Source: Neisseria weaveri
GTDB taxonomy: Bacteria; Pseudomonadota; Gammaproteobacteria; Burkholderiales; Neisseriaceae
Length of the DNA: 64,000 nucleotides
Direction: 5' to 3'
Assembly (NCBI RefSeq): GCF_900638685.1
Contig: NZ_LR134533.1
Coordinates: 2,108,001-2,172,000 of the forward strand
The translations under genes and the position numbers were made by a program. This document shows, in pieces, positions 1 through 64,000 of the stretch. Within the stretch, counting starts at the first letter, position 1; each line of letters begins with the position of its first letter. Under the pieces are notes generated by a model, which was given only the letters and a program-made list of their open reading frames with translations, searched no databases and was not told the DNA's origin.

Positions 1-1
1 A

Positions 2-670
2 CGGCTGAAAGAATTGGGTAAAATGAACCGCGGCGAAAAAATCATGCTGGGCATTTTCGCGCTGCTGCTGATCTTGTGGGCGGGCGTGCCTGCCATGTTG
101 TTCGGCAGCGGTTGGAAAGTCGATGCCACCACCACCGCCTTTATCGGCCTTTCCCTGCTGTTGCTTTCCGGCGTGCTTTCTTGGGACGACATTCTCAAAG
201 AAAAAAGTGCGTGGGACACCGTAACGTGGTTCGCCGCACTCGTCATGATGGCCACTTTCTTGAATAAACTCGGCCTGATCGCATGGTTTTCCGGCGTATT
301 GGAAAGCAGCATCGAACATCTCGGCTTGGGTTGGGTGGGCGCATCGACGCTGCTGTTGCTGGCCTATATGTATGCGCACTATATGTTTGCCAGCACCACC
401 GCCCACATTACCGCCATGCTCGGTGCTTTCTACGCCGCCGGTATCGCCTTGGGTGCACCGCCCATGCTGTTCGCCCTGTTGATGGCGGCCGCTTCCAGTA
501 TCATGATGACGCTTACCCACTACGCCACCGGCACGTCACCCGTGATTTTCGGCTCGGGCTACACCACACTCAGCGAGTGGTGGAAAGCCGGCTTCGTGAT
601 GAGCGTCGTCAACCTGCTGGTATTCATTTTTATCGGCGGCGTTTGGTGGAAAGTTTTAGGTTATTGGTAA
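2..670 (+). CDS. DASS (SLC13-type) anion:sodium or dicarboxylate transporter, 5' truncated
   Basis: C-terminal 222 residues of a polytopic inner-membrane carrier; the reading frame is open to the left edge, so the start lies outside the window. Several hydrophobic spans are visible, with a well-conserved block in the last 100 residues containing HYMFASTTAHITAM and ATGTSPVIFGSGY. These resemble the carboxylate- and cation-binding hairpins of the divalent anion:Na+ symporter family (malate, oxoglutarate, succinate carriers). The substrate cannot be read from this fragment. It ends 28 bases before a DUS inverted repeat that probably terminates it. The first in-frame ATG (position 23) is internal to the gene, not its start. 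Confidence 0.8.
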   Translation, partial: RLKELGKMNRGEKIMLGIFALLLILWAGVPAMLFGSGWKVDATTTAFIGLSLLLLSGVLSWDDILKEKSAWDTVTWFAALVMMATFLNKLGLIAWFSGVLESSIEHLGLGWVGASTLLLLAYMYAHYMFASTTAHITAMLGAFYAAGIALGAPPMLFALLMAAASSIMMTLTHYATGTSPVIFGSGYTTLSEWWKAGFVMSVVNLLVFIFIGGVWWKVLGYW

Positions 671-697
671 TATAGTGTTATAGTGTTTATGTTAATG

Positions 698-738
698 AGG
701 CCGTCTGAAAACGAGCTTTGCGAGTTTTCAGACGGCCT
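698..738. terminator. Paired inverted DUS hairpin after the DASS transporter
   Basis: AGGCCGTCTGAA (698-709) and its exact reverse complement (727-738) are separated by a 17-base loop, giving a 12-bp stem extended by AAAA/TTTT. It sits just past the transporter stop. The 20 bases at 708-727 recur exactly at 6733-6752 inside the slam gene. The IS5-like terminal sequence begins at the very next base, 739. Confidence 0.6.
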
Positions 739-1060
739 GAGACCTTTGCAAAACCCTCAAAAATCCTCTAAATTTCCACTCACATCAAACTCCGAGAATT
801 TAGAGGATTTTGTTCATGAGCAGCTTTTTACACACCGACGCCCTCCACCACATCGAAAAACATCTCGACCGCTTCCCACTCATCAAACTCGACCGTATTC
901 TTGACTGGACACCCATCGAACAATACCTCGCCGGCCGCAAAACCCGCTACGTGCGCGACAATGGCGGCCGTCCCGCCTATCCTTTGCTCTCCATGTTCAA
1001 AGCCATCCTGCTCGGCCAATGGCACAGCCTCTCCGACCCCGAACTCGAATACAGCCTCAT
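739..1060 (+). mobile_element. Remnant of an IS5-family insertion sequence (left end only)
   Basis: The stretch begins with GAGACCTTTGCAAAA, the terminal inverted-repeat signature of Neisseria IS5-group elements, directly abutting the DUS hairpin. It runs through the first third of a transposase and then loses similarity at about 1055-1065. No matching right-hand repeat (TTTTGCAAAGGTCTC) is seen downstream, so the right part has been deleted or replaced. The end point is approximate. Confidence 0.7.
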
Positions 1061-1097
1061 CAATATATTGATTATACGCCATCTTTCCTTTGGGTAG
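816..1097 (+). pseudogene. IS5-family transposase, N-terminal fragment
   Basis: ATG at 816 opens a frame whose first about 80 residues match the N-terminal domain of IS5-type transposases: KHLDRFPLIKLDRILDW, then RGRP-like and YPLLSMFKAILLGQWHSL motifs, then SDPELEYSL. After this the frame reads a few unrelated residues (ending RHLSFG) and stops at 1097. The DDE catalytic core, normally in the C-terminal two thirds, is absent, so the product cannot transpose. It is a decayed remnant lying between a membrane transporter and the iron-acquisition island. Confidence 0.75.
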
Positions 1098-1579
1098 TCA
1101 GCCCGATGTTTGCCCGCTTGCCGGATTCCCCTACTTCACTTGGCTTACACTTTGGCAGACATCGGTTTGACATCTACTCCCTACTCTTTCAATAAAATTA
1201 CAAATAATTCCTATTTACATAAATTACATATTGATTTAATATTTTAAAAAACGAAATAGATTGTAATGATTTACGGTCTTTTCATTAAATATACGCTTCT
1301 CACATAACAAGTGCTTTTTAACGCACAAGTCAAACCATCTATCGGGATTACTCCCAGTTTTACTGATTTCCAAAGCAACATCTTCTTCGATAAGAACCTG
1401 TTTTGCATAAAAATATTATCAAACACAACTTATCGGATTGACGCATATTTACAAAACCGAACACCTTGATATTTAACAGATGCTGGGCGTAATGAATCAG
1501 TATGCCTGCCTGCTTTAAACAACACATTAAAAAAACCGTTGTTACAAAACACCATTGATACGATATAAGGAAACAATAG
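1061..1579. other. Gene-free leader upstream of lbpB with possible Fur site
   Basis: About 520 bases without a credible gene. The first about 130 bases (to roughly 1190) are GC-balanced sequence of unknown origin joined to the broken IS. From about 1195 to 1310 the DNA is very AT-rich, as expected of a promoter. A weak GATAAT-like run (GATTGTAATGATTTAC at 1259-1274) could be a Fur operator, since lbp/tbp operons are Fur-repressed in Neisseria, but the match is poor. A ribosome-binding AAGG lies at 1567-1570, ten bases before the lbpB ATG. Confidence 0.35.
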
Positions 1580-3634
1580 ATGCAGCAGCTCAAAACACTC
1601 TCACTTTGCAGCCTTACCGCCATGCTTACCGCTTGTGCGGGCGGCAGCTTCGATACGCTGAACGTCAACCCCGAACCGCCCCCGCTACCCGAACCGCCCA
1701 AAGTAGAAAAAGTACCCGAACCTCGCCAAAATCCGGAAGAGCAGGCTGCCTTAAAACAACCTGCCGCAGGTTTTGTGATGAAAGGCTTGCGCCGCAACAG
1801 AGCCAAGCACGATCAAAACGGCAATCCGTTGTTGGACGCATCGGGCAATCCTACCGAAGCGGAAATCTACATACCGCTCAATCCCAACGATGTCGAAGCC
1901 GTTAACGATGCAGATTTGACTATTCCCAAGCTGAAAGAAATGCAGAACGACCCTAACAACCGCGGGGCTCATCATGTTTATCACACAGGCAAACAGCAAG
2001 AAGGCAAATACCAATATATCCGCTTCGGCCACGTTACTGCCGATTATCCCGAAGTAATTGAAGAAACGGTTAGGGATAAAGAGGGCGATTTAAAATGGTA
2101 TACGCAAAGAGAAGGCTGGAACGTTCACACCTTTTATCACGGCACCTCTGCCGCAGCCGCCCTTCCCGTTGACAACAACGTAAACTATCGGGGTGAGTGG
2201 TATTTCATGAGCGACGTAAAAAAAGGCAAAGGAAAAGAACCCGGAAGCAACCCTCACCTCGGCAACGGTTTTAACAGCCTGAAAGGTAACGGCGATATTG
2301 CCAGTGCAACCGGCCAAGCAAATGAGACTACCGACAAAAAATATACGTCTGACTTTACCGTTAATTTCGCCGATAAAAGCATGACAGGCGGGCTTCATTA
2401 CGAATCACGCATCGAATCCAAAAGGAAGCTGTACGACATTGAAGCACAGCTCAACGGCAACCGCTTTACCGGAAAAGCCTTATCTAAGGTAAACGACGAC
2501 TCTTCAACCTTAGACAAAGCATTTTTTGCTGCCGACTCCAACCTGCTCGAAGGCGGTTTCTACGGCCCCGAAGCCCAAGAGCTTGCCGGCAAATTCTTAG
2601 CCAACGACAACTCTTTGTTTGTCGTATTCGGCGCAAAACGCGATAGCGACAATCCGAACCAACCTAAAAAAACCAATGCATTATTAGACGCTTTCTATAT
2701 TACCGTTCCCAAACGGGTTGATGTGGAGTACGAAGAGGAAGAAGAAATCAACGAAACCGACACCGCCGCAAACGACGCCCTTACAGAAGAAGACTTTACC
2801 GAAGAAGAAGAAAAAGAACCCGAAGTCCGCCAACACCTCACCGAAACCGAGCGCAAACCTTTAGCCAATTTCGGCTATGCCATGAAACTGCGCTTCGGCA
2901 ACAAAGTTTTCGACTTGGAAAAAGCTGAGCTTGACGAAATGCTGAAAAACGCCAACGCCGAAATAGGTGCCGACACAACAGGCAAAACCCACAGCATTAC
3001 CCTACCGGAGAACAGCGAAGGCAAGCCCCGCGAGTTCGTGCAGGTGTGTTGCAGCAACTTGAGCTATCTGCGCTTCGGCCAATTCGTGTTACAGGAAAAA
3101 GCAGGGCAAGACCCCGTGCACGCTCTCTATCTACAAGGCGAAAGAACCCCCGTATCCGATCTGCCGCAATCAGGAAAAGCCACATACTTAGGCAGCTGGA
3201 CCGGCTTTATCAAAGTACAACCGCCGCAACGCCACGCATTCGGCAACCCCGACTACGGTCATAACGCCACCATGAAAAACATCAGCTCAAGCAGCAGATC
3301 CGGCGTTTCATCATTTGACGTTGATTTTGATAACAAAAAGCTGAACGGCGCATTAATCGGCACCGACAGCCGCAGAGTATTCAATATCGAAGCCAATATC
3401 AACGGCAGCGGCTTTACAGGCCGAGGCTATACCGACGGCAGCTTCCCCTTCGACCCGGGTAATCTCACTAAAGGCTATTCCGCCTATGTTCCCGATGCCA
3501 AAGTGGAGGGCGGTTTCTACGGCCCCGGCGCACGCGAACTGGGCGGCACGCTGATCTACAACTCACCGGATAAAGACCAAGACAGCACAGATATCCGCGC
3601 AGGTGCGGTATTCGGCGCAACCAAACAAGAATAA
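1580..3634 (+). CDS. lbpB: Surface lipoprotein receptor subunit, LbpB/TbpB type (lactoferrin-binding protein B likely)
   Basis: Surface-exposed lipoprotein of 684 residues that captures host lactoferrin or transferrin for the TonB receptor encoded downstream. A signal peptide ends in the lipobox LTAC with Cys19 as lipidation site, followed by a proline-rich anchor. The bilobed build is visible as a duplicated signature: GGFYGPEAQELAG near residue 325 and GGFYGPGARELGG near residue 645. Residues about 380-420 are extraordinarily acidic (runs EEEEE and EEEEKE). Clusters of negative charge are a hallmark of LbpB rather than TbpB, which is the reason for the gene name. TbpB remains the alternative. 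ATG at 1580 has AAGG ten bases upstream. Neighbouring slam probably exports it. Confidence 0.8.
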   Translation: MQQLKTLSLCSLTAMLTACAGGSFDTLNVNPEPPPLPEPPKVEKVPEPRQNPEEQAALKQPAAGFVMKGLRRNRAKHDQNGNPLLDASGNPTEAEIYIPLNPNDVEAVNDADLTIPKLKEMQNDPNNRGAHHVYHTGKQQEGKYQYIRFGHVTADYPEVIEETVRDKEGDLKWYTQREGWNVHTFYHGTSAAAALPVDNNVNYRGEWYFMSDVKKGKGKEPGSNPHLGNGFNSLKGNGDIASATGQANETTDKKYTSDFTVNFADKSMTGGLHYESRIESKRKLYDIEAQLNGNRFTGKALSKVNDDSSTLDKAFFAADSNLLEGGFYGPEAQELAGKFLANDNSLFVVFGAKRDSDNPNQPKKTNALLDAFYITVPKRVDVEYEEEEEINETDTAANDALTEEDFTEEEEKEPEVRQHLTETERKPLANFGYAMKLRFGNKVFDLEKAELDEMLKNANAEIGADTTGKTHSITLPENSEGKPREFVQVCCSNLSYLRFGQFVLQEKAGQDPVHALYLQGERTPVSDLPQSGKATYLGSWTGFIKVQPPQRHAFGNPDYGHNATMKNISSSSRSGVSSFDVDFDNKKLNGALIGTDSRRVFNIEANINGSGFTGRGYTDGSFPFDPGNLTKGYSAYVPDAKVEGGFYGPGARELGGTLIYNSPDKDQDSTDIRAGAVFGATKQE

Positions 3635-3763
3635 GCCGCAGGCTGAACCCGGCAGGAGAAGCGGTTTGCCCGTTTCATCCTGCCGCCTAGCCGCCTGGGT
3701 TTTCAGACGGCCTCATCCGCCGATACCGACAACAATCATAAATCAATACAGCAGACAACCATT

Positions 3764-6544
3764 ATGTTTACTACTCATCCCTCACCACAGCAAAAAATCA
3801 TCGTAACTTCGTTATCTCTATGTTTTGCCGCATTTTCCGGCAACCTGCACGCTGCTGACCAAGCGCAAACCGAAAGTGCGGTCGAACTTGACACCGTGTA
3901 TGTAACCGCGCCCAAAAAAATCAACCGTAAAACCCAAGAAGTTACCGGCTTGGGCAAAGTGGTTAAAAATGCCGAACAGCTCGAAAAAGAACAAGTGCTG
4001 AATATCCGCGACTTGGTGCGCTACGACCCGGGCATCTCCGTAGTAGAACAAGGCCGGGGCGGCAGCAGCGGGTTTTCCATCCGCGGGGTGGACAAAAACC
4101 GCGTACAGGTATCGGTAGACGGCATTCCCCAACTGCAATCCTATGCCGACACCACTTCGTCCAGCGGCGGCAGCGGCTCCATGAACGAAATCGAATATGA
4201 AAACGTATCGGCCGTAGAAATCAGCAAAGGCAGCAACAGCGTTGAAGCCGGCAGCGGCAGCTTGGGCGGCTCGGTAAACTACCACACCAAAAACGTCGGC
4301 GATTTTCTTCAAGAAGGCGAAAAATGGGGGCTGACCGGCAAATCGGTTTACAGCAGCAAAGACAAACGATTCGCCCAAACCCTCGGCGGTGCGTTCAGCT
4401 ATAAAGGTTTTGAAGGTTTGCTGCAATACACCCACCGCAAAGGCAACGAAATCGATATCCACAAAGATGCGGGCAACACCAGCCAATCGTTTTACAAACA
4501 ACATGTTTACGAAGACAAATACGACCTGCGCGGAGAGCCGGGCCTCTTGAGCAACAATATGTTCCGTTTTGAAGACGAACCCGATGTTATCCGCCACAAA
4601 TCCACCCCTACCCGCTCCGACTTATGGCAGCCGCAAAGCCGCACCGAGCCTTTCACGCCCGAAGAAGAAGCCCAGCGCCGCCACGCCATGCGGCATAAAA
4701 AAGAAACCGTGTCGGCTAAAGAATACACCGGTGCTAACCGCATCCGCCCCAATCCGATGGAATACCGCAGCGGTTCGTGGCTGGCTCGTTTGGGCTACCA
4801 TATTTCTCCGCAGCATCATATCGGCTGGCTGACGGAACACACCAAACAGAACTACGACAGTCGCGACATGCGCTACCCTTCCTACTACCCGCCTTTATCC
4901 AAACCCCTCTTCGAGCTGAACGATGACGGCGTTTGGCGCAACGACCTCCGCGAAGGCTACTCCAAGCTGCTGTGGTCGCGCGCCCGTTTCTTGCAAGAGC
5001 GGCACAGCAAAATGCGTAACGGCATCGCCTACCGCTACAAACCTCAAGAAGGCGGAACTTGGGCCGACGCTTTAGAGCTGAGCATCGACCGCCAAAACAT
5101 TAAAACCGACACCGGAACCGTTCACGCACATTGTTCCCGCTATCCGGATTACAGCACAACGCTCAACTGCGCCCCCAGCAAAGACAAACCCGGTTCTTTT
5201 TTAAGTGAAGAGCAAATCGACTACACCGAAAACCATACGTTGTTCAACACCAAATGGAACAAAAAATGGCAGTGGGGGCGCAGCAAACACGACGTTCAAA
5301 TTGCAGCCGGCTACGACCATTTCGATTCGAGCTTTGCCAAAGCTTTCCGCGAAACCTCTGCACAGAAAAACCAAGTCAGAATAGGCACGGAAACCCGCGT
5401 TATCAACGGGCAAAAGCGCGTCATCGACATTTATAAAGACTTGGGTACCGTTATAACTGATGTATATCCCTGTATCGATTGGAAGATCGAAACCTGCTCG
5501 CGCAAACCGATTAAAGGCAACAGCTATTATCTCGCCCTGCGCGACAATATAGCCTTGGGCAAATACATCGATCTCGGCCTCGGCTTACGCTTAGACCGCC
5601 ACCGTTTCCGCTCCGACGATGTTGCCATTAAAAACAAAAACTACACCAACCGCTCGTGGAATGCCGGCCTCGTTGTCAAACCCAACAGCAGATGGGCGCT
5701 TTCCTACCGCGCCTCCAACGGCTTCCGCGTACCCAGCTTCCAAGAGCTTTACGGTTACAACGTGCCGGGCATCCCGCGCGACAGCAAAGTCCACTACGTT
5801 GCCGATTTGGAGCCGGAAAAATCGTTCAACCAAGAATTTGGCCTCACGTTTAAAGGCAACTTCGGCAATATCGAACTGAGCATGTTCAACAGCCGCTACC
5901 GCGACCTGATTGCCTATGCCATCACCAAAACCGACAAAAATAATTACCAAAATATCGGTAACTTCAACCTTCAAAACACCGATCTGAACGGTATCAATAT
6001 CCGCTCGTCGATAGACTTGAACGGCATGTGGAGCAAACTGCCCGAAGGCTTGTCGTTAAACATGGCCTACAACCGCATCAAGGCCAAACGCCTGTTTAAC
6101 AACCACCCCGAACGCTACACTTGGCTGGCCGACTATCCGCTCGAAACCATCCAGCCGTCGCGCTATGTGCTCGGGCTGAATTACGACGCCCCTTCCGAAA
6201 AATGGGGAATGTCGATGAACTGGATACACTCGCGCGGCAAAAACCCGCAGGAACTCATCAGCAAAGCCTATTCGGATACCGGCCCCACCATCAACCGCGC
6301 CGTTACCAAAGCGGCCACCAAACCGTGGACAACCGTCGATTTGATCGGCTATTACCGTCCGTGGAAAAAAGCCACCCTGCGAGCGGGCATTTATAACGCC
6401 ATGAACTACCGTTATCTGACTTGGGAAACCGTGCGCCAAAGTTCCATCAACTCCCTGTCGCAGCAAAAAGTACCCGGCTCCGACTACCAACAGTTCGCCG
6501 CACCCGGCCGCAACATTACCGTAGGGTTTGAAATGAAGTTCTAA
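3764..6544 (+). CDS. lbpA: TonB-dependent outer-membrane receptor, LbpA/TbpA type (lactoferrin-binding protein A likely)
   Basis: Outer-membrane receptor of 926 residues that strips iron from the host protein held by the partner lipoprotein and imports it using TonB energy. A signal peptide (about 30 residues, ending HAADQA) is followed by the TonB box LDTVYVTA. The plug domain carries RDLVRYDPGISVVEQGRG and IRGVDKNRV, diagnostic of the TbpA/LbpA family. The 22-strand barrel ends in a terminal Phe (VGFEMKF), the usual BAM signal. The segments GKYIDLGLGLR and GFRVPSFQELYGYNVPG read closer to LbpA than to TbpA in my recollection of those families. It follows lbpB by 129 bases in the same operon. 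Ligand identity is inferred, not proven. Confidence 0.85.
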   Translation: MFTTHPSPQQKIIVTSLSLCFAAFSGNLHAADQAQTESAVELDTVYVTAPKKINRKTQEVTGLGKVVKNAEQLEKEQVLNIRDLVRYDPGISVVEQGRGGSSGFSIRGVDKNRVQVSVDGIPQLQSYADTTSSSGGSGSMNEIEYENVSAVEISKGSNSVEAGSGSLGGSVNYHTKNVGDFLQEGEKWGLTGKSVYSSKDKRFAQTLGGAFSYKGFEGLLQYTHRKGNEIDIHKDAGNTSQSFYKQHVYEDKYDLRGEPGLLSNNMFRFEDEPDVIRHKSTPTRSDLWQPQSRTEPFTPEEEAQRRHAMRHKKETVSAKEYTGANRIRPNPMEYRSGSWLARLGYHISPQHHIGWLTEHTKQNYDSRDMRYPSYYPPLSKPLFELNDDGVWRNDLREGYSKLLWSRARFLQERHSKMRNGIAYRYKPQEGGTWADALELSIDRQNIKTDTGTVHAHCSRYPDYSTTLNCAPSKDKPGSFLSEEQIDYTENHTLFNTKWNKKWQWGRSKHDVQIAAGYDHFDSSFAKAFRETSAQKNQVRIGTETRVINGQKRVIDIYKDLGTVITDVYPCIDWKIETCSRKPIKGNSYYLALRDNIALGKYIDLGLGLRLDRHRFRSDDVAIKNKNYTNRSWNAGLVVKPNSRWALSYRASNGFRVPSFQELYGYNVPGIPRDSKVHYVADLEPEKSFNQEFGLTFKGNFGNIELSMFNSRYRDLIAYAITKTDKNNYQNIGNFNLQNTDLNGINIRSSIDLNGMWSKLPEGLSLNMAYNRIKAKRLFNNHPERYTWLADYPLETIQPSRYVLGLNYDAPSEKWGMSMNWIHSRGKNPQELISKAYSDTGPTINRAVTKAATKPWTTVDLIGYYRPWKKATLRAGIYNAMNYRYLTWETVRQSSINSLSQQKVPGSDYQQFAAPGRNITVGFEMKF

Positions 6545-6565
6545 CCAACAGGCTTTAAACACTAA

Positions 6566-6594
6566 AGGCCGTCTGAAAAACATTCAGACGGCCT
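6566..6594. terminator. Inverted DUS hairpin after lbpA
   Basis: AGGCCGTCTGAA and its reverse complement form a 12-bp stem with a 5-base loop, 21 bases past the lbpA stop. It probably attenuates or ends the lbpBA transcript before slam. Confidence 0.6.
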
Positions 6595-6675
6595 GAGCCG
6601 TGCCACAGCGCACACCATATCGAACTGACCTGCGGTTTATTACACCGCTTATCTTACTTCACGACATCACATACC

Positions 6676-8214
6676 ATGCACACCAACACACACCGTTCAG
6701 GCCGTCTGAAAACCAGCAAAGCTGGTTTCGCTAAAACGAGCTTTGCGAGTTTCGCCAAAATCGGCAAAGCCGGCTTCACTAAAACGGGTTTCACCACTGC
6801 CTTGTTGCTGTTCACATGCACCACAACGGCACAAACACTCACGCCTGAACAAAAACCCGAACCCGTCCAACCCGAACTGCCCGAACTGGCATCCGATCAG
6901 CCCGTATGGCAACCCGCCGAAGCAGCCTCCGCGCCCATACAGGATATCGACGAAGCCACTTTGCTCGCCCGACCGCAACTGCTCAACCTGCTGCTGGATA
7001 AAAGCGTATTGCGAAACGACTTTGACGGCATCGGCGTATTACTGCCCGTTTACCGCAAACTGCCCTCAAGCAACCGCGACCCCATCCTTTTGCAATTGGC
7101 CGAAAGCAAACTGGCCATGCACCAAGGCCGCTTCGGTGAAGCCGTAGCCGGGCTCCGCAACCTGATTGCCGAAAAACCCGAGCTAAACGTAATCCGCATG
7201 TATCTGGCGATTGCTCTCTTCTACGACCGCCAAGACCTCGCCGCCAAAGACCAATTTACCAAACTTCTCGCCCAATCCGACCTGCCCGAACCGGAAAAAC
7301 AAGCCATCAACCGCTTTCTCGACGAACTGCGGCAAAGCCACCGCTGGCAATTCAGCGGCGGAGCCAACTACACCTACGAACCCAATATCAACAACGCCCC
7401 CATCGTCAAACAACAAGGCAATCTCGACACCCGATCGCAACCCGAAAGTGCCCACGGCGTCAGCTACCGTATCGGCGCAGAAAAAGACTGGGTGCTGCCG
7501 CACGGCTTCACCGCCAAATTCAGCACCGACATCCACGGCAAGCACTATCCCGCACACAAACAATACAACGATCTGCTGGTTAACACCGCCGCCGGTATCG
7601 GCTACCGCAACGCCCGTTTTGATGCCGAAATCATGCCGTTCGTTTCCAAACGCTGGTGGCGGGGCGGCAAAGAAGAAAGCGGTCTGAAACCGTATTCCGA
7701 GAGCTTCGGCGCCACCCTCGGCGTAAGTACCCGACTCGACCGCCGCTGGCGGCTGAACCAATACGCCCGCATCGAAAAAATCAACCACGAACACCGCTTC
7801 CGCTTCGACGGCATCCGCCGCCAAACCGGCCACACCCTGATTTACCAATCCAACCCGCGCCAAGCATGGTTCGGCGGATTGGATTTCCAGCGCGAAACCC
7901 TACACGACCCCGACAACAGCAACCACCAATGGACGGCATCGCTGGGCTGGATACAGGAATGGCCCAAAGGCTTCAGCACCCGCACCCGCGCCGCATGGAG
8001 CAAACAAACCTACCACGCCCCCATGCCTTGGCCGATTCAAAAAACCCGAAAAGACCGTGCCTTGCAGCTCAACCTTTCCGTATGGCACCGCAATATCCAT
8101 TTCTGGGGCATTACCCCGCGCATCACTTGGCAGCATACCCGCAACAAGAGTAACGTGTTTCTCTATGATTACCGCAAACAGAATATGTTTGTAGAATTTT
8201 CCAAAACATTTTAA
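6676..8214 (+). CDS. slam: Slam: surface lipoprotein assembly modulator (DUF560)
   Basis: Outer-membrane protein of 512 residues that moves lipoproteins such as TbpB, LbpB and HpuA to the cell surface. After a hydrophobic segment (ALLLFTCTTTAQ, residues about 40-51) comes a helical, TPR-like periplasmic domain (about 90-220: LLDKSVLRNDFDGIG, AVAGLRNLIAEKPEL). A beta-barrel with alternating aromatics follows, ending FVEFSKTF, nearly the same end as meningococcal Slam1. The N-terminus is odd: before the hydrophobic core lie about 40 residues of imperfect repeats (KAGFAKTSF, FAKIGKAGF, FTKTGF) encoded by DUS-associated repeat DNA, with no clear ribosome site before ATG 6676. A downstream non-ATG start (for example TTG 6802) is possible. 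Linkage to lbpBA identifies its likely clients. Confidence 0.85.
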   Translation: MHTNTHRSGRLKTSKAGFAKTSFASFAKIGKAGFTKTGFTTALLLFTCTTTAQTLTPEQKPEPVQPELPELASDQPVWQPAEAASAPIQDIDEATLLARPQLLNLLLDKSVLRNDFDGIGVLLPVYRKLPSSNRDPILLQLAESKLAMHQGRFGEAVAGLRNLIAEKPELNVIRMYLAIALFYDRQDLAAKDQFTKLLAQSDLPEPEKQAINRFLDELRQSHRWQFSGGANYTYEPNINNAPIVKQQGNLDTRSQPESAHGVSYRIGAEKDWVLPHGFTAKFSTDIHGKHYPAHKQYNDLLVNTAAGIGYRNARFDAEIMPFVSKRWWRGGKEESGLKPYSESFGATLGVSTRLDRRWRLNQYARIEKINHEHRFRFDGIRRQTGHTLIYQSNPRQAWFGGLDFQRETLHDPDNSNHQWTASLGWIQEWPKGFSTRTRAAWSKQTYHAPMPWPIQKTRKDRALQLNLSVWHRNIHFWGITPRITWQHTRNKSNVFLYDYRKQNMFVEFSKTF

Positions 8215-8239
8215 AGCCCTCTCAAGCTCGCAAAAATTC

Positions 8240-8266
8240 AGGCCGTCTGAACATTTCAGACGGCCT
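8240..8266. terminator. Bidirectional DUS hairpin between slam and the nuclease gene
   Basis: Twelve-bp inverted DUS pair with a 3-base loop, placed between two convergent genes, so it could end transcription from both sides. Confidence 0.6.
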
Positions 8267-8298
8267 GCTTAGCCCTTCATTTACAGAAAATCAAAGAT

Positions 8299-8901
8299 TT
8301 ACCACAGAAAAAAGCGGTTCGTCCGCTCACGTTCCGCCTTACGGAATGCCCACGGTGCCTGCGGCTCGCTATCCCGCCACAAGCCGAGCCGTTGGTTGCG
8401 GGCAACCGCCTCGGCATAAGCGTAGGCGGCAAAATCCTGTTTGTGCTGCCTACGCTTGGCAATCGACGCATAGTGCCAAGCATAGCCCTGTTGAATCTGC
8501 ATTAAATTCACATCCTGCCGCTGCACCCACACTTGCGCCACTTCCCGACCATAACTGTCAATATCGAAAATACGCACTTCTGCGGTTTGCCCCCAAACGG
8601 CCTTTTCCAACATCCTGCGGGCGGCCAGCCCGTGTGCCTGCTGCAATTCCGGCGCATCAATATAAGCCAGACGTATTTTGTGCTTTCGGCCGTGGGTATC
8701 GGTCATTCTCAGCGTATCGCCGTCTGAAACCGCCGTAACCACACCTTCGTAATATCGGACGTAAGATTCGTTCCTCTGCTTCTGCCCGGCCGGTTTGGCG
8801 GTGTTGCGGTAAGATTGCCACCACGAAAACAAATCATCGGCGTGGAGATTGCCGGCGGTAAAGCAGCAAAGCAGGAGCAGAAATGCAGTTTGGCGCGTCA
8901 T
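8299..8901 (-). CDS. Secreted thermonuclease-family (SNase-like) endonuclease
   Basis: Protein of 200 residues with an N-terminal signal peptide (hydrophobic FLLLLCCFTAG, cleavage near HAD) and a staphylococcal-nuclease OB-fold domain. Characteristic motifs are VSDGDTLRM (substrate and calcium loop), RLAYIDAPELQQ, and SYGREVAQVWV followed by NLMQIQQGYAW. It should be a calcium-dependent phosphodiesterase acting on nucleic acids in the periplasm or outside the cell. I start it at ATG 8901, which places the signal peptide at the N-terminus; an in-frame TTG at 8931 adds ten residues. It converges on slam. Confidence 0.82.
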   Translation of the reverse strand: MTRQTAFLLLLCCFTAGNLHADDLFSWWQSYRNTAKPAGQKQRNESYVRYYEGVVTAVSDGDTLRMTDTHGRKHKIRLAYIDAPELQQAHGLAARRMLEKAVWGQTAEVRIFDIDSYGREVAQVWVQRQDVNLMQIQQGYAWHYASIAKRRQHKQDFAAYAYAEAVARNQRLGLWRDSEPQAPWAFRKAERERTNRFFLW

Positions 8902-9109
8902 AAAACGGTTTAGAGATAAGTATAAAGACAAGCAGGATAACGTCTAAGGCGGTTCGCTGGCAATCACAGACCAAAACCTTTGCGCCTATCTTCCGCTCAT
9001 TTCTGAGTTAGGCGCCGCCTGCCCGTTGGCCTATGATGCGATATGCCAGCATCCCCTACGCAGCTGCGCATTGAACTGCACTTACATCGGGAGGGTTGGT
9101 AAAAATCAC

Positions 9110-9141
9110 AGGCCGTCTGAAACCCTGTTTTCAGACGGCCT
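9110..9141. terminator. DUS hairpin terminator of mfd
   Basis: Inverted DUS pair (9110-9121 and 9130-9141) immediately past the mfd stop codon on the minus strand. Confidence 0.6.
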
Positions 9142-9159
9142 TTCTTTCCAGCAGCCCGT

Positions 9160-12100
9160 TTACTTCTCCCCCAACTTCTTCAAAACCGCTTTCACCGCTT
9201 GAATCCGTGTTTCCACATCTTCCATCACCGCGCTTACGCGCAATTTGTCTGCGCCGGCCATGCGGTAGTTTTTGTTGCTTTGCATCAGCAGGATAATCTG
9301 CGCGGGGTCGATGTTGTGGTGTTTGCCGAAGGTGAGGGTAACGGCGTCGCCGGTGGCATCGATCGCGTCTATGCCCATTTCTTTGGCCGTCAGGCGGATG
9401 CGGTGGCTTTCTATCAGGGTTTTGACGGGTTGTTCGGGCAGGCCGAAGCGGTCGACGAGTTCTTCGTGCACGCTGTTGATTTGGCCTTCGGTTTCGCAGG
9501 TGGCGAGGCGTTTGTAGAGCACTAGGCGCTCGTGGATGTCGGGGCAGTAGCTTTCGGGCAAGAGCGCGGGGCTGTGCAGTTTGATTTCGGTGGTTACGCC
9601 CAGCGGTGCATCGAGGTCGGGCTGGCGGCCTTTTTTGAGGTCGCGCACGGCTTGTTTGAGCATTTCGGTGTAGAGGGTGAAGCCGACCTGCATCATTTCG
9701 CCGCTTTGCCCTTCGCCGAGGATTTCGCCGGCGCCGCGGATTTCCAAATCCTGCATGGCAAGGGTGAAGCCTGCGCCGAGTTCGTCGGCGGCGGAAATGG
9801 CATCGAGGCGTTTTTCAGCATCTTTGGTGATGTATTCGGGCGTGAGCAGGTAGGCGTAGGCTTGGTGGTGGCTGCGGCCGACACGCCCGCGCAATTGGTG
9901 CAGTTGGGCAAGGCCGAATTTGTCGGCGCGGTTGATGATGATGGTGTTGGCGTTGGGGATGTCGATGCCGGTTTCAATGATGGTGGAACACAGCAGCAGG
10001 TTGAACCGCTGTTGCAGGAAGTCGCGCATCACTTGTTCGAGTTCGCGCTCGCGTAATTGGCCGTGAGCTACGCCGATACGGGCTTCGGGCAGCAGGGTTT
10101 CGAGGCGTTCGCGCATGTTTTCGATGGTTTCGACTTCGTTGTGTAAAAAGAATACTTGCCCGCCGCGTTTGAGTTCGCGCAGCACGGCTTCGCGCACGCT
10201 GGCTTCGCTGAAGGGCTTGACGAAGGTTTTAACGGCCAAACGGCGGCTGGGCGCGGTGGTGATGAGCGAGAAATCGCGCAATCCTTCGAGCGCCATGCTG
10301 AGGGTGCGCGGAATGGGGGTGGCGGTTAGGGTGAGGATATCGACGTTGGCGCGCAGGCGTTTGAGTTGCTCTTTTTGGCGCACGCCGAAGCGGTGTTCTT
10401 CGTCGATGATAACCAAACCTAAATTTTTGAATTGGATATCGTCTTGCACGAGTTTATGCGTGCCGATAACGATATCGACCGTGCCGTCGGCCATGCCGGC
10501 GAGCGTGGCTTTGGTTTCTTTGCTGCTGTTGAAGCGGGAAAGCTGGGCAACTTTAACGGGAAAATCGGCGAAGCGGTCGCTGAAATTTTGTGCGTGTTGT
10601 TCCACCAGCAGCGTGGTAGGCGCAAGCACGGCCACTTGTTTGCCGCCCATCACGGCCACGAAGGCGGCGCGCAAGGCGACTTCGGTTTTGCCGAAACCGA
10701 CATCGCCGCACACGAGCCTGTCCATCGGCTTGCCTTGGGTGAGGTCTTTGAGTACGGCGGCGATGGCGGCGGCTTGGTCTTCGGTTTCTTCGTAGCCGAA
10801 GCCGTCTGAAAAGGCTTGGTAGTCCAATTCGTTAAACTGGAATTTAAATCCTTCTTGCGCGGCGCGTTGGGCGTAGAGATTGAGCAGTTCGGCGGCGGTG
10901 TCGCGGGCTTTTTCGGCGGCTTTGCGCTTGGCTTTGCCCCATGCAGCGGTGCCCAAGCGGTGCAGTTGCACGTTTTCATAGGCATGGCCGGAATAGCGGC
11001 TGATCAGGTGCAGCTGCGACACGGGCACATAAAGCTGGGCTTCGTTGGCGTATTCGAGCAGCATCATTTCGGTGCTGCCTTCGCCCAAATCCATGCTGAC
11101 CAAGCCCATATAGCGGCCGATGCCGTGCTCTTCGTGTACCACGGGGTCGCCGATGTTGATTTCGGCCAAATCGCGCAAAAGGCCGTCTGAAACTTGAGCG
11201 TGTTTCTTGCGGCGTGCGGTGCGGCTGCGGGCGACGTATTGGTAGAGGTCGGATTCGGTGATGACGGCAAGGCCGGTTGTAGGTCGGATACTTGTATCCG
11301 ACATTTGTGCCGATTGCGTTTTGTCGGATTCAAGAATCCGACCTACGGGTTCTGCATCAATGGACAGGCTACCTGAAAGGCCGTCTGAAAGATGGGCTGC
11401 CGTAGGTCGGATACTGGTATCCGACATTTGCTCTGATTGTGTTTTGTCGGATTCAAGAATCCGACCTACGGGTTCGGCCGATTCGGAAATACCGCCCGCG
11501 TTTTCAGACGGCAGCTGAAACCCGTACGCCAACTGCGTGACGGCAATGCACAGCGGCGCATCGCTGTTTAAAAACGCCTGCCAGCCGTCCACGCTTTTCG
11601 GTTTCAGACCGTGTTGGGCAAAAAAGCCGAGCATGGTTTCGCGGCGGCCTGCGCTTTCGGCGCACAACAGAATCCTGCCCTCAAAGGCCGTCTGAAAACC
11701 GTGCAGGGCGGCGAGCGGGGTTTCGGATTGGCGGTTCACGGCCACATCGGGCAGCGCGTGTTGTTTGCCGTGGAAGTCGGGCAGGATTTGGCCGTAAGGT
11801 TTCAGACGGCCTGCAAACTGGTCTTCACTGAGATACAAATGCTGTGGATGCAAAGGCGGGTAAGTTTCATCGCCCTTAGCCATCGCAAAGCGCGATTTGA
11901 CATCCGACCAAAAGCGCGAAGCCTCGGCGTGCACGTCGCCGATGCAGACCACCAGCGCTTCTTCGCCGATGTAGTCGAACAGCGTGGCCAATTCGTTTTC
12001 AAAAAACAGCGGTAGATAATATTCCACGCCCGCGCCGAAATGGCCGCTGCTCACGGCTTTGTAAACGGTGGCGGCGTTGTAGTCGCCCTCGATTTCTTCG

Positions 12101-12780
12101 CGGAAACGGCTGCGGAAGATTTTTTGCGCGTCGTCGTCGGTCGGGAACTCGTGCGCGGGCAGCAGGCGGATTTCGGAAACGGGCGCGATGGTGCGCTGGG
12201 TGTCGGGGTCGAAGGTTTTGATGCTGTCGATTTCGTCGCCGAACATATCCAAGCGGTAGGGCGCGTCGCTGCCGCTGGGGAAAATATCCAAAATGCCGCC
12301 GCGCAGGGCGAATTCGCCGGCGGCAATCACGTTGGAAACATTGCTGTAACCGGCTTCCACCAAGTTTTCCCGCAGCGCGTCGATATCCAAAGTTTGGCCG
12401 GTTTTCAGCCAAAACGTGCGCCCCATCAAAAACGACACCGGCGCGAGCTTCTGCATGGCGGTGGCCACCGGCACGAACACCGCATCCGCCGCGCCCTGCT
12501 TAATCTGCCACAGCGCGGCCAGCCGTTCCGACACCAAATCGTGATGCGGCGAAAAACGCTCGTAGGGCAGCGTTTCCCAGTCGGGCAGAAACACGGCCTT
12601 ATCCTGCGGGCGGAAAAACTGCCACGCGGTTTGCAGGCGCAGGGCCTGCTCCACATCTTGCGTCAGAATGATTTTAACGGGCTTTTCAGGCAGGCATCGG
12701 GCTAGGAAAAACGGCAGGCTGCCGCGGGAAAGGTCGAGCCAGCGGGATTTTTGGGCGGGGGCGGGGATGGGATAATTCAT
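9160..12780 (-). CDS. mfd: Transcription-repair coupling factor Mfd
   Basis: DNA translocase of 1206 residues that pushes stalled RNA polymerase off lesions and recruits UvrA. N-terminal UvrB-like module ([31 protein letters not shown]), RNA-polymerase interaction domain ([20 protein letters not shown]), superfamily-2 helicase core with Walker [12 protein letters not shown] near residue 693 and DEEH near 793, helicase motif [10 protein letters not shown], and a C-terminal TRCF domain. An insertion at residues about 438-501, in a loop preceding [10 protein letters not shown], is encoded by two 68-base palindromic repeats plus uptake sequences. E. coli Mfd has 1148 residues, and the insert accounts for most of the excess. 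At least six DUS copies lie within the gene. Confidence 0.97.
11279..11346. repeat. REP/BIME-like palindromic repeat, copy 1, inside mfd
   Basis: A 68-base element beginning GTAGGTCGGATAC and ending AATCCGACCTAC, so the outer arms are inverted repeats. Each half also contains its own small palindrome (GGATACTTGTATCC; GTCGGATTCAAGAATCCGAC). It is translated in frame on the minus strand as [19 protein letters not shown]. Its twin lies 55 bases to the right. Confidence 0.9.
11366..11389. repeat. Two abutting uptake sequences of different dialects
   Basis: AGGCTACCTGAA (11366-11377), the 12-mer described as the Eikenella dialect, is followed without a gap by AGGCCGTCTGAA (11378-11389), the host AG dialect. 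Both lie between the two palindromic repeats in mfd. Confidence 0.8.
11402..11469. repeat. REP/BIME-like palindromic repeat, copy 2, inside mfd
   Basis: Second 68-base copy, same length and arms as copy 1 with a few substitutions in the central loop. It reads in frame as [19 protein letters not shown]. Because 68 is not a multiple of three, the DNA between and beside the copies must compensate to keep the frame open. Confidence 0.9.
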
Positions 12781-12800
12781 ATGGATACGGATAGCAGTTT

Positions 12801-12829
12801 AGGCCGTCTGAAACATTTTCAGACGGCCT
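12801..12829. repeat. Inverted DUS pair in the mfd-pip divergent region
   Basis: Inverted AGGCCGTCTGAA pair with a 5-base loop between two divergently transcribed starts, where a terminator would have no obvious job. A further single DUS lies at 12877-12888. Confidence 0.6.
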
Positions 12830-12934
12830 GTGTTGAAGATGCGCTTATTTTATCATGTATCCCGTGCTCCATTTACAGGCCGTCTGAAAAAGGTTTAGCA
12901 TGGAAGCATTGTTTGTTATTCAGGAGCCAATCAA

Positions 12935-13870
12935 ATGTATCCGATTCAAGAACCTTACAACAGCGGCTTGTTAAAAGTATCCGACATCCATCAAATTTAT
13001 TGGGAAGAATCCGGCAACCCGCACGGCATTCCGGTGATTTTTCTGCACGGCGGGCCGGGCGCGGGGGCATCGCCGAAAGCGCGCGGCTTTTTCAACCCCC
13101 GCAAATACCGCGTGGTGATTATCGACCAGCGCGGTTGCGGGCGTTCGCTGCCCTATGCCGAAACGCGCGAAAACACCACTTGGGATTTGGTGGCGGACAT
13201 CGAAAAAGTGCGCGAAATGCTCGGTATCGACACATGGCTGGTATTCGGCGGCTCATGGGGCAGCACGCTTTCGCTGGCTTACGCACAAACCCATCCGGAA
13301 CGTGTGCGTGGCTTGATTTTGCGCGGCATCTTCTTGGGGCGGCAGAGTGAAATCCGCTGGCTCAACGAGCAAGGCGGTGCGGAACACATCTACCCCGAAC
13401 AGTGGCAGCATTATCTCGCCCCCGTGTCCGAAGCAAAGCGCGGTGCAATCGTGCAGGCCTATCATGAAATGCTGTTCGGCCAAGACCGCGAACAGGCTCT
13501 GCGGGCGGCGAAAGCATGGGCGGAATGGGAAAGCTGGCTGGTGCAGTTCGACCCGAAACCGGTGGAAGAAGATGCGGAACAGGCGTTGGCGATTTCGCGC
13601 ATCGAAAACCATTATTTCGTCAACGGCTGCTGGTTGGAGAACGAAAAAGCATTGCTGGCGAATGTAGACAAAATCCGCCATATCCCCACCGTGATCGTGC
13701 AGGGGCGTTACGACATCTGCACGCCGATGCAGAGCGCGTGGGAATTGAAGCAGGCATTCCCCGAAGCTGATTTGCGGATTGTGCAAGGCGGACATGCGGC
13801 GTTTGAGGGCGAAGTGGCCAAAGGCTTGGTGCGGGCGGCGGACGAGTTTGCCGATAAATTGGCCGTCTGA
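12935..13870 (+). CDS. pip: Proline iminopeptidase
   Basis: Cytoplasmic serine peptidase of 311 residues that removes N-terminal proline from peptides. Alpha/beta-hydrolase fold with oxyanion-hole motif HGGPGAG (about residues 39-45), QRGCGRS, and nucleophile elbow GGSWGS with Ser107. The remaining triad members read as Asp260 (GRYDICTP) and His287 (GGHAAFEG). Length and motifs match the S33 family throughout. ATG 12935 is preceded by AGGAG at about 12921-12925. It is transcribed away from mfd and converges with hemE. Confidence 0.95.
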   Translation: MYPIQEPYNSGLLKVSDIHQIYWEESGNPHGIPVIFLHGGPGAGASPKARGFFNPRKYRVVIIDQRGCGRSLPYAETRENTTWDLVADIEKVREMLGIDTWLVFGGSWGSTLSLAYAQTHPERVRGLILRGIFLGRQSEIRWLNEQGGAEHIYPEQWQHYLAPVSEAKRGAIVQAYHEMLFGQDREQALRAAKAWAEWESWLVQFDPKPVEEDAEQALAISRIENHYFVNGCWLENEKALLANVDKIRHIPTVIVQGRYDICTPMQSAWELKQAFPEADLRIVQGGHAAFEGEVAKGLVRAADEFADKLAV

Positions 13871-13944
13871 AAATGGAAATGGTTTGAAGCAAAACGTTTT
13901 GTCGGTTTTTGAAGAATTCAAATCATTAAGGGTCAATATTGATA

Positions 13945-13976
13945 AGGCCGTCTGAAAACAGTTTTTCAGACGGCCT
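13945..13976. terminator. DUS hairpin between convergent pip and hemE
   Basis: Twelve-bp inverted DUS pair with flanking A and T runs, 74 bases past the pip stop and 22 bases before the hemE stop. Confidence 0.65.
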
Positions 13977-13997
13977 CAATGCTATTTCAAACGCGGA

Positions 13998-15059
13998 TTA
14001 ACGGTGATAGTGTCGAGACAATTCGTGCACCGTGTCCACCAGCAATTTAGCGTGTTCGGGGTCGGCATGTTGGTTGATGCCGTGGCCGAGATTGAACACA
14101 TGGCCGCTGCCGTTGCCGTATGCTTCCAGAATGCGGGCGGCTTCGGCACGGATGCTCTCCGGCGTGCCGAACAGGGCGAACGGGTCGAAATTGCCTTGCA
14201 GCGCCACTTTACCGCCCACGCGCTTGCGGGCTTCGCCGATGTTGCACGTCCAATCCAAGCCGAGGGCATCGGCACCGGTGTCGGCCATTTTTTCCAGCCA
14301 CAAACCGCCGCCTTTGGTAAATACAATTACCGGCACGCGGCGGCCTTCGCTTTCTCGTTTCAAACCGCCGACAATCTGCTTCATGTAGCGCAGACTGAAG
14401 GCTTCAAACGCCTCATCGCTCAACACGCCGCCCCATGTATCGAAAATCTGCACCGCCTGCGCGCCCGCATCGATTTGCGCGTTCAGATAGGCGGTTACGG
14501 CTTGGGCGTTGACATCCAAAATCTTGTGCAGCAAGTCGGGGCGCGAATACATCATGGTTTTGATGGTGCGGAATTCCTTGCTGCTGCCGCCTTCCACCAT
14601 ATAGCAGGCCAGCGTAAACGGGCTGCCGGAAAAACCGATTAAAGGCACGCGGCCGTCTAAGGCTTTGCGGATGGAGGTAACGGCATCAAACACATATTGC
14701 AGCTTGCCCATGTCCGGCACTTCCAGCTTGGCGATGTCGGCTTCATGCTGCAAAGCACGCTCGAATTTGGGGCCTTCGCCTTCGGCAAAATACAAGCCCA
14801 AACCCATCGCATCGGGCACGGTTAAGATGTCGGAAAACAGAATCGCCGCGTCCAGATCGAAACGCTCCAGCGGCTGAATGGTCACTTCGGTGGCCAGCTC
14901 GGTGTTTTTGCACAAATCCAGAAAACTGCCTGCGCGGGCGCGGGTGGCTTTGTATTCGGGCAGATAGCGGCCTGCCTGACGCATCATCCAAATCGGTGTG
15001 TATTCAACGGGTTGCTTAAGCAAGGCACGCAAAAAGGTGTCGTTTTTCAAAGGAGTCAT
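13998..15059 (-). CDS. hemE: Uroporphyrinogen decarboxylase
   Basis: Cytoplasmic enzyme of heme biosynthesis that decarboxylates the four acetate side chains of uroporphyrinogen III to give coproporphyrinogen III. The product is 353 residues, the usual length. Family signatures include [15 protein letters not shown] near residue 20, the internal block [16 protein letters not shown], and the C-terminal [14 protein letters not shown]. The start at 15059 ([10 protein letters not shown]) fits the family; a longer frame to 15122 adds residues without similarity. Confidence 0.97.
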
Positions 15060-15186
15060 ATCCGGCTTTCGAACAGGTTTGAGACAGCTGAAGATAATAT
15101 CATGATTTATTTCAGGCTTCATGATGATTTGAGATAGATGGAATTTATTGCGCCTGCGTATCGGTGGTGGGTTGGGGAATAAAAAA

Positions 15187-15216
15187 CATCAGGGCCGAAC
15201 GGTATCGGCCCTGATG
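15187..15216 (-). terminator. Rho-independent terminator of the ETF-QO gene
   Basis: Perfect 12-bp inverted repeat CATCAGGGCCGA/TCGGCCCTGATG with a 6-base loop, followed on the minus strand by six U residues (A run at 15181-15186). It is one of the few classical, non-DUS terminators here. Confidence 0.85.
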
Positions 15217-15249
15217 GAGAGTGTCGGATAAGTACCGGTAGATTAGCGG

Positions 15250-16899
15250 TTACATCGCTCCGTAGTTCGGGCCGCCGCCGCCTTCGGGGCAGACCCATGT
15301 GATATTTTGGGTCGGATCTTTGATGTCGCAAGTTTTGCAGTGGACGCAGTTTTGAGCGTTGATTTGCAGTTTCGGTCCGCCGTTTTCCTGAACAATTTCG
15401 TAAACGCCGGCCGGACAATAGCGCGTTTCGGGAGAAGCGTATTCGCGGTGGTTGACCTTGATCATAGTATCGGGATTGGCCAGCTTCAGGTGGGAAGGTT
15501 GGTTTTCTTCATGGCTGACGTTGGCAAGGAATACGCTGCTTAAACGGTCGAAGGTCAGCTTGTTGTCCGGTTTCGGATAGTTGATGGGTTGGCAGGCCGA
15601 AGCTTTTTTCAGCGATTTGTGGTCGCTGCCGTGATGGCTGATGGTCCACGGGGTTTTACCTTTGAAAACGTATTGTTCCAAGCCGTTGTAAACGATGGCA
15701 GGCCACAAACCCCACTTGAAAGCGGGGCGGATATTTCTTGCGGCGTGCAGCTCTTCAAACAGCCAGCTCTGTTTGAATAAGTCGTTGTAGGCAACCGCTT
15801 CCGCGCCGTTTTCGCCCGCTTCTTCGGCAAGAACGGGAAACACGGCTTCGGCGGCCAGCATGGCGGATTTCATGGCGGTGTGTATGCCTTTGATACGCGG
15901 CATATTGAGGAAGCCTGCGGCATCGCCGACCAAAACGCCGCCTTTAAAGCTTAATTTGGGCAGGCTTTGCAAACCGCCTTCAACCAGCGCGCGTGCGCCA
16001 TAGGCAATACGGCGGCCGTTTTCAAAGGTTTTACGGATTTCCGGATGGGTTTTGAAGCGTTGGAATTCTTCAAACGGCGACATATAAGGGTTTTGATAGT
16101 CCAAACCGACCACAAAACCGACGGCAACTTGGTTGTTGTCGAGATGGTAGATGAACGAGCCGCCATAGGTTTTACTGTCTAACGGCCAGCCTGTGCTGTG
16201 TACCACCAAACCGGGTTGGCATTGCTCCGCCGGCACTTCCCAGATTTCTTTGATACCGATGCCGTAGGTTTGCGCCTGACTGTCTCTGTCGAGGGCAAAC
16301 TGCTTGATGATCTGCTTGCTCAGCGAGCCGCGGCAGCCTTCTGCGAAAATGGTTTGCTGAGCCCATAATTCCATGCCCGGCTGGAAGTTGCCGGTGGGTT
16401 CGCCGTCTTTGCCGACGCCCATATTGCCGGTAGCAATGCCTTTGACCGAGCCGTCGGCATGATAGAGAATTTCGGAAGCGGCAAAGCCGGGATAAATTTC
16501 CACGCCCAGATTTTCCGCCTGTTCGGCCAGCCAGCGGCACAGTTGGCCGAGGCTGATGATGTAGTTGCCGAGGTTGTTGAAACTGGGTGTGGTTGGGAGT
16601 TTGAACGCTTTGTTTTCTGTTAGAAACAGCACTTTGTCTTCGGTAACGCTGCGGGTGAGCGGTGCGCCCAAGGCTTGCCAGTCGGGAAACAGCTCGCCGA
16701 GTGTGCGCGGATCGATTACCGCGCCGGATAAAATATGCGCGCCGACTTCGGAACCTTTTTCAACCACGCAGATGCTGATTTCACGCTCTGCCTTTGCGGC
16801 AAGCTGTTTCAGCCTTATCGCTGCACTGAGGCCGGACGGGCCGGCACCGACGATGACAACATCGTATTGCATGCTGTCGCGTTCAATAAGTTCGGTCAT
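15250..16899 (-). CDS. etfD: Electron transfer flavoprotein-ubiquinone oxidoreductase
   Basis: Membrane-associated FAD and 4Fe-4S enzyme of 549 residues that passes electrons from reduced ETF to ubiquinone. The N-terminal dinucleotide-binding motif is VVIVGAGPSGLSAAIRL (from about residue 14). Substrate and FAD regions include GAHILSGAVIDP and GVLVGDAAGFLN. The C-terminal ferredoxin-like cluster is CVHCKTCDIKDP with a final Cys in WVCPEGGGGPNY. Length matches bacterial and mitochondrial ETF-QO. It lies alone on the minus strand with its own terminator; the etfAB partners are not in the window. An in-frame ATG at codon 10 (MQYDVVIVGA) is an alternative start. Confidence 0.93.
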   Translation of the reverse strand: MTELIERDSMQYDVVIVGAGPSGLSAAIRLKQLAAKAEREISICVVEKGSEVGAHILSGAVIDPRTLGELFPDWQALGAPLTRSVTEDKVLFLTENKAFKLPTTPSFNNLGNYIISLGQLCRWLAEQAENLGVEIYPGFAASEILYHADGSVKGIATGNMGVGKDGEPTGNFQPGMELWAQQTIFAEGCRGSLSKQIIKQFALDRDSQAQTYGIGIKEIWEVPAEQCQPGLVVHSTGWPLDSKTYGGSFIYHLDNNQVAVGFVVGLDYQNPYMSPFEEFQRFKTHPEIRKTFENGRRIAYGARALVEGGLQSLPKLSFKGGVLVGDAAGFLNMPRIKGIHTAMKSAMLAAEAVFPVLAEEAGENGAEAVAYNDLFKQSWLFEELHAARNIRPAFKWGLWPAIVYNGLEQYVFKGKTPWTISHHGSDHKSLKKASACQPINYPKPDNKLTFDRLSSVFLANVSHEENQPSHLKLANPDTMIKVNHREYASPETRYCPAGVYEIVQENGGPKLQINAQNCVHCKTCDIKDPTQNITWVCPEGGGGPNYGAM

Positions 16900-17091
16900 G
16901 GTTGTTATCCTGAAGTTTTTTGTTTGTAAACGGCGGTTTGCACCGTTCCGTATTTCTTGATAGGGGTTACCGGCTGTTTTCAGACGGCCTTGTCATAGAA
17001 AAGCGGTTTGCAGACAAGCGTGAAGCAGAATAATCTTGCTGTAAAACATGAAATTATACAATATCGGCCACAGCTGTTAAACCACTAAAAA

Positions 17092-17117
17092 AGGCCGTCT
17101 GAAATTTCAGACGGCCC
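17092..17117. terminator. DUS hairpin after the SLC6-type transporter
   Basis: Inverted DUS pair with a 2-base loop and a 5' A run, 22 bases past the transporter stop (minus strand). Confidence 0.6.
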
Positions 17118-17139
17118 GGATGCTTAAACCAAGGATAAA

Positions 17140-18477
17140 TTAAATCCAACCGAGCGTATTGGCAAAAACCAACACAATGGCAATCGGCGTCAGATAGCGC
17201 AGCGCGTTATACCAAAGCTGCGGAACCAAAGCCGGCATCGTGCTGCCCGAACGCATATGGTTTATGACGGTATGGCGGTCTTGAACCCAAGCCACAAACA
17301 GCGAAATACACAGCGCACCCACAGGCATAATCCACGCCGTAATCAAATAATCCCAAAGATCAAACACCGTTTTGCCGAACACCGTAAAATCCTGCATCAC
17401 CCCGAACGACAAGGCCGAAGGAATCCCGACCAGAAAAATAGCCAAACCGATTTGCCATGTGCGGCTGCGCCGTTTGCTTTCATCATTGCGGATAACCGCC
17501 GCAATCACCGTTTCCAACATAGCAAACGCCGAAGTCAACGTTGCAAACGAAACCAAAACCATAAACACTGCAAACAGCACTTCGCCGAACGGAATATGCT
17601 GGAACACCGCAGGCAGCACCACAAAAATCAGCCCCGGCCCCTGATCCGGCTTAAAGCCGAAGGCAAAAACCGCCGGAAAAATCACCAAGCCCGCCAGCAG
17701 TGACACCAACAGATTCAGCCACATCACACTATTGGCCGAACGGAACACATCCTGCTTCTCCCCCAAATACGCAGCATAAGTAATCATGGCCGACACACCC
17801 AAGCTCAACGCAAAAAACGCCTGACCCAAGGCCACCAGCATCGTTTGTGGATTAAAATAATGCCAATCCGGTTTCAGCAGAAACTCCACCCCGGCCATCG
17901 CCCCCGGCAGGCTGACCGAGCGCACAACCAACACCAAAAACAAAATAAACAGCGCCGGCATCAAATACTTATTGGCCTTTTCAATGCCCCCCGAAATGCC
18001 GCTGCGCACCACCCAAACCGTCATCAGCATAAACAGGCCCTGATAAAACAGCACACCCCGAGGATCGGCAATCGTTTGCCCGAACAGCGCCCCGAAATCC
18101 GTTCCCGCATCAACCGAACCGCTAAACGCATGCACCACATAATTCAAAACCCAGCCGCCGACCACGCTGTAAAAAGACAGCAAGATAAAGCAAGCCAGCA
18201 CACCCAAACGCCCGACCCAATGCCAAAGACTGCCCGGCGCCAACGTTTTAAACGCATCAACCGCATTCTTACCGCTTTTACGGCCGATATAAAACTCAGC
18301 CAGCAAAACAGGCAAACCGATTAACACGGTAAACAGCAGAAACAGCAGAAAAAAGACAGCGCCACCGTTGGTACCGGCGGTATAAGGGAATTTCCAAATA
18401 GCACCCAAACCGATGGCCGAACCGGCGGCGGAAAGGATAAAGCCGATTCTGGAAGACCAAGAAGCGGATGTTTTCAT
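17140..18477 (-). CDS. Sodium-dependent transporter, NSS/SLC6 family
   Basis: Inner-membrane sodium symporter of 445 residues with about eleven hydrophobic spans. TM1 carries the NSS signature GSAIGLGAIWKFPY, followed by NGGAVFFLLFL and GLPVLLAEFYIG. Bacterial members move amino acids or related amines; the substrate cannot be read here. I start it at 18477 (MKTSASWSSRIGFIL) because family similarity begins there and AAGG lies nine bases upstream. An open frame to 18591 only adds non-family residues. The region upstream is AT-rich and ends at the tandem DUS array. Confidence 0.9.
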   Translation of the reverse strand: MKTSASWSSRIGFILSAAGSAIGLGAIWKFPYTAGTNGGAVFFLLFLLFTVLIGLPVLLAEFYIGRKSGKNAVDAFKTLAPGSLWHWVGRLGVLACFILLSFYSVVGGWVLNYVVHAFSGSVDAGTDFGALFGQTIADPRGVLFYQGLFMLMTVWVVRSGISGGIEKANKYLMPALFILFLVLVVRSVSLPGAMAGVEFLLKPDWHYFNPQTMLVALGQAFFALSLGVSAMITYAAYLGEKQDVFRSANSVMWLNLLVSLLAGLVIFPAVFAFGFKPDQGPGLIFVVLPAVFQHIPFGEVLFAVFMVLVSFATLTSAFAMLETVIAAVIRNDESKRRSRTWQIGLAIFLVGIPSALSFGVMQDFTVFGKTVFDLWDYLITAWIMPVGALCISLFVAWVQDRHTVINHMRSGSTMPALVPQLWYNALRYLTPIAIVLVFANTLGWI

Positions 18478-18794
18478 AAAATTTGCCTTAAACAGGAAAA
18501 ACAGGCACGACATGCCCGAAAAAATAAAACGGCAGACGGATAATGTTGGGGCCGTCTGAAAAAAAACGGCATATTTTAACAAGCCGTACAAAGAGATGTA
18601 AATTCAAGTGAAGCGCAGGAAACTGCCGTTATACGCCGTATTCATTTTATTTTATTTATTTTTATTGCGAATATTTTAAAATTTATGATTTTATATTTTA
18701 AAAATTCACATTATATTGAACAGTAATTTTTAGTAGGAGAATGAGCTTGATACGAACCGCTTTTTAACAAGGCCGTCTGAAAACCAACCGCGTT
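18478..18794. other. AT-rich intergenic region upstream of the SLC6-type transporter
   Basis: About 320 bases with no gene. The segment about 18640-18720 is almost pure A/T (several TTTTATTT and ATTTTAAAA runs) and could carry the transporter promoter, but I cannot place -35 and -10 boxes with confidence. A DUS at about 18771 faces the first unit of the array, making an inverted pair with a loop of about a dozen bases. Confidence 0.4.
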
Positions 18795-19226
18795 TTCAGA
18801 CGGCCTAAAACTTTCAGACGGCCTAAAACTTTCAGACGGCCTAAAACTTTCAGACGGCCTAAAACTTTCAGACGGCCTAAAACTTTCAGACGGCCTAAAA
18901 CTTTCAGACGGCCTAAAACTTTCAGACGGCCTAAAACTTTCAGACGGCCTAAAACTTTCAGACGGCCTAAAACTTTCAGACGGCCTAAAACTTTCAGACG
19001 GCCTAAAACTTTCAGACGGCCTAAAACTTTCAGACGGCCTAAAACTTTCAGACGGCCTAAAACTTTCAGACGGCCTAAAACTTTCAGACGGCCTAAAACT
19101 TTCAGACGGCCTAAAACTTTCAGACGGCCTAAAACTTTCAGACGGCCTAAAACTTTCAGACGGCCTAAAACTTTCAGACGGCCTAAAACTTTCAGACGGC
19201 CTAAAATTCTCAGACGGCCTAAAATT
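18795..19226 (-). repeat. Tandem array of 24 DNA uptake sequences, 18-base period
   Basis: The unit TTCAGACGGCCTAAAACT (the reverse complement of the AG-DUS plus a 6-base spacer) is repeated head to tail with an exact 18-base period. I counted 24 copies, the first at 18795 and the last at 19209. The first 23 DUS cores are perfect, the last begins CT instead of TT, and a 25th decayed unit (CTCAGATGATCC) follows at 19227. All units point the same way. Eighteen is a multiple of three and two minus-strand frames lack a stop in the unit, so a 193-codon frame reading (FRPSES)n spans the array. It begins with TTG, lacks a ribosome site and is probably not a gene. Confidence 0.97.
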
Positions 19227-19325
19227 CTCAGATGATCCGAAAATTTTTAAATTGTCTCGGGTTGTATCGGGAAATTGGATGGTGATTTCCAAATAAGCGT
19301 ATGAATCATAGTCTTTGTGTGAAAA

Positions 19326-19351
19326 AGGCCGTCTGAATTTTCAGACGGCCT
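19326..19351. terminator. DUS hairpin after the AAA ATPase gene
   Basis: Inverted DUS pair with a 2-base loop, 29 bases past the ATPase stop and about 100 bases from the tandem array. Confidence 0.6.
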
Positions 19352-19380
19352 TGACGGATGGGGAATAGTGCGGGTAAAGC

Positions 19381-20247
19381 TTAATCAATAATGCGTTCTT
19401 CGGGCAGTCTGCCTGCCCAATCGCAGACGAATTGCCAGGCGGTGCGGCCGGAGCGGTTGCCGCGTGCGAGCGACCAGTTTAAGGCTGCTTTGCGTGCGGT
19501 TTCGTCAAAGGGGAGGTTGAAATCATCGAGCCAGTTTTCGACGGCTTGGAGATAGTCGTTTTGGTCAAAGGGGTAAAAGCTCAGCCATAAGCCGAAGCGG
19601 TCGGACAGCGATACTTTTTCTTCGACGGCTTCGCGCGGGTGGACTTCGCCGCGTATGCCGCTTGCGGCTTGGTTTTCGTCCATGTATTCGGGCATGAGGT
19701 GGCGGCGGTTGGAGGTGGCGTAAACCAGTACGTTGTTGCAGCGTTGCGATAGGCCGCCGTCTAGGGCGGTTTTTAGGGCTTTGTAGGTTTCGTCACCGGG
19801 TTCGAACGACAGGTCGTCGCAGAAAACGATGAATTTTTCTTTGCGTTTTTCGAGTATGGGCAACAGGGCGGGCAGGGTGATGAGGTCGGTTTTGTCAACT
19901 TCGATCAGGCGCAGGCCTTGATCGGCGTATTCGTGCAGCAGGGCTTTGACCAGTGAGGATTTGCCGGTGCCGCGTGCGCCGGTCATTAAAACGTTGTTGG
20001 CGGGACGGCCGTTTAAAAATTGTTCGGTATTGCGTACCAGCCGCCGGGTTTGTTGGTCGACTGCGGCCAGGCGGTTGAGCGGAAAGGTGTGCGGCCGGGG
20101 CAGACTTTCGAGTATGCCTTTGCGGCCGATATGCTGCCAGCGGAAGGCGAGGGATTTCCAGTCGGGTTGGCGGTTTTCGGGTGGGAGCAGGGTGTCGAGC
20201 CGTTTTAATACCGAGGCGGCCAATGAGAAGAATTTGGTGGGTTTCAT
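19381..20247 (-). CDS. ATP-binding protein of the DUF815 family (AAA-like)
   Basis: Cytoplasmic P-loop ATPase of 288 residues. Walker A GARGTGKSSLVKAL lies near residue 90, Walker B-like FIVFCDDLSFEPGD near 140, and the sensor segment VLVYATSNRRHLMPEY follows; LSDRFGLWLSF is typical of DUF815. The family is widespread in Proteobacteria and its cellular job is not established. I start it at 20247, where an AGGAGAAAC ribosome site precedes ATG; the frame is open to 20286. It is a single-gene unit with DUS hairpins at both ends. Confidence 0.88.
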   Translation of the reverse strand: MKPTKFFSLAASVLKRLDTLLPPENRQPDWKSLAFRWQHIGRKGILESLPRPHTFPLNRLAAVDQQTRRLVRNTEQFLNGRPANNVLMTGARGTGKSSLVKALLHEYADQGLRLIEVDKTDLITLPALLPILEKRKEKFIVFCDDLSFEPGDETYKALKTALDGGLSQRCNNVLVYATSNRRHLMPEYMDENQAASGIRGEVHPREAVEEKVSLSDRFGLWLSFYPFDQNDYLQAVENWLDDFNLPFDETARKAALNWSLARGNRSGRTAWQFVCDWAGRLPEERIID

Positions 20248-20291
20248 ATTGTTTCTCCTGTTGTTTTGTCGGCTTGAGAATAGCATAAAAA

Positions 20292-20316
20292 AGGCCGTCT
20301 GAATTTCAGACGGCCT
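20292..20316. terminator. DUS hairpin after panD
   Basis: Twelve-bp inverted DUS pair with a 1-base loop directly after the panD stop (minus strand). Confidence 0.6.
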
Positions 20317-20322
20317 TTGGGG

Positions 20323-20706
20323 TTATAAAACGGTGTGCGGCGGTTCGTATGAAATGATGTCGCGGATTTTGTTGGTTTCGTCAACCAGGACGACTTTGGG
20401 TTCGTGGGCGCTGATTTCGGGTTCGGAAAGCATAACGTATGACATGATGATGACGATGTCGCCTTTTTGAACCAGTCTGGCGGCGGCGCCGTTGAGGCAG
20501 ACAACGCCGCTGCCGCGTTCGCCGGGAATGGTGTAGGTTTCTAAGCGGGCGCCGTTGTTGTTGTTGACGATTTGGACTTTTTCGTTGACGCAGATGCCGG
20601 CGGCGTCGAGCAAGTCTTGGTCAATGGTAATGCTGCCGACATAGTTTAAGTCGGCTTCGGTTACGGTGGCGCGATGGATTTTGCCTCCGAGCATGGTGCG
20701 GAACAT
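20323..20706 (-). CDS. panD: Aspartate 1-decarboxylase (pyruvoyl-dependent)
   Basis: Makes beta-alanine from L-aspartate for pantothenate and coenzyme A. The precursor is 127 residues and self-cleaves between Gly24 and Ser25 (NYVGSITID) to form the pyruvoyl group. Other family blocks are the N-terminal [12 protein letters not shown] and the [17 protein letters not shown] segment. Size and motifs are standard. cutA is the next gene upstream, more than 100 bases away and with DUS copies between, so the two are probably separate units. Confidence 0.96.
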
Positions 20707-20836
20707 AAATTTCTTTCGTGTGTGTTTGTGTGTGGGAGACGGCGGCGGATTGGTTCAGGGTTGGGAGGCCGTCTGAAAAAAGGCGTTATTGTACACGTTT
20801 TCGGGGAATCTTTCAGACGGCGGATATAGAAAAAAT

Positions 20837-21160
20837 TTATAGGCCTGTATGCTGTTTGAGCCATTTGAGATAGGGTTTGAAGCCGCGTGCAACGGGCTGC
20901 ATGATGATTTGCGGGCAATCGTAGCTGTGGTTCTGTATGATGAGTTTTTCGATGGCAGCGTAATGGCAGCGTGCGGTTTTGATAAGCATGCGGATTTCGC
21001 TGTCGCGGCAGAGTTTGCCTTCCCAAAGGTATTGGCTTTGAATGGTTTCGTATTGGATGCAGGCGGCCAGCTGCTTTTCCAGCAGCAGTGTGCCGGTTTT
21101 ATCGGCTTCTTCTTGGTTGGGAAAGGTGGTGGTGATGACGACGGGTTTGAATACGGGCAT
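20837..21160 (-). CDS. cutA: Divalent cation tolerance protein CutA
   Basis: Small trimeric cytoplasmic protein (107 residues) of the CutA1 family, structurally related to P-II and linked to copper tolerance in E. coli. Recognised by the FPNQEEADK start, the LLEKQLAACIQ block, YLWEGKL and the SYDCPQII segment. It is followed closely upstream by a DUF2062 gene in the same direction (23 bases between), so they may be co-transcribed. Confidence 0.9.
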   Translation of the reverse strand: MPVFKPVVITTTFPNQEEADKTGTLLLEKQLAACIQYETIQSQYLWEGKLCRDSEIRMLIKTARCHYAAIEKLIIQNHSYDCPQIIMQPVARGFKPYLKWLKQHTGL

Positions 21161-21183
21161 TTTTCAGACGGCCTTTTGAGTAG

Positions 21184-21711
21184 TCATTCGGAATCGGAGA
21201 GATTTTTTTTTCCGGCTTTCCAGCGCCAGAAAATCTGTATCAGGGCATAGCCGCTGGCGGCAAAGGTGGAAGCCATGAGTATGCTGCCGAGCAGCCAGGG
21301 TTTGCCGAAGGTGGCTATCCAGGTGCCGATGTTGCGCCAAAAGTTTTCGCTGCCCAATTCGGGCATGATGAGTTCGGGATGGGCGACGTCGCCTTGCAGA
21401 ATCCAAATGCCGAGTTCGTAAGCCAGAATATATAAGGGAACGAGGGTAACAGGGTTGGTGTAGAGCGTGGAAAACAGGGCGACCGGCAGTTGGGCGCGCA
21501 GGAAATAGGCGAGTATGAAGGCGCAGATAAATTGAAACGGCGTGGGAATCATGCCGCAATAAAGGCCGATGGCGGCGGCCAGTGCTACGCGGTCGCGGTC
21601 CAATGCCCAATAGTGGTCGTGTTCAAACCGCGGGGCAAAGGGTTTGAATATGGGAGAAGCAAAGATTTTTTCTCTGGTAGGCAGCTTCTGTATCCATTTG
21701 TTTTTATTCAT
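21184..21711 (-). CDS. DUF2062 domain-containing membrane protein
   Basis: Protein of 175 residues with hydrophobic segments separated by short loops, typical of DUF2062: ALAAAIGLYCGMIPTPFQ and TLYTNPVTLVPLYILAYELG near the centre. Family function is unknown. The N-terminus (KLPTREKIFASPIFKPFAP) is basic and likely cytoplasmic. It lies immediately upstream of cutA and downstream of the P-II gene, all on the minus strand. Confidence 0.8.
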   Translation of the reverse strand: MNKNKWIQKLPTREKIFASPIFKPFAPRFEHDHYWALDRDRVALAAAIGLYCGMIPTPFQFICAFILAYFLRAQLPVALFSTLYTNPVTLVPLYILAYELGIWILQGDVAHPELIMPELGSENFWRNIGTWIATFGKPWLLGSILMASTFAASGYALIQIFWRWKAGKKNLSDSE

Positions 21712-21774
21712 GAGAGACGGTGCCAGGGGTTTGTGTTGTTATATTGGGTCGGTTTGTGTCGGAGCGGCGGGCAT

Positions 21775-23170
<1,396 letters not shown>

Positions 23171-23190
23171 ATATTGATTTGAATGATTAT

Positions 23191-23217
23191 AGGCCGTCTG
23201 AAATTTTCAGACGGCCT
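23191..23217. terminator. DUS hairpin between convergent trmB and nudB
   Basis: Inverted DUS pair with a 3-base loop, 21 bases from the trmB stop and 22 bases from the nudB stop. Confidence 0.65.
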
Positions 23218-23238
23218 TTGGTTTAAGGGAAAGATGGA

Positions 23239-23682
23239 TTAACGGTGTTTGTGTAAGTCCAATATCGCTTGCCGGTTGGAAGGCGAAAAGACTTTCTCCG
23301 CAGCCGCTTCGGCCGGCAGCCATTGATAGGCTGCATGTTCATCAGGGTTTAAGCAGACGGGTGTATCGGCAGGAATGCAGGCTGAAAACACATGCTCGGT
23401 ATTGTGCGTGATCCCTTCGGGATAGCGGTGCCGCCAATGGTGGTAGATTTCGTAAACATTGGTTTGTTGCCAGTCGTTTAAAACCTGTTCAGAAAGACGG
23501 ATGCCGGTTTCTTCCCAAACCTCCCGCAACGCCGTCTGTTGCGGCATCTCGCCCATTTCGATACTGCCGGTTACGGACTGCCAAAAACCGGGATTGGCAG
23601 CACGCTCTATCAGCAGAATACGGTTTTGGCCGTCGTGCAGCACAACCAAAACCGAAACGGGTTGTTTTAAAGGCTTGTTCAC
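23239..23682 (-). CDS. nudB: Dihydroneopterin triphosphate diphosphatase (Nudix)
   Basis: Nudix hydrolase of 147 residues; NudB acts in folate synthesis by removing pyrophosphate from dihydroneopterin triphosphate. The Nudix box spans about residues 38-60 and has the key residues in REVWEETGI. NPGFWQSVTGSIE just before it is typical of NudB. The start codon overlaps the mscS-like stop by four bases (ATGA), so the two genes are translationally coupled. Another small-molecule Nudix activity cannot be excluded. Confidence 0.88.
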   Translation of the reverse strand: MNKPLKQPVSVLVVLHDGQNRILLIERAANPGFWQSVTGSIEMGEMPQQTALREVWEETGIRLSEQVLNDWQQTNVYEIYHHWRHRYPEGITHNTEHVFSACIPADTPVCLNPDEHAAYQWLPAEAAAEKVFSPSNRQAILDLHKHR

Positions 23683-25055
23683 GCCTGTTCCTTAGTAGTT
23701 TGGGTTAAGGCGTTGTCGCTGTCGTTCAACACCCTAACTTCTCGTTGCGGGAATGGGAACTCGATATCGTTTTCTTTAAAGCGCTGCCAGATGTCAAACA
23801 TAATGTCGGAAAATAAAACCGCAAAGCCGTTTTCAGGGTCTTTTACCCAAAAACCGATACGTAAATCGATGCCGTTTTCACCGAAATTTAAAATGACCGC
23901 TTTGGGAGCAGGTGAAGTTTCCACGCGCTCTTGCGCAGCGGCGGCTTGCTCCAACAGCGATAATGCCTGTGGCAGATCGGTTTTGTAGGCAACTTGGATA
24001 TTCAGACTTTGCCACAGGGATTTACTGGTATAGGATTCGTTGATTACCGTTGAAGTTACAAAGGTCTCATTCGGAATCAGCGCTTCCGCACCCGAGGCAT
24101 TTTTCAGCACCACGAAACGGGAAGTGATTTTGGTTACGTAGCCGGTAAAATCGTTTACGGTCAGCCGGTCGCCGGGGCGGATTGAGCGGTCGCCCAAAAT
24201 AATAAAGCCCGAAATATAGTTGCTGGCTACTTTCTGCAAACCGAAACCGATACCGACACCCAATGCACCGCCGAAAACAGATAAAACGGTTAGGTCGATC
24301 CCGATTAAAGGCAGGGCAATCAATACGCCGAAAACCAGCATTAAGGTTTTCACGATTTTAGAAAGCACGATTCTCAAATTAATATCCAAGCGTTCGCTTT
24401 CCATCAATTTGACCTCGATGAATTTGGCTGCCCAAAGTGCCAACAATATAAACAGCGACAACCAAATCAAGCCGGTTAAAACCGTATAAAGATTCAAATT
24501 TACAGCTCCCACTGAGAAGGAAACCGATTGCAGAGATTGGATGATCAGATTGTCGATGCCTGAAATCCACAGAAGGAAAGCCACCCATAATGCACCGGAA
24601 AGAAAACGTTCCAGCCAGTCGGAAATACGGGTTTCGGGCAGAGCGGCATTAACAACGGCTAACACAAGGCGGATAAGGATCATCCAGCGCGCCGCCATGG
24701 CAAGTAAATGCAGCCAAATGGCGTTATGCCCCAATTTAGTCCAGATAAACAGGGCAGGAACGGCAGTAATCAGCAACAGCAAGGGCCACAGCATACGGTG
24801 CAGAATATGCAGCAAAAGCCGTTTCTTGTCTTCAGACGGCCCGAAGCGCTTTTTCCATAAGTAACGGGAAAGCAAAAATGTTAACACCATTAATGATATA
24901 GCGATTCCCAATTCAAGCCATCCCATAGGTTGGTTGAAGTTACGCTCTAAAAGGTGGGTGGTAAATTGCTTACGGGCGAAAAGATTGGCGAAAAAACCGG
25001 AAAGAAAATTAGCATCTACAGATTGAAGAGTGTTGCCTGTTGAGTGTGTATCCAT
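23679..25055 (-). CDS. Mechanosensitive ion channel family protein (MscS type)
   Basis: Inner-membrane protein of 458 residues with about five or six hydrophobic spans before a conserved pore-lining helix and beta domain. The pore and vestibule region reads FGGALGVGIGFGLQKVAS then ISGFIILGDRSIRPGD and TSRFVVLKNASGAEALIPN, the MscS core. It should open under membrane tension to release solutes during hypo-osmotic shock. It is larger than E. coli MscS because of extra N-terminal helices. It overlaps nudB by four bases. Confidence 0.9.
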   Translation of the reverse strand: MDTHSTGNTLQSVDANFLSGFFANLFARKQFTTHLLERNFNQPMGWLELGIAISLMVLTFLLSRYLWKKRFGPSEDKKRLLLHILHRMLWPLLLLITAVPALFIWTKLGHNAIWLHLLAMAARWMILIRLVLAVVNAALPETRISDWLERFLSGALWVAFLLWISGIDNLIIQSLQSVSFSVGAVNLNLYTVLTGLIWLSLFILLALWAAKFIEVKLMESERLDINLRIVLSKIVKTLMLVFGVLIALPLIGIDLTVLSVFGGALGVGIGFGLQKVASNYISGFIILGDRSIRPGDRLTVNDFTGYVTKITSRFVVLKNASGAEALIPNETFVTSTVINESYTSKSLWQSLNIQVAYKTDLPQALSLLEQAAAAQERVETSPAPKAVILNFGENGIDLRIGFWVKDPENGFAVLFSDIMFDIWQRFKENDIEFPFPQREVRVLNDSDNALTQTTKEQA

Positions 25056-25243
25056 AACTTAATTGTATTTTGTTTGGTTGCAAAATGTGAAAAACTTCGG
25101 ATTATAGCTTATATATATCAAGTCTATAAAGATCAATCATCTAATCGTTATCTTTTAGTACCGATGAGGAAATGATGAGACATTATGAATGATATGTGAA
25201 TGCGGCTGAATATATTTATTGTCAATGTCAGAAAATAGCGTAC

Positions 25244-25272
25244 TTGCGTAAGGTTTCTTACTGGGTTATAAT
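25244..25272 (+). promoter_or_regulatory. Sigma-70 promoter of the rpsF operon
   Basis: A -35 box TTGCGT (25244-25249) and a perfect -10 box TATAAT (25267-25272) are separated by 17 bases, the ideal spacing. The rpsF start lies about 70 bases downstream. Confidence 0.85.
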
Positions 25273-25291
25273 GCCACGTTTTTACAACCTT

Positions 25292-25318
25292 GCCTTTTAC
25301 TTTCGCATGGTAAAAGGC
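25292..25318 (+). promoter_or_regulatory. Leader hairpin upstream of rpsF, candidate S6:S18 autoregulatory element
   Basis: GCCTTTTAC and GTAAAAGGC form a perfect 9-bp stem with a 9-base loop in the untranslated leader, followed by AGCCGTAAGGAG that contains the rpsF ribosome site. rpsF leaders in several bacteria bind the S6:S18 complex through a structured motif with a CCG trinucleotide. A CCG occurs here next to the Shine-Dalgarno sequence. The regulatory role is inferred. Confidence 0.5.
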
Positions 25319-25342
25319 TTTTATTAGCCGTAAGGAGATAAC

Positions 25343-25714
25343 ATGCGTCATTATGAGATCGTGTTTATCGTTCATCCAGATCAAAGCGAGCAAGTTAACG
25401 CTATGGTTGAGCGCTACAAAACCATGATTACTGAAGCCGGCGGTAAAATCCACCGCCTGGAAGATTGGGGTCGTCGCCAATTGGCTTATCCGATCAACAA
25501 AATCCACAAAGCACACTATGTTTTGATGAATATCGAAACTTCTCCGGAAGTTGTTGAAGAGCTGGAAACCGCATTCCGCTTCAACGATGCTGTATTGCGT
25601 CACCTGACCATCAAAACCAAACATGCTGTAACCGAAGCTTCTCCGATGATGAAAGAAGAGAAGTCTAAAAATTTGTTGGCCGGTGCAGCTGCACAAGCTG
25701 CTGCTGAAGCTTAA
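25343..25714 (+). CDS. rpsF: Small ribosomal subunit protein bS6
   Basis: Ribosomal protein S6, 123 residues, which pairs with S18 on the 30S platform. [18 protein letters not shown], the [15 protein letters not shown] core and [13 protein letters not shown] are all standard. The C-terminal tail (AAAQAAAEA) is alanine-rich. A strong AAGGAG site precedes the ATG. First gene of rpsF-priB-rpsR-rplI. Confidence 0.98.
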
Positions 25715-25720
25715 TTTAGA

Positions 25721-26017
25721 TTGAACAATTTTGTAAGGCTTACTGCAAAAATTGCCGAATGCGGTGAATTAAGATTTACCCCGGCAGGTATTCCGGTTTT
25801 AAATTTGCTGTTAAAACATGAATCTTGGCAAATTGAAAACGGACAACAATGTTTAGTTAAGTTTGATATACCTGCAAGACTCATCGGCAATCAAGCAGAG
25901 CTGTGGCAGTATCGTATAAATGACATGGTGGAAGTTGAAGGCTTTCTAACTCAAAAAAGCCTGAAATATACCAAAACGGTATTGCGAATACAGAATATTA
26001 AAGAATATAAAGGTTAA
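25721..26017 (+). CDS. priB: Primosomal replication protein N (PriB), TTG start
   Basis: Single-stranded-DNA-binding OB-fold protein of 98 residues that works with PriA to restart stalled replication forks. Begins at TTG 25721 (encoding [13 protein letters not shown]), six bases after the rpsF stop; no ATG is available near the family N-terminus. Conserved features include [15 protein letters not shown] and [10 protein letters not shown]. Position between rpsF and rpsR is the classic one, and the weak start suggests coupling to rpsF translation. Confidence 0.93.
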
Positions 26018-26022
26018 ATGAC

Positions 26023-26253
26023 ATGGCTCGTCAATCATTCAAACGTAGAAAATTCTGCCGTTTCACGGCTGAAAAAATTCAAGAAGTCGATTACAAACAA
26101 GTAGACCTGTTGAAAGACTTCATCTCAGAAAACGGTAAAATTATTCCTGCCCGTATTACCGGTACAAAAGCAGGTTACCAACGCCAATTGTCTGTAGCGG
26201 TTAAACGCGCGCGTTTCTTGGCGCTGTTGCCTTACACCGACCAACATAAATAA
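26023..26253 (+). CDS. rpsR: Small ribosomal subunit protein bS18
   Basis: Ribosomal protein S18, 76 residues. [14 protein letters not shown] at the N-terminus, [14 protein letters not shown] in the middle and a basic C-terminus are canonical. Only five bases separate it from priB. Partner of S6 in the 30S platform and in autogenous control of this operon. Confidence 0.98.
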
Positions 26254-26271
26254 TTAACGGAGATTGATAAG

Positions 26272-26724
26272 ATGCAAATTATTCTGTTAGAAAAAATCGG
26301 TGGTTTGGGTAATCTGGGCGATGTAGTAACCGTTAAAAACGGTTATGCACGTAACTTCTTGATCCCAAGTGGTAAAGCAAAACGTGCAACTGAAGCAAAC
26401 ATGAAAGAATTCGAAGCACGCCGCGCTGAGTTGGAAGCTAAGCAAGCTGAAATTCTGAAAGATGCCCAAGAACGCAAAGCCAAATTGGACGGTACTACGA
26501 TTACAGTAGCTCAAAAAGCCGGTGTTGATGGCCGTCTGTTCGGTTCTGTAACCAATGCTGATATTGCTGCTGCTATCGTTGAAAGCGGTGTTAATGCTGC
26601 AAAAGCAAATGTACGTTTGCCTAACGGCCCTTTAAAAGCTGTTGGCGAATACGAAGTTGAAGTAGCATTGCATACCGATGCAGTTGCAACCATTACTGTA
26701 GCCGTTGTTGCTTTGGCTGAGTAA
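26272..26724 (+). CDS. rplI: Large ribosomal subunit protein bL9
   Basis: Ribosomal protein L9, 150 residues. The N-terminal globular domain reads [17 protein letters not shown] and [17 protein letters not shown] long charged helix rich in Glu, Ala and Lys follows, then a C-terminal domain with [14 protein letters not shown]. An ACGGAG ribosome site precedes the ATG. Last gene of the operon, followed by a strong terminator. Confidence 0.98.
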
Positions 26725-26764
26725 TAGCAAAAAATTAGTTTAATCATTGAGTGTATTAAACTCG

Positions 26765-26797
26765 AAAAAACCGAATCCTTTAAGGATTCGGTTTTTT
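26765..26797 (+). terminator. Rho-independent terminator of the rpsF-rplI operon
   Basis: AAAAAACCGAATCC and GGATTCGGTTTTTT form a 14-bp stem with a 5-base loop, ending in a T run. It would work in both directions. Confidence 0.92.
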
Positions 26798-26961
26798 ATA
26801 TTGTTGTTCAGCATTAAAAAAAGTGTCGTTGGTTTGTTGTGCTATTTCATGGTTTTGTAATAAAGTGGCAATTTGATTGAAGATGAAAAAATTATTGAAG
26901 GGCACCTGAGAATTTCAGACGGCCTTTAAGGGTTTGGGCTTTTTAGTCGGTTGGAAAATAA

Positions 26962-27132
26962 TCAATTTACTATATAAGACCATGCATACCACGCTAAAGC
27001 CAATAAAGCTGCGACTATAAAGACTTTAACGATTTCATGTAATGCGTGTTTTTGTTGCCGGTTGAAAAGTCGGTGGATGATAAAAGCGATAAATGCGGCC
27101 AACAAAATCAAACGTAGAATGCGACTGATCAC
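26962..27132 (-). CDS. Small hypothetical membrane protein, GTG start
   Basis: Peptide of 56 residues with two hydrophobic segments (LRLILLAAFIAFII and VFIVAALLALAWYAWSYIV) separated by a basic-polar loop containing LFNRQQKHALHE, suggesting a two-pass membrane protein. I choose GTG 27132 because a GGAG site lies seven bases before it; the frame extends to an ATG at 27174 with no ribosome site. No family recognised. It is divergent from metX. Confidence 0.55.
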   Translation of the reverse strand: MISRILRLILLAAFIAFIIHRLFNRQQKHALHEIVKVFIVAALLALAWYAWSYIVN

Positions 27133-27227
27133 TGTTTTACTCCGAATGCCGCCTGAAAAAAGCCTGTCATGCACAAAAGGCAGTCAAACCGTTATAATAC
27201 CGTTTTTGTTGATTTTACCTAATAATC

Positions 27228-28367
27228 ATGAGTCAGAATGCCGATATGGGAATTGTAGTTCCTGAAAAAATTGCGTTTGAAACCCCGTTGGTTTTACAAA
27301 GCGGGCAGACTTTACCGCGTTTTGATTTAATGATTGAAACCTATGGTGCGCTGAATGCTGAAAAAAATAATGCAGTTTTGATTTGTCATGCTTTGTCGGG
27401 AAACCATCATGTAGCAGGCCGTTATTCTGTTGAGGATAAATATCCCGGTTGGTGGGATACGATGGTGGGGCCTGGGAAGCCTATCGATACCAATCGTTTT
27501 TTTGTTGTGGGTTTGAATAATCTCGGTGGTTGTCATGGCAGTACCGGACCGTTGAGTATTAACTCTGATACAGGTGAAGAATATGGTGCAGATTTCCCTG
27601 TGGTAACGGTAAAGGATTGGGTAAAAAGCCAAGCGATGTTGTCGGATTATTTGGGCATCGAACAGTGGGCGGCAATTGTAGGCGGCAGCTTGGGCGGGAT
27701 GCAGGCGCTGCAATGGACGATTGATTTTCCAAGTAGGGTACGCCATGCTTTGGTTATTGCTTCGGCAACGCGTTTGTCGGCGCAAAATATCGCATTTAAT
27801 GATGTTGCTCGCCAGGCGATTTTGACAGATCCTGAATTTCATAATGGACATTACCGCCGGTTTAATGCGATTCCGCGCCGAGGTTTGCGCATTGCTCGCA
27901 TGATGGGGCATATTACTTATTTGGCCGAAGAGGGGTTGGGTAAAAAATTCGGCAGAACGTTAAGTTCAGACGGCCTCAGCTATGGTTATGGCGTTGAGTT
28001 CGAAATTGAATCTTATCTGCGTTATCAAGGCGATAAATTTGCGGAGCGTTTTGACGGCAATACTTATCTGCGTATGACTAAAGCCTTGGATTATTTCGAG
28101 CCGGCTGCTGCTTTCGGCAATAACCTGACTGAAGCTTTGAAGACTGTTCAGGCCAAATTTTTTGTGGCAAGTTTCAGTACCGATTGGCGGTTTGCACCGG
28201 AGCGTTCCAGGGCGTTGGTTAAACATCTGATTAAGGCAGGTAAGTCGGTTCAATATATCGAAGTAGAATCTCATCATGGCCATGATGCTTTCCTGATGAC
28301 GGATGAACCTTATATCCGTGCGGTTCGCGCTTATATCAACAATATCTATAAGGAGTTGCAGGCATGA
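27228..28367 (+). CDS. metX: Homoserine O-acetyltransferase (or O-succinyltransferase), MetX family
   Basis: Alpha/beta-hydrolase acyltransferase of 379 residues that activates homoserine in methionine synthesis. Visible blocks are [26 protein letters not shown] and the nucleophile elbow [12 protein letters not shown] (Ser near residue 149). The C-terminal Asp and His region is SFSTDWRF with [17 protein letters not shown] at 27193-27198 lies a short distance upstream. It overlaps metW by four bases, the usual metXW arrangement. Whether acetyl- or succinyl-CoA is used cannot be decided by eye. Confidence 0.95.
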
Positions 28368-28945
28368 ATTTGCGCGATGACTTGCAATTGATTTACGACT
28401 GGATTCCTGCAAATAGCAGGGTTTTAGATTTAGGCTGCGGTAAAGGCGAGTTGCTTTCTGCTTTGGTAAAGAGAAAAAATTGTACTGGTTACGGTGTGGA
28501 AATTGATACTGAAGGTGTAATTGCCTCAATGGAGCGAGGTGTCAACGTTATCCAGGCTGATTTGGAGCAGGGTTTGCGAGATTTCGACGATAATAGTTTT
28601 GATGTTATTGTCTTAAGCCAAACTATTCAAGCGATGCAGAATACAGAGGATATTTTGAGGGATTTGACTCGAGTGGCGAAACAGGCGATTGTATCGTTTC
28701 CAAACTTTGGTTATTGGAGAAACAGACTCCAGATTGCATTGGGCGGACATATGCCTGTTAGCGAGAGAATGCCTTACCAATGGTATAACACGCCGAATAT
28801 TCATTGGTGTACGTTACATGATTTTGATGCTTTATGCGCGAAAAACAATATCCGGGTTTTAGAAAGGGCGGTGATGACGGCTGGTAAGCGGATAGAAAAA
28901 ATGCCTAATTTATTGGGGAGCTTGGCTTTTTACCGAGTAGGTTGA
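28364..28945 (+). CDS. metW: Methionine biosynthesis protein MetW
   Basis: SAM-binding methyltransferase-like protein of 193 residues that accompanies MetX in methionine synthesis in many Proteobacteria. The SAM site is [15 protein letters not shown] (about residues 20-34), followed by [11 protein letters not shown] and [12 protein letters not shown]. The terminal [11 protein letters not shown] and [14 protein letters not shown] blocks are typical. Start and metX stop share ATGA, implying coupled translation. Confidence 0.94.
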
Positions 28946-29024
28946 TTAGATTAATACGTTTAACTTGAAAAATTAGCCGGTGTGCCATTATCCCGTTTAG
29001 TGTTGAGATGTGTATTTTTTATAT

Positions 29025-29057
29025 AAAAAAGCTGCCGGAAAATTCGGCAGCTTTTTT
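29025..29057. terminator. Bidirectional terminator between metW and purA
   Basis: AAAAAAGCTGCCG and CGGCAGCTTTTTT form a 13-bp stem with a 7-base loop between convergent genes, with a T run on each strand. Confidence 0.92.
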
Positions 29058-29070
29058 ATGGCTTATCAAG

Positions 29071-30369
<1,299 letters not shown>

Positions 30370-30419
30370 TTATTCAAACCTTTAATTGAGAAATTGATTT
30401 AAATTGGATATTCGGGTTT

Positions 30420-31589
30420 TTAATTTTCAGAATGGATGTTGTTTTCGGACACGATCCATTCACCGTTCTGTTTGGCCAAACGTCCTGTACAGATATGTGA
30501 AACATTAGACTTCAAGCCATAATCAATAACAACGCATTGCCCTTGTTTGCGTAATCTTTCGATTGTATCTCGCGCTTCCGAAACATCCTGATAATTAACC
30601 ATGATGACTTTTGGGCGTTCATGCTTAGGCAGATGATCTGTGAAAGCACGCAAATCAAAGCTGAAACCGGTAGCCGGTCGGGCTCTTCCGAAATGTTGGC
30701 CCAGATCGTCGTAGCGTCCGCCACGAGCTACGGCATTGTGTGAATTATTGCCGTAAGCGGCATACAGTAAACCGGTATGGTAATTGTCGACACGCAGTTC
30801 GGATAAATCAATATGCACTTTTTGTTGTGGAAATGCGTTACAGATGGCTTGTAAATCATCCAGTGCTGTTTTGACAGCAAATAAATCCGGAAGCTTTTCA
30901 CGTGCATATTGTAAAACTTCGCGCCCGCCGTAAAGTGTCGGAAGAAGAGTGAAGGCTTTTGACCACATGCCGTCCAACCTCCATGCTTTAACCCGCTCTG
31001 CTACTGCTTCGGTATCTTTATCCTGCATCAATTCCAACAAACGGGAGGATTGTTCTTGATCCAAGTTTGCTGCCGAAGCTAAAGCACGGAATACGCCTAT
31101 ATGGCCTAATGACAGCAGAATGTCTGCCATGCCGCCGATTTTCAAACTTTTTAACATTAGGTCGATTAATTCGACATCGGCTTCTATACCTTTGAAGCCA
31201 TAAAGCTCAGCCCCTATCTGTAGCGGTTCGCGGGTGCTCAATAAACCTTCCGGGCGGGCATGGAGAACCGAACCGGCGTAACACAAGCGGTTTATGCCGT
31301 TATTCGCAGACAAAAGGTGTGCATCGATACGTGCAACTTGGGGAGTGATATCTGCCCGTATACCCAATTGGCGGCCACTGATTTGATCAACCACGCGAAT
31401 AGTTTTTAACGATAGGCCGTTGTCTATTCGGGTCAGCAGGGACGTGCTGTATTCCATGAGCGGCGGTTGTACCAATTCGTAACCATGAACACGGAATAGA
31501 GCCAACAATTCTTCCCTAGCGCTTTCCAGTTGTCGTGCAGTCGACGGGAGAATGTCGGCAATATGTTCGGGTAATTGCCAGGATTTCAT
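30420..31589 (-). CDS. hisZ: ATP phosphoribosyltransferase regulatory subunit
   Basis: HisRS-like protein of 389 residues that lacks tRNA-charging function and pairs with a short HisG to form the first enzyme of histidine synthesis. It resembles the catalytic core of histidyl-tRNA synthetase: PPLMEYSTSLLTR, a motif-2-like GRQLGIRADITPQVAR, and the late block GGRYDDLGQHFGR then ATGFSFDLRAF. There is no anticodon-binding domain, as expected of HisZ. hisG is not in this window. Confidence 0.92.
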   Translation of the reverse strand: MKSWQLPEHIADILPSTARQLESAREELLALFRVHGYELVQPPLMEYSTSLLTRIDNGLSLKTIRVVDQISGRQLGIRADITPQVARIDAHLLSANNGINRLCYAGSVLHARPEGLLSTREPLQIGAELYGFKGIEADVELIDLMLKSLKIGGMADILLSLGHIGVFRALASAANLDQEQSSRLLELMQDKDTEAVAERVKAWRLDGMWSKAFTLLPTLYGGREVLQYAREKLPDLFAVKTALDDLQAICNAFPQQKVHIDLSELRVDNYHTGLLYAAYGNNSHNAVARGGRYDDLGQHFGRARPATGFSFDLRAFTDHLPKHERPKVIMVNYQDVSEARDTIERLRKQGQCVVIDYGLKSNVSHICTGRLAKQNGEWIVSENNIHSEN

Positions 31590-32096
31590 GGATTTCCTTT
31601 AATTAAACATGATAAAGGACTGTTTAAGCTTAAAACCGGACAAGCTTGAGTGATCGCTTATTGTTTCCAGATTTTAAATTTAAACAGTCCATTCGAATGG
31701 CGGTGTAAACCGCAGAATAATTAAAATCAGACTTTAACATAAAAAGGCATTTGATGCAGTCTGTTTTTTCTGAAAAAACGGAATTTGTATGGATTGGCTG
31801 CCAAAGTTCCCGATGAGGCCGTCTGAAAATTGTAGGGGTAGCATAAAATCCGGTGTTACGAGGTAGGATGGATGTTGTGTTTGATATTTTTTTCAAATTT
31901 AAGGTTATGTTTTTATTTTATATTTTTTAGTGTTTGTATCGGGATGTAGGGTAATGGATATATTGAATAAATTTAATGTACTAATTTACATTAATAATTA
32001 CTTGCAACGGTAATCGTTTTTATTTATCATTGGGTAAAAATGAAATTAAGTATCAATTGTAAACTGATTTAATCAAGTTTAGATTGGGGGCACGCC
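31590..32096. other. Intergenic region between hisZ and bfd
   Basis: About 500 bases with no credible gene. The only recognisable element in the first half is one uptake sequence at 31816-31827. From about 31890 onward the DNA is strongly AT-rich, consistent with a promoter for bfd. A possible Fur-like site is annotated separately. A minus-strand frame of 88 codons here shows no family resemblance and no ribosome site. Confidence 0.5.
32010..32028 (+). promoter_or_regulatory. Possible Fur-type operator upstream of bfd
   Basis: GTAATCGTTTTTATTTATC shares roughly half of the positions of the 19-base Fur consensus (GATAAT repeats) and sits about 70 bases before bfd. bfd is iron-repressed in several bacteria. 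This is a weak, pattern-based call. Confidence 0.3.
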
Positions 32097-32303
32097 ATGT
32101 TTGTTTGTATCTGCAACGCAATTACTGATCATCAAATCAAGGAAACTATTGCTGCCGGCGCTTCTTCGTTGAGCGATTTGCAGGCGCAATTGGGTGTGGC
32201 TACTTGTTGCGGTTGTTGCAGCGAGGTAGCGTCTTCTTATTTAAGCAATGCCGCTCAAAGCCAAAGCAGTACTGTCATTGCCGGTATTAATGTTCAAAGC
32301 TGA
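32097..32303 (+). CDS. bfd: Bacterioferritin-associated ferredoxin
   Basis: Small 2Fe-2S protein of 68 residues that delivers electrons to bacterioferritin so stored iron can be released. Four cysteines in the Bfd pattern: the pair CIC at residues 4 and 6 (MFVCICNAITD) and ATCCGCCSEV near residues 41-45. ATG 32097 follows a GGGGG-rich ribosome site. It stands alone; bacterioferritin genes are not in the window. Together with lbpBA it adds to the iron theme. Confidence 0.92.
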   Translation: MFVCICNAITDHQIKETIAAGASSLSDLQAQLGVATCCGCCSEVASSYLSNAAQSQSSTVIAGINVQS

Positions 32304-32405
32304 ATTTTGTTTTTAATGTTTGTTTGACAAGTTTTTAGTAAAACCGTCTTTTGTTTAAAACCAGGCGGTTTTATTGTTTGTGTAGGATATATTTATCGGT
32401 TGAAG

Positions 32406-32440
32406 AAACACCGGCTTCCATAATTCGGAAGCCGGTGTTT
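32406..32440. terminator. Strong bidirectional terminator after bfd
   Basis: AAACACCGGCTTCC and GGAAGCCGGTGTTT form a 14-bp stem with a 7-base loop between bfd (plus) and a small secreted-protein gene (minus). A weaker imperfect hairpin (AAACCG...CGGTTT) lies just before it at about 32342-32371. Confidence 0.9.
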
Positions 32441-32497
32441 TGTTTTATGACTGTTTAAATAAGTTTGCTTTGATGTGTAATTTGAAAGCAAACGAAA

Positions 32498-32788
32498 TTA
32501 TTTTTTACAGCTCAAACCTTGGATTTTAGGTTTGTCACCTTCGCCTACTTTAAATTGGCAACTGGTGTGGTTGCTTCCGGTTACGGTCAGGGTGCCGTTG
32601 GTAAGATTAAGGTTAACGGGTTCGCCGACGCCCATGCTAACTGCTGTGGAGGCTAGTTGCTGTACGTCACTTGCTGTATATGGTGTATTGTTGTCGGCGA
32701 TTTTGATTTCTTTGGCTGCGTAAGCTTTTACGCCGAAAGACAGGGCAGCAGTTGCGGCTAATAGGGTAAAAACTTTACTTTTGTTCAT
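32498..32788 (-). CDS. Hypothetical secreted small protein
   Basis: Protein of 96 residues with a clear Sec signal peptide (MNKSKVFTLLAATAALSFG, cleavage after AYA near residue 24). The mature part is about 72 residues, contains two cysteines (TSCQF and GLSCKK) that could form a disulfide near the C-terminus, and has an alternating hydrophobic pattern (VNLNLTNGTLTVTG) suggesting beta strands. AGGAAATACA precedes the ATG on the minus strand. I do not recognise the family. Confidence 0.75.
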   Translation of the reverse strand: MNKSKVFTLLAATAALSFGVKAYAAKEIKIADNNTPYTASDVQQLASTAVSMGVGEPVNLNLTNGTLTVTGSNHTSCQFKVGEGDKPKIQGLSCKK

Positions 32789-32936
32789 TGTATTTCCTGT
32801 GTGTTAAAGGGTTTGTAGCGTTTGCTACGTTTTTAGAATATAGGATAAATCGGCATTTTGGCAAGGTTTTGCTGCGTTTTTACGGAATTTTATGGTGTTG
32901 CCGTCTGATTTTACAGTTTTGCGGGGCGCTTTGTGT

Positions 32937-33719
32937 TTAAACGGTTGCAATGATATAGACCACTTGGTAATCCAAGGGATATCTGCCTTCCTGTGTTCGG
33001 TATTGCTCATAGGCCGTCTGAAAATTCTGCCATGTTTTTTTGCCTGTCAGCCCTGGTGTTGTGCGGTTGATGACATGATTGGCACCGACTTTTTTCAGTC
33101 CTTGCAGCAGTTGTTTCACGCTATCGAATTCTTGGGTAACGGTTTCACTATGGTGCCGGATTCGGGTAAATCCTTGAAAAGCTTGGCAGATGGTTTCTAT
33201 GTCGAGAAATTCGTTGGTATGGATATTGTTGTCGGTGTGTTTCCATGCTTCAGTTAATTGCCAGAGGCTGCCGTTGCTTAAAGTGCTGACGGCGATGTGC
33301 CCGCCGGTTTGTGTTATGCGCTTCATTTCTTGGGCGGCTTGGCCAAGATTGCACCATTGTAATGCCAGGCTGCTGAAGCAGCCGTTTAGCGAATCGGATG
33401 CTAAAGGCAGGGTTTCTGCGTCGGCAAGAATGGTGTGTTCGGCTCGTTGGTTTTGTTGAATATAGGACAACATGCCTGGTGCGATGTCGAGTGCGTAAAC
33501 AGTAGCGTGCTGTTGCTGCATGGCTTGGCTGAACCAACCGCTTCCGGCGCCGATATCGGCAATTTTTTTATGCCAGAGGCCGTCTGAAAATTGTTCGGTA
33601 AAAAGGGAAAGCAGCCGGGAGCCGACTGTTTGTTGCAGATTGGCGGCGGAATCGTAGCTGCCGGCGGCAAGACTGAATGTTTCGGCGATTTTAGTTTTGG
33701 TTTGTTGCGTGGAAAGCAT
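32937..33719 (-). CDS. bioC: Malonyl-[acyl-carrier protein] O-methyltransferase BioC
   Basis: SAM-dependent methyltransferase of 260 residues that caps malonyl-ACP so fatty-acid enzymes can build the pimelate arm of biotin. N-terminal IAETFSLAAGSYDSAANLQ and SAM motif IADIGAGSGWFSQAM are typical, followed by VYALDIAPGML and SLALQWCNL. Its first 29 bases overlap the 3' end of bioF, so the two are translated from one message. In E. coli BioC works with the esterase BioH. Confidence 0.92.
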   Translation of the reverse strand: MLSTQQTKTKIAETFSLAAGSYDSAANLQQTVGSRLLSLFTEQFSDGLWHKKIADIGAGSGWFSQAMQQQHATVYALDIAPGMLSYIQQNQRAEHTILADAETLPLASDSLNGCFSSLALQWCNLGQAAQEMKRITQTGGHIAVSTLSNGSLWQLTEAWKHTDNNIHTNEFLDIETICQAFQGFTRIRHHSETVTQEFDSVKQLLQGLKKVGANHVINRTTPGLTGKKTWQNFQTAYEQYRTQEGRYPLDYQVVYIIATV

Positions 33720-34866
33720 GAATTAATCCTTCGACCAGTGTGTCGATGTGTCGGTGTTCGTGTGCGGCGGTTAGGGTAATGCGTAGGCGTGCTTGTCCGT
33801 TTGGAACGGTGGGTGGGCGTATTGCCGGTATGTATAGTTGGTTGGCGCGCAATAAGGCGGCGGTTTTCAGGGTGTGGCCGTTATCGCCGCACAGTACCGG
33901 CTGTATCGGTGTGGATGATGGTAAAAGCCGGTGGGCTAATCCTGCTTGGATGATGGCCGTCTGAAAATAGCGGATATTGTCTGTTAAGCGTTTGCGCAAT
34001 TCGTCTCCCTGCCGTATGCGGCATAGGGCGGTGGAAAGTGCCACGGCTTGGGCGGGCGGAACGGCGGTGCTGTAAATCAGATGCCGGGCGAATTGTGTGA
34101 GATATTCCGCTACGGTATCGTTGCATAAGATGGCTGCGCCCATGAGTCCGAACGCTTTGCCGAAGGTAACGATCAGGATATCCGGTTTGGCTTGGCAATG
34201 CTCGGTACTGCCCATGCCTTCCCGTCCTAATACGCCGATGCCGTGTGCATCATCGATAATCAGCCAAGCATGGTGTTGCCGGCATAATTTTTTCAGACGG
34301 CCTATATCTGTAATGTCTCCGTCCATACTGAACACCCCTTCGCTGGCAACCAAAATGCGTTGTTTCTCGCATTGGTTGAGTTGCTGTTCGAGTGCGGCAT
34401 GATTTTGGTGGGGAAAACGGCGGTATTGTGCAGGGCCGGACATGGCGGCTTCCTGCATGGAGGCGTGGCAATATTTATCTGCGATCAAAACATCGTTTTT
34501 TTTCAGCAGGCCGAGTAAAACCGCCTGATTGGCGGCGTAACCGCTGGGAAACAGCAGGGCGCGGGAATAGCCGAGCCAACCGGCAAGTTCTTGCTCGAAT
34601 TGTTGATGTAGGTGGGTATGGCCGGTAACTAAAGGAGAACCGCCGCTGCCTGTTCCGTATTCGGCAAGTGCCTGCTGCCATGCGGAGATGATTTCCGGGT
34701 CTCGGCTTAGGCCCAGATAGTCGTTGCTGCCGAAATTCAAATAATCCTGTCCGTCGATATGGATATCGGGTAATGCGGATTGGGCGTGGCGCGGTGTTCG
34801 GGTGCGGTAGGCTTGTTTTTGGTGTTGCAGAACCAATTCGTTTTGCAGAGAGGCTGTCCAGCTCAT
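33691..34866 (-). CDS. bioF: 8-amino-7-oxononanoate synthase
   Basis: PLP enzyme of 391 residues that condenses pimeloyl-ACP with alanine in biotin synthesis. Signatures: YLNFGSNDYLGLS near the N-terminus, GSGGSPLVTGHTHLHQQ, DDAHGIGVLGREG, and the PLP lysine in VTFGKAFGLMGA. I start at 34866 (MSWTASLQNEL), where family similarity begins; the frame runs open to 34929. It overlaps bioC by 29 bases. No bioG esterase gene lies between or beside them. Confidence 0.95.
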   Translation of the reverse strand: MSWTASLQNELVLQHQKQAYRTRTPRHAQSALPDIHIDGQDYLNFGSNDYLGLSRDPEIISAWQQALAEYGTGSGGSPLVTGHTHLHQQFEQELAGWLGYSRALLFPSGYAANQAVLLGLLKKNDVLIADKYCHASMQEAAMSGPAQYRRFPHQNHAALEQQLNQCEKQRILVASEGVFSMDGDITDIGRLKKLCRQHHAWLIIDDAHGIGVLGREGMGSTEHCQAKPDILIVTFGKAFGLMGAAILCNDTVAEYLTQFARHLIYSTAVPPAQAVALSTALCRIRQGDELRKRLTDNIRYFQTAIIQAGLAHRLLPSSTPIQPVLCGDNGHTLKTAALLRANQLYIPAIRPPTVPNGQARLRITLTAAHEHRHIDTLVEGLIHAFHATNQN

Positions 34867-34952
34867 AATGTTAAACGGCTTGTATGATACAAATTTGCAT
34901 AGTGTGTTGTTTTTTGTCACTGATGTCAAAGAATGATGTCGATATATAAAAA

Positions 34953-34979
34953 AGGCCGTCTGAAATTTTCAGACGGCCT
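34953..34979. terminator. DUS hairpin after leuB
   Basis: Twelve-bp inverted DUS pair with a 3-base loop and an A run on its left flank, 29 bases past the leuB stop (minus strand) and upstream of bioF. Confidence 0.6.
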
Positions 34980-35008
34980 GTAAACATAAATTTGACTGTT
35001 TTTAGGTA

Positions 35009-36079
35009 TTACAGCGCATTCAAAACGGCATTGCCCATTTCGGAGCAGGAAACGAGTTTGCAGCCTTCTTCAAAAATATCGCCGGTGCGGAAGCCTTGCT
35101 CCAACACGGTTTGAACGGCGTTTTCGATGCGTTTGGCTCCGGCTTCGTCGTTCAGGCTGTAACGCACGAGCATTGCCAGCGAAAGAATGGTTGCCAGCGG
35201 GTTGGCTTTGTCTTGGCCTGCGATATCGGGGGCGGAACCGTGCGAGGGTTCGTACAAACCTTTGCCGGTTTCGTTTAAAGACGCAGACGGCAGCATACCG
35301 ATAGAGCCGGTCAGCATCGATGCCTGATCGCTCAGAATATCGCCGAAAATATTGCCGGTGGCAATCACGTCAAACTGTTTCGGCGCGCGCACAAGCTGCA
35401 TGGCGGCGTTGTCGACATACATGTGCGAAAGTTCTACGTCAGGGTAATCTTTAGCGGTTTCGGTAAAGATTTCTTTCCACAATTCGGTGGTTTCCAATAC
35501 GTTGGCTTTATCGACCGAACACAGCTTTTTATTGCGTTTTTGTGCGGCTTCAAACGACACTTTGGCGATGCGGCGGATTTCGCTTTCGCTGTATTTCATG
35601 GTGTTGAAGCCTTCGCGTTCGCCGTTTTCCTGCGTGCGGATGCCGCGCGGTTCGCCGAAATAAATATCGCCGGTGAGTTCGCGCACAATCAGAATATCCA
35701 AGCCCGCAACCACTTCGGGTTTGAGCGTGGAAGCATTGGCCAATTCTTTATACAGGATGGCGGGGCGCAGGTTGGCAAACAGGTTTAAATCTTTGCGGAT
35801 GGCCAGCAAACCGCGCTCGGGGCGGAGCGGGCGGTCGAGATTGTCGTATTGCGGGCCGCCGACGGCACCGAGCAATACGGCATCGGCTTCGCGGCAGAGT
35901 TTTTGAGTGAATTCGGGGTAAGGGTGGCCGTATTCGTCGTAAGCGGCGCCACCGAGCGGGGCGTATTGATACTGGACATCGAGGCCGTCTGAAATCAATT
36001 TGTCTAACACGCGCACGGCTTGGGCGATGATTTCGGGGCCGATGCCGTCGCCGGGAAGAATGGCAATTTGTTTGGTCAT
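35009..36079 (-). CDS. leuB: 3-isopropylmalate dehydrogenase
   Basis: NAD-dependent enzyme of leucine synthesis, 356 residues, oxidising and decarboxylating 3-isopropylmalate. Family blocks: [11 protein letters not shown] at the N-terminus, [25 protein letters not shown], and the metal and substrate region [21 protein letters not shown], with [12 protein letters not shown] for NAD binding. The last gene of the leuC-entericidin-leuD-leuB series on the minus strand. Confidence 0.98.
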
Positions 36080-36143
36080 GCAATATTTTCCTTTGCTGAA
36101 CAGAATATTAAGTTTGATATTAAATATGTTTGGGTATGTAGTC

Positions 36144-36169
36144 AGGCCGTCTGAAATTTCAGACGGCCT
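36144..36169. terminator. DUS hairpin between leuD and leuB
   Basis: Inverted DUS pair with a 2-base loop, 9 bases past the leuD stop on the minus strand. Confidence 0.6.
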
Positions 36170-36178
36170 TTATTGTTT

Positions 36179-36820
36179 TTAGGCATTAAACAGCCAAGGC
36201 TGGGTTTGTTTGCGTTTGGCTTCAAATGCTTTGATTTCGTCTGCATGCTGCAGAGTCAGACCGATTTCGTCTAAGCCGTTGAGCAGGCAGTGTTTGCGGT
36301 GCTCGGTGATGTCGAAGCCGAATGCTTCGCCGCTTGGTGTGGTTACGGTTTGTTTTTCCAAATCGATAGAAAGCCGGTAGCCTTCTGCGGCTTCGGTTTC
36401 CTGAAACAGTTTATCTACAATTTCTTCACTTAATACGATCGGCAGCAGGCCGTTTTTATAGCAGTTGTTGAAGAAAATGTCGGCGAAAGAAGGAGCGATA
36501 ACGGCGCGGAAACCATAGTCGTCTAAAGCCCAGGGGGCGTGTTCGCGTGATGAGCCGCAGCCGAAGTTTTTACGGGTGAGCAGAATTTGCGCACCTTGGT
36601 AGCGTGGTTGGTTCAGTGAGAAATCAGGATTAAGCGGACGCTTGCTGTTGTCCATGCCGGGTTCGCCGTGATCTAAATAACGCCACTCATCGAAGCAGTT
36701 GGGGCCGAAGCCTGAACGTTTGATGGATTTGAGAAATTGCTTGGGTATGATTGCATCGGTATCGACATTGGAGCGGTCGAGCGGGGCAACCAATGCAGTA
36801 ATTTTGGTAAAGGCTTTCAT
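36179..36820 (-). CDS. leuD: 3-isopropylmalate dehydratase small subunit
   Basis: Small (swivelling-domain) subunit of isopropylmalate isomerase, 213 residues, partner of Leu[35 protein letters not shown] and [16 protein letters not shown] are diagnostic. Two small lipoprotein genes separate it from leuC, all on the minus strand. Confidence 0.98.
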
Positions 36821-36868
36821 GGTGTACTTTCAGTCGGAATCACCCCGCCTTGCGGCGGGGGTAATGAA

Positions 36869-37009
36869 TTACATAGCAGATTTAACGTCTTGTGCCGTGT
36901 TGGTTACAGCGTTACCTGCAGCGCTGACATCTTTACCTGCGCCGGCAATGGTATTGCAACCGGCCAAGAAAGAAACGGCGGTAAGAGCGATCAGTGCGAA
37001 TTTTTTCAT
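36869..37009 (-). CDS. Entericidin A/B-family small lipoprotein, copy 1
   Basis: A 46-residue lipoprotein: MKKFALIALTAVSFLAGC with lipobox LAGC and Cys18, then CNTIAGAGKDVSAAGNAV, the entericidin core, and a short amphipathic tail. In E. coli, EcnA and EcnB form a small membrane lipoprotein pair linked to stationary-phase lysis. The start has AAGGAG eight bases upstream. It is shorter than the usual 60-codon cutoff, so easily missed. A paralogue lies 30 bases upstream. Confidence 0.88.
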   Translation of the reverse strand: MKKFALIALTAVSFLAGCNTIAGAGKDVSAAGNAVTNTAQDVKSAM

Positions 37010-37039
37010 TATTAAACTCCTTTGATTGAACAATCCCAA

Positions 37040-37162
37040 TTATTGGGCAACATGGGTAACAGCGCGTCCTACTGCGCTGACATCTTTACCTGCACCGGCA
37101 ATGGTGTTGCAGCCGGTTAGCAATGCTACGGTAGCAATTGTGATTAAAGCTAATTTTTTCAT
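37040..37162 (-). CDS. Entericidin A/B-family small lipoprotein, copy 2
   Basis: A 40-residue lipoprotein: MKKLALITIATVALLTGC with lipobox LTGC and Cys18, then NTIAGAGKDVSAVGRAV, almost the same core as copy 1, but with a shorter tail ending THVAQ. AAGGAG lies nine bases before the ATG. The two copies are a tandem duplication sitting inside the leucine gene cluster between leuC and leuD. Confidence 0.88.
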   Translation of the reverse strand: MKKLALITIATVALLTGCNTIAGAGKDVSAVGRAVTHVAQ

Positions 37163-37335
37163 CGTTTCCCACTCCTTATAAATGGTATATGGTGAAATCA
37201 CTTATTAAGTACAACCAAGAACCTTGGTATTCATCATAATGCCAAATACTTCTTTGAAATTCAATGATACTTATGCAGGTTTGCTGAAGCTGCTTATAAC
37301 CCTTTGATTTTCATTATTTGATATTGATAAAAATA

Positions 37336-38745
37336 TTAAATTAAGCTGCGCACATCGGTAAAGTGTCCGGCCACCGCCGCCGCCGCCGCCATAGCGGGGC
37401 TCACCAAATGGGTGCGTCCGCCGTTACCTTGGCGGCCTTCGAAATTGCGGTTGGAAGTGGAGGCGCAGCGTTCTTGCGGTTCCAAGCGGTCGGCATTCAT
37501 GGCCAAGCACATCGAACAGCCCGGCTCGCGCCATTCGAAGCCCGCTGCGGTGAAGATTTTGTCCAAACCTTCTTTTTCGGCTTGCTCCTTAACCAAACCC
37601 GAGCCGGGCACCACCAAAACGCGTTTCACGTTATCCGCTTTCAGACGGCCTTTAGCTACGGCGGCGGCTTCGCGCAAATCTTCGATGCGGCTGTTGGTGC
37701 AGGAGCCGATAAACACCACGTCTACCGGAATTTTGTTCAGCGGCGTGTCGGCGGTTAAGCCCATGTATTCGAGGGCGCGTTCCATGCCGCTGCGTTTAAC
37801 GGGGTCGGATTCTTGCGCCGGATTCGGCACTTTGCCGTTGATGTCCAACACCATTTCGGGTGAAGTGCCCCACGTTACCTGCGGTTCGATATCGGCGGCA
37901 TCAAACTCGAATACGCTGTCGAATGGCGCGCCTTCGTCGGAAACCAGCGTTTTCCAGTAAGCAACGGCTTGCTCCCATGCTTCGCCTTTGGGAGCGAAAG
38001 GTTTGTCTTTTACATATTCGATGGTGGTGTCGTCCACCGCCACGATGCCCGAACGCGCGCCGGCTTCAATCGCCATATTGCACAAGGTCATGCGGCCTTC
38101 CATGCTGAGCGAGCGGATGGCTTCGCCGCCGAATTCGATTGCATAGCCGGTGCCGCCTGCGGTGCCGATTCGGCCGATAATGTATAAGGCCACGTCTTTG
38201 GCGGTTACGCCCGGTTTCAGACGGCCGTTGACCTTAATCAGCATGGATTTGGACTTTTTGGCCGTGATGCATTGGGTAGCCATCACATGTTCGACTTCGG
38301 AAGTGCCGATGCCGTGTGCCAATGCGCCGAATGCGCCGTGGGTGGAGGTGTGCGAATCGCCGCAAACCACGGTCATGCCGGGCAGGGTGGCACCTTGTTC
38401 CGGCCCCATCACATGCACGATGCCTTGCCCTTTGTCTTTGAACGGGAAATAAGCCAGCGCGCCGAATTCTTTGATATTGCCGTCTAAAGTGTCAACTTGC
38501 AGCTTGGAAATCGGGTCTTGGATACCTTTGTCCCAGTTGTCGGTTGGCGTATTGTGGTCGGCGGTGGAAACCACGCTGTCGACGCGCCACAATTTGCGAC
38601 CGGCCATTTTCAAACCTTCAAAGGCTTGCGGGCTGGTTACTTCGTGAACCAGATGGCGGTCGATATAGAGTAAAACCGTGCCGTCTTCTTCTTGGCGGAC
38701 GATATGGCTGTTCCAGAGTTTGTCGTAGAGGGTTTGTGGATTCAT
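37336..38745 (-). CDS. leuC: 3-isopropylmalate dehydratase large subunit
   Basis: Aconitase-family 4Fe-4S enzyme of 469 residues that isomerises 2-isopropylmalate to 3-isopropylmalate. Cluster ligands are visible in FIGSCTNSR and PGCSMC, and the conserved [16 protein letters not shown] and [17 protein letters not shown] blocks are present. I start at ATG 38745 ([11 protein letters not shown]); an ATG two codons upstream (38751) is equally possible. Confidence 0.97.
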
Positions 38746-39004
38746 GATCATTTGCTTTGGAAGTGGATGTTCGGAGAAATCAGTTAATTTATTAGGCTAT
38801 ATTAGACTCGTCGTTAACTTATTGCAACCTTTTTGTCTAATTTATTGTCAACAATCTGAACTCGCTCCTTTATATCGCAAAAATTAGACATTTTGTCTTT
38901 TTATTGTGTCCGGGAAAAGATTTTATTTAAAACATTCTTGCTTTTCAGAGGTTAAAAAATTTATTATCTACCAATGTTAATTTCAATATTAGGAAGTATA
39001 AATT

Positions 39005-40351
39005 ATGAACTTGCCTGTGGTATCAGAAAAATATAAGCAGCATTTGCAGGATTTTGAAGCAAGAATCCTGCAAAACCAGCCTAAAATTGAAGCTTGGTTC
39101 CGTTCTAAATGGGCAAGTCACCGGCCGCCGTTTTATGGGTCGGTCGATATCCGCAACAGCGGCTATAAAATGGCTTCCATCGATATGAACCTGTTTCCCG
39201 GCGGCTTCAACAATCTTAATCCCAATTTTATTCCGCTGGCCGCTGTGGCCGCCCAAGATGCGGTGGAGCGGGCCTGTAAAGAAGCCAAATCGGTATTAAT
39301 CGTGCCGGAAAACCATACCCGCAATACTTTTTACCTGCAAAATGTTTATTCACTCAGCAGCATTTTACGTTCGGCAGGTTTTGAAGTGCGTTTGGGCAGT
39401 TTGAACCCTGATATTGCCGAACCTACCGAGTTTCAGACGGCTTTGGGTGATAAAATTTTGCTGGAACCATTACTGCGCACCCGTGAACGGGTGCATTTGG
39501 CAGATGGTTTCTCCCCCTGTGTGGTGTTGTTAAACAATGATTTGTCAGGCGGTGTGCCTGATATTTTGAAGGGTGTAAACCAAACGGTATTGCCACCGTT
39601 GCACGGGGGATGGACAACGCGCCGTAAAACTACACATTTTGGCGCATACAATAAAGTAGCTGCCGAGTTTGCCGAATTAATCGGTATGGATGAATGGCAG
39701 ATCAATCCTTATTTCGAGCAAATCAGCGGTTTGGATTTTCAAGAGCGTGAAGGCGAGGATGCTTTGGCGGATGCCGTCGAACGGATGTTGGCGAAGATTC
39801 AGGCGAAATACGATGAGAAAGGCATTGATGACAAACCTTTTGTGATTGTTAAAGCCGATGCGGGCACATACGGCATGGGGGTGATGAGCGTGAAGTCTGC
39901 CGATGAGGTGCGTAGCCTGAACCGTAAAAACCGCAATAAAATGGCGAAAGTGAAAGAAGGTTTGGAAGTCAGCGAAGTTATCGTTCAAGAAGGTATCTAT
40001 ACTTATGAGACTCTAAATGGAGCTGTGGCCGAGCCTGTTGTATATATGATGGATAGATTTGTTATCGGTGGCTTTTACCGCGTGCATGAAGGACGGGGGG
40101 CTGACGAAAATCTCAATGCTTCGGGTATGCTTTTTGTGCCACTGGAGCAGAGCATCCCCTCTGTAAGCAGTAGCGGTGATGCCGATCCAGAAGTATTGGC
40201 TGCCTGTAAGCGCGTTTTTGAACAATGGGACAGATTGGGGATGCCGTCTGCATCTGATGCGCCGGATTGCGAATGTAACCGTTTATATGTTTATGGTGTG
40301 ATGGCGAGATTATCGCTGTTGGCTGCATCACTTGAGTTGGAACAAGGTTAA
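39005..40351 (+). CDS. gshA: Glutamate-cysteine ligase, proteobacterial type
   Basis: ATP-dependent enzyme of 448 residues making gamma-glutamylcysteine for glutathione. It belongs to the GshA group of beta- and some gamma-proteobacteria, recognised by SVDIRNSGYKMASIDMNLFP near residue 45, PENHTRNTFYLQN, PLHGGWTTRRKTTHF and KADAGTYGMGVMSV. Its sequence is unlike E. coli GshA. ATG 39005 follows AGGAAG. Single-gene unit; gshB is not in the window. Confidence 0.93.
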   Translation: MNLPVVSEKYKQHLQDFEARILQNQPKIEAWFRSKWASHRPPFYGSVDIRNSGYKMASIDMNLFPGGFNNLNPNFIPLAAVAAQDAVERACKEAKSVLIVPENHTRNTFYLQNVYSLSSILRSAGFEVRLGSLNPDIAEPTEFQTALGDKILLEPLLRTRERVHLADGFSPCVVLLNNDLSGGVPDILKGVNQTVLPPLHGGWTTRRKTTHFGAYNKVAAEFAELIGMDEWQINPYFEQISGLDFQEREGEDALADAVERMLAKIQAKYDEKGIDDKPFVIVKADAGTYGMGVMSVKSADEVRSLNRKNRNKMAKVKEGLEVSEVIVQEGIYTYETLNGAVAEPVVYMMDRFVIGGFYRVHEGRGADENLNASGMLFVPLEQSIPSVSSSGDADPEVLAACKRVFEQWDRLGMPSASDAPDCECNRLYVYGVMARLSLLAASLELEQG

Positions 40352-40377
40352 TAATAATATTTCAAGTAAATATTAAT

Positions 40378-40410
40378 AAGCCGTCTGAGTAGCAATATTC
40401 AGACGGCCTT
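40378..40410 (+). terminator. Imperfect DUS hairpin after gshA
   Basis: AAGCCGTCTGA pairs with the perfect inverse TTCAGACGGCCT (40398-40409), followed by ATTTTTAT. The left arm has lost one DUS base. Confidence 0.6.
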
Positions 40411-40645
40411 ATTTTTATCTTTACAATAATTAACAGATGTATTTTTTAATGCTACAAAGATAAAAATCCGCCTTTGTTAGGCAATACAAAGAACAATCCA
40501 AATCTCCTATTTATCTCCTATTTTTTTGAAGAAAAAAAACAGTCATGTCAAGACTGGTTATCAAAAGCAAAATCCATTATATTGTCTTCCCGGCTGCAAG
40601 ACTTGATGAGTTTTGTGTTTGTAATAACCAAATTGGAATAAACCG

Positions 40646-42925
40646 ATGAATGCTGCAACTAACCTGAAAGTAACTAAGCGAGATGGTCGCTTGGAAGAGC
40701 TAAATCTTGATAAAATTCACCGTGTTATCACATGGGCAGCTAAGGGTTTAAATAATGTTTCAGTTTCTCAGGTTGAGCTGAAATCGCATATCCAGTTTTA
40801 TAACGGCATCCGCACCGATGATATTCATGAAACCATCATTAAAGCGGCTGCAGACTTAATCTCCCAAGAGACGCCGGATTACCAATATTTGGCAGCGCGC
40901 TTGGCAATTTTCCATTTGAGAAAAATTGCTTACGGCGAATATGACCCACCTCATCTGTTTGAGCACGTTTCCAAACTCACTGAAGCAGGCAAATACGACC
41001 GCCACATTTTGGCGGATTACAGCCGCGAAGAATTTGAAGAACTGAACGATTATATCGACCACGAGCGCGATATGACTTTCTCTTACGGCGCGGTCAAGCA
41101 GCTTGAAGGTAAATATCTGGTGCAAAACCGCGTTACCCGCCAAATCTACGAAACGCCGCAGTTTCTGTATATTTTGGTGGCTATGTGCCTATTTGCCAAA
41201 TACCCGAAAACCACCCGTTTGTATTATGTGAAACGCTTTTACGATGCCGTTTCCACCTTCAAAATTTCCCTGCCTACGCCGATTATGTCGGGCGTACGCA
41301 CGCCGACGCGCCAATTCTCAAGCTGCGTGTTGATCGAGTGCGACGACAGCCTCGACAGCATCAACGCCACCACCAGCGCGATTGTGAAATACGTTTCGCA
41401 ACGTGCCGGTATCGGCATCAACGCAGGCCGCATCCGCGGCTTGGGCAGCGAAATCCGCGGCGGCGAAGCACAACACACCGGCTGTATTCCGTTTTTTAAA
41501 ATGTTCCAAGCTGCGGTTAAGTCTTGTTCGCAAGGCGGCGTGCGCGGCGGTGCGGCCACTCTGTTTTACCCGCTGTGGCACATCGAAGTGGAAAGCCTGC
41601 TGGTGCTGAAAAATAACCGCGGCGTAGAAGACAACCGTGTGCGCCATCTTGACTACGGCGTGCAAATCAACCGTCTGCTTTATACCCGCCTGATTAAAGG
41701 CGGCAACATTACTTTGTTCTCGCCCAATGAAGTACCCGGCTTGTACGAAGCGTTTTTTGCCGATCAAGACGAATTCGAGCGTTTGTATACGCAATACGAA
41801 CAGGATCCGAATATCCGCAAACGTGCGTTGCCTGCGACCGAACTGTTTTCATTAATGATGCAGGAGCGCGCCGGCACCGGCCGCATCTACATTCAAAACG
41901 TCGATCATTGCAACACGCACAGCCCGTTTGATCCCAAAGTCGCTCCCGTGCGCCAATCCAACCTGTGCTTGGAAATTGCCTTGCCGACTAAGCCGTTAAA
42001 CGACATTAACGATGAAAACGGCGAAATCGCCTTGTGTACCCTGTCGGCATTCAACTTGGGCGCGTTGGAAAGTTTGGATGAACTCGAAGGCTTGGCCGAT
42101 CTCGCCGTCCGCGCACTCGATGCCTTGTTGGATTATCAGGATTACCCCGTTAAAGCGGCCAAAGTCGCCACCATGAACCGCCGCACCCTCGGCATCGGCG
42201 TGATTAACTACGCCTACTATTTGGCCAAAAACGGTGTGAAATACAGCGACGATTCCGCTATCCCTTTAACCCACCGCACCTTTGAAGCCATCCAATACTA
42301 CTTGCTCAAAGCCTCGGTGGAACTTGCCAAAGAATTCGGTGCCTGCCCGCTGTTCAACGAAACCACTTACGCGCAAGGCAAGCTGCCGATTGATACCTAC
42401 AAAAAAGATTTGGATGCCATCTGCCAAGAGCCGCTGCATCTCGATTGGGAAAGCCTGCGTGCCGACATTGTGAAGCACGGCCTGCGCAATTCAACCTTAA
42501 CCGCCTTGATGCCGTCTGAAACCAGCTCGCAGATTGCCAACGCCACCAACGGCATCGAACCGCCGCGCGGTTTGGTATCTGTGAAAGCCTCGAAAGACGG
42601 TATTCTGAAACAAGTAGTGCCTGAATTCGGCCGTCTGAAAAACCAATACGAACTGCTGTGGCAAATGCCTTCCAACGACGGTTATTTGAAACTTGTCGGC
42701 ATTATGCAGAAGTTTGTCGACCAAGCCATTTCCGCCAATACCAGCTACGACCCGCAACGCTTCGAAGGCGGCCGTGTACCGATGAAGCAACTGCTGAAAG
42801 ACTTGCTCACTGCTTACAAATTCGGCTTGAAAACCCTGTATTACCACAACACTCGTGATGGCGCGGACGATACGCAGACTGACTTGCAGGATGACGGCTG
42901 CGCGGGTGGGGCTTGTAAGATTTAA
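40646..42925 (+). CDS. nrdA: Ribonucleoside-diphosphate reductase, class Ia alpha subunit
   Basis: Catalytic subunit of 759 residues reducing all four ribonucleoside diphosphates. An ATP-cone opens the protein (VTKRDGRLEELNLDKIHRVI). Active-site regions include TPTRQFSSCVLIE and NLCLEIALPT, with the radical-transfer area near LKTLYYHN. The C-terminal redox pair is CAGGAC. A uptake sequence of the AT dialect lies at 42509-42520 encoding MPSE. Followed by a 55-residue membrane peptide, then nrdB. Confidence 0.98.
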   Translation: MNAATNLKVTKRDGRLEELNLDKIHRVITWAAKGLNNVSVSQVELKSHIQFYNGIRTDDIHETIIKAAADLISQETPDYQYLAARLAIFHLRKIAYGEYDPPHLFEHVSKLTEAGKYDRHILADYSREEFEELNDYIDHERDMTFSYGAVKQLEGKYLVQNRVTRQIYETPQFLYILVAMCLFAKYPKTTRLYYVKRFYDAVSTFKISLPTPIMSGVRTPTRQFSSCVLIECDDSLDSINATTSAIVKYVSQRAGIGINAGRIRGLGSEIRGGEAQHTGCIPFFKMFQAAVKSCSQGGVRGGAATLFYPLWHIEVESLLVLKNNRGVEDNRVRHLDYGVQINRLLYTRLIKGGNITLFSPNEVPGLYEAFFADQDEFERLYTQYEQDPNIRKRALPATELFSLMMQERAGTGRIYIQNVDHCNTHSPFDPKVAPVRQSNLCLEIALPTKPLNDINDENGEIALCTLSAFNLGALESLDELEGLADLAVRALDALLDYQDYPVKAAKVATMNRRTLGIGVINYAYYLAKNGVKYSDDSAIPLTHRTFEAIQYYLLKASVELAKEFGACPLFNETTYAQGKLPIDTYKKDLDAICQEPLHLDWESLRADIVKHGLRNSTLTALMPSETSSQIANATNGIEPPRGLVSVKASKDGILKQVVPEFGRLKNQYELLWQMPSNDGYLKLVGIMQKFVDQAISANTSYDPQRFEGGRVPMKQLLKDLLTAYKFGLKTLYYHNTRDGADDTQTDLQDDGCAGGACKI

Positions 42926-43060
42926 GAGTTTTTAAATTTTGAGTGTAAATAGACTTTCTTAATTGAGAGTCTTCTAAATTCAACAATTTAAAGATTCGAA
43001 ATTAGGATTGTCGGATTTACATGGTACTACGTCTTATTATGTTATGAGGCATAATTAACT

Positions 43061-43228
43061 ATGAAAATCAGTGACAAGATTATTAAAGAGGTTTTTACAA
43101 GTAAAGCATTTGTTTGGACCTTTTCATTCTTAATCGCGGTGTTAATTACTGTGGTTTCCATCCGATTTGTTGATGGTATTACTGAAGTTAAACACGGTAA
43201 CACAATAATCAACAGAAAAGTTCAATAA
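43061..43228 (+). CDS. Hypothetical 55-residue single-pass membrane peptide between nrdA and nrdB
   Basis: A short frame starting at ATG 43061 with AGG about eleven bases upstream and ending TAA 43226-43228. It has a basic, soluble N-terminus (MKISDKIIKEVFTSKAF), one strong transmembrane segment (WTFSFLIAVLITVVSI) and a polar tail ending INRKVQ. It lies wholly in the nrdA-nrdB gap and is followed by nrdB after 32 bases. The surrounding gap is more AT-rich than the nrd genes. No family recognised. Confidence 0.65.
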   Translation: MKISDKIIKEVFTSKAFVWTFSFLIAVLITVVSIRFVDGITEVKHGNTIINRKVQ

Positions 43229-43260
43229 CCTCTTTAATTTAAAATATATTGGGAACTTTT

Positions 43261-44415
43261 ATGTCCTGCGAACACTTAGTGATGTCATACAGCACATTCA
43301 GCAAAGAAAAAAATGATGCTTTGCTGGAGCCGATGTTTTTCGGTCAACCTGTGAATGTTGCCCGTTATGACCAGCAAAAATATGAAATTTTTGAAAAGCT
43401 GATTGAAAAACAACTGTCTTTCTTTTGGCGGCCGGAAGAAATCGATGTGTCGCGCGACCGTATCGATTACCAGAATCTGCCTGATCATGAAAAGCATATT
43501 TTCATCAGCAACCTGAAATACCAAACGCTGTTGGATTCGATTCAGGGGCGCAGCCCGAATGTGGCTTTGCTGCCGTTGGTGTCGATTCCGGAGTTGGAAA
43601 CGTGGATTGAAACGTGGTCGTTTTCGGAAACCATCCACTCGCGCAGCTACACGCACATTATCCGTAATATCGTGAACGATCCTTCGGTGGTGTTCGATGA
43701 TATTGTCGATAACGAATACATTATTGCCCGCGCGGAAGATATCGCCTGCTATTACGATGATTTGATTGAATATACCCAATACTACAATCTGTTGGGCGAA
43801 GGCGAGCATCATGTGAACGGTAAGGTGGTTACGGTTAACAAGCGCGAGCTGAAAAAGAAACTGTATCTGTGCCTGATGTGCGTGAATGTGCTGGAAGCGA
43901 TCCGTTTTTATGTGTCGTTTGCCTGCTCGTTTGCTTTTGCCGAACGCGAGTTGATGGAAGGCAATGCAAAAATCATCAAGCTGATTGCGCGAGATGAAGC
44001 TTTGCACTTAACCAGCACGCAGCATATGTTGAACCTGATGCGCAGCGGTGCGGACGACCCTGAAATGGCACAGATTGCCGCCGAGTTGGAGCAGGAATGT
44101 TTCGAATTGTTTAAAACGGCGGCCACTCAGGAAAAAGAGTGGGCGGAGTATCTCTTTAAAGATGGTTCGATGATCGGCCTGAATAAGGAAATTCTCAGTC
44201 AGTACGTTGAATATATTACCAATCTGCGTATGGCGGCGGTGGGTTTGAAGCCTGCTTTTGAAGGAGCGAGCCAAAACCCGATTCCGTGGATTAATGCGTG
44301 GTTGTCGTCTGATAATGTTCAGGTGGCGCCGCAGGAAGTGGAAATCAGCTCTTACTTAATCGGCCAGATTGATGCCGAAGTGAGCGCGGATGATTTGGGC
44401 GATTTTGAGCTGTAA
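43261..44415 (+). CDS. nrdB: Ribonucleoside-diphosphate reductase, class Ia beta subunit
   Basis: Radical-generating diiron subunit of ribonucleotide reductase. [20 protein letters not shown] and [14 protein letters not shown] are nearly invariant in the family. Diiron ligands are visible in the [17 protein letters not shown] block and in [13 protein letters not shown]. The product is 384 residues from ATG 43261, which has GGGA seven bases upstream. Family similarity (MSYSTF) begins at ATG 43282, which lacks a ribosome site, so that is the alternative start. Confidence 0.97.
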
Positions 44416-44428
44416 GCATTAATATCGA

Positions 44429-44462
44429 AGGCCGTCTGAAAATTTAAAAGTTCAGACGGCCT
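44429..44462. terminator. DUS hairpin after nrdB
   Basis: Inverted DUS pair with a 10-base loop, 13 bases past the nrdB stop, separating it from the ferredoxin gene. Confidence 0.55.
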
Positions 44463-44549
44463 TAGTGTTTGGACATCGTTATAATTACGAACAGTAATGA
44501 ATCATGGCCGAGCGTTTAATTTATTATTTTGAAACTGATCAGTCACATT

Positions 44550-44846
44550 ATGGTTTTGATTACCACACGCGATAAAATTTTCAAACTCCAAGAAGGGGAA
44601 ACTTTGCTTGAAGGGTTGGAACGTACGGGCCATGAAGTGGAATATCAGTGCAGAAGCGGTTATTGCGGTTCATGCAGGGTAAAGATTTTATCCGGAAAGG
44701 TCAGCTATAAAGAATTTCCATTGGCCTTTGTTGCTCCCGGTGAAATTTTACCTTGCTGTTGTCAGGTGGACGAGGCGGTGACTTTAGATTGCGGCTTGCC
44801 GCAGCAGGAGCCGGATTTGTTTGATCAAGATTTGTTTTCGGAATAA
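44550..44846 (+). CDS. 2Fe-2S ferredoxin, YfaE-like (NrdB maintenance)
   Basis: Plant-type ferredoxin of 98 residues. The cluster loop is QCRSGYCGSCRVK, with a fourth cysteine in LPCCCQVD. In E. coli, the equivalent yfaE follows nrdB and supplies electrons to restore the NrdB diferric-tyrosyl radical cofactor. Position directly after nrdB supports that job here. I start at ATG 44550 (MVLITTRDKIF), giving the family N-terminus; the frame is open slightly further upstream. Confidence 0.88.
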   Translation: MVLITTRDKIFKLQEGETLLEGLERTGHEVEYQCRSGYCGSCRVKILSGKVSYKEFPLAFVAPGEILPCCCQVDEAVTLDCGLPQQEPDLFDQDLFSE

Positions 44847-44865
44847 CAGCTAAAGTGAGGAAGAG

Positions 44866-45318
44866 ATGAAAACCAAATTATTTACGGTTGTCGGCGCATT
44901 GGTATTGGGTGCGTGTACTCATGTGGCGGTGAATGATTCAGGAAAAGTGGAAATGGGCGCAGAGTCAAAATTAAATCGGGTATGGATGCTTGACGAGTGG
45001 CCGGGCTTCACTCGTGAGCAGCTTCATCAGGCTAAAGCAGAAATGAATTTTACGGCTTTGCCGCATGTATCCGCTTATATGGGTTGCAACCGCATGATGT
45101 TTGAAGCCGATGTCAGCCAATCTTCCCGCACGGAAGGCCGATTAGCTTTTGGTGCCGTTGCTTCGACACGCAAGCTTTGTTTTGACAGCATGGCCTTGGA
45201 GCAGGATTTCGGCAACCGTATCGGCAGTTTTACCCGCTATAAGCTGGAAGGCCACCGCTTGATTTTACAAAACGGGCAAGGGCAAACCGCAAGGTTTGTG
45301 GCGCAAGATTGGGATTGA
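44866..45318 (+). CDS. META-domain (HslJ-like) lipoprotein
   Basis: Lipoprotein of 150 residues: lipobox LGAC with Cys17, then a META domain marked by NRVWMLDEWPGF, the AYMGCNRMMFEADV motif and FGAVASTRKLCFDS. The domain is found in HslJ and related envelope proteins associated with stress or secretion phenotypes, with no defined biochemical role. Two further cysteines (CNRM, LCFD) may form a disulfide. GAGG precedes the ATG, 19 bases after the ferredoxin stop, so the two may be co-transcribed. Confidence 0.82.
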   Translation: MKTKLFTVVGALVLGACTHVAVNDSGKVEMGAESKLNRVWMLDEWPGFTREQLHQAKAEMNFTALPHVSAYMGCNRMMFEADVSQSSRTEGRLAFGAVASTRKLCFDSMALEQDFGNRIGSFTRYKLEGHRLILQNGQGQTARFVAQDWD

Positions 45319-45353
45319 GTATTTCAACATTAAAGTACGCTGGAAAATAAACA

Positions 45354-45380
45354 AGGCCGTCTGAATTTTTCAGACGGCCT
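45354..45380. terminator. DUS hairpin between the META lipoprotein gene and mutL
   Basis: Inverted DUS pair with a 3-base loop between convergent genes. Confidence 0.65.
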
Positions 45381-45424
45381 TCCTATCACTTCACCAATTA
45401 TTTCAGCAAAACAATCTTTCTCAC

Positions 45425-47407
45425 TCACTGTCCGCGCAAAAACAGTGCGTCCAATTCTTTCAAAGTGAGCTTCACCCAAGTGGGTCGGCCGTGGTTGCAT
45501 TGGTTGCTGCGCGGGGTGTTTTCCATGTCGCGCAAGAGGGCGTTCATTTCGGGCAGGGTCAGCTGGCGGCCGGCGCGCACGGAGCCGTGGCAGGCCATGG
45601 TGGAAAGGATTTGGTTTTCACGCGCTTCGATGGTTTGCGAACTGCCGTTTTGGGCGATTTCGCGCAACATGTCGCGGGCGAGCGAGGCCACGTCGCTTTT
45701 GCCGAGCATGGCTGGCACGGCGCGCACGGCGATGGTGTTGCCGCCCATGTCGGAAAGCTCCATGCCGAATCCGCGCAGGGCTTCGGCATGGTCGGCAAGG
45801 GCGGCGGTTTCTTCGTGGCTGGCGGCAAAGGTTACGGGGATCAGCAGCCGCTGGCTTTGTAGGCTGCCGAGGGTGTTGCGCTGGGTTTTCATTTTTTCGT
45901 AGTTGATGCGTTCGGCGGCGGCGTGCATATCGATAAGCAGCAGGCTGTCTTCGGCTTGGGCGAGGATATAGATGCCTAAAAGTTGCGCGATGGCAAAGCC
46001 TAAAGGCGGCAGTTCGGCGGCTTGGGGATCGTGCTTTTCAGCATCGGTGCTGCTTGGTTGTTCTGCTGTTTCAGGGTGGATTTCAGACGGCCTTTGGATG
46101 CCGAAACGGGCTTGCTCAAACTGGCTAAGTTCGATGTCTTCATCCGGTTCGGTTTTGCGGTAGAGCTCGGCATAAGTATTTAAGGCGGCGCGGCTTTCGC
46201 GCAGGGATAAGGTGCGCTGTTGCGGTACGCGGGCGGCGGAGTAGGGCGCGGGTGCGGATTTGCCTCCAAAGCCGCCGAAATGTTGTTGCTGCGGCTGCGT
46301 AGTCAGCTTGAGGCCGTCTGAAAGGCTTTCCGGTGCGCTTGGGTTTTCAGACGGCATGGTTACGCCCAGCATGTCGTGCAATACGCTGCCGGCGTTGCTC
46401 ACGCTTTCGGTTTGGTCGGCACGGGTACCGGCCAATGCTTTGTTGAGGGTGTGGAACACCAGTTGGTGTACGGCTTGGCTGTCGCGGAAACGGATTTCGG
46501 TTTTGGTGGGATGCACGTTTACGTCCACCGCTTCGGGCGGCAAGTCGAGAAACAGCACGAAAGCGGGCGTGAGGGCGTTGTGCAACACGTCGCGGTAAGC
46601 TTGTTTCACGGCGTGCAGCATCACTTTGTCGCGCACGAAACGGCGGTTGACGAAACAATACTGCTTGTCGGTTTTGCCTTTGGCAAAGGTGGGCTTGGCG
46701 ATGAAACCGTGGAGCCGCATGATGCCTTCGCCGCTGTCGATCTCCAAAGAGGCCGTCTGAAAATCGTCGCCCACGATGGCGGCGACGCGTTCCCGCAAAC
46801 TCTGGGCGGGCAGTTTGAAGATGCTTTTACCGTCGCGTTTGAGCGAAAAGGCAATATGCGGATGCGCCAGCGCAAGGCGTTCGAGCATGGTGGCACAATG
46901 GGCGTATTCGGTGTTTTCGGATTTTAAAAACTTGCGCCGCGCTGGGGTGTTGAAAAACAGCTCGGCTACTTCTACGGTGGTGCCGACGGGGTGCGCCGCC
47001 GCACCGCTTTCGCTGAGTTTGCCGTCTTCCGCTTTTATCTGATTGGCGTGCGCGCTGCTTTCGGTGCGGCTGGTAAGCGTGAGGCGGCTCACCGATGCGA
47101 TGCTAGCCAAGCCTTCGCCACGAAAGCCCATGCTGGCAACGTGTTCCAAATCGGTGAGCGATTTGATTTTGCTGGTGGCGTGGCGGTGCAGGGCGAGGGA
47201 AATGTCGTCGGCATGGATGCCGCTGCCGTTGTCGGTTACGCGGATCAGCCTGATGCCGCCGCCGGCAAGCTCCACATCAACCGCCGTCGCGCCTGCGTCG
47301 ATGCTGTTTTCTACGATTTCTTTCAAGGCGCTGGCGGGGCGTTCCACCACTTCGCCGGCGGCGATTTGGTTGACGAGATGGTCGGGCAGGGCGGCGATGC
47401 GGTTCAT
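45425..47407 (-). CDS. mutL: DNA mismatch repair protein MutL
   Basis: GHKL ATPase and mismatch-repair matchmaker of 660 residues. ATPase motifs: EIVENSIDAGAT, VTDNGSGI, ASMGFRGEGLASI and HPVGTTVEVAELFFNTPARRK. A variable proline- and serine-rich linker (about 330-470) is followed by the dimerisation domain. That domain carries DMHAAAERINYE, matching the DxHA-x2-E-x4-E nicking motif of endonuclease-type MutL, as expected in bacteria without MutH. Several uptake sequences lie in the gene, including one AT-dialect copy at 46346-46357. Confidence 0.97.
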   Translation of the reverse strand: MNRIAALPDHLVNQIAAGEVVERPASALKEIVENSIDAGATAVDVELAGGGIRLIRVTDNGSGIHADDISLALHRHATSKIKSLTDLEHVASMGFRGEGLASIASVSRLTLTSRTESSAHANQIKAEDGKLSESGAAAHPVGTTVEVAELFFNTPARRKFLKSENTEYAHCATMLERLALAHPHIAFSLKRDGKSIFKLPAQSLRERVAAIVGDDFQTASLEIDSGEGIMRLHGFIAKPTFAKGKTDKQYCFVNRRFVRDKVMLHAVKQAYRDVLHNALTPAFVLFLDLPPEAVDVNVHPTKTEIRFRDSQAVHQLVFHTLNKALAGTRADQTESVSNAGSVLHDMLGVTMPSENPSAPESLSDGLKLTTQPQQQHFGGFGGKSAPAPYSAARVPQQRTLSLRESRAALNTYAELYRKTEPDEDIELSQFEQARFGIQRPSEIHPETAEQPSSTDAEKHDPQAAELPPLGFAIAQLLGIYILAQAEDSLLLIDMHAAAERINYEKMKTQRNTLGSLQSQRLLIPVTFAASHEETAALADHAEALRGFGMELSDMGGNTIAVRAVPAMLGKSDVASLARDMLREIAQNGSSQTIEARENQILSTMACHGSVRAGRQLTLPEMNALLRDMENTPRSNQCNHGRPTWVKLTLKELDALFLRGQ

Positions 47408-47558
47408 GGTTGTACTGGATGTAAGAATAAAAAAGTGGGTTTATTATATAGCAAATGGGCCGTGTTTCTGATACAGCTTCGGGCGGTTTTGTTTGTTGCC
47501 GGAGTGTGGTAAGGATATTTGGTGTGCCGAATGTTGTTTGTAGATGGGAAAAGGGGAT

Positions 47559-48128
47559 ATGGCCTTTATCATTGGTTTATTTTTGGATTTGTACTTGCTT
47601 GTTCTTGTGCTTGTCTTGCTTGTTCTTGTGCTTGTCTTGCTTGCTTTTTTGTTTGTCTTGGGTGTTGTGTTATTTGTGAACGTATGGCCGTTTATATTGT
47701 CTTGGCCTTGGATGGAGATTATTTGTGTTTCCGTAGGGATATTGACCGGTTGGCTGATGGCAGTAATGAGATACAGGTTGTCCGATAAAGATAAGTCAGG
47801 TGCATTGAATGACGGAGATGAAAAATTCAAACACTTTGAAGAAAAAATCGACAAATTTGTAGAAAAGGCGGAGTGCCGGTCAAGCCACATCAACAAAAAA
47901 ATGGGCTTTACACGGTCTTTTGTCAGGAAACAAAACATCATAGCTTTAATGATGATGTTGTGTATGTTGGTCTTGAATTGGATACCTGAATCGGTCGTGG
48001 AACAATACCGCTGGTTGAAATCTGCCGTAGCAGTGTATTGGTTGGCGGTAATTGTAATGTTTTTGTGTTTGTGCGCGGTGTTTGTGAAGGGATTTTGGCT
48101 GTGGCTGTTTAAGCGAAATCCGGAATGA
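47559..48128 (+). CDS. Hypothetical membrane protein with a leucine/valine repeat in TM1
   Basis: Protein of about 189 residues with four hydrophobic regions: a very long first one (about 45 residues, dominated by LVLVLVL repeats), then IICVSVGILTGWLMAVM, IIALMMMLCMLVLNW and AVYWLAVIVMFLCLCAVF. A charged, possibly coiled central segment (GDEKFKHFEEKIDKFVEKAE) lies between. The LV stretch is encoded by an in-frame 21-base tandem repeat. A purine-rich AAAAGGGG precedes ATG 47559; an ATG at 47544 is an alternative start. No family recognised. Confidence 0.6.
   Translation: MAFIIGLFLDLYLLVLVLVLLVLVLVLLAFLFVLGVVLFVNVWPFILSWPWMEIICVSVGILTGWLMAVMRYRLSDKDKSGALNDGDEKFKHFEEKIDKFVEKAECRSSHINKKMGFTRSFVRKQNIIALMMMLCMLVLNWIPESVVEQYRWLKSAVAVYWLAVIVMFLCLCAVFVKGFWLWLFKRNPE
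47594..47642 (+). repeat. 21-base tandem repeat inside the hypothetical membrane gene
   Basis: Unit CTTGCTTGTTCTTGTGCTTG plus T, two full copies (47594-47614, 47615-47635) and a partial third. The period is seven codons, so copy-number change would lengthen the transmembrane stretch without shifting the frame. Confidence 0.85.
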
Positions 48129-48140
48129 TATTTTGCCTTC

Positions 48141-48175
48141 GCAAAGGCCGTCTGAAAATTTCAGACGGCCTTTGC
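48141..48175. terminator. Extended DUS hairpin between convergent genes
   Basis: GCAAAGGCCGTCTGAA and its reverse complement form a 16-bp stem with a 3-base loop. It lies between the membrane-protein gene and fluC and is the longest DUS stem in the window. Confidence 0.75.
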
Positions 48176-48183
48176 GATTGCCG

Positions 48184-48576
48184 TCAGGTTTGCAGAATGG
48201 AGCGTACGGCAGAAACCGTCCATAGGCCTAAGGCCGTAAGCAAGACGGAGCCGAACACATGCAGCGAGATGGTTAAGGCGGCCTGCAGCAGACGCTGGGC
48301 TTGCAACATTTGGACGACTTCGAGAGAAAAAGCGGAAAAAGTGGTAAAGCTGCCGAGAAAACCGGTTATCAGCAGCAGTTTTAAATTGGGGTTACTGCTG
48401 GGGAATAGGGAAAATAATGCTGCCGAGATGCCGATTAGGTAAGCGCCGCCGAAATTGGCGGCGAGCGTACCCAATGCAGGCCAGTTTGCCTGTGCGGGCA
48501 GCCAAAGGCCGAGCAGCCAGCGCAGGGTAGCACCGGTAGCGGCACCGATGCTGATGCTTGCGATAGATTGAAACAT
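48184..48576 (-). CDS. crcB: Fluoride-specific ion channel FluC (CrcB)
   Basis: Small inner-membrane protein of 130 residues with four hydrophobic helices that exports fluoride as a dual-topology dimer. Family motifs are GAATGATLRWLLGLW near the N-terminus, GTLAANFGGAYLIG and the pore sequence TGFLGSFTTFSAFSLE. No fluoride riboswitch was recognised upstream. A DUS hairpin separates it from the next minus-strand gene. Confidence 0.93.
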   Translation of the reverse strand: MFQSIASISIGAATGATLRWLLGLWLPAQANWPALGTLAANFGGAYLIGISAALFSLFPSSNPNLKLLLITGFLGSFTTFSAFSLEVVQMLQAQRLLQAALTISLHVFGSVLLTALGLWTVSAVRSILQT

Positions 48577-48594
48577 AATGCTCCCGTAGCAGAG

Positions 48595-48630
48595 AGGCCG
48601 TCTGAAAACATAAGTATTTTCAGACGGCCT
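48595..48630. terminator. DUS hairpin between the CbiM-like gene and crcB
   Basis: Inverted DUS pair with a 12-base loop, directly after the stop of the upstream minus-strand gene. Confidence 0.55.
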
Positions 48631-48633
48631 TGA

Positions 48634-49317
48634 TTATTTCCAGATGTGGTTGGTTTTATGCAGATAGCGGTTGTCGTCAAACGTGATCAGCAACTGCGGC
48701 TTCAAGGCGACGAAAATGGCGGTAAAAATACCGCTTAAAAAGGCTTCGCCCCAAGCCAGCAGGAAAAACACGGGAAAGGCCGATTCCCATAAAACCGATG
48801 TCGGATAAGCGCCGGAAAGTTGTAGCGCAAATACCAGCAAAGCACCGGCTGAAATAAAACCGGCCGCCGCAGCGATAAAGCCGTTGGCAAAAATATAGAT
48901 AAACAAATTGGCGGGCAGTTTGGCAGTCAGGTGCCGGAAAACGGCATTTAACAAAGCCGGCAGCAGAAACAGGCACAAGGCATTAAGGCTGGAAACATTC
49001 AGGCTCTCGGGATGGTGCAACAGGGTATAAGGCAGCCACAACAGGGCGGAAAGCCATAATGCGGCAGGCGTGCCGATAATCATGGCGGCCAAATTGATGC
49101 CGAGCAGATGGTAGGCCATACCGGAGAGTTGGCCGTTATCCAATTCGGTTCCCATGCTCCATAAAACCGACAAGATGAGAAGAACCAAGCCTGCCGATCG
49201 GGGATGTGATTTTATGGCTTTCCAAGCCGGTTTGGCGCACAGCAGCAATACGGCGGCCCAAAGTGCGTGGGCGGCATACTGCCATTCTTGGGAAAACCAT
49301 TCGGATAAGAAATTCAT
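48634..49317 (-). CDS. CbiM-like multipass membrane protein (putative ECF-type permease component)
   Basis: Protein of 227 residues with about six hydrophobic segments. The stretch GMAYHLLGINLAAMIIG resembles the conserved core of CbiM/NikM-type substrate-capture subunits of nickel and cobalt ECF transporters, but the ATPase and coupling subunits are not adjacent. It may be a stand-alone member of that superfamily or only a distant relative. Substrate unknown. Confidence 0.6.
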   Translation of the reverse strand: MNFLSEWFSQEWQYAAHALWAAVLLLCAKPAWKAIKSHPRSAGLVLLILSVLWSMGTELDNGQLSGMAYHLLGINLAAMIIGTPAALWLSALLWLPYTLLHHPESLNVSSLNALCLFLLPALLNAVFRHLTAKLPANLFIYIFANGFIAAAAGFISAGALLVFALQLSGAYPTSVLWESAFPVFFLLAWGEAFLSGIFTAIFVALKPQLLITFDDNRYLHKTNHIWK

Positions 49318-49486
49318 CGGTTATCGAGTTGTCGGTAGAAAAGGGGGAAAGCTGTCATTATAAACGGGTTTCTTTTTTAAAACACACGGCAGATACGGCC
49401 GGAGGTTTTGCTCGGAGCGGTTCTTTTTATACGGGAAACACGCTAAAATAAGGCCTTTGCCGAAAATTGATAAGGCCGGTGCCGTT

Positions 49487-52400
49487 ATGTTGTGGATGCT
49501 GTTACTCATTTTACTCTGTGCTACGGTGGTAGCATTGTGGATTTATTACCGTCAGGAGCGGGAATGGATGCGCGAACTGACGTACCTTACCCGTCATGAA
49601 ACCGCCGGAATTGAGGGTGCGGACGAGCCTTTTCAGAGCTTGAAGCAGCCGAAAAACCTGCGCGGTGTCGATCCCAATCTGAAAAATACGCGCAGCAGCC
49701 ATAAAGCGGCGGAAGAAGCGAAAGAAGTGTACGATAAAACCGTAGAAAAACTGCGTGCCTTGTCGCCGAAACACAGCCGTAAATTCGATGCGGTCAGCCG
49801 TAAAAAGAGCGATGCCGAGCTGGATAAAGAAGTCAGCGAGCTGCCTATTTTTGCGGCTGCCCAAACAGAAGCGCAACACGATAAACAAGCCGCTATCCGT
49901 TCTTTGAAGCCCGAGCCTTTTGCAGACGGCCTTTTGCAGACCGAACAGAACGAAACCGAATCCTTATCCGCTGCGGACAGTGTGGAAGCGGAGAAACAGG
50001 ATATTCCGCTGTTTACGGCTTCCGTTGTCCGTCCCGAAGAATTGCAGCCCAAACATCAATCCCGTCCAAGCAAACATTCTGCCCAGCCTGTTTATTTCAA
50101 TGATGAAGACGATGAATACCGTCCTGCCAAGCCGGTTGATTCGACTTTGGAAGTGATTACCATCGAAGAAGCAACCCGTGCTTTAACGGAAGCAACGTTG
50201 ATGGATCGGGCCAAAGCGGAAGAGCTTCCTGTGGCGCACGCGGTGCGTGGCGACAAACCCGCCGCGGATTTGGAAGTGGTCGAATTGAGTAATTGGCATT
50301 TCCGTCCGGCATTGGAAACCGTTGAGCCGCCGAAACCCGTGCGCGATCTGAAAACCATTGAATTGACTGATCCTTCCGTACGCCGAACCCGGGAGCGCGT
50401 GCTGTCAGAAGTTCAGAAGATCAGCAGTGAAACGCCGAGAAGTATTGTTCCGCAACCCGTATCTTCCGTTCCCGAAACCATCGGTGAAGAAGACATCCGT
50501 ACCAATCTGCTGCGGCAGCGCATGGCCCGCAACCGTCAGGCTGCAGCGCAAGCGCCTATTAAGGATTATTCGCCCAACGTTATTCCCGAGCGCGAAGTGT
50601 TTGCCAATTTGGCGAAAACCGATGCGCCTTCAGTGCGCCGTTTCCGCCGCGTCGATACAACGCAGCGCGAAAGTGTGATTCCCGAATCGGTTAGGGTAGA
50701 ACGTCATGCAATCAAATTGCAGCCGCCCCGAACTCCCGTTCAGACACCGCGTATTGCCCCTTATGCCCCCCCGGTAGCGGCCGCAACCGTGGTTGAGCCG
50801 CCCGTGCTTGAAGATACGGCGCCTTTTTCCGTTGAGATGTCCGAGCCGGTGTTTGCACGCGAAGAATATGACGCGCCGAAAGTTTCGATTTCCGAACCGG
50901 TTTTTTTCAATGAAAGGCCGTCTGAATATTTGGAAAGCCCGGTAGGAGATGAGCTGCGGTTTACAGAATACCGTTATGCGGACGTTGAAGATGAAGCGGT
51001 TCTGGCCGATTTCGAAAGTGCAGATCGTTTTGACGCAGATGATATTCAGGAGTCCGATGCAGAGCATGAAGAGGCATATGCTTCAACTGCCGTTGTTGAA
51101 GAAAGAGCCGGTAATACGCAATTGCCAGGTTTGGATTTGCTGTTGCCGCCGCAATTTGATCCGAGTGCCATGCAGACGGAAGAAACATTGTTGGAGAACA
51201 GCATTACCATTGAAGAAAAGCTGAGCGAGTTTAAAGTTAAGGTTAAAGTGGTGGACGCTTATGCCGGTCCGGTCATTACCCGCTATGAAATCGAGCCGGA
51301 TGTCGGCGTTCGCGGTAATGCGGTATTGAATCTGGAAAAAGATTTGGCACGTTCATTGGGCGTAGCTTCTATCCGTGTGGTGGAAACCATACCCGGCAAA
51401 ACCTGCATGGGTTTGGAGTTGCCCAATCCCAAACGCCAAATGATACGTCTGAGCGAGATATTCAATGCGCCTGCATTTCAAAATTCCAAGTCTAAGCTGA
51501 CCTTGGCTTTGGGGCAGGACATTACCGGCGAACCGGTCGTTACCGATTTGGCTAAAGCACCGCATCTTTTGGTGGCCGGTACGACAGGTTCGGGTAAGTC
51601 CGTCGGTGTGAATGCGATGATACTTTCCATGTTATACAAAGCTATGCCGGAAGATGTCCGCATGATTATGATCGACCCGAAAATGCTTGAATTGAGCATT
51701 TACGAAGGGATTCCTCATCTGCTGGCTCCGGTGGTAACCGATATGAAATTGGCGGCAAACGCTTTGAATTGGTGTGTCAACGAAATGGAAAAGCGTTACC
51801 GCCTGATGAGCCATATGGGTGTGCGCAATTTGGCCGGTTTTAATCAAAAAGTGGCCGAAGCGGCAGCACAAGGCAAAACTCTGGCCAATCCTTTCAGTCT
51901 GACGCTTGACGATCCCGAGCCTTTGCAGAAGCTGCCGTTTATTGTGGTGGTGGTCGATGAGTTTGCTGATTTGATGATGACGGCCGGCAAGAAAATCGAA
52001 GAGCTGATTGCACGCTTGGCACAAAAAGCGCGCGCAGCAGGTATCCATTTGATTTTGGCTACCCAACGTCCGAGTGTGGATGTGATTACCGGCTTGATTA
52101 AGGCCAATATTCCGACCAGAATCGCATTCCAAGTTTCCAGCAAAGTAGACAGCCGTACTATTTTGGATCAAATGGGTGCGGAAAACCTGCTCGGACAAGG
52201 CGATATGCTGTTCTTGCCTCCGGGTACAGGCTATCCGAAGCGTGTGCACGGCGCGTTTGCTTCCGATGACGAAGTGCACCATGTCGTCGAATATCTGAAG
52301 CAGTTCGGCGAGCCGGATTATGTTGACGATATTTTGACGGCCGGTGTCGGCAGTGACGATATCTTCAGTAACGCAAACGGTATGCGTAACAACGAGGGAG

Positions 52401-52606
52401 AGCAAGATCCCATGTATGACGATGCCGTATCCTGTGTTTTGAAAAGCGGTAAAGCCAGCATTTCTTCGATACAGCGCCATTTGAGAATCGGCTATAACCG
52501 TGCTGCACGTTTGATGGATCAAATGGAAGAAGACGGCATTGTTTCCGCTGCTGAATCCAACGGCAACCGCACTATTTTGGTGCCGAACGGCAAGCATTTG
52601 GAATAA
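49487..52606 (+). CDS. ftsK: DNA translocase FtsK/SpoIIIE family
   Basis: Large ATPase of about 1039 residues that pumps chromosome DNA through the division septum. The N-terminus has only one clear membrane segment ([21 protein letters not shown]), not the usual four. A linker of more than 500 residues, rich in Pro, Glu and Val, follows. The motor then shows [16 protein letters not shown], Walker [17 protein letters not shown], Walker [13 protein letters not shown] and [11 protein letters not shown]. The C-terminal gamma winged helix ([18 protein letters not shown]) reads orienting DNA sites. ATG 49487 begins at the membrane helix; TTG 49457 would add ten residues. Confidence 0.93.
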
Positions 52607-52731
52607 CCGTTCCGTATACAGGTTTCCTGCCGGATTGTTTACGGCAGGAAGATGGTTTTGACCGTGTTTTGATGAAATGGGAAACAGGTGGTTTTCATCT
52701 ATAAAACGCCCTTTCCTGCTTGAAGTGATTT

Positions 52732-53163
52732 ATGAAAACAGTAGAAAAAAACGTCTTGGTGCTGCACAGTGCCGAGCAGATGTTTGAGTTGGTTGACCGG
52801 GTGGAAGATTACCCGAAATTTCTGCCGTGGTATGGCAAAACAGAAATTATCGAGCGCAACGGCAATGAGCTTAAAGCGCGTTTGTATATGGATTACATGC
52901 GCGTGCAACAGTCTTTTGCCACGCATAACCACAATATCCCGGGCAGGGAAATCCGCATGAATCTTCTCGAAGGCCCGTTTAAAACGCTGCAAGGGACATG
53001 GAAATTTATTCCTTTGGGCGATGATTGCTGCAAAATCGAATTCAAACTTCAATATGATTTTGCAGGCGGCCTGTTGTCTGCTTTGATTTCTCCGGTGTTC
53101 AGCCATTTGTCGGGAACCTTGGTCGATGCATTTATCAAGGAGGCAGACCGCCGTTATGGTTGA
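52732..53163 (+). CDS. ratA: RatA/COQ10-type START-domain protein
   Basis: START-domain protein of 143 residues. E. coli RatA was described as a toxin blocking 70S assembly; homologues (COQ10 type) bind ubiquinone and support respiration. Features: VLHSAEQMFELVDRVEDYP at the start and FLPWYGKTEI. The gene overlaps rnfH by eight bases, the common ratA-rnfH arrangement. Given the ubiquinone-type hydroxylases nearby, a quinone role is as likely as a toxin role. Confidence 0.85.
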   Translation: MKTVEKNVLVLHSAEQMFELVDRVEDYPKFLPWYGKTEIIERNGNELKARLYMDYMRVQQSFATHNHNIPGREIRMNLLEGPFKTLQGTWKFIPLGDDCCKIEFKLQYDFAGGLLSALISPVFSHLSGTLVDAFIKEADRRYG

Positions 53164-53431
53164 GATCGAAGTGGTTTACGGAACGGCGGATAGGCAGTTT
53201 CTTCAAGTAATTCAAGTAAAAGCGGGGACAACGGCACGTGAAGCCGTTAGGTTGAGCGATGTGGCGGCACAATTTCCCGAAGCCGATATCGAGAAGTCTC
53301 CTTTGGGCATTTTCGGTAAAAGGGTAAAAGACGATACGGTTTTACGCAGTAAAGACCGTGTGGAAGTTTACCGGCCTTTGCTGATTGATCCGAAAGATGC
53401 ACGCCGTTTACGGGTTAAAAATCAAGAATAA
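53156..53431 (+). CDS. rnfH: RnfH family ubiquitin-like protein
   Basis: Small beta-grasp protein of 91 residues, also called RatB, of unknown function. VEIEVVYGTADRQFLQVIQV begins the fold; GIFGKRVKDDTVLRSKDRVE and YRPLLIDPKDARR are the family signature. I start it at ATG 53156, which gives the family N-terminus and overlaps the ratA end by eight bases, indicating coupled translation. Frames upstream of that ATG only read ratA out of frame. Confidence 0.88.
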   Translation: MVEIEVVYGTADRQFLQVIQVKAGTTAREAVRLSDVAAQFPEADIEKSPLGIFGKRVKDDTVLRSKDRVEVYRPLLIDPKDARRLRVKNQE

Positions 53432-53501
53432 AACAATATTGAGGCCGTCTGAAAAAAATACTCGGTCAGTCGGGCGGTGCATGACAGATTTGGAATACGA
53501 C

Positions 53502-54077
53502 ATGTCGAAAATCAAACTGATTGTCGGATTAGGCAATCCGGGCAAGGAATACGAACATACCCGCCATAATGTCGGGTTTTGGTTTGCAGACGAGCTGGCT
53601 TGGCAGTGGAAAACCGCTTTCAAGCCCGAAAAGAAGTTTCACGGCGAGGCGGCAAAAGCAGTTCTGCCTGAAGGGGAAGTATGGCTGCTGAAGCCTGATA
53701 CTTATATGAACCGCTCCGGACTATCCGTGTCTGCATTGGCTTCGTTTTACAAAATCAAGCCGGAAGAGATTTTGGTGGTTCATGACGAACTGGATATTGC
53801 CTGCGGTCGGATTAAGTTTAAATTGGGCGGCGGCAACGGCGGTCATAACGGTTTAAAAGACATTCAGGCCAAACTGGGTACGCCTAATTTCTACCGCTTG
53901 CGTTTGGGTATCGACCATCCGGGTGACAGGAATGTGGTGGCCGCTTATGTATTAAATAAACCCAGTGCGGACGACAGACAAAAAATCGACGATTCCATCA
54001 ACAAATCTCTGCAGGCTATGCCGAAAATTATGGCCGGAGATTTTGAAGAAGCCATGCGAATGCTGCATGGAAAATAA
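53502..54077 (+). CDS. pth: Peptidyl-tRNA hydrolase
   Basis: Essential esterase of 191 residues that recycles tRNA from prematurely released peptidyl-tRNA. LIVGLGNPGKEYEHTRHNVG, LLKPDTYMNRSG, VVHDELDIACGRIK and GGGNGGHNGLKDI are all diagnostic; catalytic His lies in RHNVG. ATG 53502 matches the family start. A DUS copy precedes it (about 53442-53453). In-frame upstream ATGs (53481 and before) add non-family residues. Confidence 0.96.
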   Translation: MSKIKLIVGLGNPGKEYEHTRHNVGFWFADELAWQWKTAFKPEKKFHGEAAKAVLPEGEVWLLKPDTYMNRSGLSVSALASFYKIKPEEILVVHDELDIACGRIKFKLGGGNGGHNGLKDIQAKLGTPNFYRLRLGIDHPGDRNVVAAYVLNKPSADDRQKIDDSINKSLQAMPKIMAGDFEEAMRMLHGK

Positions 54078-54100
54078 ATGAATCGATATAAATGATAAGG

Positions 54101-54136
54101 AGGCCGTCTGAAAAAGAGTGTTTTTTCAGACGGCCT
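54101..54136. terminator. DUS hairpin after pth
   Basis: Inverted DUS pair with a 12-base loop, 23 bases past the pth stop and just ahead of the DMT exporter gene. Confidence 0.55.
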
Positions 54137-54149
54137 GATTTGATTGGAT

Positions 54150-55043
54150 ATGGACAAAATATATAAAGACCGCTTAGGTGCGGGGTGGATACTGATTGCC
54201 GCACTGTGTTTTACTTTAATGAACTTCCAAGTTAAAGATGCCGCACAACGTTTCGGTTTGAGTACGGCAGAGCTGGTGTTTTGGCGGATGGGTTTCTCGG
54301 CGGTGTTTTTGGGGGCGATGGCCAGATTTCAAGGATTGGAATTTAAAACGCCGCATTGGCGCGCCCATTTAAGCCGCAGCATTTCCGGTTCGGTAGCGAT
54401 GTTGTGTATTTTTTACGGCATTACCCACCTGCCTTTGGCAACCGGTGTGACTTTGAGTTACACCTCGTCGATATTTTTGGCTGTTTTTTCATTTTTGGTT
54501 TTGAAAGAGCGTATTTCGCCGTATACCGTAATGGTTTTGATATTAGGCTTTATCGGTGTAGCGGTGCTGCTCAATCCTTCTTTTAAAAGCGGGCAGGAGC
54601 TGGCGGCTATGGTCGGGTTGGCCGGTGGGGCTTTGGCAGGATGGGCTTATATGCAGGTGCGCGAGCTTTCTTTATTGGGTGAGCCGGGCTGGCGGGTGGT
54701 ATTTTACTTGTCTTTGATCGGTATGCTGCTGGCCGGTATTTGGGCGACATTCGAAGGCTGGCATGCGTTTAACATTCAGGCACTACCGCATTTGTTGGGT
54801 GTCGGTGCATCTGCATTGGTGGCACAATTGTGCATGACCCGGGCATATAAGGTTGGCAATAAGTTTACCGTTGCTTCGCTTTCTTATTTAACGGTGGTTT
54901 TTTCTTCGCTGGCGGGCATGTGGTGGTTGGGAGACAAAATCGGCTGGCAGGAAACGCTGGGGATGGGTATCATTGTGATGAGTGGGGTGTTGAGCAGCAT
55001 ACCTCCGTCATGGTTGCAGCGATACCGCTTATTTCGACAATAA
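54150..55043 (+). CDS. DMT superfamily (EamA) exporter
   Basis: Inner-membrane protein of 297 residues with ten predicted helices formed by two EamA repeats. The first repeat includes GAGWILIAALCFTLMNFQVK, HLPLATGVTLSYTSSIFLA and ILGFIGVAVLLNPS; the second includes ASALVAQLCMTRAYKVG and LTVVFSSLAGMWWLGD. Members export amino acids or other metabolites; this substrate is unknown. ATG 54150 is chosen over the TTG two codons upstream. Confidence 0.85.
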   Translation: MDKIYKDRLGAGWILIAALCFTLMNFQVKDAAQRFGLSTAELVFWRMGFSAVFLGAMARFQGLEFKTPHWRAHLSRSISGSVAMLCIFYGITHLPLATGVTLSYTSSIFLAVFSFLVLKERISPYTVMVLILGFIGVAVLLNPSFKSGQELAAMVGLAGGALAGWAYMQVRELSLLGEPGWRVVFYLSLIGMLLAGIWATFEGWHAFNIQALPHLLGVGASALVAQLCMTRAYKVGNKFTVASLSYLTVVFSSLAGMWWLGDKIGWQETLGMGIIVMSGVLSSIPPSWLQRYRLFRQ

Positions 55044-55061
55044 AATAAGGAGTAGTGGACG

Positions 55062-55418
55062 ATGATTTCTATACGAGAACAATCTTATGGTCTGAATGTG
55101 GCTTTATTCAACGAATTCAGCTTGGAAGATTTCCATGAATTCGAGCAGGCCGCATTGGCATGTGCGCGGAAAATACACCGTCCGGATATGCTGATGGATC
55201 TGTCGATGCTGAAAGATTTTACGGTCGATATGGCGGTTGAACAGCTTAAATTTATGAATAAACACGAAAACGATTTCGGCCGTATCGCCATTGTGGTTGA
55301 TGATGTTTGGATTAAACTGGCAACGCGTTTATCCAGCCTGCTGACCAACCAACATCCGAAATATTTTGAAACTGCCGAAAGTGCACAAGCTTGGTTGCTG
55401 GAAGAAACTGCGGATTGA
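55062..55418 (+). CDS. SpoIIAA/STAS-like domain protein
   Basis: Cytoplasmic protein of 118 residues resembling the SpoIIAA-like (STAS-fold) family: RKIHRPDMLMDLSMLKDFTV, FGRIAIVVDDVWIKLATRL and a C-terminal FETAESAQAWL, which is very typical of this group. Function unknown; members may bind lipids or regulators. A ribosome site AAGGAG precedes the start, 18 bases after the exporter gene, so they form an operon. Confidence 0.75.
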   Translation: MISIREQSYGLNVALFNEFSLEDFHEFEQAALACARKIHRPDMLMDLSMLKDFTVDMAVEQLKFMNKHENDFGRIAIVVDDVWIKLATRLSSLLTNQHPKYFETAESAQAWLLEETAD

Positions 55419-55474
55419 TTGGTTTTTCCGATTGTATAGTGGTTTTCTAGAACCATTGGAAATATAAATAGATG

Positions 55475-55499
55475 AGGCCGTCTGAATTTCAGACGGCCT
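55475..55499. terminator. DUS hairpin between the SpoIIAA-like gene and the first hydroxylase
   Basis: Inverted DUS pair with a 1-base loop between convergent genes. Confidence 0.6.
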
Positions 55500-55549
55500 C
55501 ATTATATTCATAGCCTTTGGAGAGCTGCTAAAGTTTTATATATGTGTAA

Positions 55550-56716
55550 TTACAATCCCATAGCGTGTCTGATCAGGCGGTTTTTCAGCCAAGGCAAGTC
55601 GTTGACCATGTTCAGGCCGGTGTTACGCAGCCAGGATTGTGCAGGCAGAATGTTGTTGCCGAATAATTTAAATAATCCGTCGCACCCCATCTGCATTGTG
55701 CGTACAGGTTCAAGACGGTTTTGCGCATAGCGTTGCAGCAGCCGGTGTGCGCCGATATCCGGTTGGTTGCGGCTGAGATTACAAAATTCGATAACATCGC
55801 CAAAGCCGAGGTTAACGCCTTGTCCGGCCAAAGGATGAATGGTATGTGCCGCATCGCCGATCAGCATTATGCGCGTTCCGACCGTGCTTGTCGGACGGCG
55901 CAAAACCAGATTGAATGAGAATGCAGGAGAGAGCGGGCTTAGTGTGCCCAGCACCTGTTCGCCTTGTGCCGTAACCGCAGCCGCCAGCGCTTGCGGTGAG
56001 AGCGAAGTCAGCTTTTCAGGCTCGGCCGTACTCCAAACAATAGAGATTTTTTTGTCGGGAAGCGGCAGATAAGCTAAAACTTCGCCGTTTTTAAACCATT
56101 GGAATGCCGTTCCGTGATGGTCTTTTTCGGTATGGAAATTGGAAACCACGCCGTGATGTCCGTAAGCGTCGCAACGGGTTTCGATACCGGCTTGTTTTCT
56201 TACCCAGGAGTTGGCACCGTCCGCACCGATAATCAATCGGGTGTTTAATGTTGTTCCGTCTGCCAGAGTTACAGAGGCCGTCTGAAAATCGGAGGACAGT
56301 GAAACGGCAGTTTCGGTAAATACGGGAATATCCCAAGCCTTGATTTGCCGCCACAGCGAGGCCAGCAGCCAACGGTTTTCAATAATGCTGGTTAGGCGGT
56401 TGCCGTGAATATCGTCCGCGCTGAATTCGATTCGCCCGCCGTTATCGCCGCGCACATCCATTTTAGCCACAGCCTGGACGCGGTTTTCAGACGGCCAGGC
56501 ATTTAGAGATTGGAGAAACGTGCGATTGGCCGGGCTGACGGCATAAATTCTCGCATCCCAACCTTGCAGGAGTTTTTCCGTGTCGGTTTGGGGCGGACGG
56601 ATTTCAACCAACGCGACTTTCCGTCCCTGTCGTGCGAGGGCAATAGCGGCAGCAGCACCGACTAAACCGCCGCCAATGATAACAGCATCATATTGTTGAG
56701 TGGAGATAGGGTTCAT
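55550..56716 (-). CDS. UbiH/UbiF/VisC-family FAD-dependent hydroxylase
   Basis: Flavoprotein monooxygenase of 388 residues, family of the ubiquinone ring hydroxylases. FAD motifs: AVIIGGGLVGAAAAIALARQG at the N-terminus (dinucleotide fold), LIIGADGANSWVRKQ, and IMLIGDAAHTIHPLAGQGV. It probably hydroxylates a position of the ubiquinone ring. It is paired with ridA and a second hydroxylase (57166-58332). Which carbon each acts on cannot be read from sequence. Confidence 0.85.
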   Translation of the reverse strand: MNPISTQQYDAVIIGGGLVGAAAAIALARQGRKVALVEIRPPQTDTEKLLQGWDARIYAVSPANRTFLQSLNAWPSENRVQAVAKMDVRGDNGGRIEFSADDIHGNRLTSIIENRWLLASLWRQIKAWDIPVFTETAVSLSSDFQTASVTLADGTTLNTRLIIGADGANSWVRKQAGIETRCDAYGHHGVVSNFHTEKDHHGTAFQWFKNGEVLAYLPLPDKKISIVWSTAEPEKLTSLSPQALAAAVTAQGEQVLGTLSPLSPAFSFNLVLRRPTSTVGTRIMLIGDAAHTIHPLAGQGVNLGFGDVIEFCNLSRNQPDIGAHRLLQRYAQNRLEPVRTMQMGCDGLFKLFGNNILPAQSWLRNTGLNMVNDLPWLKNRLIRHAMGL

Positions 56717-56727
56717 AATCAGATTTT

Positions 56728-57114
56728 CTATTCGATTGCAGTGGCATTCATGGTCATCAACGCTCCTTTTTTAGGCAGGTCGGCAACGCAGATAACGGTA
56801 CGGGCAGGTTGGTTGTCGGGAAAAATGTCCAGATAAGCGCGGTTCATTTCCGCAAAATCGTCAACATTTTTTAGAAAAACATGGATATGCAGAATGCGGT
56901 TTAATTCCAAACCAACCGATTGCAGCATGGCTTGGAAGTTCAACAAAATCTGTTTGGCTTGTGAATAAGCATCTTCTCCGGCCATTTCGCCTGTTTCGGG
57001 TACGACACCGGGTGTGCCGGATATTTGGATGAAAGAACCTGCTTTGCTAAAGTGGCTGTACGGCCCGATGGGGCGGAACAGGGTATCTGGCGTATGGTGT
57101 TCTATCGGAGTCAT
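56728..57114 (-). CDS. RidA family (YjgF/YER057c/UK114) protein
   Basis: Trimeric protein of 128 residues. True RidA deaminates reactive enamine and imine intermediates. GPYSHFSKAGSFIQISGTPG and the late RTVICVADLPKKGALMTMNA match the family. Start chosen at 57114. Eleven bases separate it from the first hydroxylase. Its place between two hydroxylase genes is unusual and raises the question of a link to ubiquinone synthesis. Confidence 0.85.
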   Translation of the reverse strand: MTPIEHHTPDTLFRPIGPYSHFSKAGSFIQISGTPGVVPETGEMAGEDAYSQAKQILLNFQAMLQSVGLELNRILHIHVFLKNVDDFAEMNRAYLDIFPDNQPARTVICVADLPKKGALMTMNATAIE

Positions 57115-57165
57115 GTGTTGTTCTCTTTTTATCAAATGGCCGGCATCGTCATTTTTCAGACGGCC

Positions 57166-58332
57166 TCACAAACCGAAGATCAAGTGTTCGGTAAATTTTT
57201 TTCTTAAGGCAGGAACGCTGTCCAGCAAACTCATGACACCGCCGCGTCCAAGTTTTAATAAAGCATTGGGGTGATCGAACAAAGTAACCAGGCTGTGCGT
57301 GAAGCCGACAACCGCTTGGGCATCCAAGCGGCGTTCGGCAGCATATTGCTCTGCAAGGCGGGTATTGTGCATGCTGTGCGGTTCGGCAAACTTATGTATT
57401 AAGGTTAAAACATCGCGCACTCCGAGATTGAAGCCTTGAGCGGCAACCGGATGCATGGTTTGTGCGGCGTTGCCGATACAGATAATCCGCCCGCTGTATA
57501 CTTGGCTAAGCTGCTTCAGTTGGAGCGGAAAAGCGGCAATATCGCCGCAATTTTTCAGACGGCCTAAACGGTTGCCGAAAGCGGTTTCAAACATCTCGGC
57601 AAATTCCGTGAAAGCCATAGTTTTGATTCTGGCCGCTTCTTCGTGTGAGCGCGTCCATACCAAGCGGTAGGCGGTGCCGTAGGGCAGCAGGGCAAAAGGG
57701 CCGTCGTCGATAAAGCGCTCATAGGCCGTGCCGTTGCCGTCTTGCTCGAATTCGAGTGTGGTAACGATGGCGGATTGGTTATAGTCGAAACTGTGTCGGG
57801 TAATGCCCGGCAGGTTTTCAGTCAAATGCCCGCCTTCGGCAAGGATAACCCAATCGGCAGTCAGACTGTGGGGTTGCCGGCAGTGTCGGATATGGACTTC
57901 TGCAAAACGGTTTAATGTGCGGACATGGTTCACTTGGGTTTCCCACAAAACAGGTACGCCTTGTCGGATTAATGCCGCTTCGCATGCCTGCATTAATACG
58001 GCATAGTCTACGCTGTACCCTAAAACATCCGTTCCCATATCTTCGTTGCGCAGCAAGGCATGGCCGAATGTGCCTTGTTGGGAAATATGGACATGGGTAA
58101 TCGGCGTATATTGGTTTTCGGGAATAGTAATTCCGGCGCGATGGAGTGCTTCCATACTGCTGAAAGATAAGGCGAGCGTGCGCCTGTCGCGGATAACGGT
58201 ATTTGGGGGACGCATTTCCAAAAGCAAAACCTGTTTGCCTTGGCGGTGCAGCAGCAAAGCGGCCAACATGCCGACCGGACCTGCTCCGATAACGGCAACG
58301 GGAGTGTGAATGGGCAGAATATCCATAATCAT
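57166..58332 (-). CDS. ubiH: UbiH-like FAD-dependent ubiquinone hydroxylase
   Basis: Flavoprotein monooxygenase of 388 residues. FAD motifs: AVIGAGPVGMLAALLLHRQG at the N-terminus, ADWVILAEGG in the middle and CIGNAAQTMHPVAAQGFNLG near residue 285. It is a distinct sequence from the gene at 55550-56716. UbiH hydroxylates the ring during ubiquinone synthesis. ATG 58332 is chosen; ATG 58326 (MDILPIHT) is also possible. Confidence 0.83.
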   Translation of the reverse strand: MIMDILPIHTPVAVIGAGPVGMLAALLLHRQGKQVLLLEMRPPNTVIRDRRTLALSFSSMEALHRAGITIPENQYTPITHVHISQQGTFGHALLRNEDMGTDVLGYSVDYAVLMQACEAALIRQGVPVLWETQVNHVRTLNRFAEVHIRHCRQPHSLTADWVILAEGGHLTENLPGITRHSFDYNQSAIVTTLEFEQDGNGTAYERFIDDGPFALLPYGTAYRLVWTRSHEEAARIKTMAFTEFAEMFETAFGNRLGRLKNCGDIAAFPLQLKQLSQVYSGRIICIGNAAQTMHPVAAQGFNLGVRDVLTLIHKFAEPHSMHNTRLAEQYAAERRLDAQAVVGFTHSLVTLFDHPNALLKLGRGGVMSLLDSVPALRKKFTEHLIFGL

Positions 58333-58391
58333 TCGCAAGGTTGAAACCAGTCGTTATTTTAGCTTATTTCAATTCGTGCTGACCAATAAAA

Positions 58392-58418
58392 AGGCCGTCT
58401 GAAATTTTCAGACGGCCT
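58392..58418. terminator. DUS hairpin after sodB
   Basis: Twelve-bp inverted DUS pair with a 3-base loop, 28 bases past the sodB stop (minus strand). Confidence 0.65.
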
Positions 58419-58445
58419 TTGGATTTAATGTTTGTTTATGTTTGC

Positions 58446-59027
58446 TTATGCGGCAAAGCGTTTGGCAACTTCGTCCCAGTTAACGATTTCCCAGAAACCT
58501 TTCAGGTAGTTCGGGCGGCTGTTGCGGTAATCGATGTAGTAAGCGTGTTCCCACACATCGCAAGTCAGCAGAGGGGTGTTTTCGGTGGTTAACGGAGTAG
58601 CTGCGTTGGAAGTGGAAACCAAGTCCAATTCGCCGGCCGGAGTTTTTACCAACCATGCCCAACCTGAACCGAAAGTACCGGCGGCACAGGCATTGAACGC
58701 TTCTTGGAACTTCTCAAAGCTGCCCCATTTGGCGTCGATGGCGGCAGCCAGATCGCCGGAAGGTTTGCCTTGACCTTTAGGTGTAAAGCCCAGCCAGTAG
58801 AAGGTGTGGTTCCAAGTTTGGGCTGCGTTGTTGAATACGCCGCCTGAAGATTTCTTAACGATTTCTTCCAAAGACAGGTTTTCAAACTCGGTACCTTTGA
58901 TTTGGTTGTTCAGATTGGTGATGTAGGTTTGGTGGTGTTTGCCGTAGTGGTATTCTAAAGTTTCTTTAGACAGATGCGGTTCCAAAGCATCGATTTCGTA
59001 AGGCAGTTGCGGTAATTGGTGTTCCAT
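58446..59027 (-). CDS. sodB: Superoxide dismutase, Fe type
   Basis: Cytoplasmic enzyme of 193 residues that converts superoxide to peroxide and oxygen. The metal ligands are visible as the His in [13 protein letters not shown], the His in TWNHTFYW, and Asp and His in [11 protein letters not shown]. The glutamine just before TWNH and the [11 protein letters not shown] block favour iron over manganese. ATG 59027 has AGGAG ten bases upstream. The order sodB-dnaB-pilus genes is also found in N. meningitidis. Confidence 0.95.
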
Positions 59028-59195
59028 ATCGGTCACTCCTGTTGTGGTTGCTTTTATAGATGGGATTTTTGATTTTGGTAAGGCTCTTCAGCCGCTTACC
59101 GCGCTATTTTACCCCGTACTGGTTTAAAAAAACAATAAAACTTGCGTTCGGTTATAATAGCCTACTTTTTGATTGCCCGTTGTTGAGGAGCCGTT

Positions 59196-60605
59196 ATGGA
59201 TAACTTTGCCGATATGATGCCGTCTGAAGACAGAGAGGTCAGCGCACTGTCGCTGCCGCCGCATTCCATGGAGGCGGAGCAGTCGGTAATCGGCGGTCTG
59301 CTTTTAGAAAACAATGCTTGGGATAAAATCGCCGACGTAGTGAGCGGAGAAGATTTTTACCGTCACGAGCATCGTTTGATTTTCCGAACCATCGCGGCGT
59401 TGATTAACGAAAGCCGCCCGGCCGACGTGATTACTGTGCAGGAAACATTGGAACGTCGTGAAGAATTGGAAGCGGCAGGCGGTTTCGATTATTTGGTGAC
59501 TCTGGCACAAAATACACCCTCGGCCGCCAATATCAGACGCTATGCGGAAATCGTTCGCGAGCGTTCCATTATGAGACAGCTTGCCGAAGTCGGAACGGAA
59601 ATTGCGCGCAGTGCCTACAATCCTCAAGGCAGGGATGCAGGGCAATTGTTGGATGAGGCGGAAAACAAAGTATTCCAAATCGCAGAGAGTACCGCCAAAG
59701 CCAAGCAGGGTTTTCTGACTATGCCGACTTTATTGGAAGAAATCGTTCAGCGTATTGAAATGCTGTACAGCCGTGATAATCCTGATGAAATCACCGGTAC
59801 TTCTACCGGATTTATCGACTTGGATAAAAAAACCTCAGGCTTGCAGCCCGGCGATCTGATTATCGTGGCAGGGCGGCCCTCGATGGGTAAAACGGCTTTC
59901 TCCATCAATATTGCAGAACATGTTGCCGTTGAATCCAAATTGCCGGTAGCCGTGTTTTCTATGGAAATGGGCGGTGCGCAGCTGGTGTTGCGTATGCTCG
60001 GCTCGGTCGGCAGGCTGGATCAGCATATTCTGAAAACAGGCCGTCTGGAAGACGAGCATTGGGTGCGTTTAAACGAAGCATTTGTAAAGCTTTCCGATGC
60101 ACCTATGTTTATCGATGAAACACCGGGATTGACGGCACTGGAATTGCGCGCGCGGGCACGTCGTCTTGCACGACAGTTTAACGGGAAATTGGGGTTGATA
60201 GTTATCGACTATTTGCAATTGATGTCCGGTTCGGGCAATTCCAATAACCGCGCTGCTGAATTGGGTGAAATTTCACGTTCGTTGAAAGCATTGGCAAAAG
60301 AATTGCAGGTTCCGGTTATCGCCTTGTCGCAATTAAGCAGGACCGTTGAGCAGCGTACGGATAAACGTCCGATGATGTCCGATTTGCGCGAATCCGGTGC
60401 GATTGAGCAAGATGCTGATTTGATTATGTTTATGTATCGAGATGAGTATTATAATGCCGAATCTCCTATGAAAGGTTTGGCCGAATGTATCATCGGTAAA
60501 CACCGTAACGGCCCGACCGGAAAAGTGTTTTTAACTTGGATGGGACAATTTACCAAATTTGATAATGCAGCCTACATTCCGGATTCTGCAATGATGGAAG
60601 ATTGA
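59196..60605 (+). CDS. dnaB: Replicative DNA helicase DnaB
   Basis: Hexameric 5'-3' helicase of 469 residues that unwinds the chromosome at the fork. The N-terminal domain contains SMEAEQSVIGGLLLENNAW; the RecA-like motor has LIIVAGRPSMGKTAFSINIA (Walker A), VIDYLQLMSG (Walker B) and QLSRTVEQRTDKRP. No intein is present. A DUS of the AT dialect (59217-59228) lies in codons 8-11, reading MPSE. GAGGAG lies directly upstream of the start. Confidence 0.98.
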   Translation: MDNFADMMPSEDREVSALSLPPHSMEAEQSVIGGLLLENNAWDKIADVVSGEDFYRHEHRLIFRTIAALINESRPADVITVQETLERREELEAAGGFDYLVTLAQNTPSAANIRRYAEIVRERSIMRQLAEVGTEIARSAYNPQGRDAGQLLDEAENKVFQIAESTAKAKQGFLTMPTLLEEIVQRIEMLYSRDNPDEITGTSTGFIDLDKKTSGLQPGDLIIVAGRPSMGKTAFSINIAEHVAVESKLPVAVFSMEMGGAQLVLRMLGSVGRLDQHILKTGRLEDEHWVRLNEAFVKLSDAPMFIDETPGLTALELRARARRLARQFNGKLGLIVIDYLQLMSGSGNSNNRAAELGEISRSLKALAKELQVPVIALSQLSRTVEQRTDKRPMMSDLRESGAIEQDADLIMFMYRDEYYNAESPMKGLAECIIGKHRNGPTGKVFLTWMGQFTKFDNAAYIPDSAMMED

Positions 60606-60698
60606 TACAGATTGTCACGCAATGACAAAAAATTATTGAGACTCTTTTGGCAACAAGCATATTGTTGTTTATAATTAAGTAAACATAATTAATATAAA

Positions 60699-60724
60699 AA
60701 GTGGTAGTTTAAATGCTGCCACTT
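60699..60724 (+). terminator. Probable terminator of dnaB
   Basis: AAGTGGTAG and CTGCCACTT form a 9-bp stem (one G-T pair) with an 8-base loop, followed by CTTTAA. It sits between dnaB and the pilus operon. Confidence 0.55.
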
Positions 60725-60768
60725 CTTTAAATCACATTACTATAGAAATAACATTTCGGGGTTGGGGT

Positions 60769-61467
60769 ATGCTCATGCGTTTGAGACAAAACGGTTTTAC
60801 CTTTATGGAGCTGTTGGTTGTCATTATTATTTTTGCAATTATGACAGTCATCGCTCTTCCCAATATGAGCCAATGGATAGCCGCCCGTCGATCAGCGACG
60901 CAGGCGGAAAACATGGCCAATCTTTTGCGCTTCGCGCGTTCGGAAGCCGTCAGGCTGAATCTTCCCGTTTACGTTTGTCCCGTTCAAATTAAGAAAGACG
61001 GTAATCCAGACCAATATTGCAACGCAGCTTATTCGGGGCAAGGTGTGGCAGCATTTGCCGATGTTAACCGCGACAGGATGTATACGCGCAAAGACGATAA
61101 GCCTTTGCGCCATGTTGTAATCAATCCTACTCAAAACAACCGTTTGGATTATATTGTTGAAGCTTATGATTTTGGCAAAGATAAGCCAAAATCGGGCAAC
61201 AATAAATATCAGGCTTGGATTTTCTTGCCGGACGGAACATTCGGTTATTCCGATGCAAAAGGGCCTAAAACGCCGATTGATTTGGAAAACGTTGGTACTG
61301 GCATGATCCGTTTGATTTTAACCGATAAAAAAGCAGAAAACGGCAGTGAAAAACAGGCAAGAGCAACATTGGCAGTCATTGAAAATAACGGCAGAGTGAA
61401 AATCTGCCCAAAATACGAGAAAAATCACTCTGATGCCGGTTCCGCTTTGTGCAAACTTCAATTTTAA
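60769..61467 (+). CDS. pilH: Minor pilin PilH (FimT/GspH family)
   Basis: Prepilin-like protein of 232 residues that helps prime type IV pilus assembly. Class III leader with cleavage after Gly: LRQNG then FTFMELLVVIIIFAIMTVIALP, with Glu at position +5. The GspH pseudopilin domain follows (ANLLRFARSEAVRLNLPVYV). Two C-terminal cysteines (VKICPK, ALCKLQF) probably form a disulfide. First gene of pilH-I-J-K-L, in the same order as meningococcus. Confidence 0.93.
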   Translation: MLMRLRQNGFTFMELLVVIIIFAIMTVIALPNMSQWIAARRSATQAENMANLLRFARSEAVRLNLPVYVCPVQIKKDGNPDQYCNAAYSGQGVAAFADVNRDRMYTRKDDKPLRHVVINPTQNNRLDYIVEAYDFGKDKPKSGNNKYQAWIFLPDGTFGYSDAKGPKTPIDLENVGTGMIRLILTDKKAENGSEKQARATLAVIENNGRVKICPKYEKNHSDAGSALCKLQF

Positions 61468-61514
61468 CGGCGTAGCTTTAAAAGAATAACAATTATCAAA
61501 TAACGGATAATATT

Positions 61515-62228
61515 ATGGATTTTAATAAGGAAAGCAGGATTTTCCCAATAGCGGTAATTCGGGAAGGCCGTCTGAAAACTCAGCAGCAGGGCATGACATT
61601 GCTGGAAATCTTGATTGCCATGTTTGTATTGACGGTAGGTGTATTGGCTTTGCTGGCTACCCAGCTGCAAACTGTAGTTGCCGTAAGAGAGGCTGAAGGA
61701 CAGACAATTGTTGCCCAGGCCGCACAGAATTTGATTGAAGGGATGGCGATTAATCCGGTTTTATGCAAAAACAGTATTCCCGGATGTGAAGATGTTATGC
61801 TTCCTGGTGACAGCGATGATTTGATTCGTCGGAGAAATGATGCGTTCCGCCCCCAGTTAAAGGTTAATTCAAAAAGTGAAACATTAAGTTATCGCTTCTC
61901 AAACCCTATTAAGGTAAGGTCTTGCAGTAAGAATGCTTGGTGTAAAAAAAATAAAACAGACTTGAATAAGCGCCAGATATTGGAAGATCATTTGGGCAAA
62001 TTTGAAGATACTTTATTTAAAGGTTTACCGGAAGCGGATATTTACTACATTATATGTAATGATAAATCAGGGGTAAAACCGACCATTAATAATAATGTAA
62101 TGCAACCTAATTGCAATGGCGGAGCGAAAGACCCGATAAGTATCAAGGTAGCATGGCAACAGAATGTTGAGCGCTCCGATGGAAGCGGCAAGGTTGTTTA
62201 CAGTTATCAAGTTCGGGTAGCAGAATAA
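61515..62228 (+). CDS. pilI: Minor pilin PilI (PilV-type)
   Basis: Prepilin-like protein of 237 residues. Leader ends QQQG, then MTLLEILIAMFVLTVGVLAL with Glu at +5. The residues GRLK in the leader are encoded by an uptake sequence (AGGCCGTCTGAA at about 61565-61576). The body holds several cysteines (VLCKNSIPGCEDV, YIICNDKSG, PNCNGG) likely paired in disulfides. It overlaps the next gene by one base (TAATG), so translation is coupled. Confidence 0.92.
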   Translation: MDFNKESRIFPIAVIREGRLKTQQQGMTLLEILIAMFVLTVGVLALLATQLQTVVAVREAEGQTIVAQAAQNLIEGMAINPVLCKNSIPGCEDVMLPGDSDDLIRRRNDAFRPQLKVNSKSETLSYRFSNPIKVRSCSKNAWCKKNKTDLNKRQILEDHLGKFEDTLFKGLPEADIYYIICNDKSGVKPTINNNVMQPNCNGGAKDPISIKVAWQQNVERSDGSGKVVYSYQVRVAE

Positions 62229-63265
62229 TGATGAAGCAAAAATATACCAAAAACGTCATAGCACCTTGCAAAGACAAAACCGCAATGTCGGGTTTCAGCT
62301 TGATTGAATTTCTGATTGCCAGTGCATTAAGTGTGATTGTGCTGATTGCTGTCGGAACGGGATATTTATCTTCTCGTAAATTGAATGATGGCACTAATTC
62401 CCGTTTAGCCGTGCAACAGGATTTGCGTCATGCTTCCAATATGATTGTTCGCGATGCACATATGGCGGGTTTGTTTGGTTGTTTCAACATGTCGTCGCGC
62501 ATGAGGGCAGATATCGTTGATAATCAGAGCAGTGCTCAAGAAGCATTTAGATTGGCAGGTTCTACCGATTACCTGATTCCTGTTAAAGAAATTCCTGCAG
62601 GTCAATTTTCTGTTAGCGGATTTATTCCTAATTCTCCTGTGTTGGTTTTCCGCTATGGCGTGGGCACGGGATCTATCAATAATCTGACTGAGGATATTCC
62701 TGACAATGCACCTTTGGTTTACGGTAATTGCAATAAATTGGTGAGACCGGCAGCTGACGGCACGGCAGGTGTTGACTTGCAGACGGTATCGGCAGCGTTG
62801 GGAGCTACCGGACAAATACATGATATTTCCGTGATGCGATATGTGGTTCATGCTTATGCAACAGGAACGGTGGGAGGACAACCAGGGTTATATAGATTCC
62901 GATTGGAAAATGGAAATCGTTGGGGATCGCCTCAATTATTGATGAAGCCCAAAGAGATACCTCCATCAATACGGACTTCAAATGATGAAGATCGTATATT
63001 GGAGATGTCGATGGAGTATGTTTACGTAAGTAATTGTCCTGATGGTCATGGACTGTCAGAAAGGTTTGAATACACGACGACCTTAAAAAACAGTATTTCT
63101 GGTGCAACAACTTCAACCGTACCTGCAAATCAGACGGCTTCTCCGGCAATGGTAAGCATCACCATCAAAGAAAAAGAAAATGGAATAGAGACTAAGGATA
63201 CGTTTATTTACAATATTGATGCTTCATTGAAAGGGGGGAATGTATGCGCAGAACGAACATTCTAA
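62228..63265 (+). CDS. pilJ: Minor pilin PilJ (PilW family)
   Basis: Prepilin-like protein of 345 residues, largest in the operon. Leader ends TAMSG, then FSLIEFLIASALSVIVLIAVG with Glu at +5. QQDLRHASNMIVRDAHMAGLFGCFNMSS is the PilW/PilJ hallmark, and the C-terminus ends GGNVCAERTF, as in meningococcal PilJ. It overlaps pilK by 22 bases. ATG 62228 or the adjacent ATG 62231 may be the start. Confidence 0.93.
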   Translation: MMKQKYTKNVIAPCKDKTAMSGFSLIEFLIASALSVIVLIAVGTGYLSSRKLNDGTNSRLAVQQDLRHASNMIVRDAHMAGLFGCFNMSSRMRADIVDNQSSAQEAFRLAGSTDYLIPVKEIPAGQFSVSGFIPNSPVLVFRYGVGTGSINNLTEDIPDNAPLVYGNCNKLVRPAADGTAGVDLQTVSAALGATGQIHDISVMRYVVHAYATGTVGGQPGLYRFRLENGNRWGSPQLLMKPKEIPPSIRTSNDEDRILEMSMEYVYVSNCPDGHGLSERFEYTTTLKNSISGATTSTVPANQTASPAMVSITIKEKENGIETKDTFIYNIDASLKGGNVCAERTF

Positions 63266-63804
63266 AAACAGGCCGTCTGAAATCCAAACAGCAAGAACAG
63301 GGGTTTACGCTGTTTATCGTGATGATGGTAATGATTTTGGTGGCGTTTTTGGTGGTTGCGGCTACACAATCCTACAATACAGAGCAGCGTATCGGTGTGA
63401 ACGATGCAGATAGAAAATTTGCTTTGGAATTGGCAGAGGCTGCATTACGTAAGGGAGAGAATGACATTGTCGATTTTGAAGCGGTAACATTCAGAGCAGA
63501 TTGTCAAGACGGATTATGTGCATCGGCAGGCTCCGCAGCAGTTGTTGTCAACAATCTGACGATTGAAGCAGAGACGGGGAATACCCCTGCCTGGAAGCGT
63601 ATGTGTGATTCCAAGCTTTGTATAGAAACCAATGGTAGAATATATGAAACGGCAGCCAAATTTTCCAGCAAAAAGCCGCGTTACATTATTGAATATATTA
63701 GAACTCAGGACGACGGAGCGGTTATTTTCCGAGTAACTTCCAGAGCATGGGGAAGAAATAAAAATACGGTGGTAACACTCCAATCTTATGTTCAGGTAGG
63801 TTGA
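63244..63804 (+). CDS. pilK: Minor pilin PilK (PilX/GspK-like)
   Basis: Prepilin-like protein of 186 residues. Leader ends QQEQG, then FTLFIVMMVMILVAFLVVAA. Position +5 is Ile, not Glu, as in meningococcal PilK and GspK-type tip pilins. GRLK in the leader is again uptake-sequence-encoded (about 63271-63282). The C-terminus has PRYIIEYIRTQ and WGRNKNTVVTLQSYV, nearly identical in type to PilK. The start lies inside pilJ. Confidence 0.93.
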   Translation: MRRTNILKTGRLKSKQQEQGFTLFIVMMVMILVAFLVVAATQSYNTEQRIGVNDADRKFALELAEAALRKGENDIVDFEAVTFRADCQDGLCASAGSAAVVVNNLTIEAETGNTPAWKRMCDSKLCIETNGRIYETAAKFSSKKPRYIIEYIRTQDDGAVIFRVTSRAWGRNKNTVVTLQSYVQVG

Positions 63805-63805
63805 T

Positions 63806-64000
63806 ATGCATTTCGACAATAAAAAAATTAATACACGGGGATTTACGCTGCCTGAAATGATGGTGGTGGTGGGGATTATTGCTATTCTGTCTATGATTGC
63901 CATTCCCGTTTATACTGGCTATTTGGAAAAAGGCCGTCTGACCATGGCTCAGGCGGAGTTGATGGATTTGAATAATGTTATCCGGCTTGATCGTGTTAGA
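63806..64000 (+). CDS. pilL: Minor pilin PilL/PilX, 3' truncated by the window edge
   Basis: First 65 residues of a type IV prepilin. Leader INTRG is followed by FTLPEMMVVVGIIAILSMIAIP with Glu at +5. KGRLTMAQAELMD follows the hydrophobic stem; the GGCCGTCTGA within it is again a partial uptake sequence. By gene order it corresponds to pilL (gonococcus) or pilX (meningococcus), but the distinguishing C-terminal part is missing. Confidence 0.88.
   Translation, partial: MHFDNKKINTRGFTLPEMMVVVGIIAILSMIAIPVYTGYLEKGRLTMAQAELMDLNNVIRLDRVR

Follow-up and report, generated by a model that had tools for sequence, protein, structure and literature searches.

The window, that is, the whole stretch of 64,000 nucleotides analysed here, contains a tandem array of DNA uptake sequences (DUS), the short DNA tags by which Neisseria recognise their own DNA. 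The array and the features around it are given below in window coordinates.

17140..18477, - strand: gene of the sodium:neurotransmitter-symporter family, the downstream neighbour of the array (ATG at 18477; listed open frame from 18591).
18711..19292, - strand: 193-aa open frame across the array (FRPSES repeats), taken as non-coding.
18770..18806, no strand assigned: stem-loop obtained by folding, formed by the first array unit with a DUS that faces the other way (18772-18781, + strand).
18795..19226, - strand: tandem DUS array, 24 units of 18 bp, each an AG-DUS core and an 8-bp spacer, in one orientation.
19191..19232, - strand: two divergent end units (spacer AAAATT; one mismatch in the final core), then a partial unit, at the array end distal to the hairpin.
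19328..19349, no strand assigned: second inverted DUS pair with a 2-base gap, a terminator-like hairpin behind the ATPase gene, with CTTTTT next on the - strand.
19381..20286, - strand: AAA ATPase gene of the DUF815 family, the upstream neighbour of the array.

Tandem Repeats Finder placed the repeat at 18794-19232, with a period of 18, 24.4 copies, 99% match and the unit TTTCAGACGGCCTAAAAC. The - strand carries 23 exact GCCGTCTGAA cores, at positions 18795 + 18k; each has the AG extension, and the AG-DUS 12-mer AGGCCGTCTGAA is exact in these units. In the 24th core (19209-19218) a single base is mismatched. The 24-unit, 18-bp, one-orientation array described in a first-pass annotation of this DNA was thereby confirmed, as was its position in an intergenic region of about 900 bases (903 bp, from the symporter start at 18477 to the ATPase stop at 19381); the claim that all 24 units are AG-DUS holds for 23 of them and fails for the last core. 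The first 22 units are identical to one another; the two that follow, at high coordinates, have a different spacer. Over the whole window the DUS 10-mer was found 108 times against 0.14 expected by chance. By the Tandem Repeats Finder result the array is a minisatellite, with near-identical head-to-tail units in the size range of 10-60 bp. A CRISPR-type array (unique spacers of about 30 bp between identical repeats) was rejected, as the spacers are 8 bp long and identical in 22 of 23 cases.

The 193-aa frame stays open because the period of 18 is a multiple of 3. A coding reading was rejected after a search of 4142 candidates gave no homologue at E ≤ 0.001, although a repetitive query may be penalised in such a search. 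A mobile-element origin was also rejected: positions 18700-19300 were unmatched in plasmids (near mode) and phages (distant mode) with the low-complexity filter on. Elsewhere in the window, an imperfect 21-bp repeat of 3.4 copies (TTGTCTTGCTTGTTCTTGTGC) lies at 47589-47660, and four type IV pilin-like N-methylation motifs follow one another from 60781 to 63904, at the end of the window, resembling a minor-pilin-type cluster.

The stem-loop at 18770-18806 has a stem of 15-16 bp and a folding energy of -26.5 (+ strand) and -27 (- strand) kcal/mol; none of 200 shuffles was as stable on either strand. It is followed by no T tract, and terminator prediction called no terminator there. The pair at 19328-19349 has CTTTTT after its stem on the - strand, yet it was absent from the terminator-prediction list.

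The host genome is a single contig of 2,238,481 bases. It was searched for triples, defined as three same-strand exact DUS with gaps of 2-30. One strand gave 142 (42 of them assigned by count to the arrays at 2033k, in the window and at 2226k), the other strand gave 24, and a reversed-pattern control gave 0. In a scan of the whole collection with this pattern, one viral contig matched; its repeat sits within a long open frame. The first-pass annotation had implied that the window array stands by itself. It does not: this genome has 12 places where 3 or more exact DUS follow one another on the same strand, and the window array is one of them. Nine of these 12 runs have 10-69 units. The 11 further runs, like the inverted DUS at 18772-18781, are absent from the first-pass annotation. 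The runs, named by position in the genome, are as follows.

398k: 16 units, period 17.
481k: 5 units, 3 of them exact.
577k: 12 units, mixed period of 16-18.
797k: 12 units, period 16.
1322k: 3 units.
1787k: 4 units.
1942k: 15 units, period 17.
1947k: 69 units, period 19.
1979k (1979426-1979801): 22 units, period 17.
2033k: 21 units, period 18.
2127k, the window array: 24 units, period 18.
2226k: 14 units, period 15-16.

Among the nine runs with at least 10 units (periods of 15-19), no two share a majority spacer, and they are therefore separate amplifications. In the short runs (481k, 1322k and 1787k) the spacers are mixed and AT-rich, and some are also present in longer runs. In the 1979k run 14 of the 22 units carry a mutant core, as one block. 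Variant units lie in blocks, often distal to the hairpin and in several arrays proximal to it, which is the pattern expected from stepwise local duplication. Of 23 genes examined beside the runs, 22 matched a Pfam family; most of these families belong to metabolism, transport or DNA maintenance, and no surface-antigen family was among the matches. No bias towards a replication strand was seen, with 7 runs pointing one way and 5 the other (positions against GC skew). The 15-unit array at L123:546-798 (G000:C1:1942546-1942798) starts within a CptA-toxin-type membrane-domain gene, a few bases ahead of its stop codon. Same-strand DUS pairs with gaps of 2-15 numbered 209 in the host genome, arrays included.

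An exact opposite-facing DUS was found within 36 bp of 10 of the 12 runs, nine by script and one (2033k) by eye, because the repeat boundary had cut that DUS. As background, an opposite DUS lies within 45 bp at 377 of 744 sampled DUS sites (runs against background, p = 0.02). Judged by the ATPase, the closest named species was N. dentiae, at 86%, in a contig scan that may omit the record of the window itself. The ATPase-symporter order was found, within 1.5-kb flanks, only in the host genome among 30 loci, and the ends of gyrA and purF were therefore compared instead, each in the best 29 of 45 other genomes. In the 200 bp behind the gene an exact inverted DUS pair was present in 18/29 loci for gyrA and 11/29 for purF, and none of these 58 loci from other genomes had a same-strand doublet or array. 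In the host genome the same 3' ends carry 14 and 69 units, respectively, with one arm amplified at both. T-rich sequence is present at the 577k and gyrA arrays. Given the opposite DUS near the runs and the plain pairs at orthologous ends, the arrays resemble a terminator-type hairpin with one arm multiplied. One arm of an inverted DUS pair of this type is repeated head to tail beside a single opposite arm, and this amplification occurred separately at terminator-type sites. The plain inverted pair is, from these comparisons, likely to be the ancestral state.

The first-pass annotation had proposed a search for DUS runs in related genomes. The genomes searched were one per species, and 25 of the 46 genus genomes were in one or two contigs. 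Exact-core triples were found in 8/46 and runs of at least 10 exact units in 3/46, namely the host genome, G039 (47, 90, 21 and 13 units) and G021 (16 units). Triples were present in 5/25 genomes of one or two contigs against 3/21 of the others; prevalence in draft genomes may be under-counted. Same-strand pairs with gaps of 2-15 occur in 32/46 genus genomes; G008, for example, has doublets and no exact triple. In G039 the AG extension is missing from 135 of 167 scored units (spacers CAAACC and CAACCCAT). In G003 all 16 units of an array of TTCAGACTGC have a core with a one-base variant, and at three G003 loci outside the array the normal core was counted 12 times and the variant 0 times.

When the pattern was relaxed to several DUS dialects, triples were found in 36 of 83 family genomes, many of those listed being scattered motifs and not arrays. 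The relaxed pattern raised the host-genome count from 166 to 183 triples (+17, at least a dozen of them from the mutant-core array) and added 0 in G039; so decayed arrays are not hidden in large numbers. In G063, which belongs to another genus, two decayed arrays of 26 and 17 copies (Tandem Repeats Finder) retain an intact core in 12/25 and 5/15 scored units; the motif is also common nearby. In the drafts G058 and G061 a near-palindromic DUS-like unit of 20 bp forms four arrays (L194, L195, L196 and L197), all ending at contig ends, which suggests that DUS-like arrays break draft assemblies.

These observations are probably best explained by a DUS minisatellite that formed when slippage multiplied one arm of a DUS terminator, is largely neutral and may incidentally affect uptake. 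Intact DUS are not needed for expansion: units with mutant cores expand, as in the 1979k block, the G003 array and the decayed G063 arrays. The seed would be either a doublet of DUS on the same strand or a short direct repeat around an arm, on which replicating strands slip (slipped-strand mispairing); doublets (32/46 genus genomes) and triples (8/46) are available as such seeds. From two or three units, growth would be quick, by unit-by-unit expansion and shrinkage, which would also keep the units near-identical and the arrays young. The arrays would be tolerated because of their intergenic position, being close to neutral. They may incidentally improve nearby DNA as a ligand of the receptor ComP; this side effect is possible since the host genome encodes ComP, a 153-aa pilin (L186:1126-1587, - strand) that matches the minor pilin ComP of PDB 2m3k with E 4.3e-27.

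Core and spacer changes were scored in 23 Neisseria arrays; the 3-unit 1322k run and small runs in G005, G010 (C158), G021 (1108k and 1109k), G028 and G044 were left out. The core holds 7/24 substitutions and 10/46 events of any kind, where 59% was expected, a deficit with p = 0.003 for substitutions and 2e-7 for all events. Such low core variation is what maintenance of the DUS would give, and it counts against pure neutrality. The signal is weakened because all arrays but that of G003 were found via exact cores, because the spacers are rich in T runs and event calls depend on the alignment, and because the two G063 arrays, which were found by the relaxed pattern, show no core-sparing bias (8/13 substitutions in the core). 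Sparing of the cores in the 23 arrays is one argument for a selected uptake hot-spot or ComP magnet, where many DUS per fragment favour binding and uptake and the arrays are kept by selection or uptake bias. The encoded ComP is a second, and a third is the result, cited in the accessible part of PMC2397512, that affinity in a competition assay scales linearly with DUS number. The same portion of that paper also cites no gain in transformation from two closely spaced DUS; further, mutant-core units amplify, persist and reach 14-16 copies, most scored units of G039 lack the AG extension, exact triples are confined to 8 of the 46 genomes of the genus, and the neighbouring genes are mostly of the metabolic, transport or DNA-maintenance kind. 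Selection of this sort is considered unlikely. It is similarly doubtful that the arrays are a kept uptake amplifier, with a few Neisseria lineages marking loci with up to 90 DUS and the benefit holding the cores intact; if this were true, DNA from DUS-array loci would be preferentially captured and shared. Among the interpretations offered by the first-pass annotation, the slippage-prone VNTR or by-product of slippage fits best. The hot-spot or ComP sink is opposed by the mutant cores, the neighbouring genes and the cited lack of gain from two close DUS, and favoured by the spared cores and the cited affinity relation.

Slippage that is blind to sequence predicts non-DUS arrays as well. Repeats were called in 610,481 bases of the host genome, made up of an evenly spaced 400 kb and a contiguous 210 kb chosen for known matches. 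At 5 or more copies and 95% match this sample gave three DUS arrays and 0 non-DUS arrays, with two less perfect non-DUS repeats, and the lack of non-DUS arrays at this threshold in 610 kb counts against slippage. The evenly spaced 400 kb held no such array, DUS or non-DUS, and all three DUS arrays came from the contiguous 210 kb chosen for known matches, so the comparison says little on DUS specificity. Same-strand doublets were fewer in this sample than the genome-wide count predicts. A diverged non-DUS repeat of 15 bp x 28 (77% match) at L145:12950-13373 of the host genome looks like a pentapeptide-repeat gene. In 200 kb each, G008 had no near-perfect array and G039 had one, a perfect non-DUS 18-bp x 42 array (L174:1282-2043; G039:C1:2751282-2752043) in a 652-aa open frame with KQAEAA repeats near its N terminus. 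Expansion driven by hairpins was tried and rejected: in DNA folding of 20 units (19 DUS, 1 non-DUS) both strands folded no better than shuffled tandem units.

The non-DUS array of G039, with a unit of the same 18 bp, bears on growth driven by transformation, in which incoming array DNA and the resident array recombine in misaligned register, so that uptake expands the arrays. ComP and the dense DUS of the genome would provide for this, and the homogeneous array interiors fit frequent unequal exchange. The G039 array and the occurrence of mutant-core arrays speak against it, and it is judged quite improbable.

As RNA of the - strand (GCCGUCUGAA direction), positions 18795-18866 of the window self-fold into a long rod. 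Five tandem units gave -42 kcal/mol, a z of -3.6 relative to shuffled tandem units, and with DNA parameters no effect was seen. This folding, together with an array end about 320 bp before the symporter start, would suit a regulatory VNTR in which array length or transcript folding tunes expression. A z of -2 or lower on that RNA strand was obtained for 3 of the 19 DUS units tested, and the other runs adjoin unrelated genes, several at convergent gene ends; a regulatory role is very improbable on these grounds. An assembly artefact is scarcely credible, because the assembly is one contig and its nine long runs have different units; triples also occur in four further genomes assembled into one or two contigs, and the arrays of drafts G058 and G061 end at contig ends, as real repeats do.

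With slippage on one terminator arm as the preferred explanation, DUS arrays are a real, repeated and apparently undescribed pattern, best seen as minisatellites made of DUS, and it is the class of arrays, more than the single array of the window, that deserves attention. A self-recognition signal can become a minisatellite. Arrays of 10 to 90 tags are natural substrates for asking if the number of DUS at a site matters for uptake and ComP binding, or only the presence of one, a question on which the accessible text of PMC2397512 cites two partly opposed results. Published DUS counts may include arrays. DUS-array loci are possible markers for strain typing, and they can break short-read assemblies.

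The statement of the first-pass annotation that no such array had been described agrees with a literature search, which found no published description in the titles and abstract openings among the matches listed, subscription literature lying mostly outside its range. DUS arrays are likewise unmentioned in the accessible portions of PMC3630211, PMC2397512, PMC1852404, PMC7371117, PMC8758062 and PMC11316581. They are also unmentioned in PMC8354546, where 3,996 DUS are counted in N. musculi.

Three known systems come close to the array. It shares the AG-DUS dialect, being exact in 23 units, in a genome where AG precedes 679 of the 800 DUS counted, arrays included, in the stretches sampled and the receptor ComP is encoded. 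Known DUS are described, in the text available from PMC2397512 and PMC1852404, as single or in inverted pairs, whereas the window array has 24 direct tandem units at a fixed 18-bp period. For three pathogenic Neisseria genomes, Table 5 of PMC1852404, within its accessible part, lists 0 and 0, 0 and 0, and 1 and 1 same-strand pairs at a distance within 10 nt, against the 209 of the host genome (gap 2-15, arrays included). Inverted DUS pairs acting as intrinsic terminators were described by Kingsford et al., 2007 (PMC1852404, accessible text). The opposite DUS and the first unit form a hairpin like theirs, of 15-16 bp, and plain forms lie at 29 of the 58 gyrA and purF ends, whereas the window array multiplies one arm. 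With bacterial minisatellites and VNTR loci the DUS arrays have in common a short unit repeated head to tail, near-perfect copies, intergenic position and block-wise variants; they differ in that the unit is a functional genome-wide signal and that one genome holds several independent loci.
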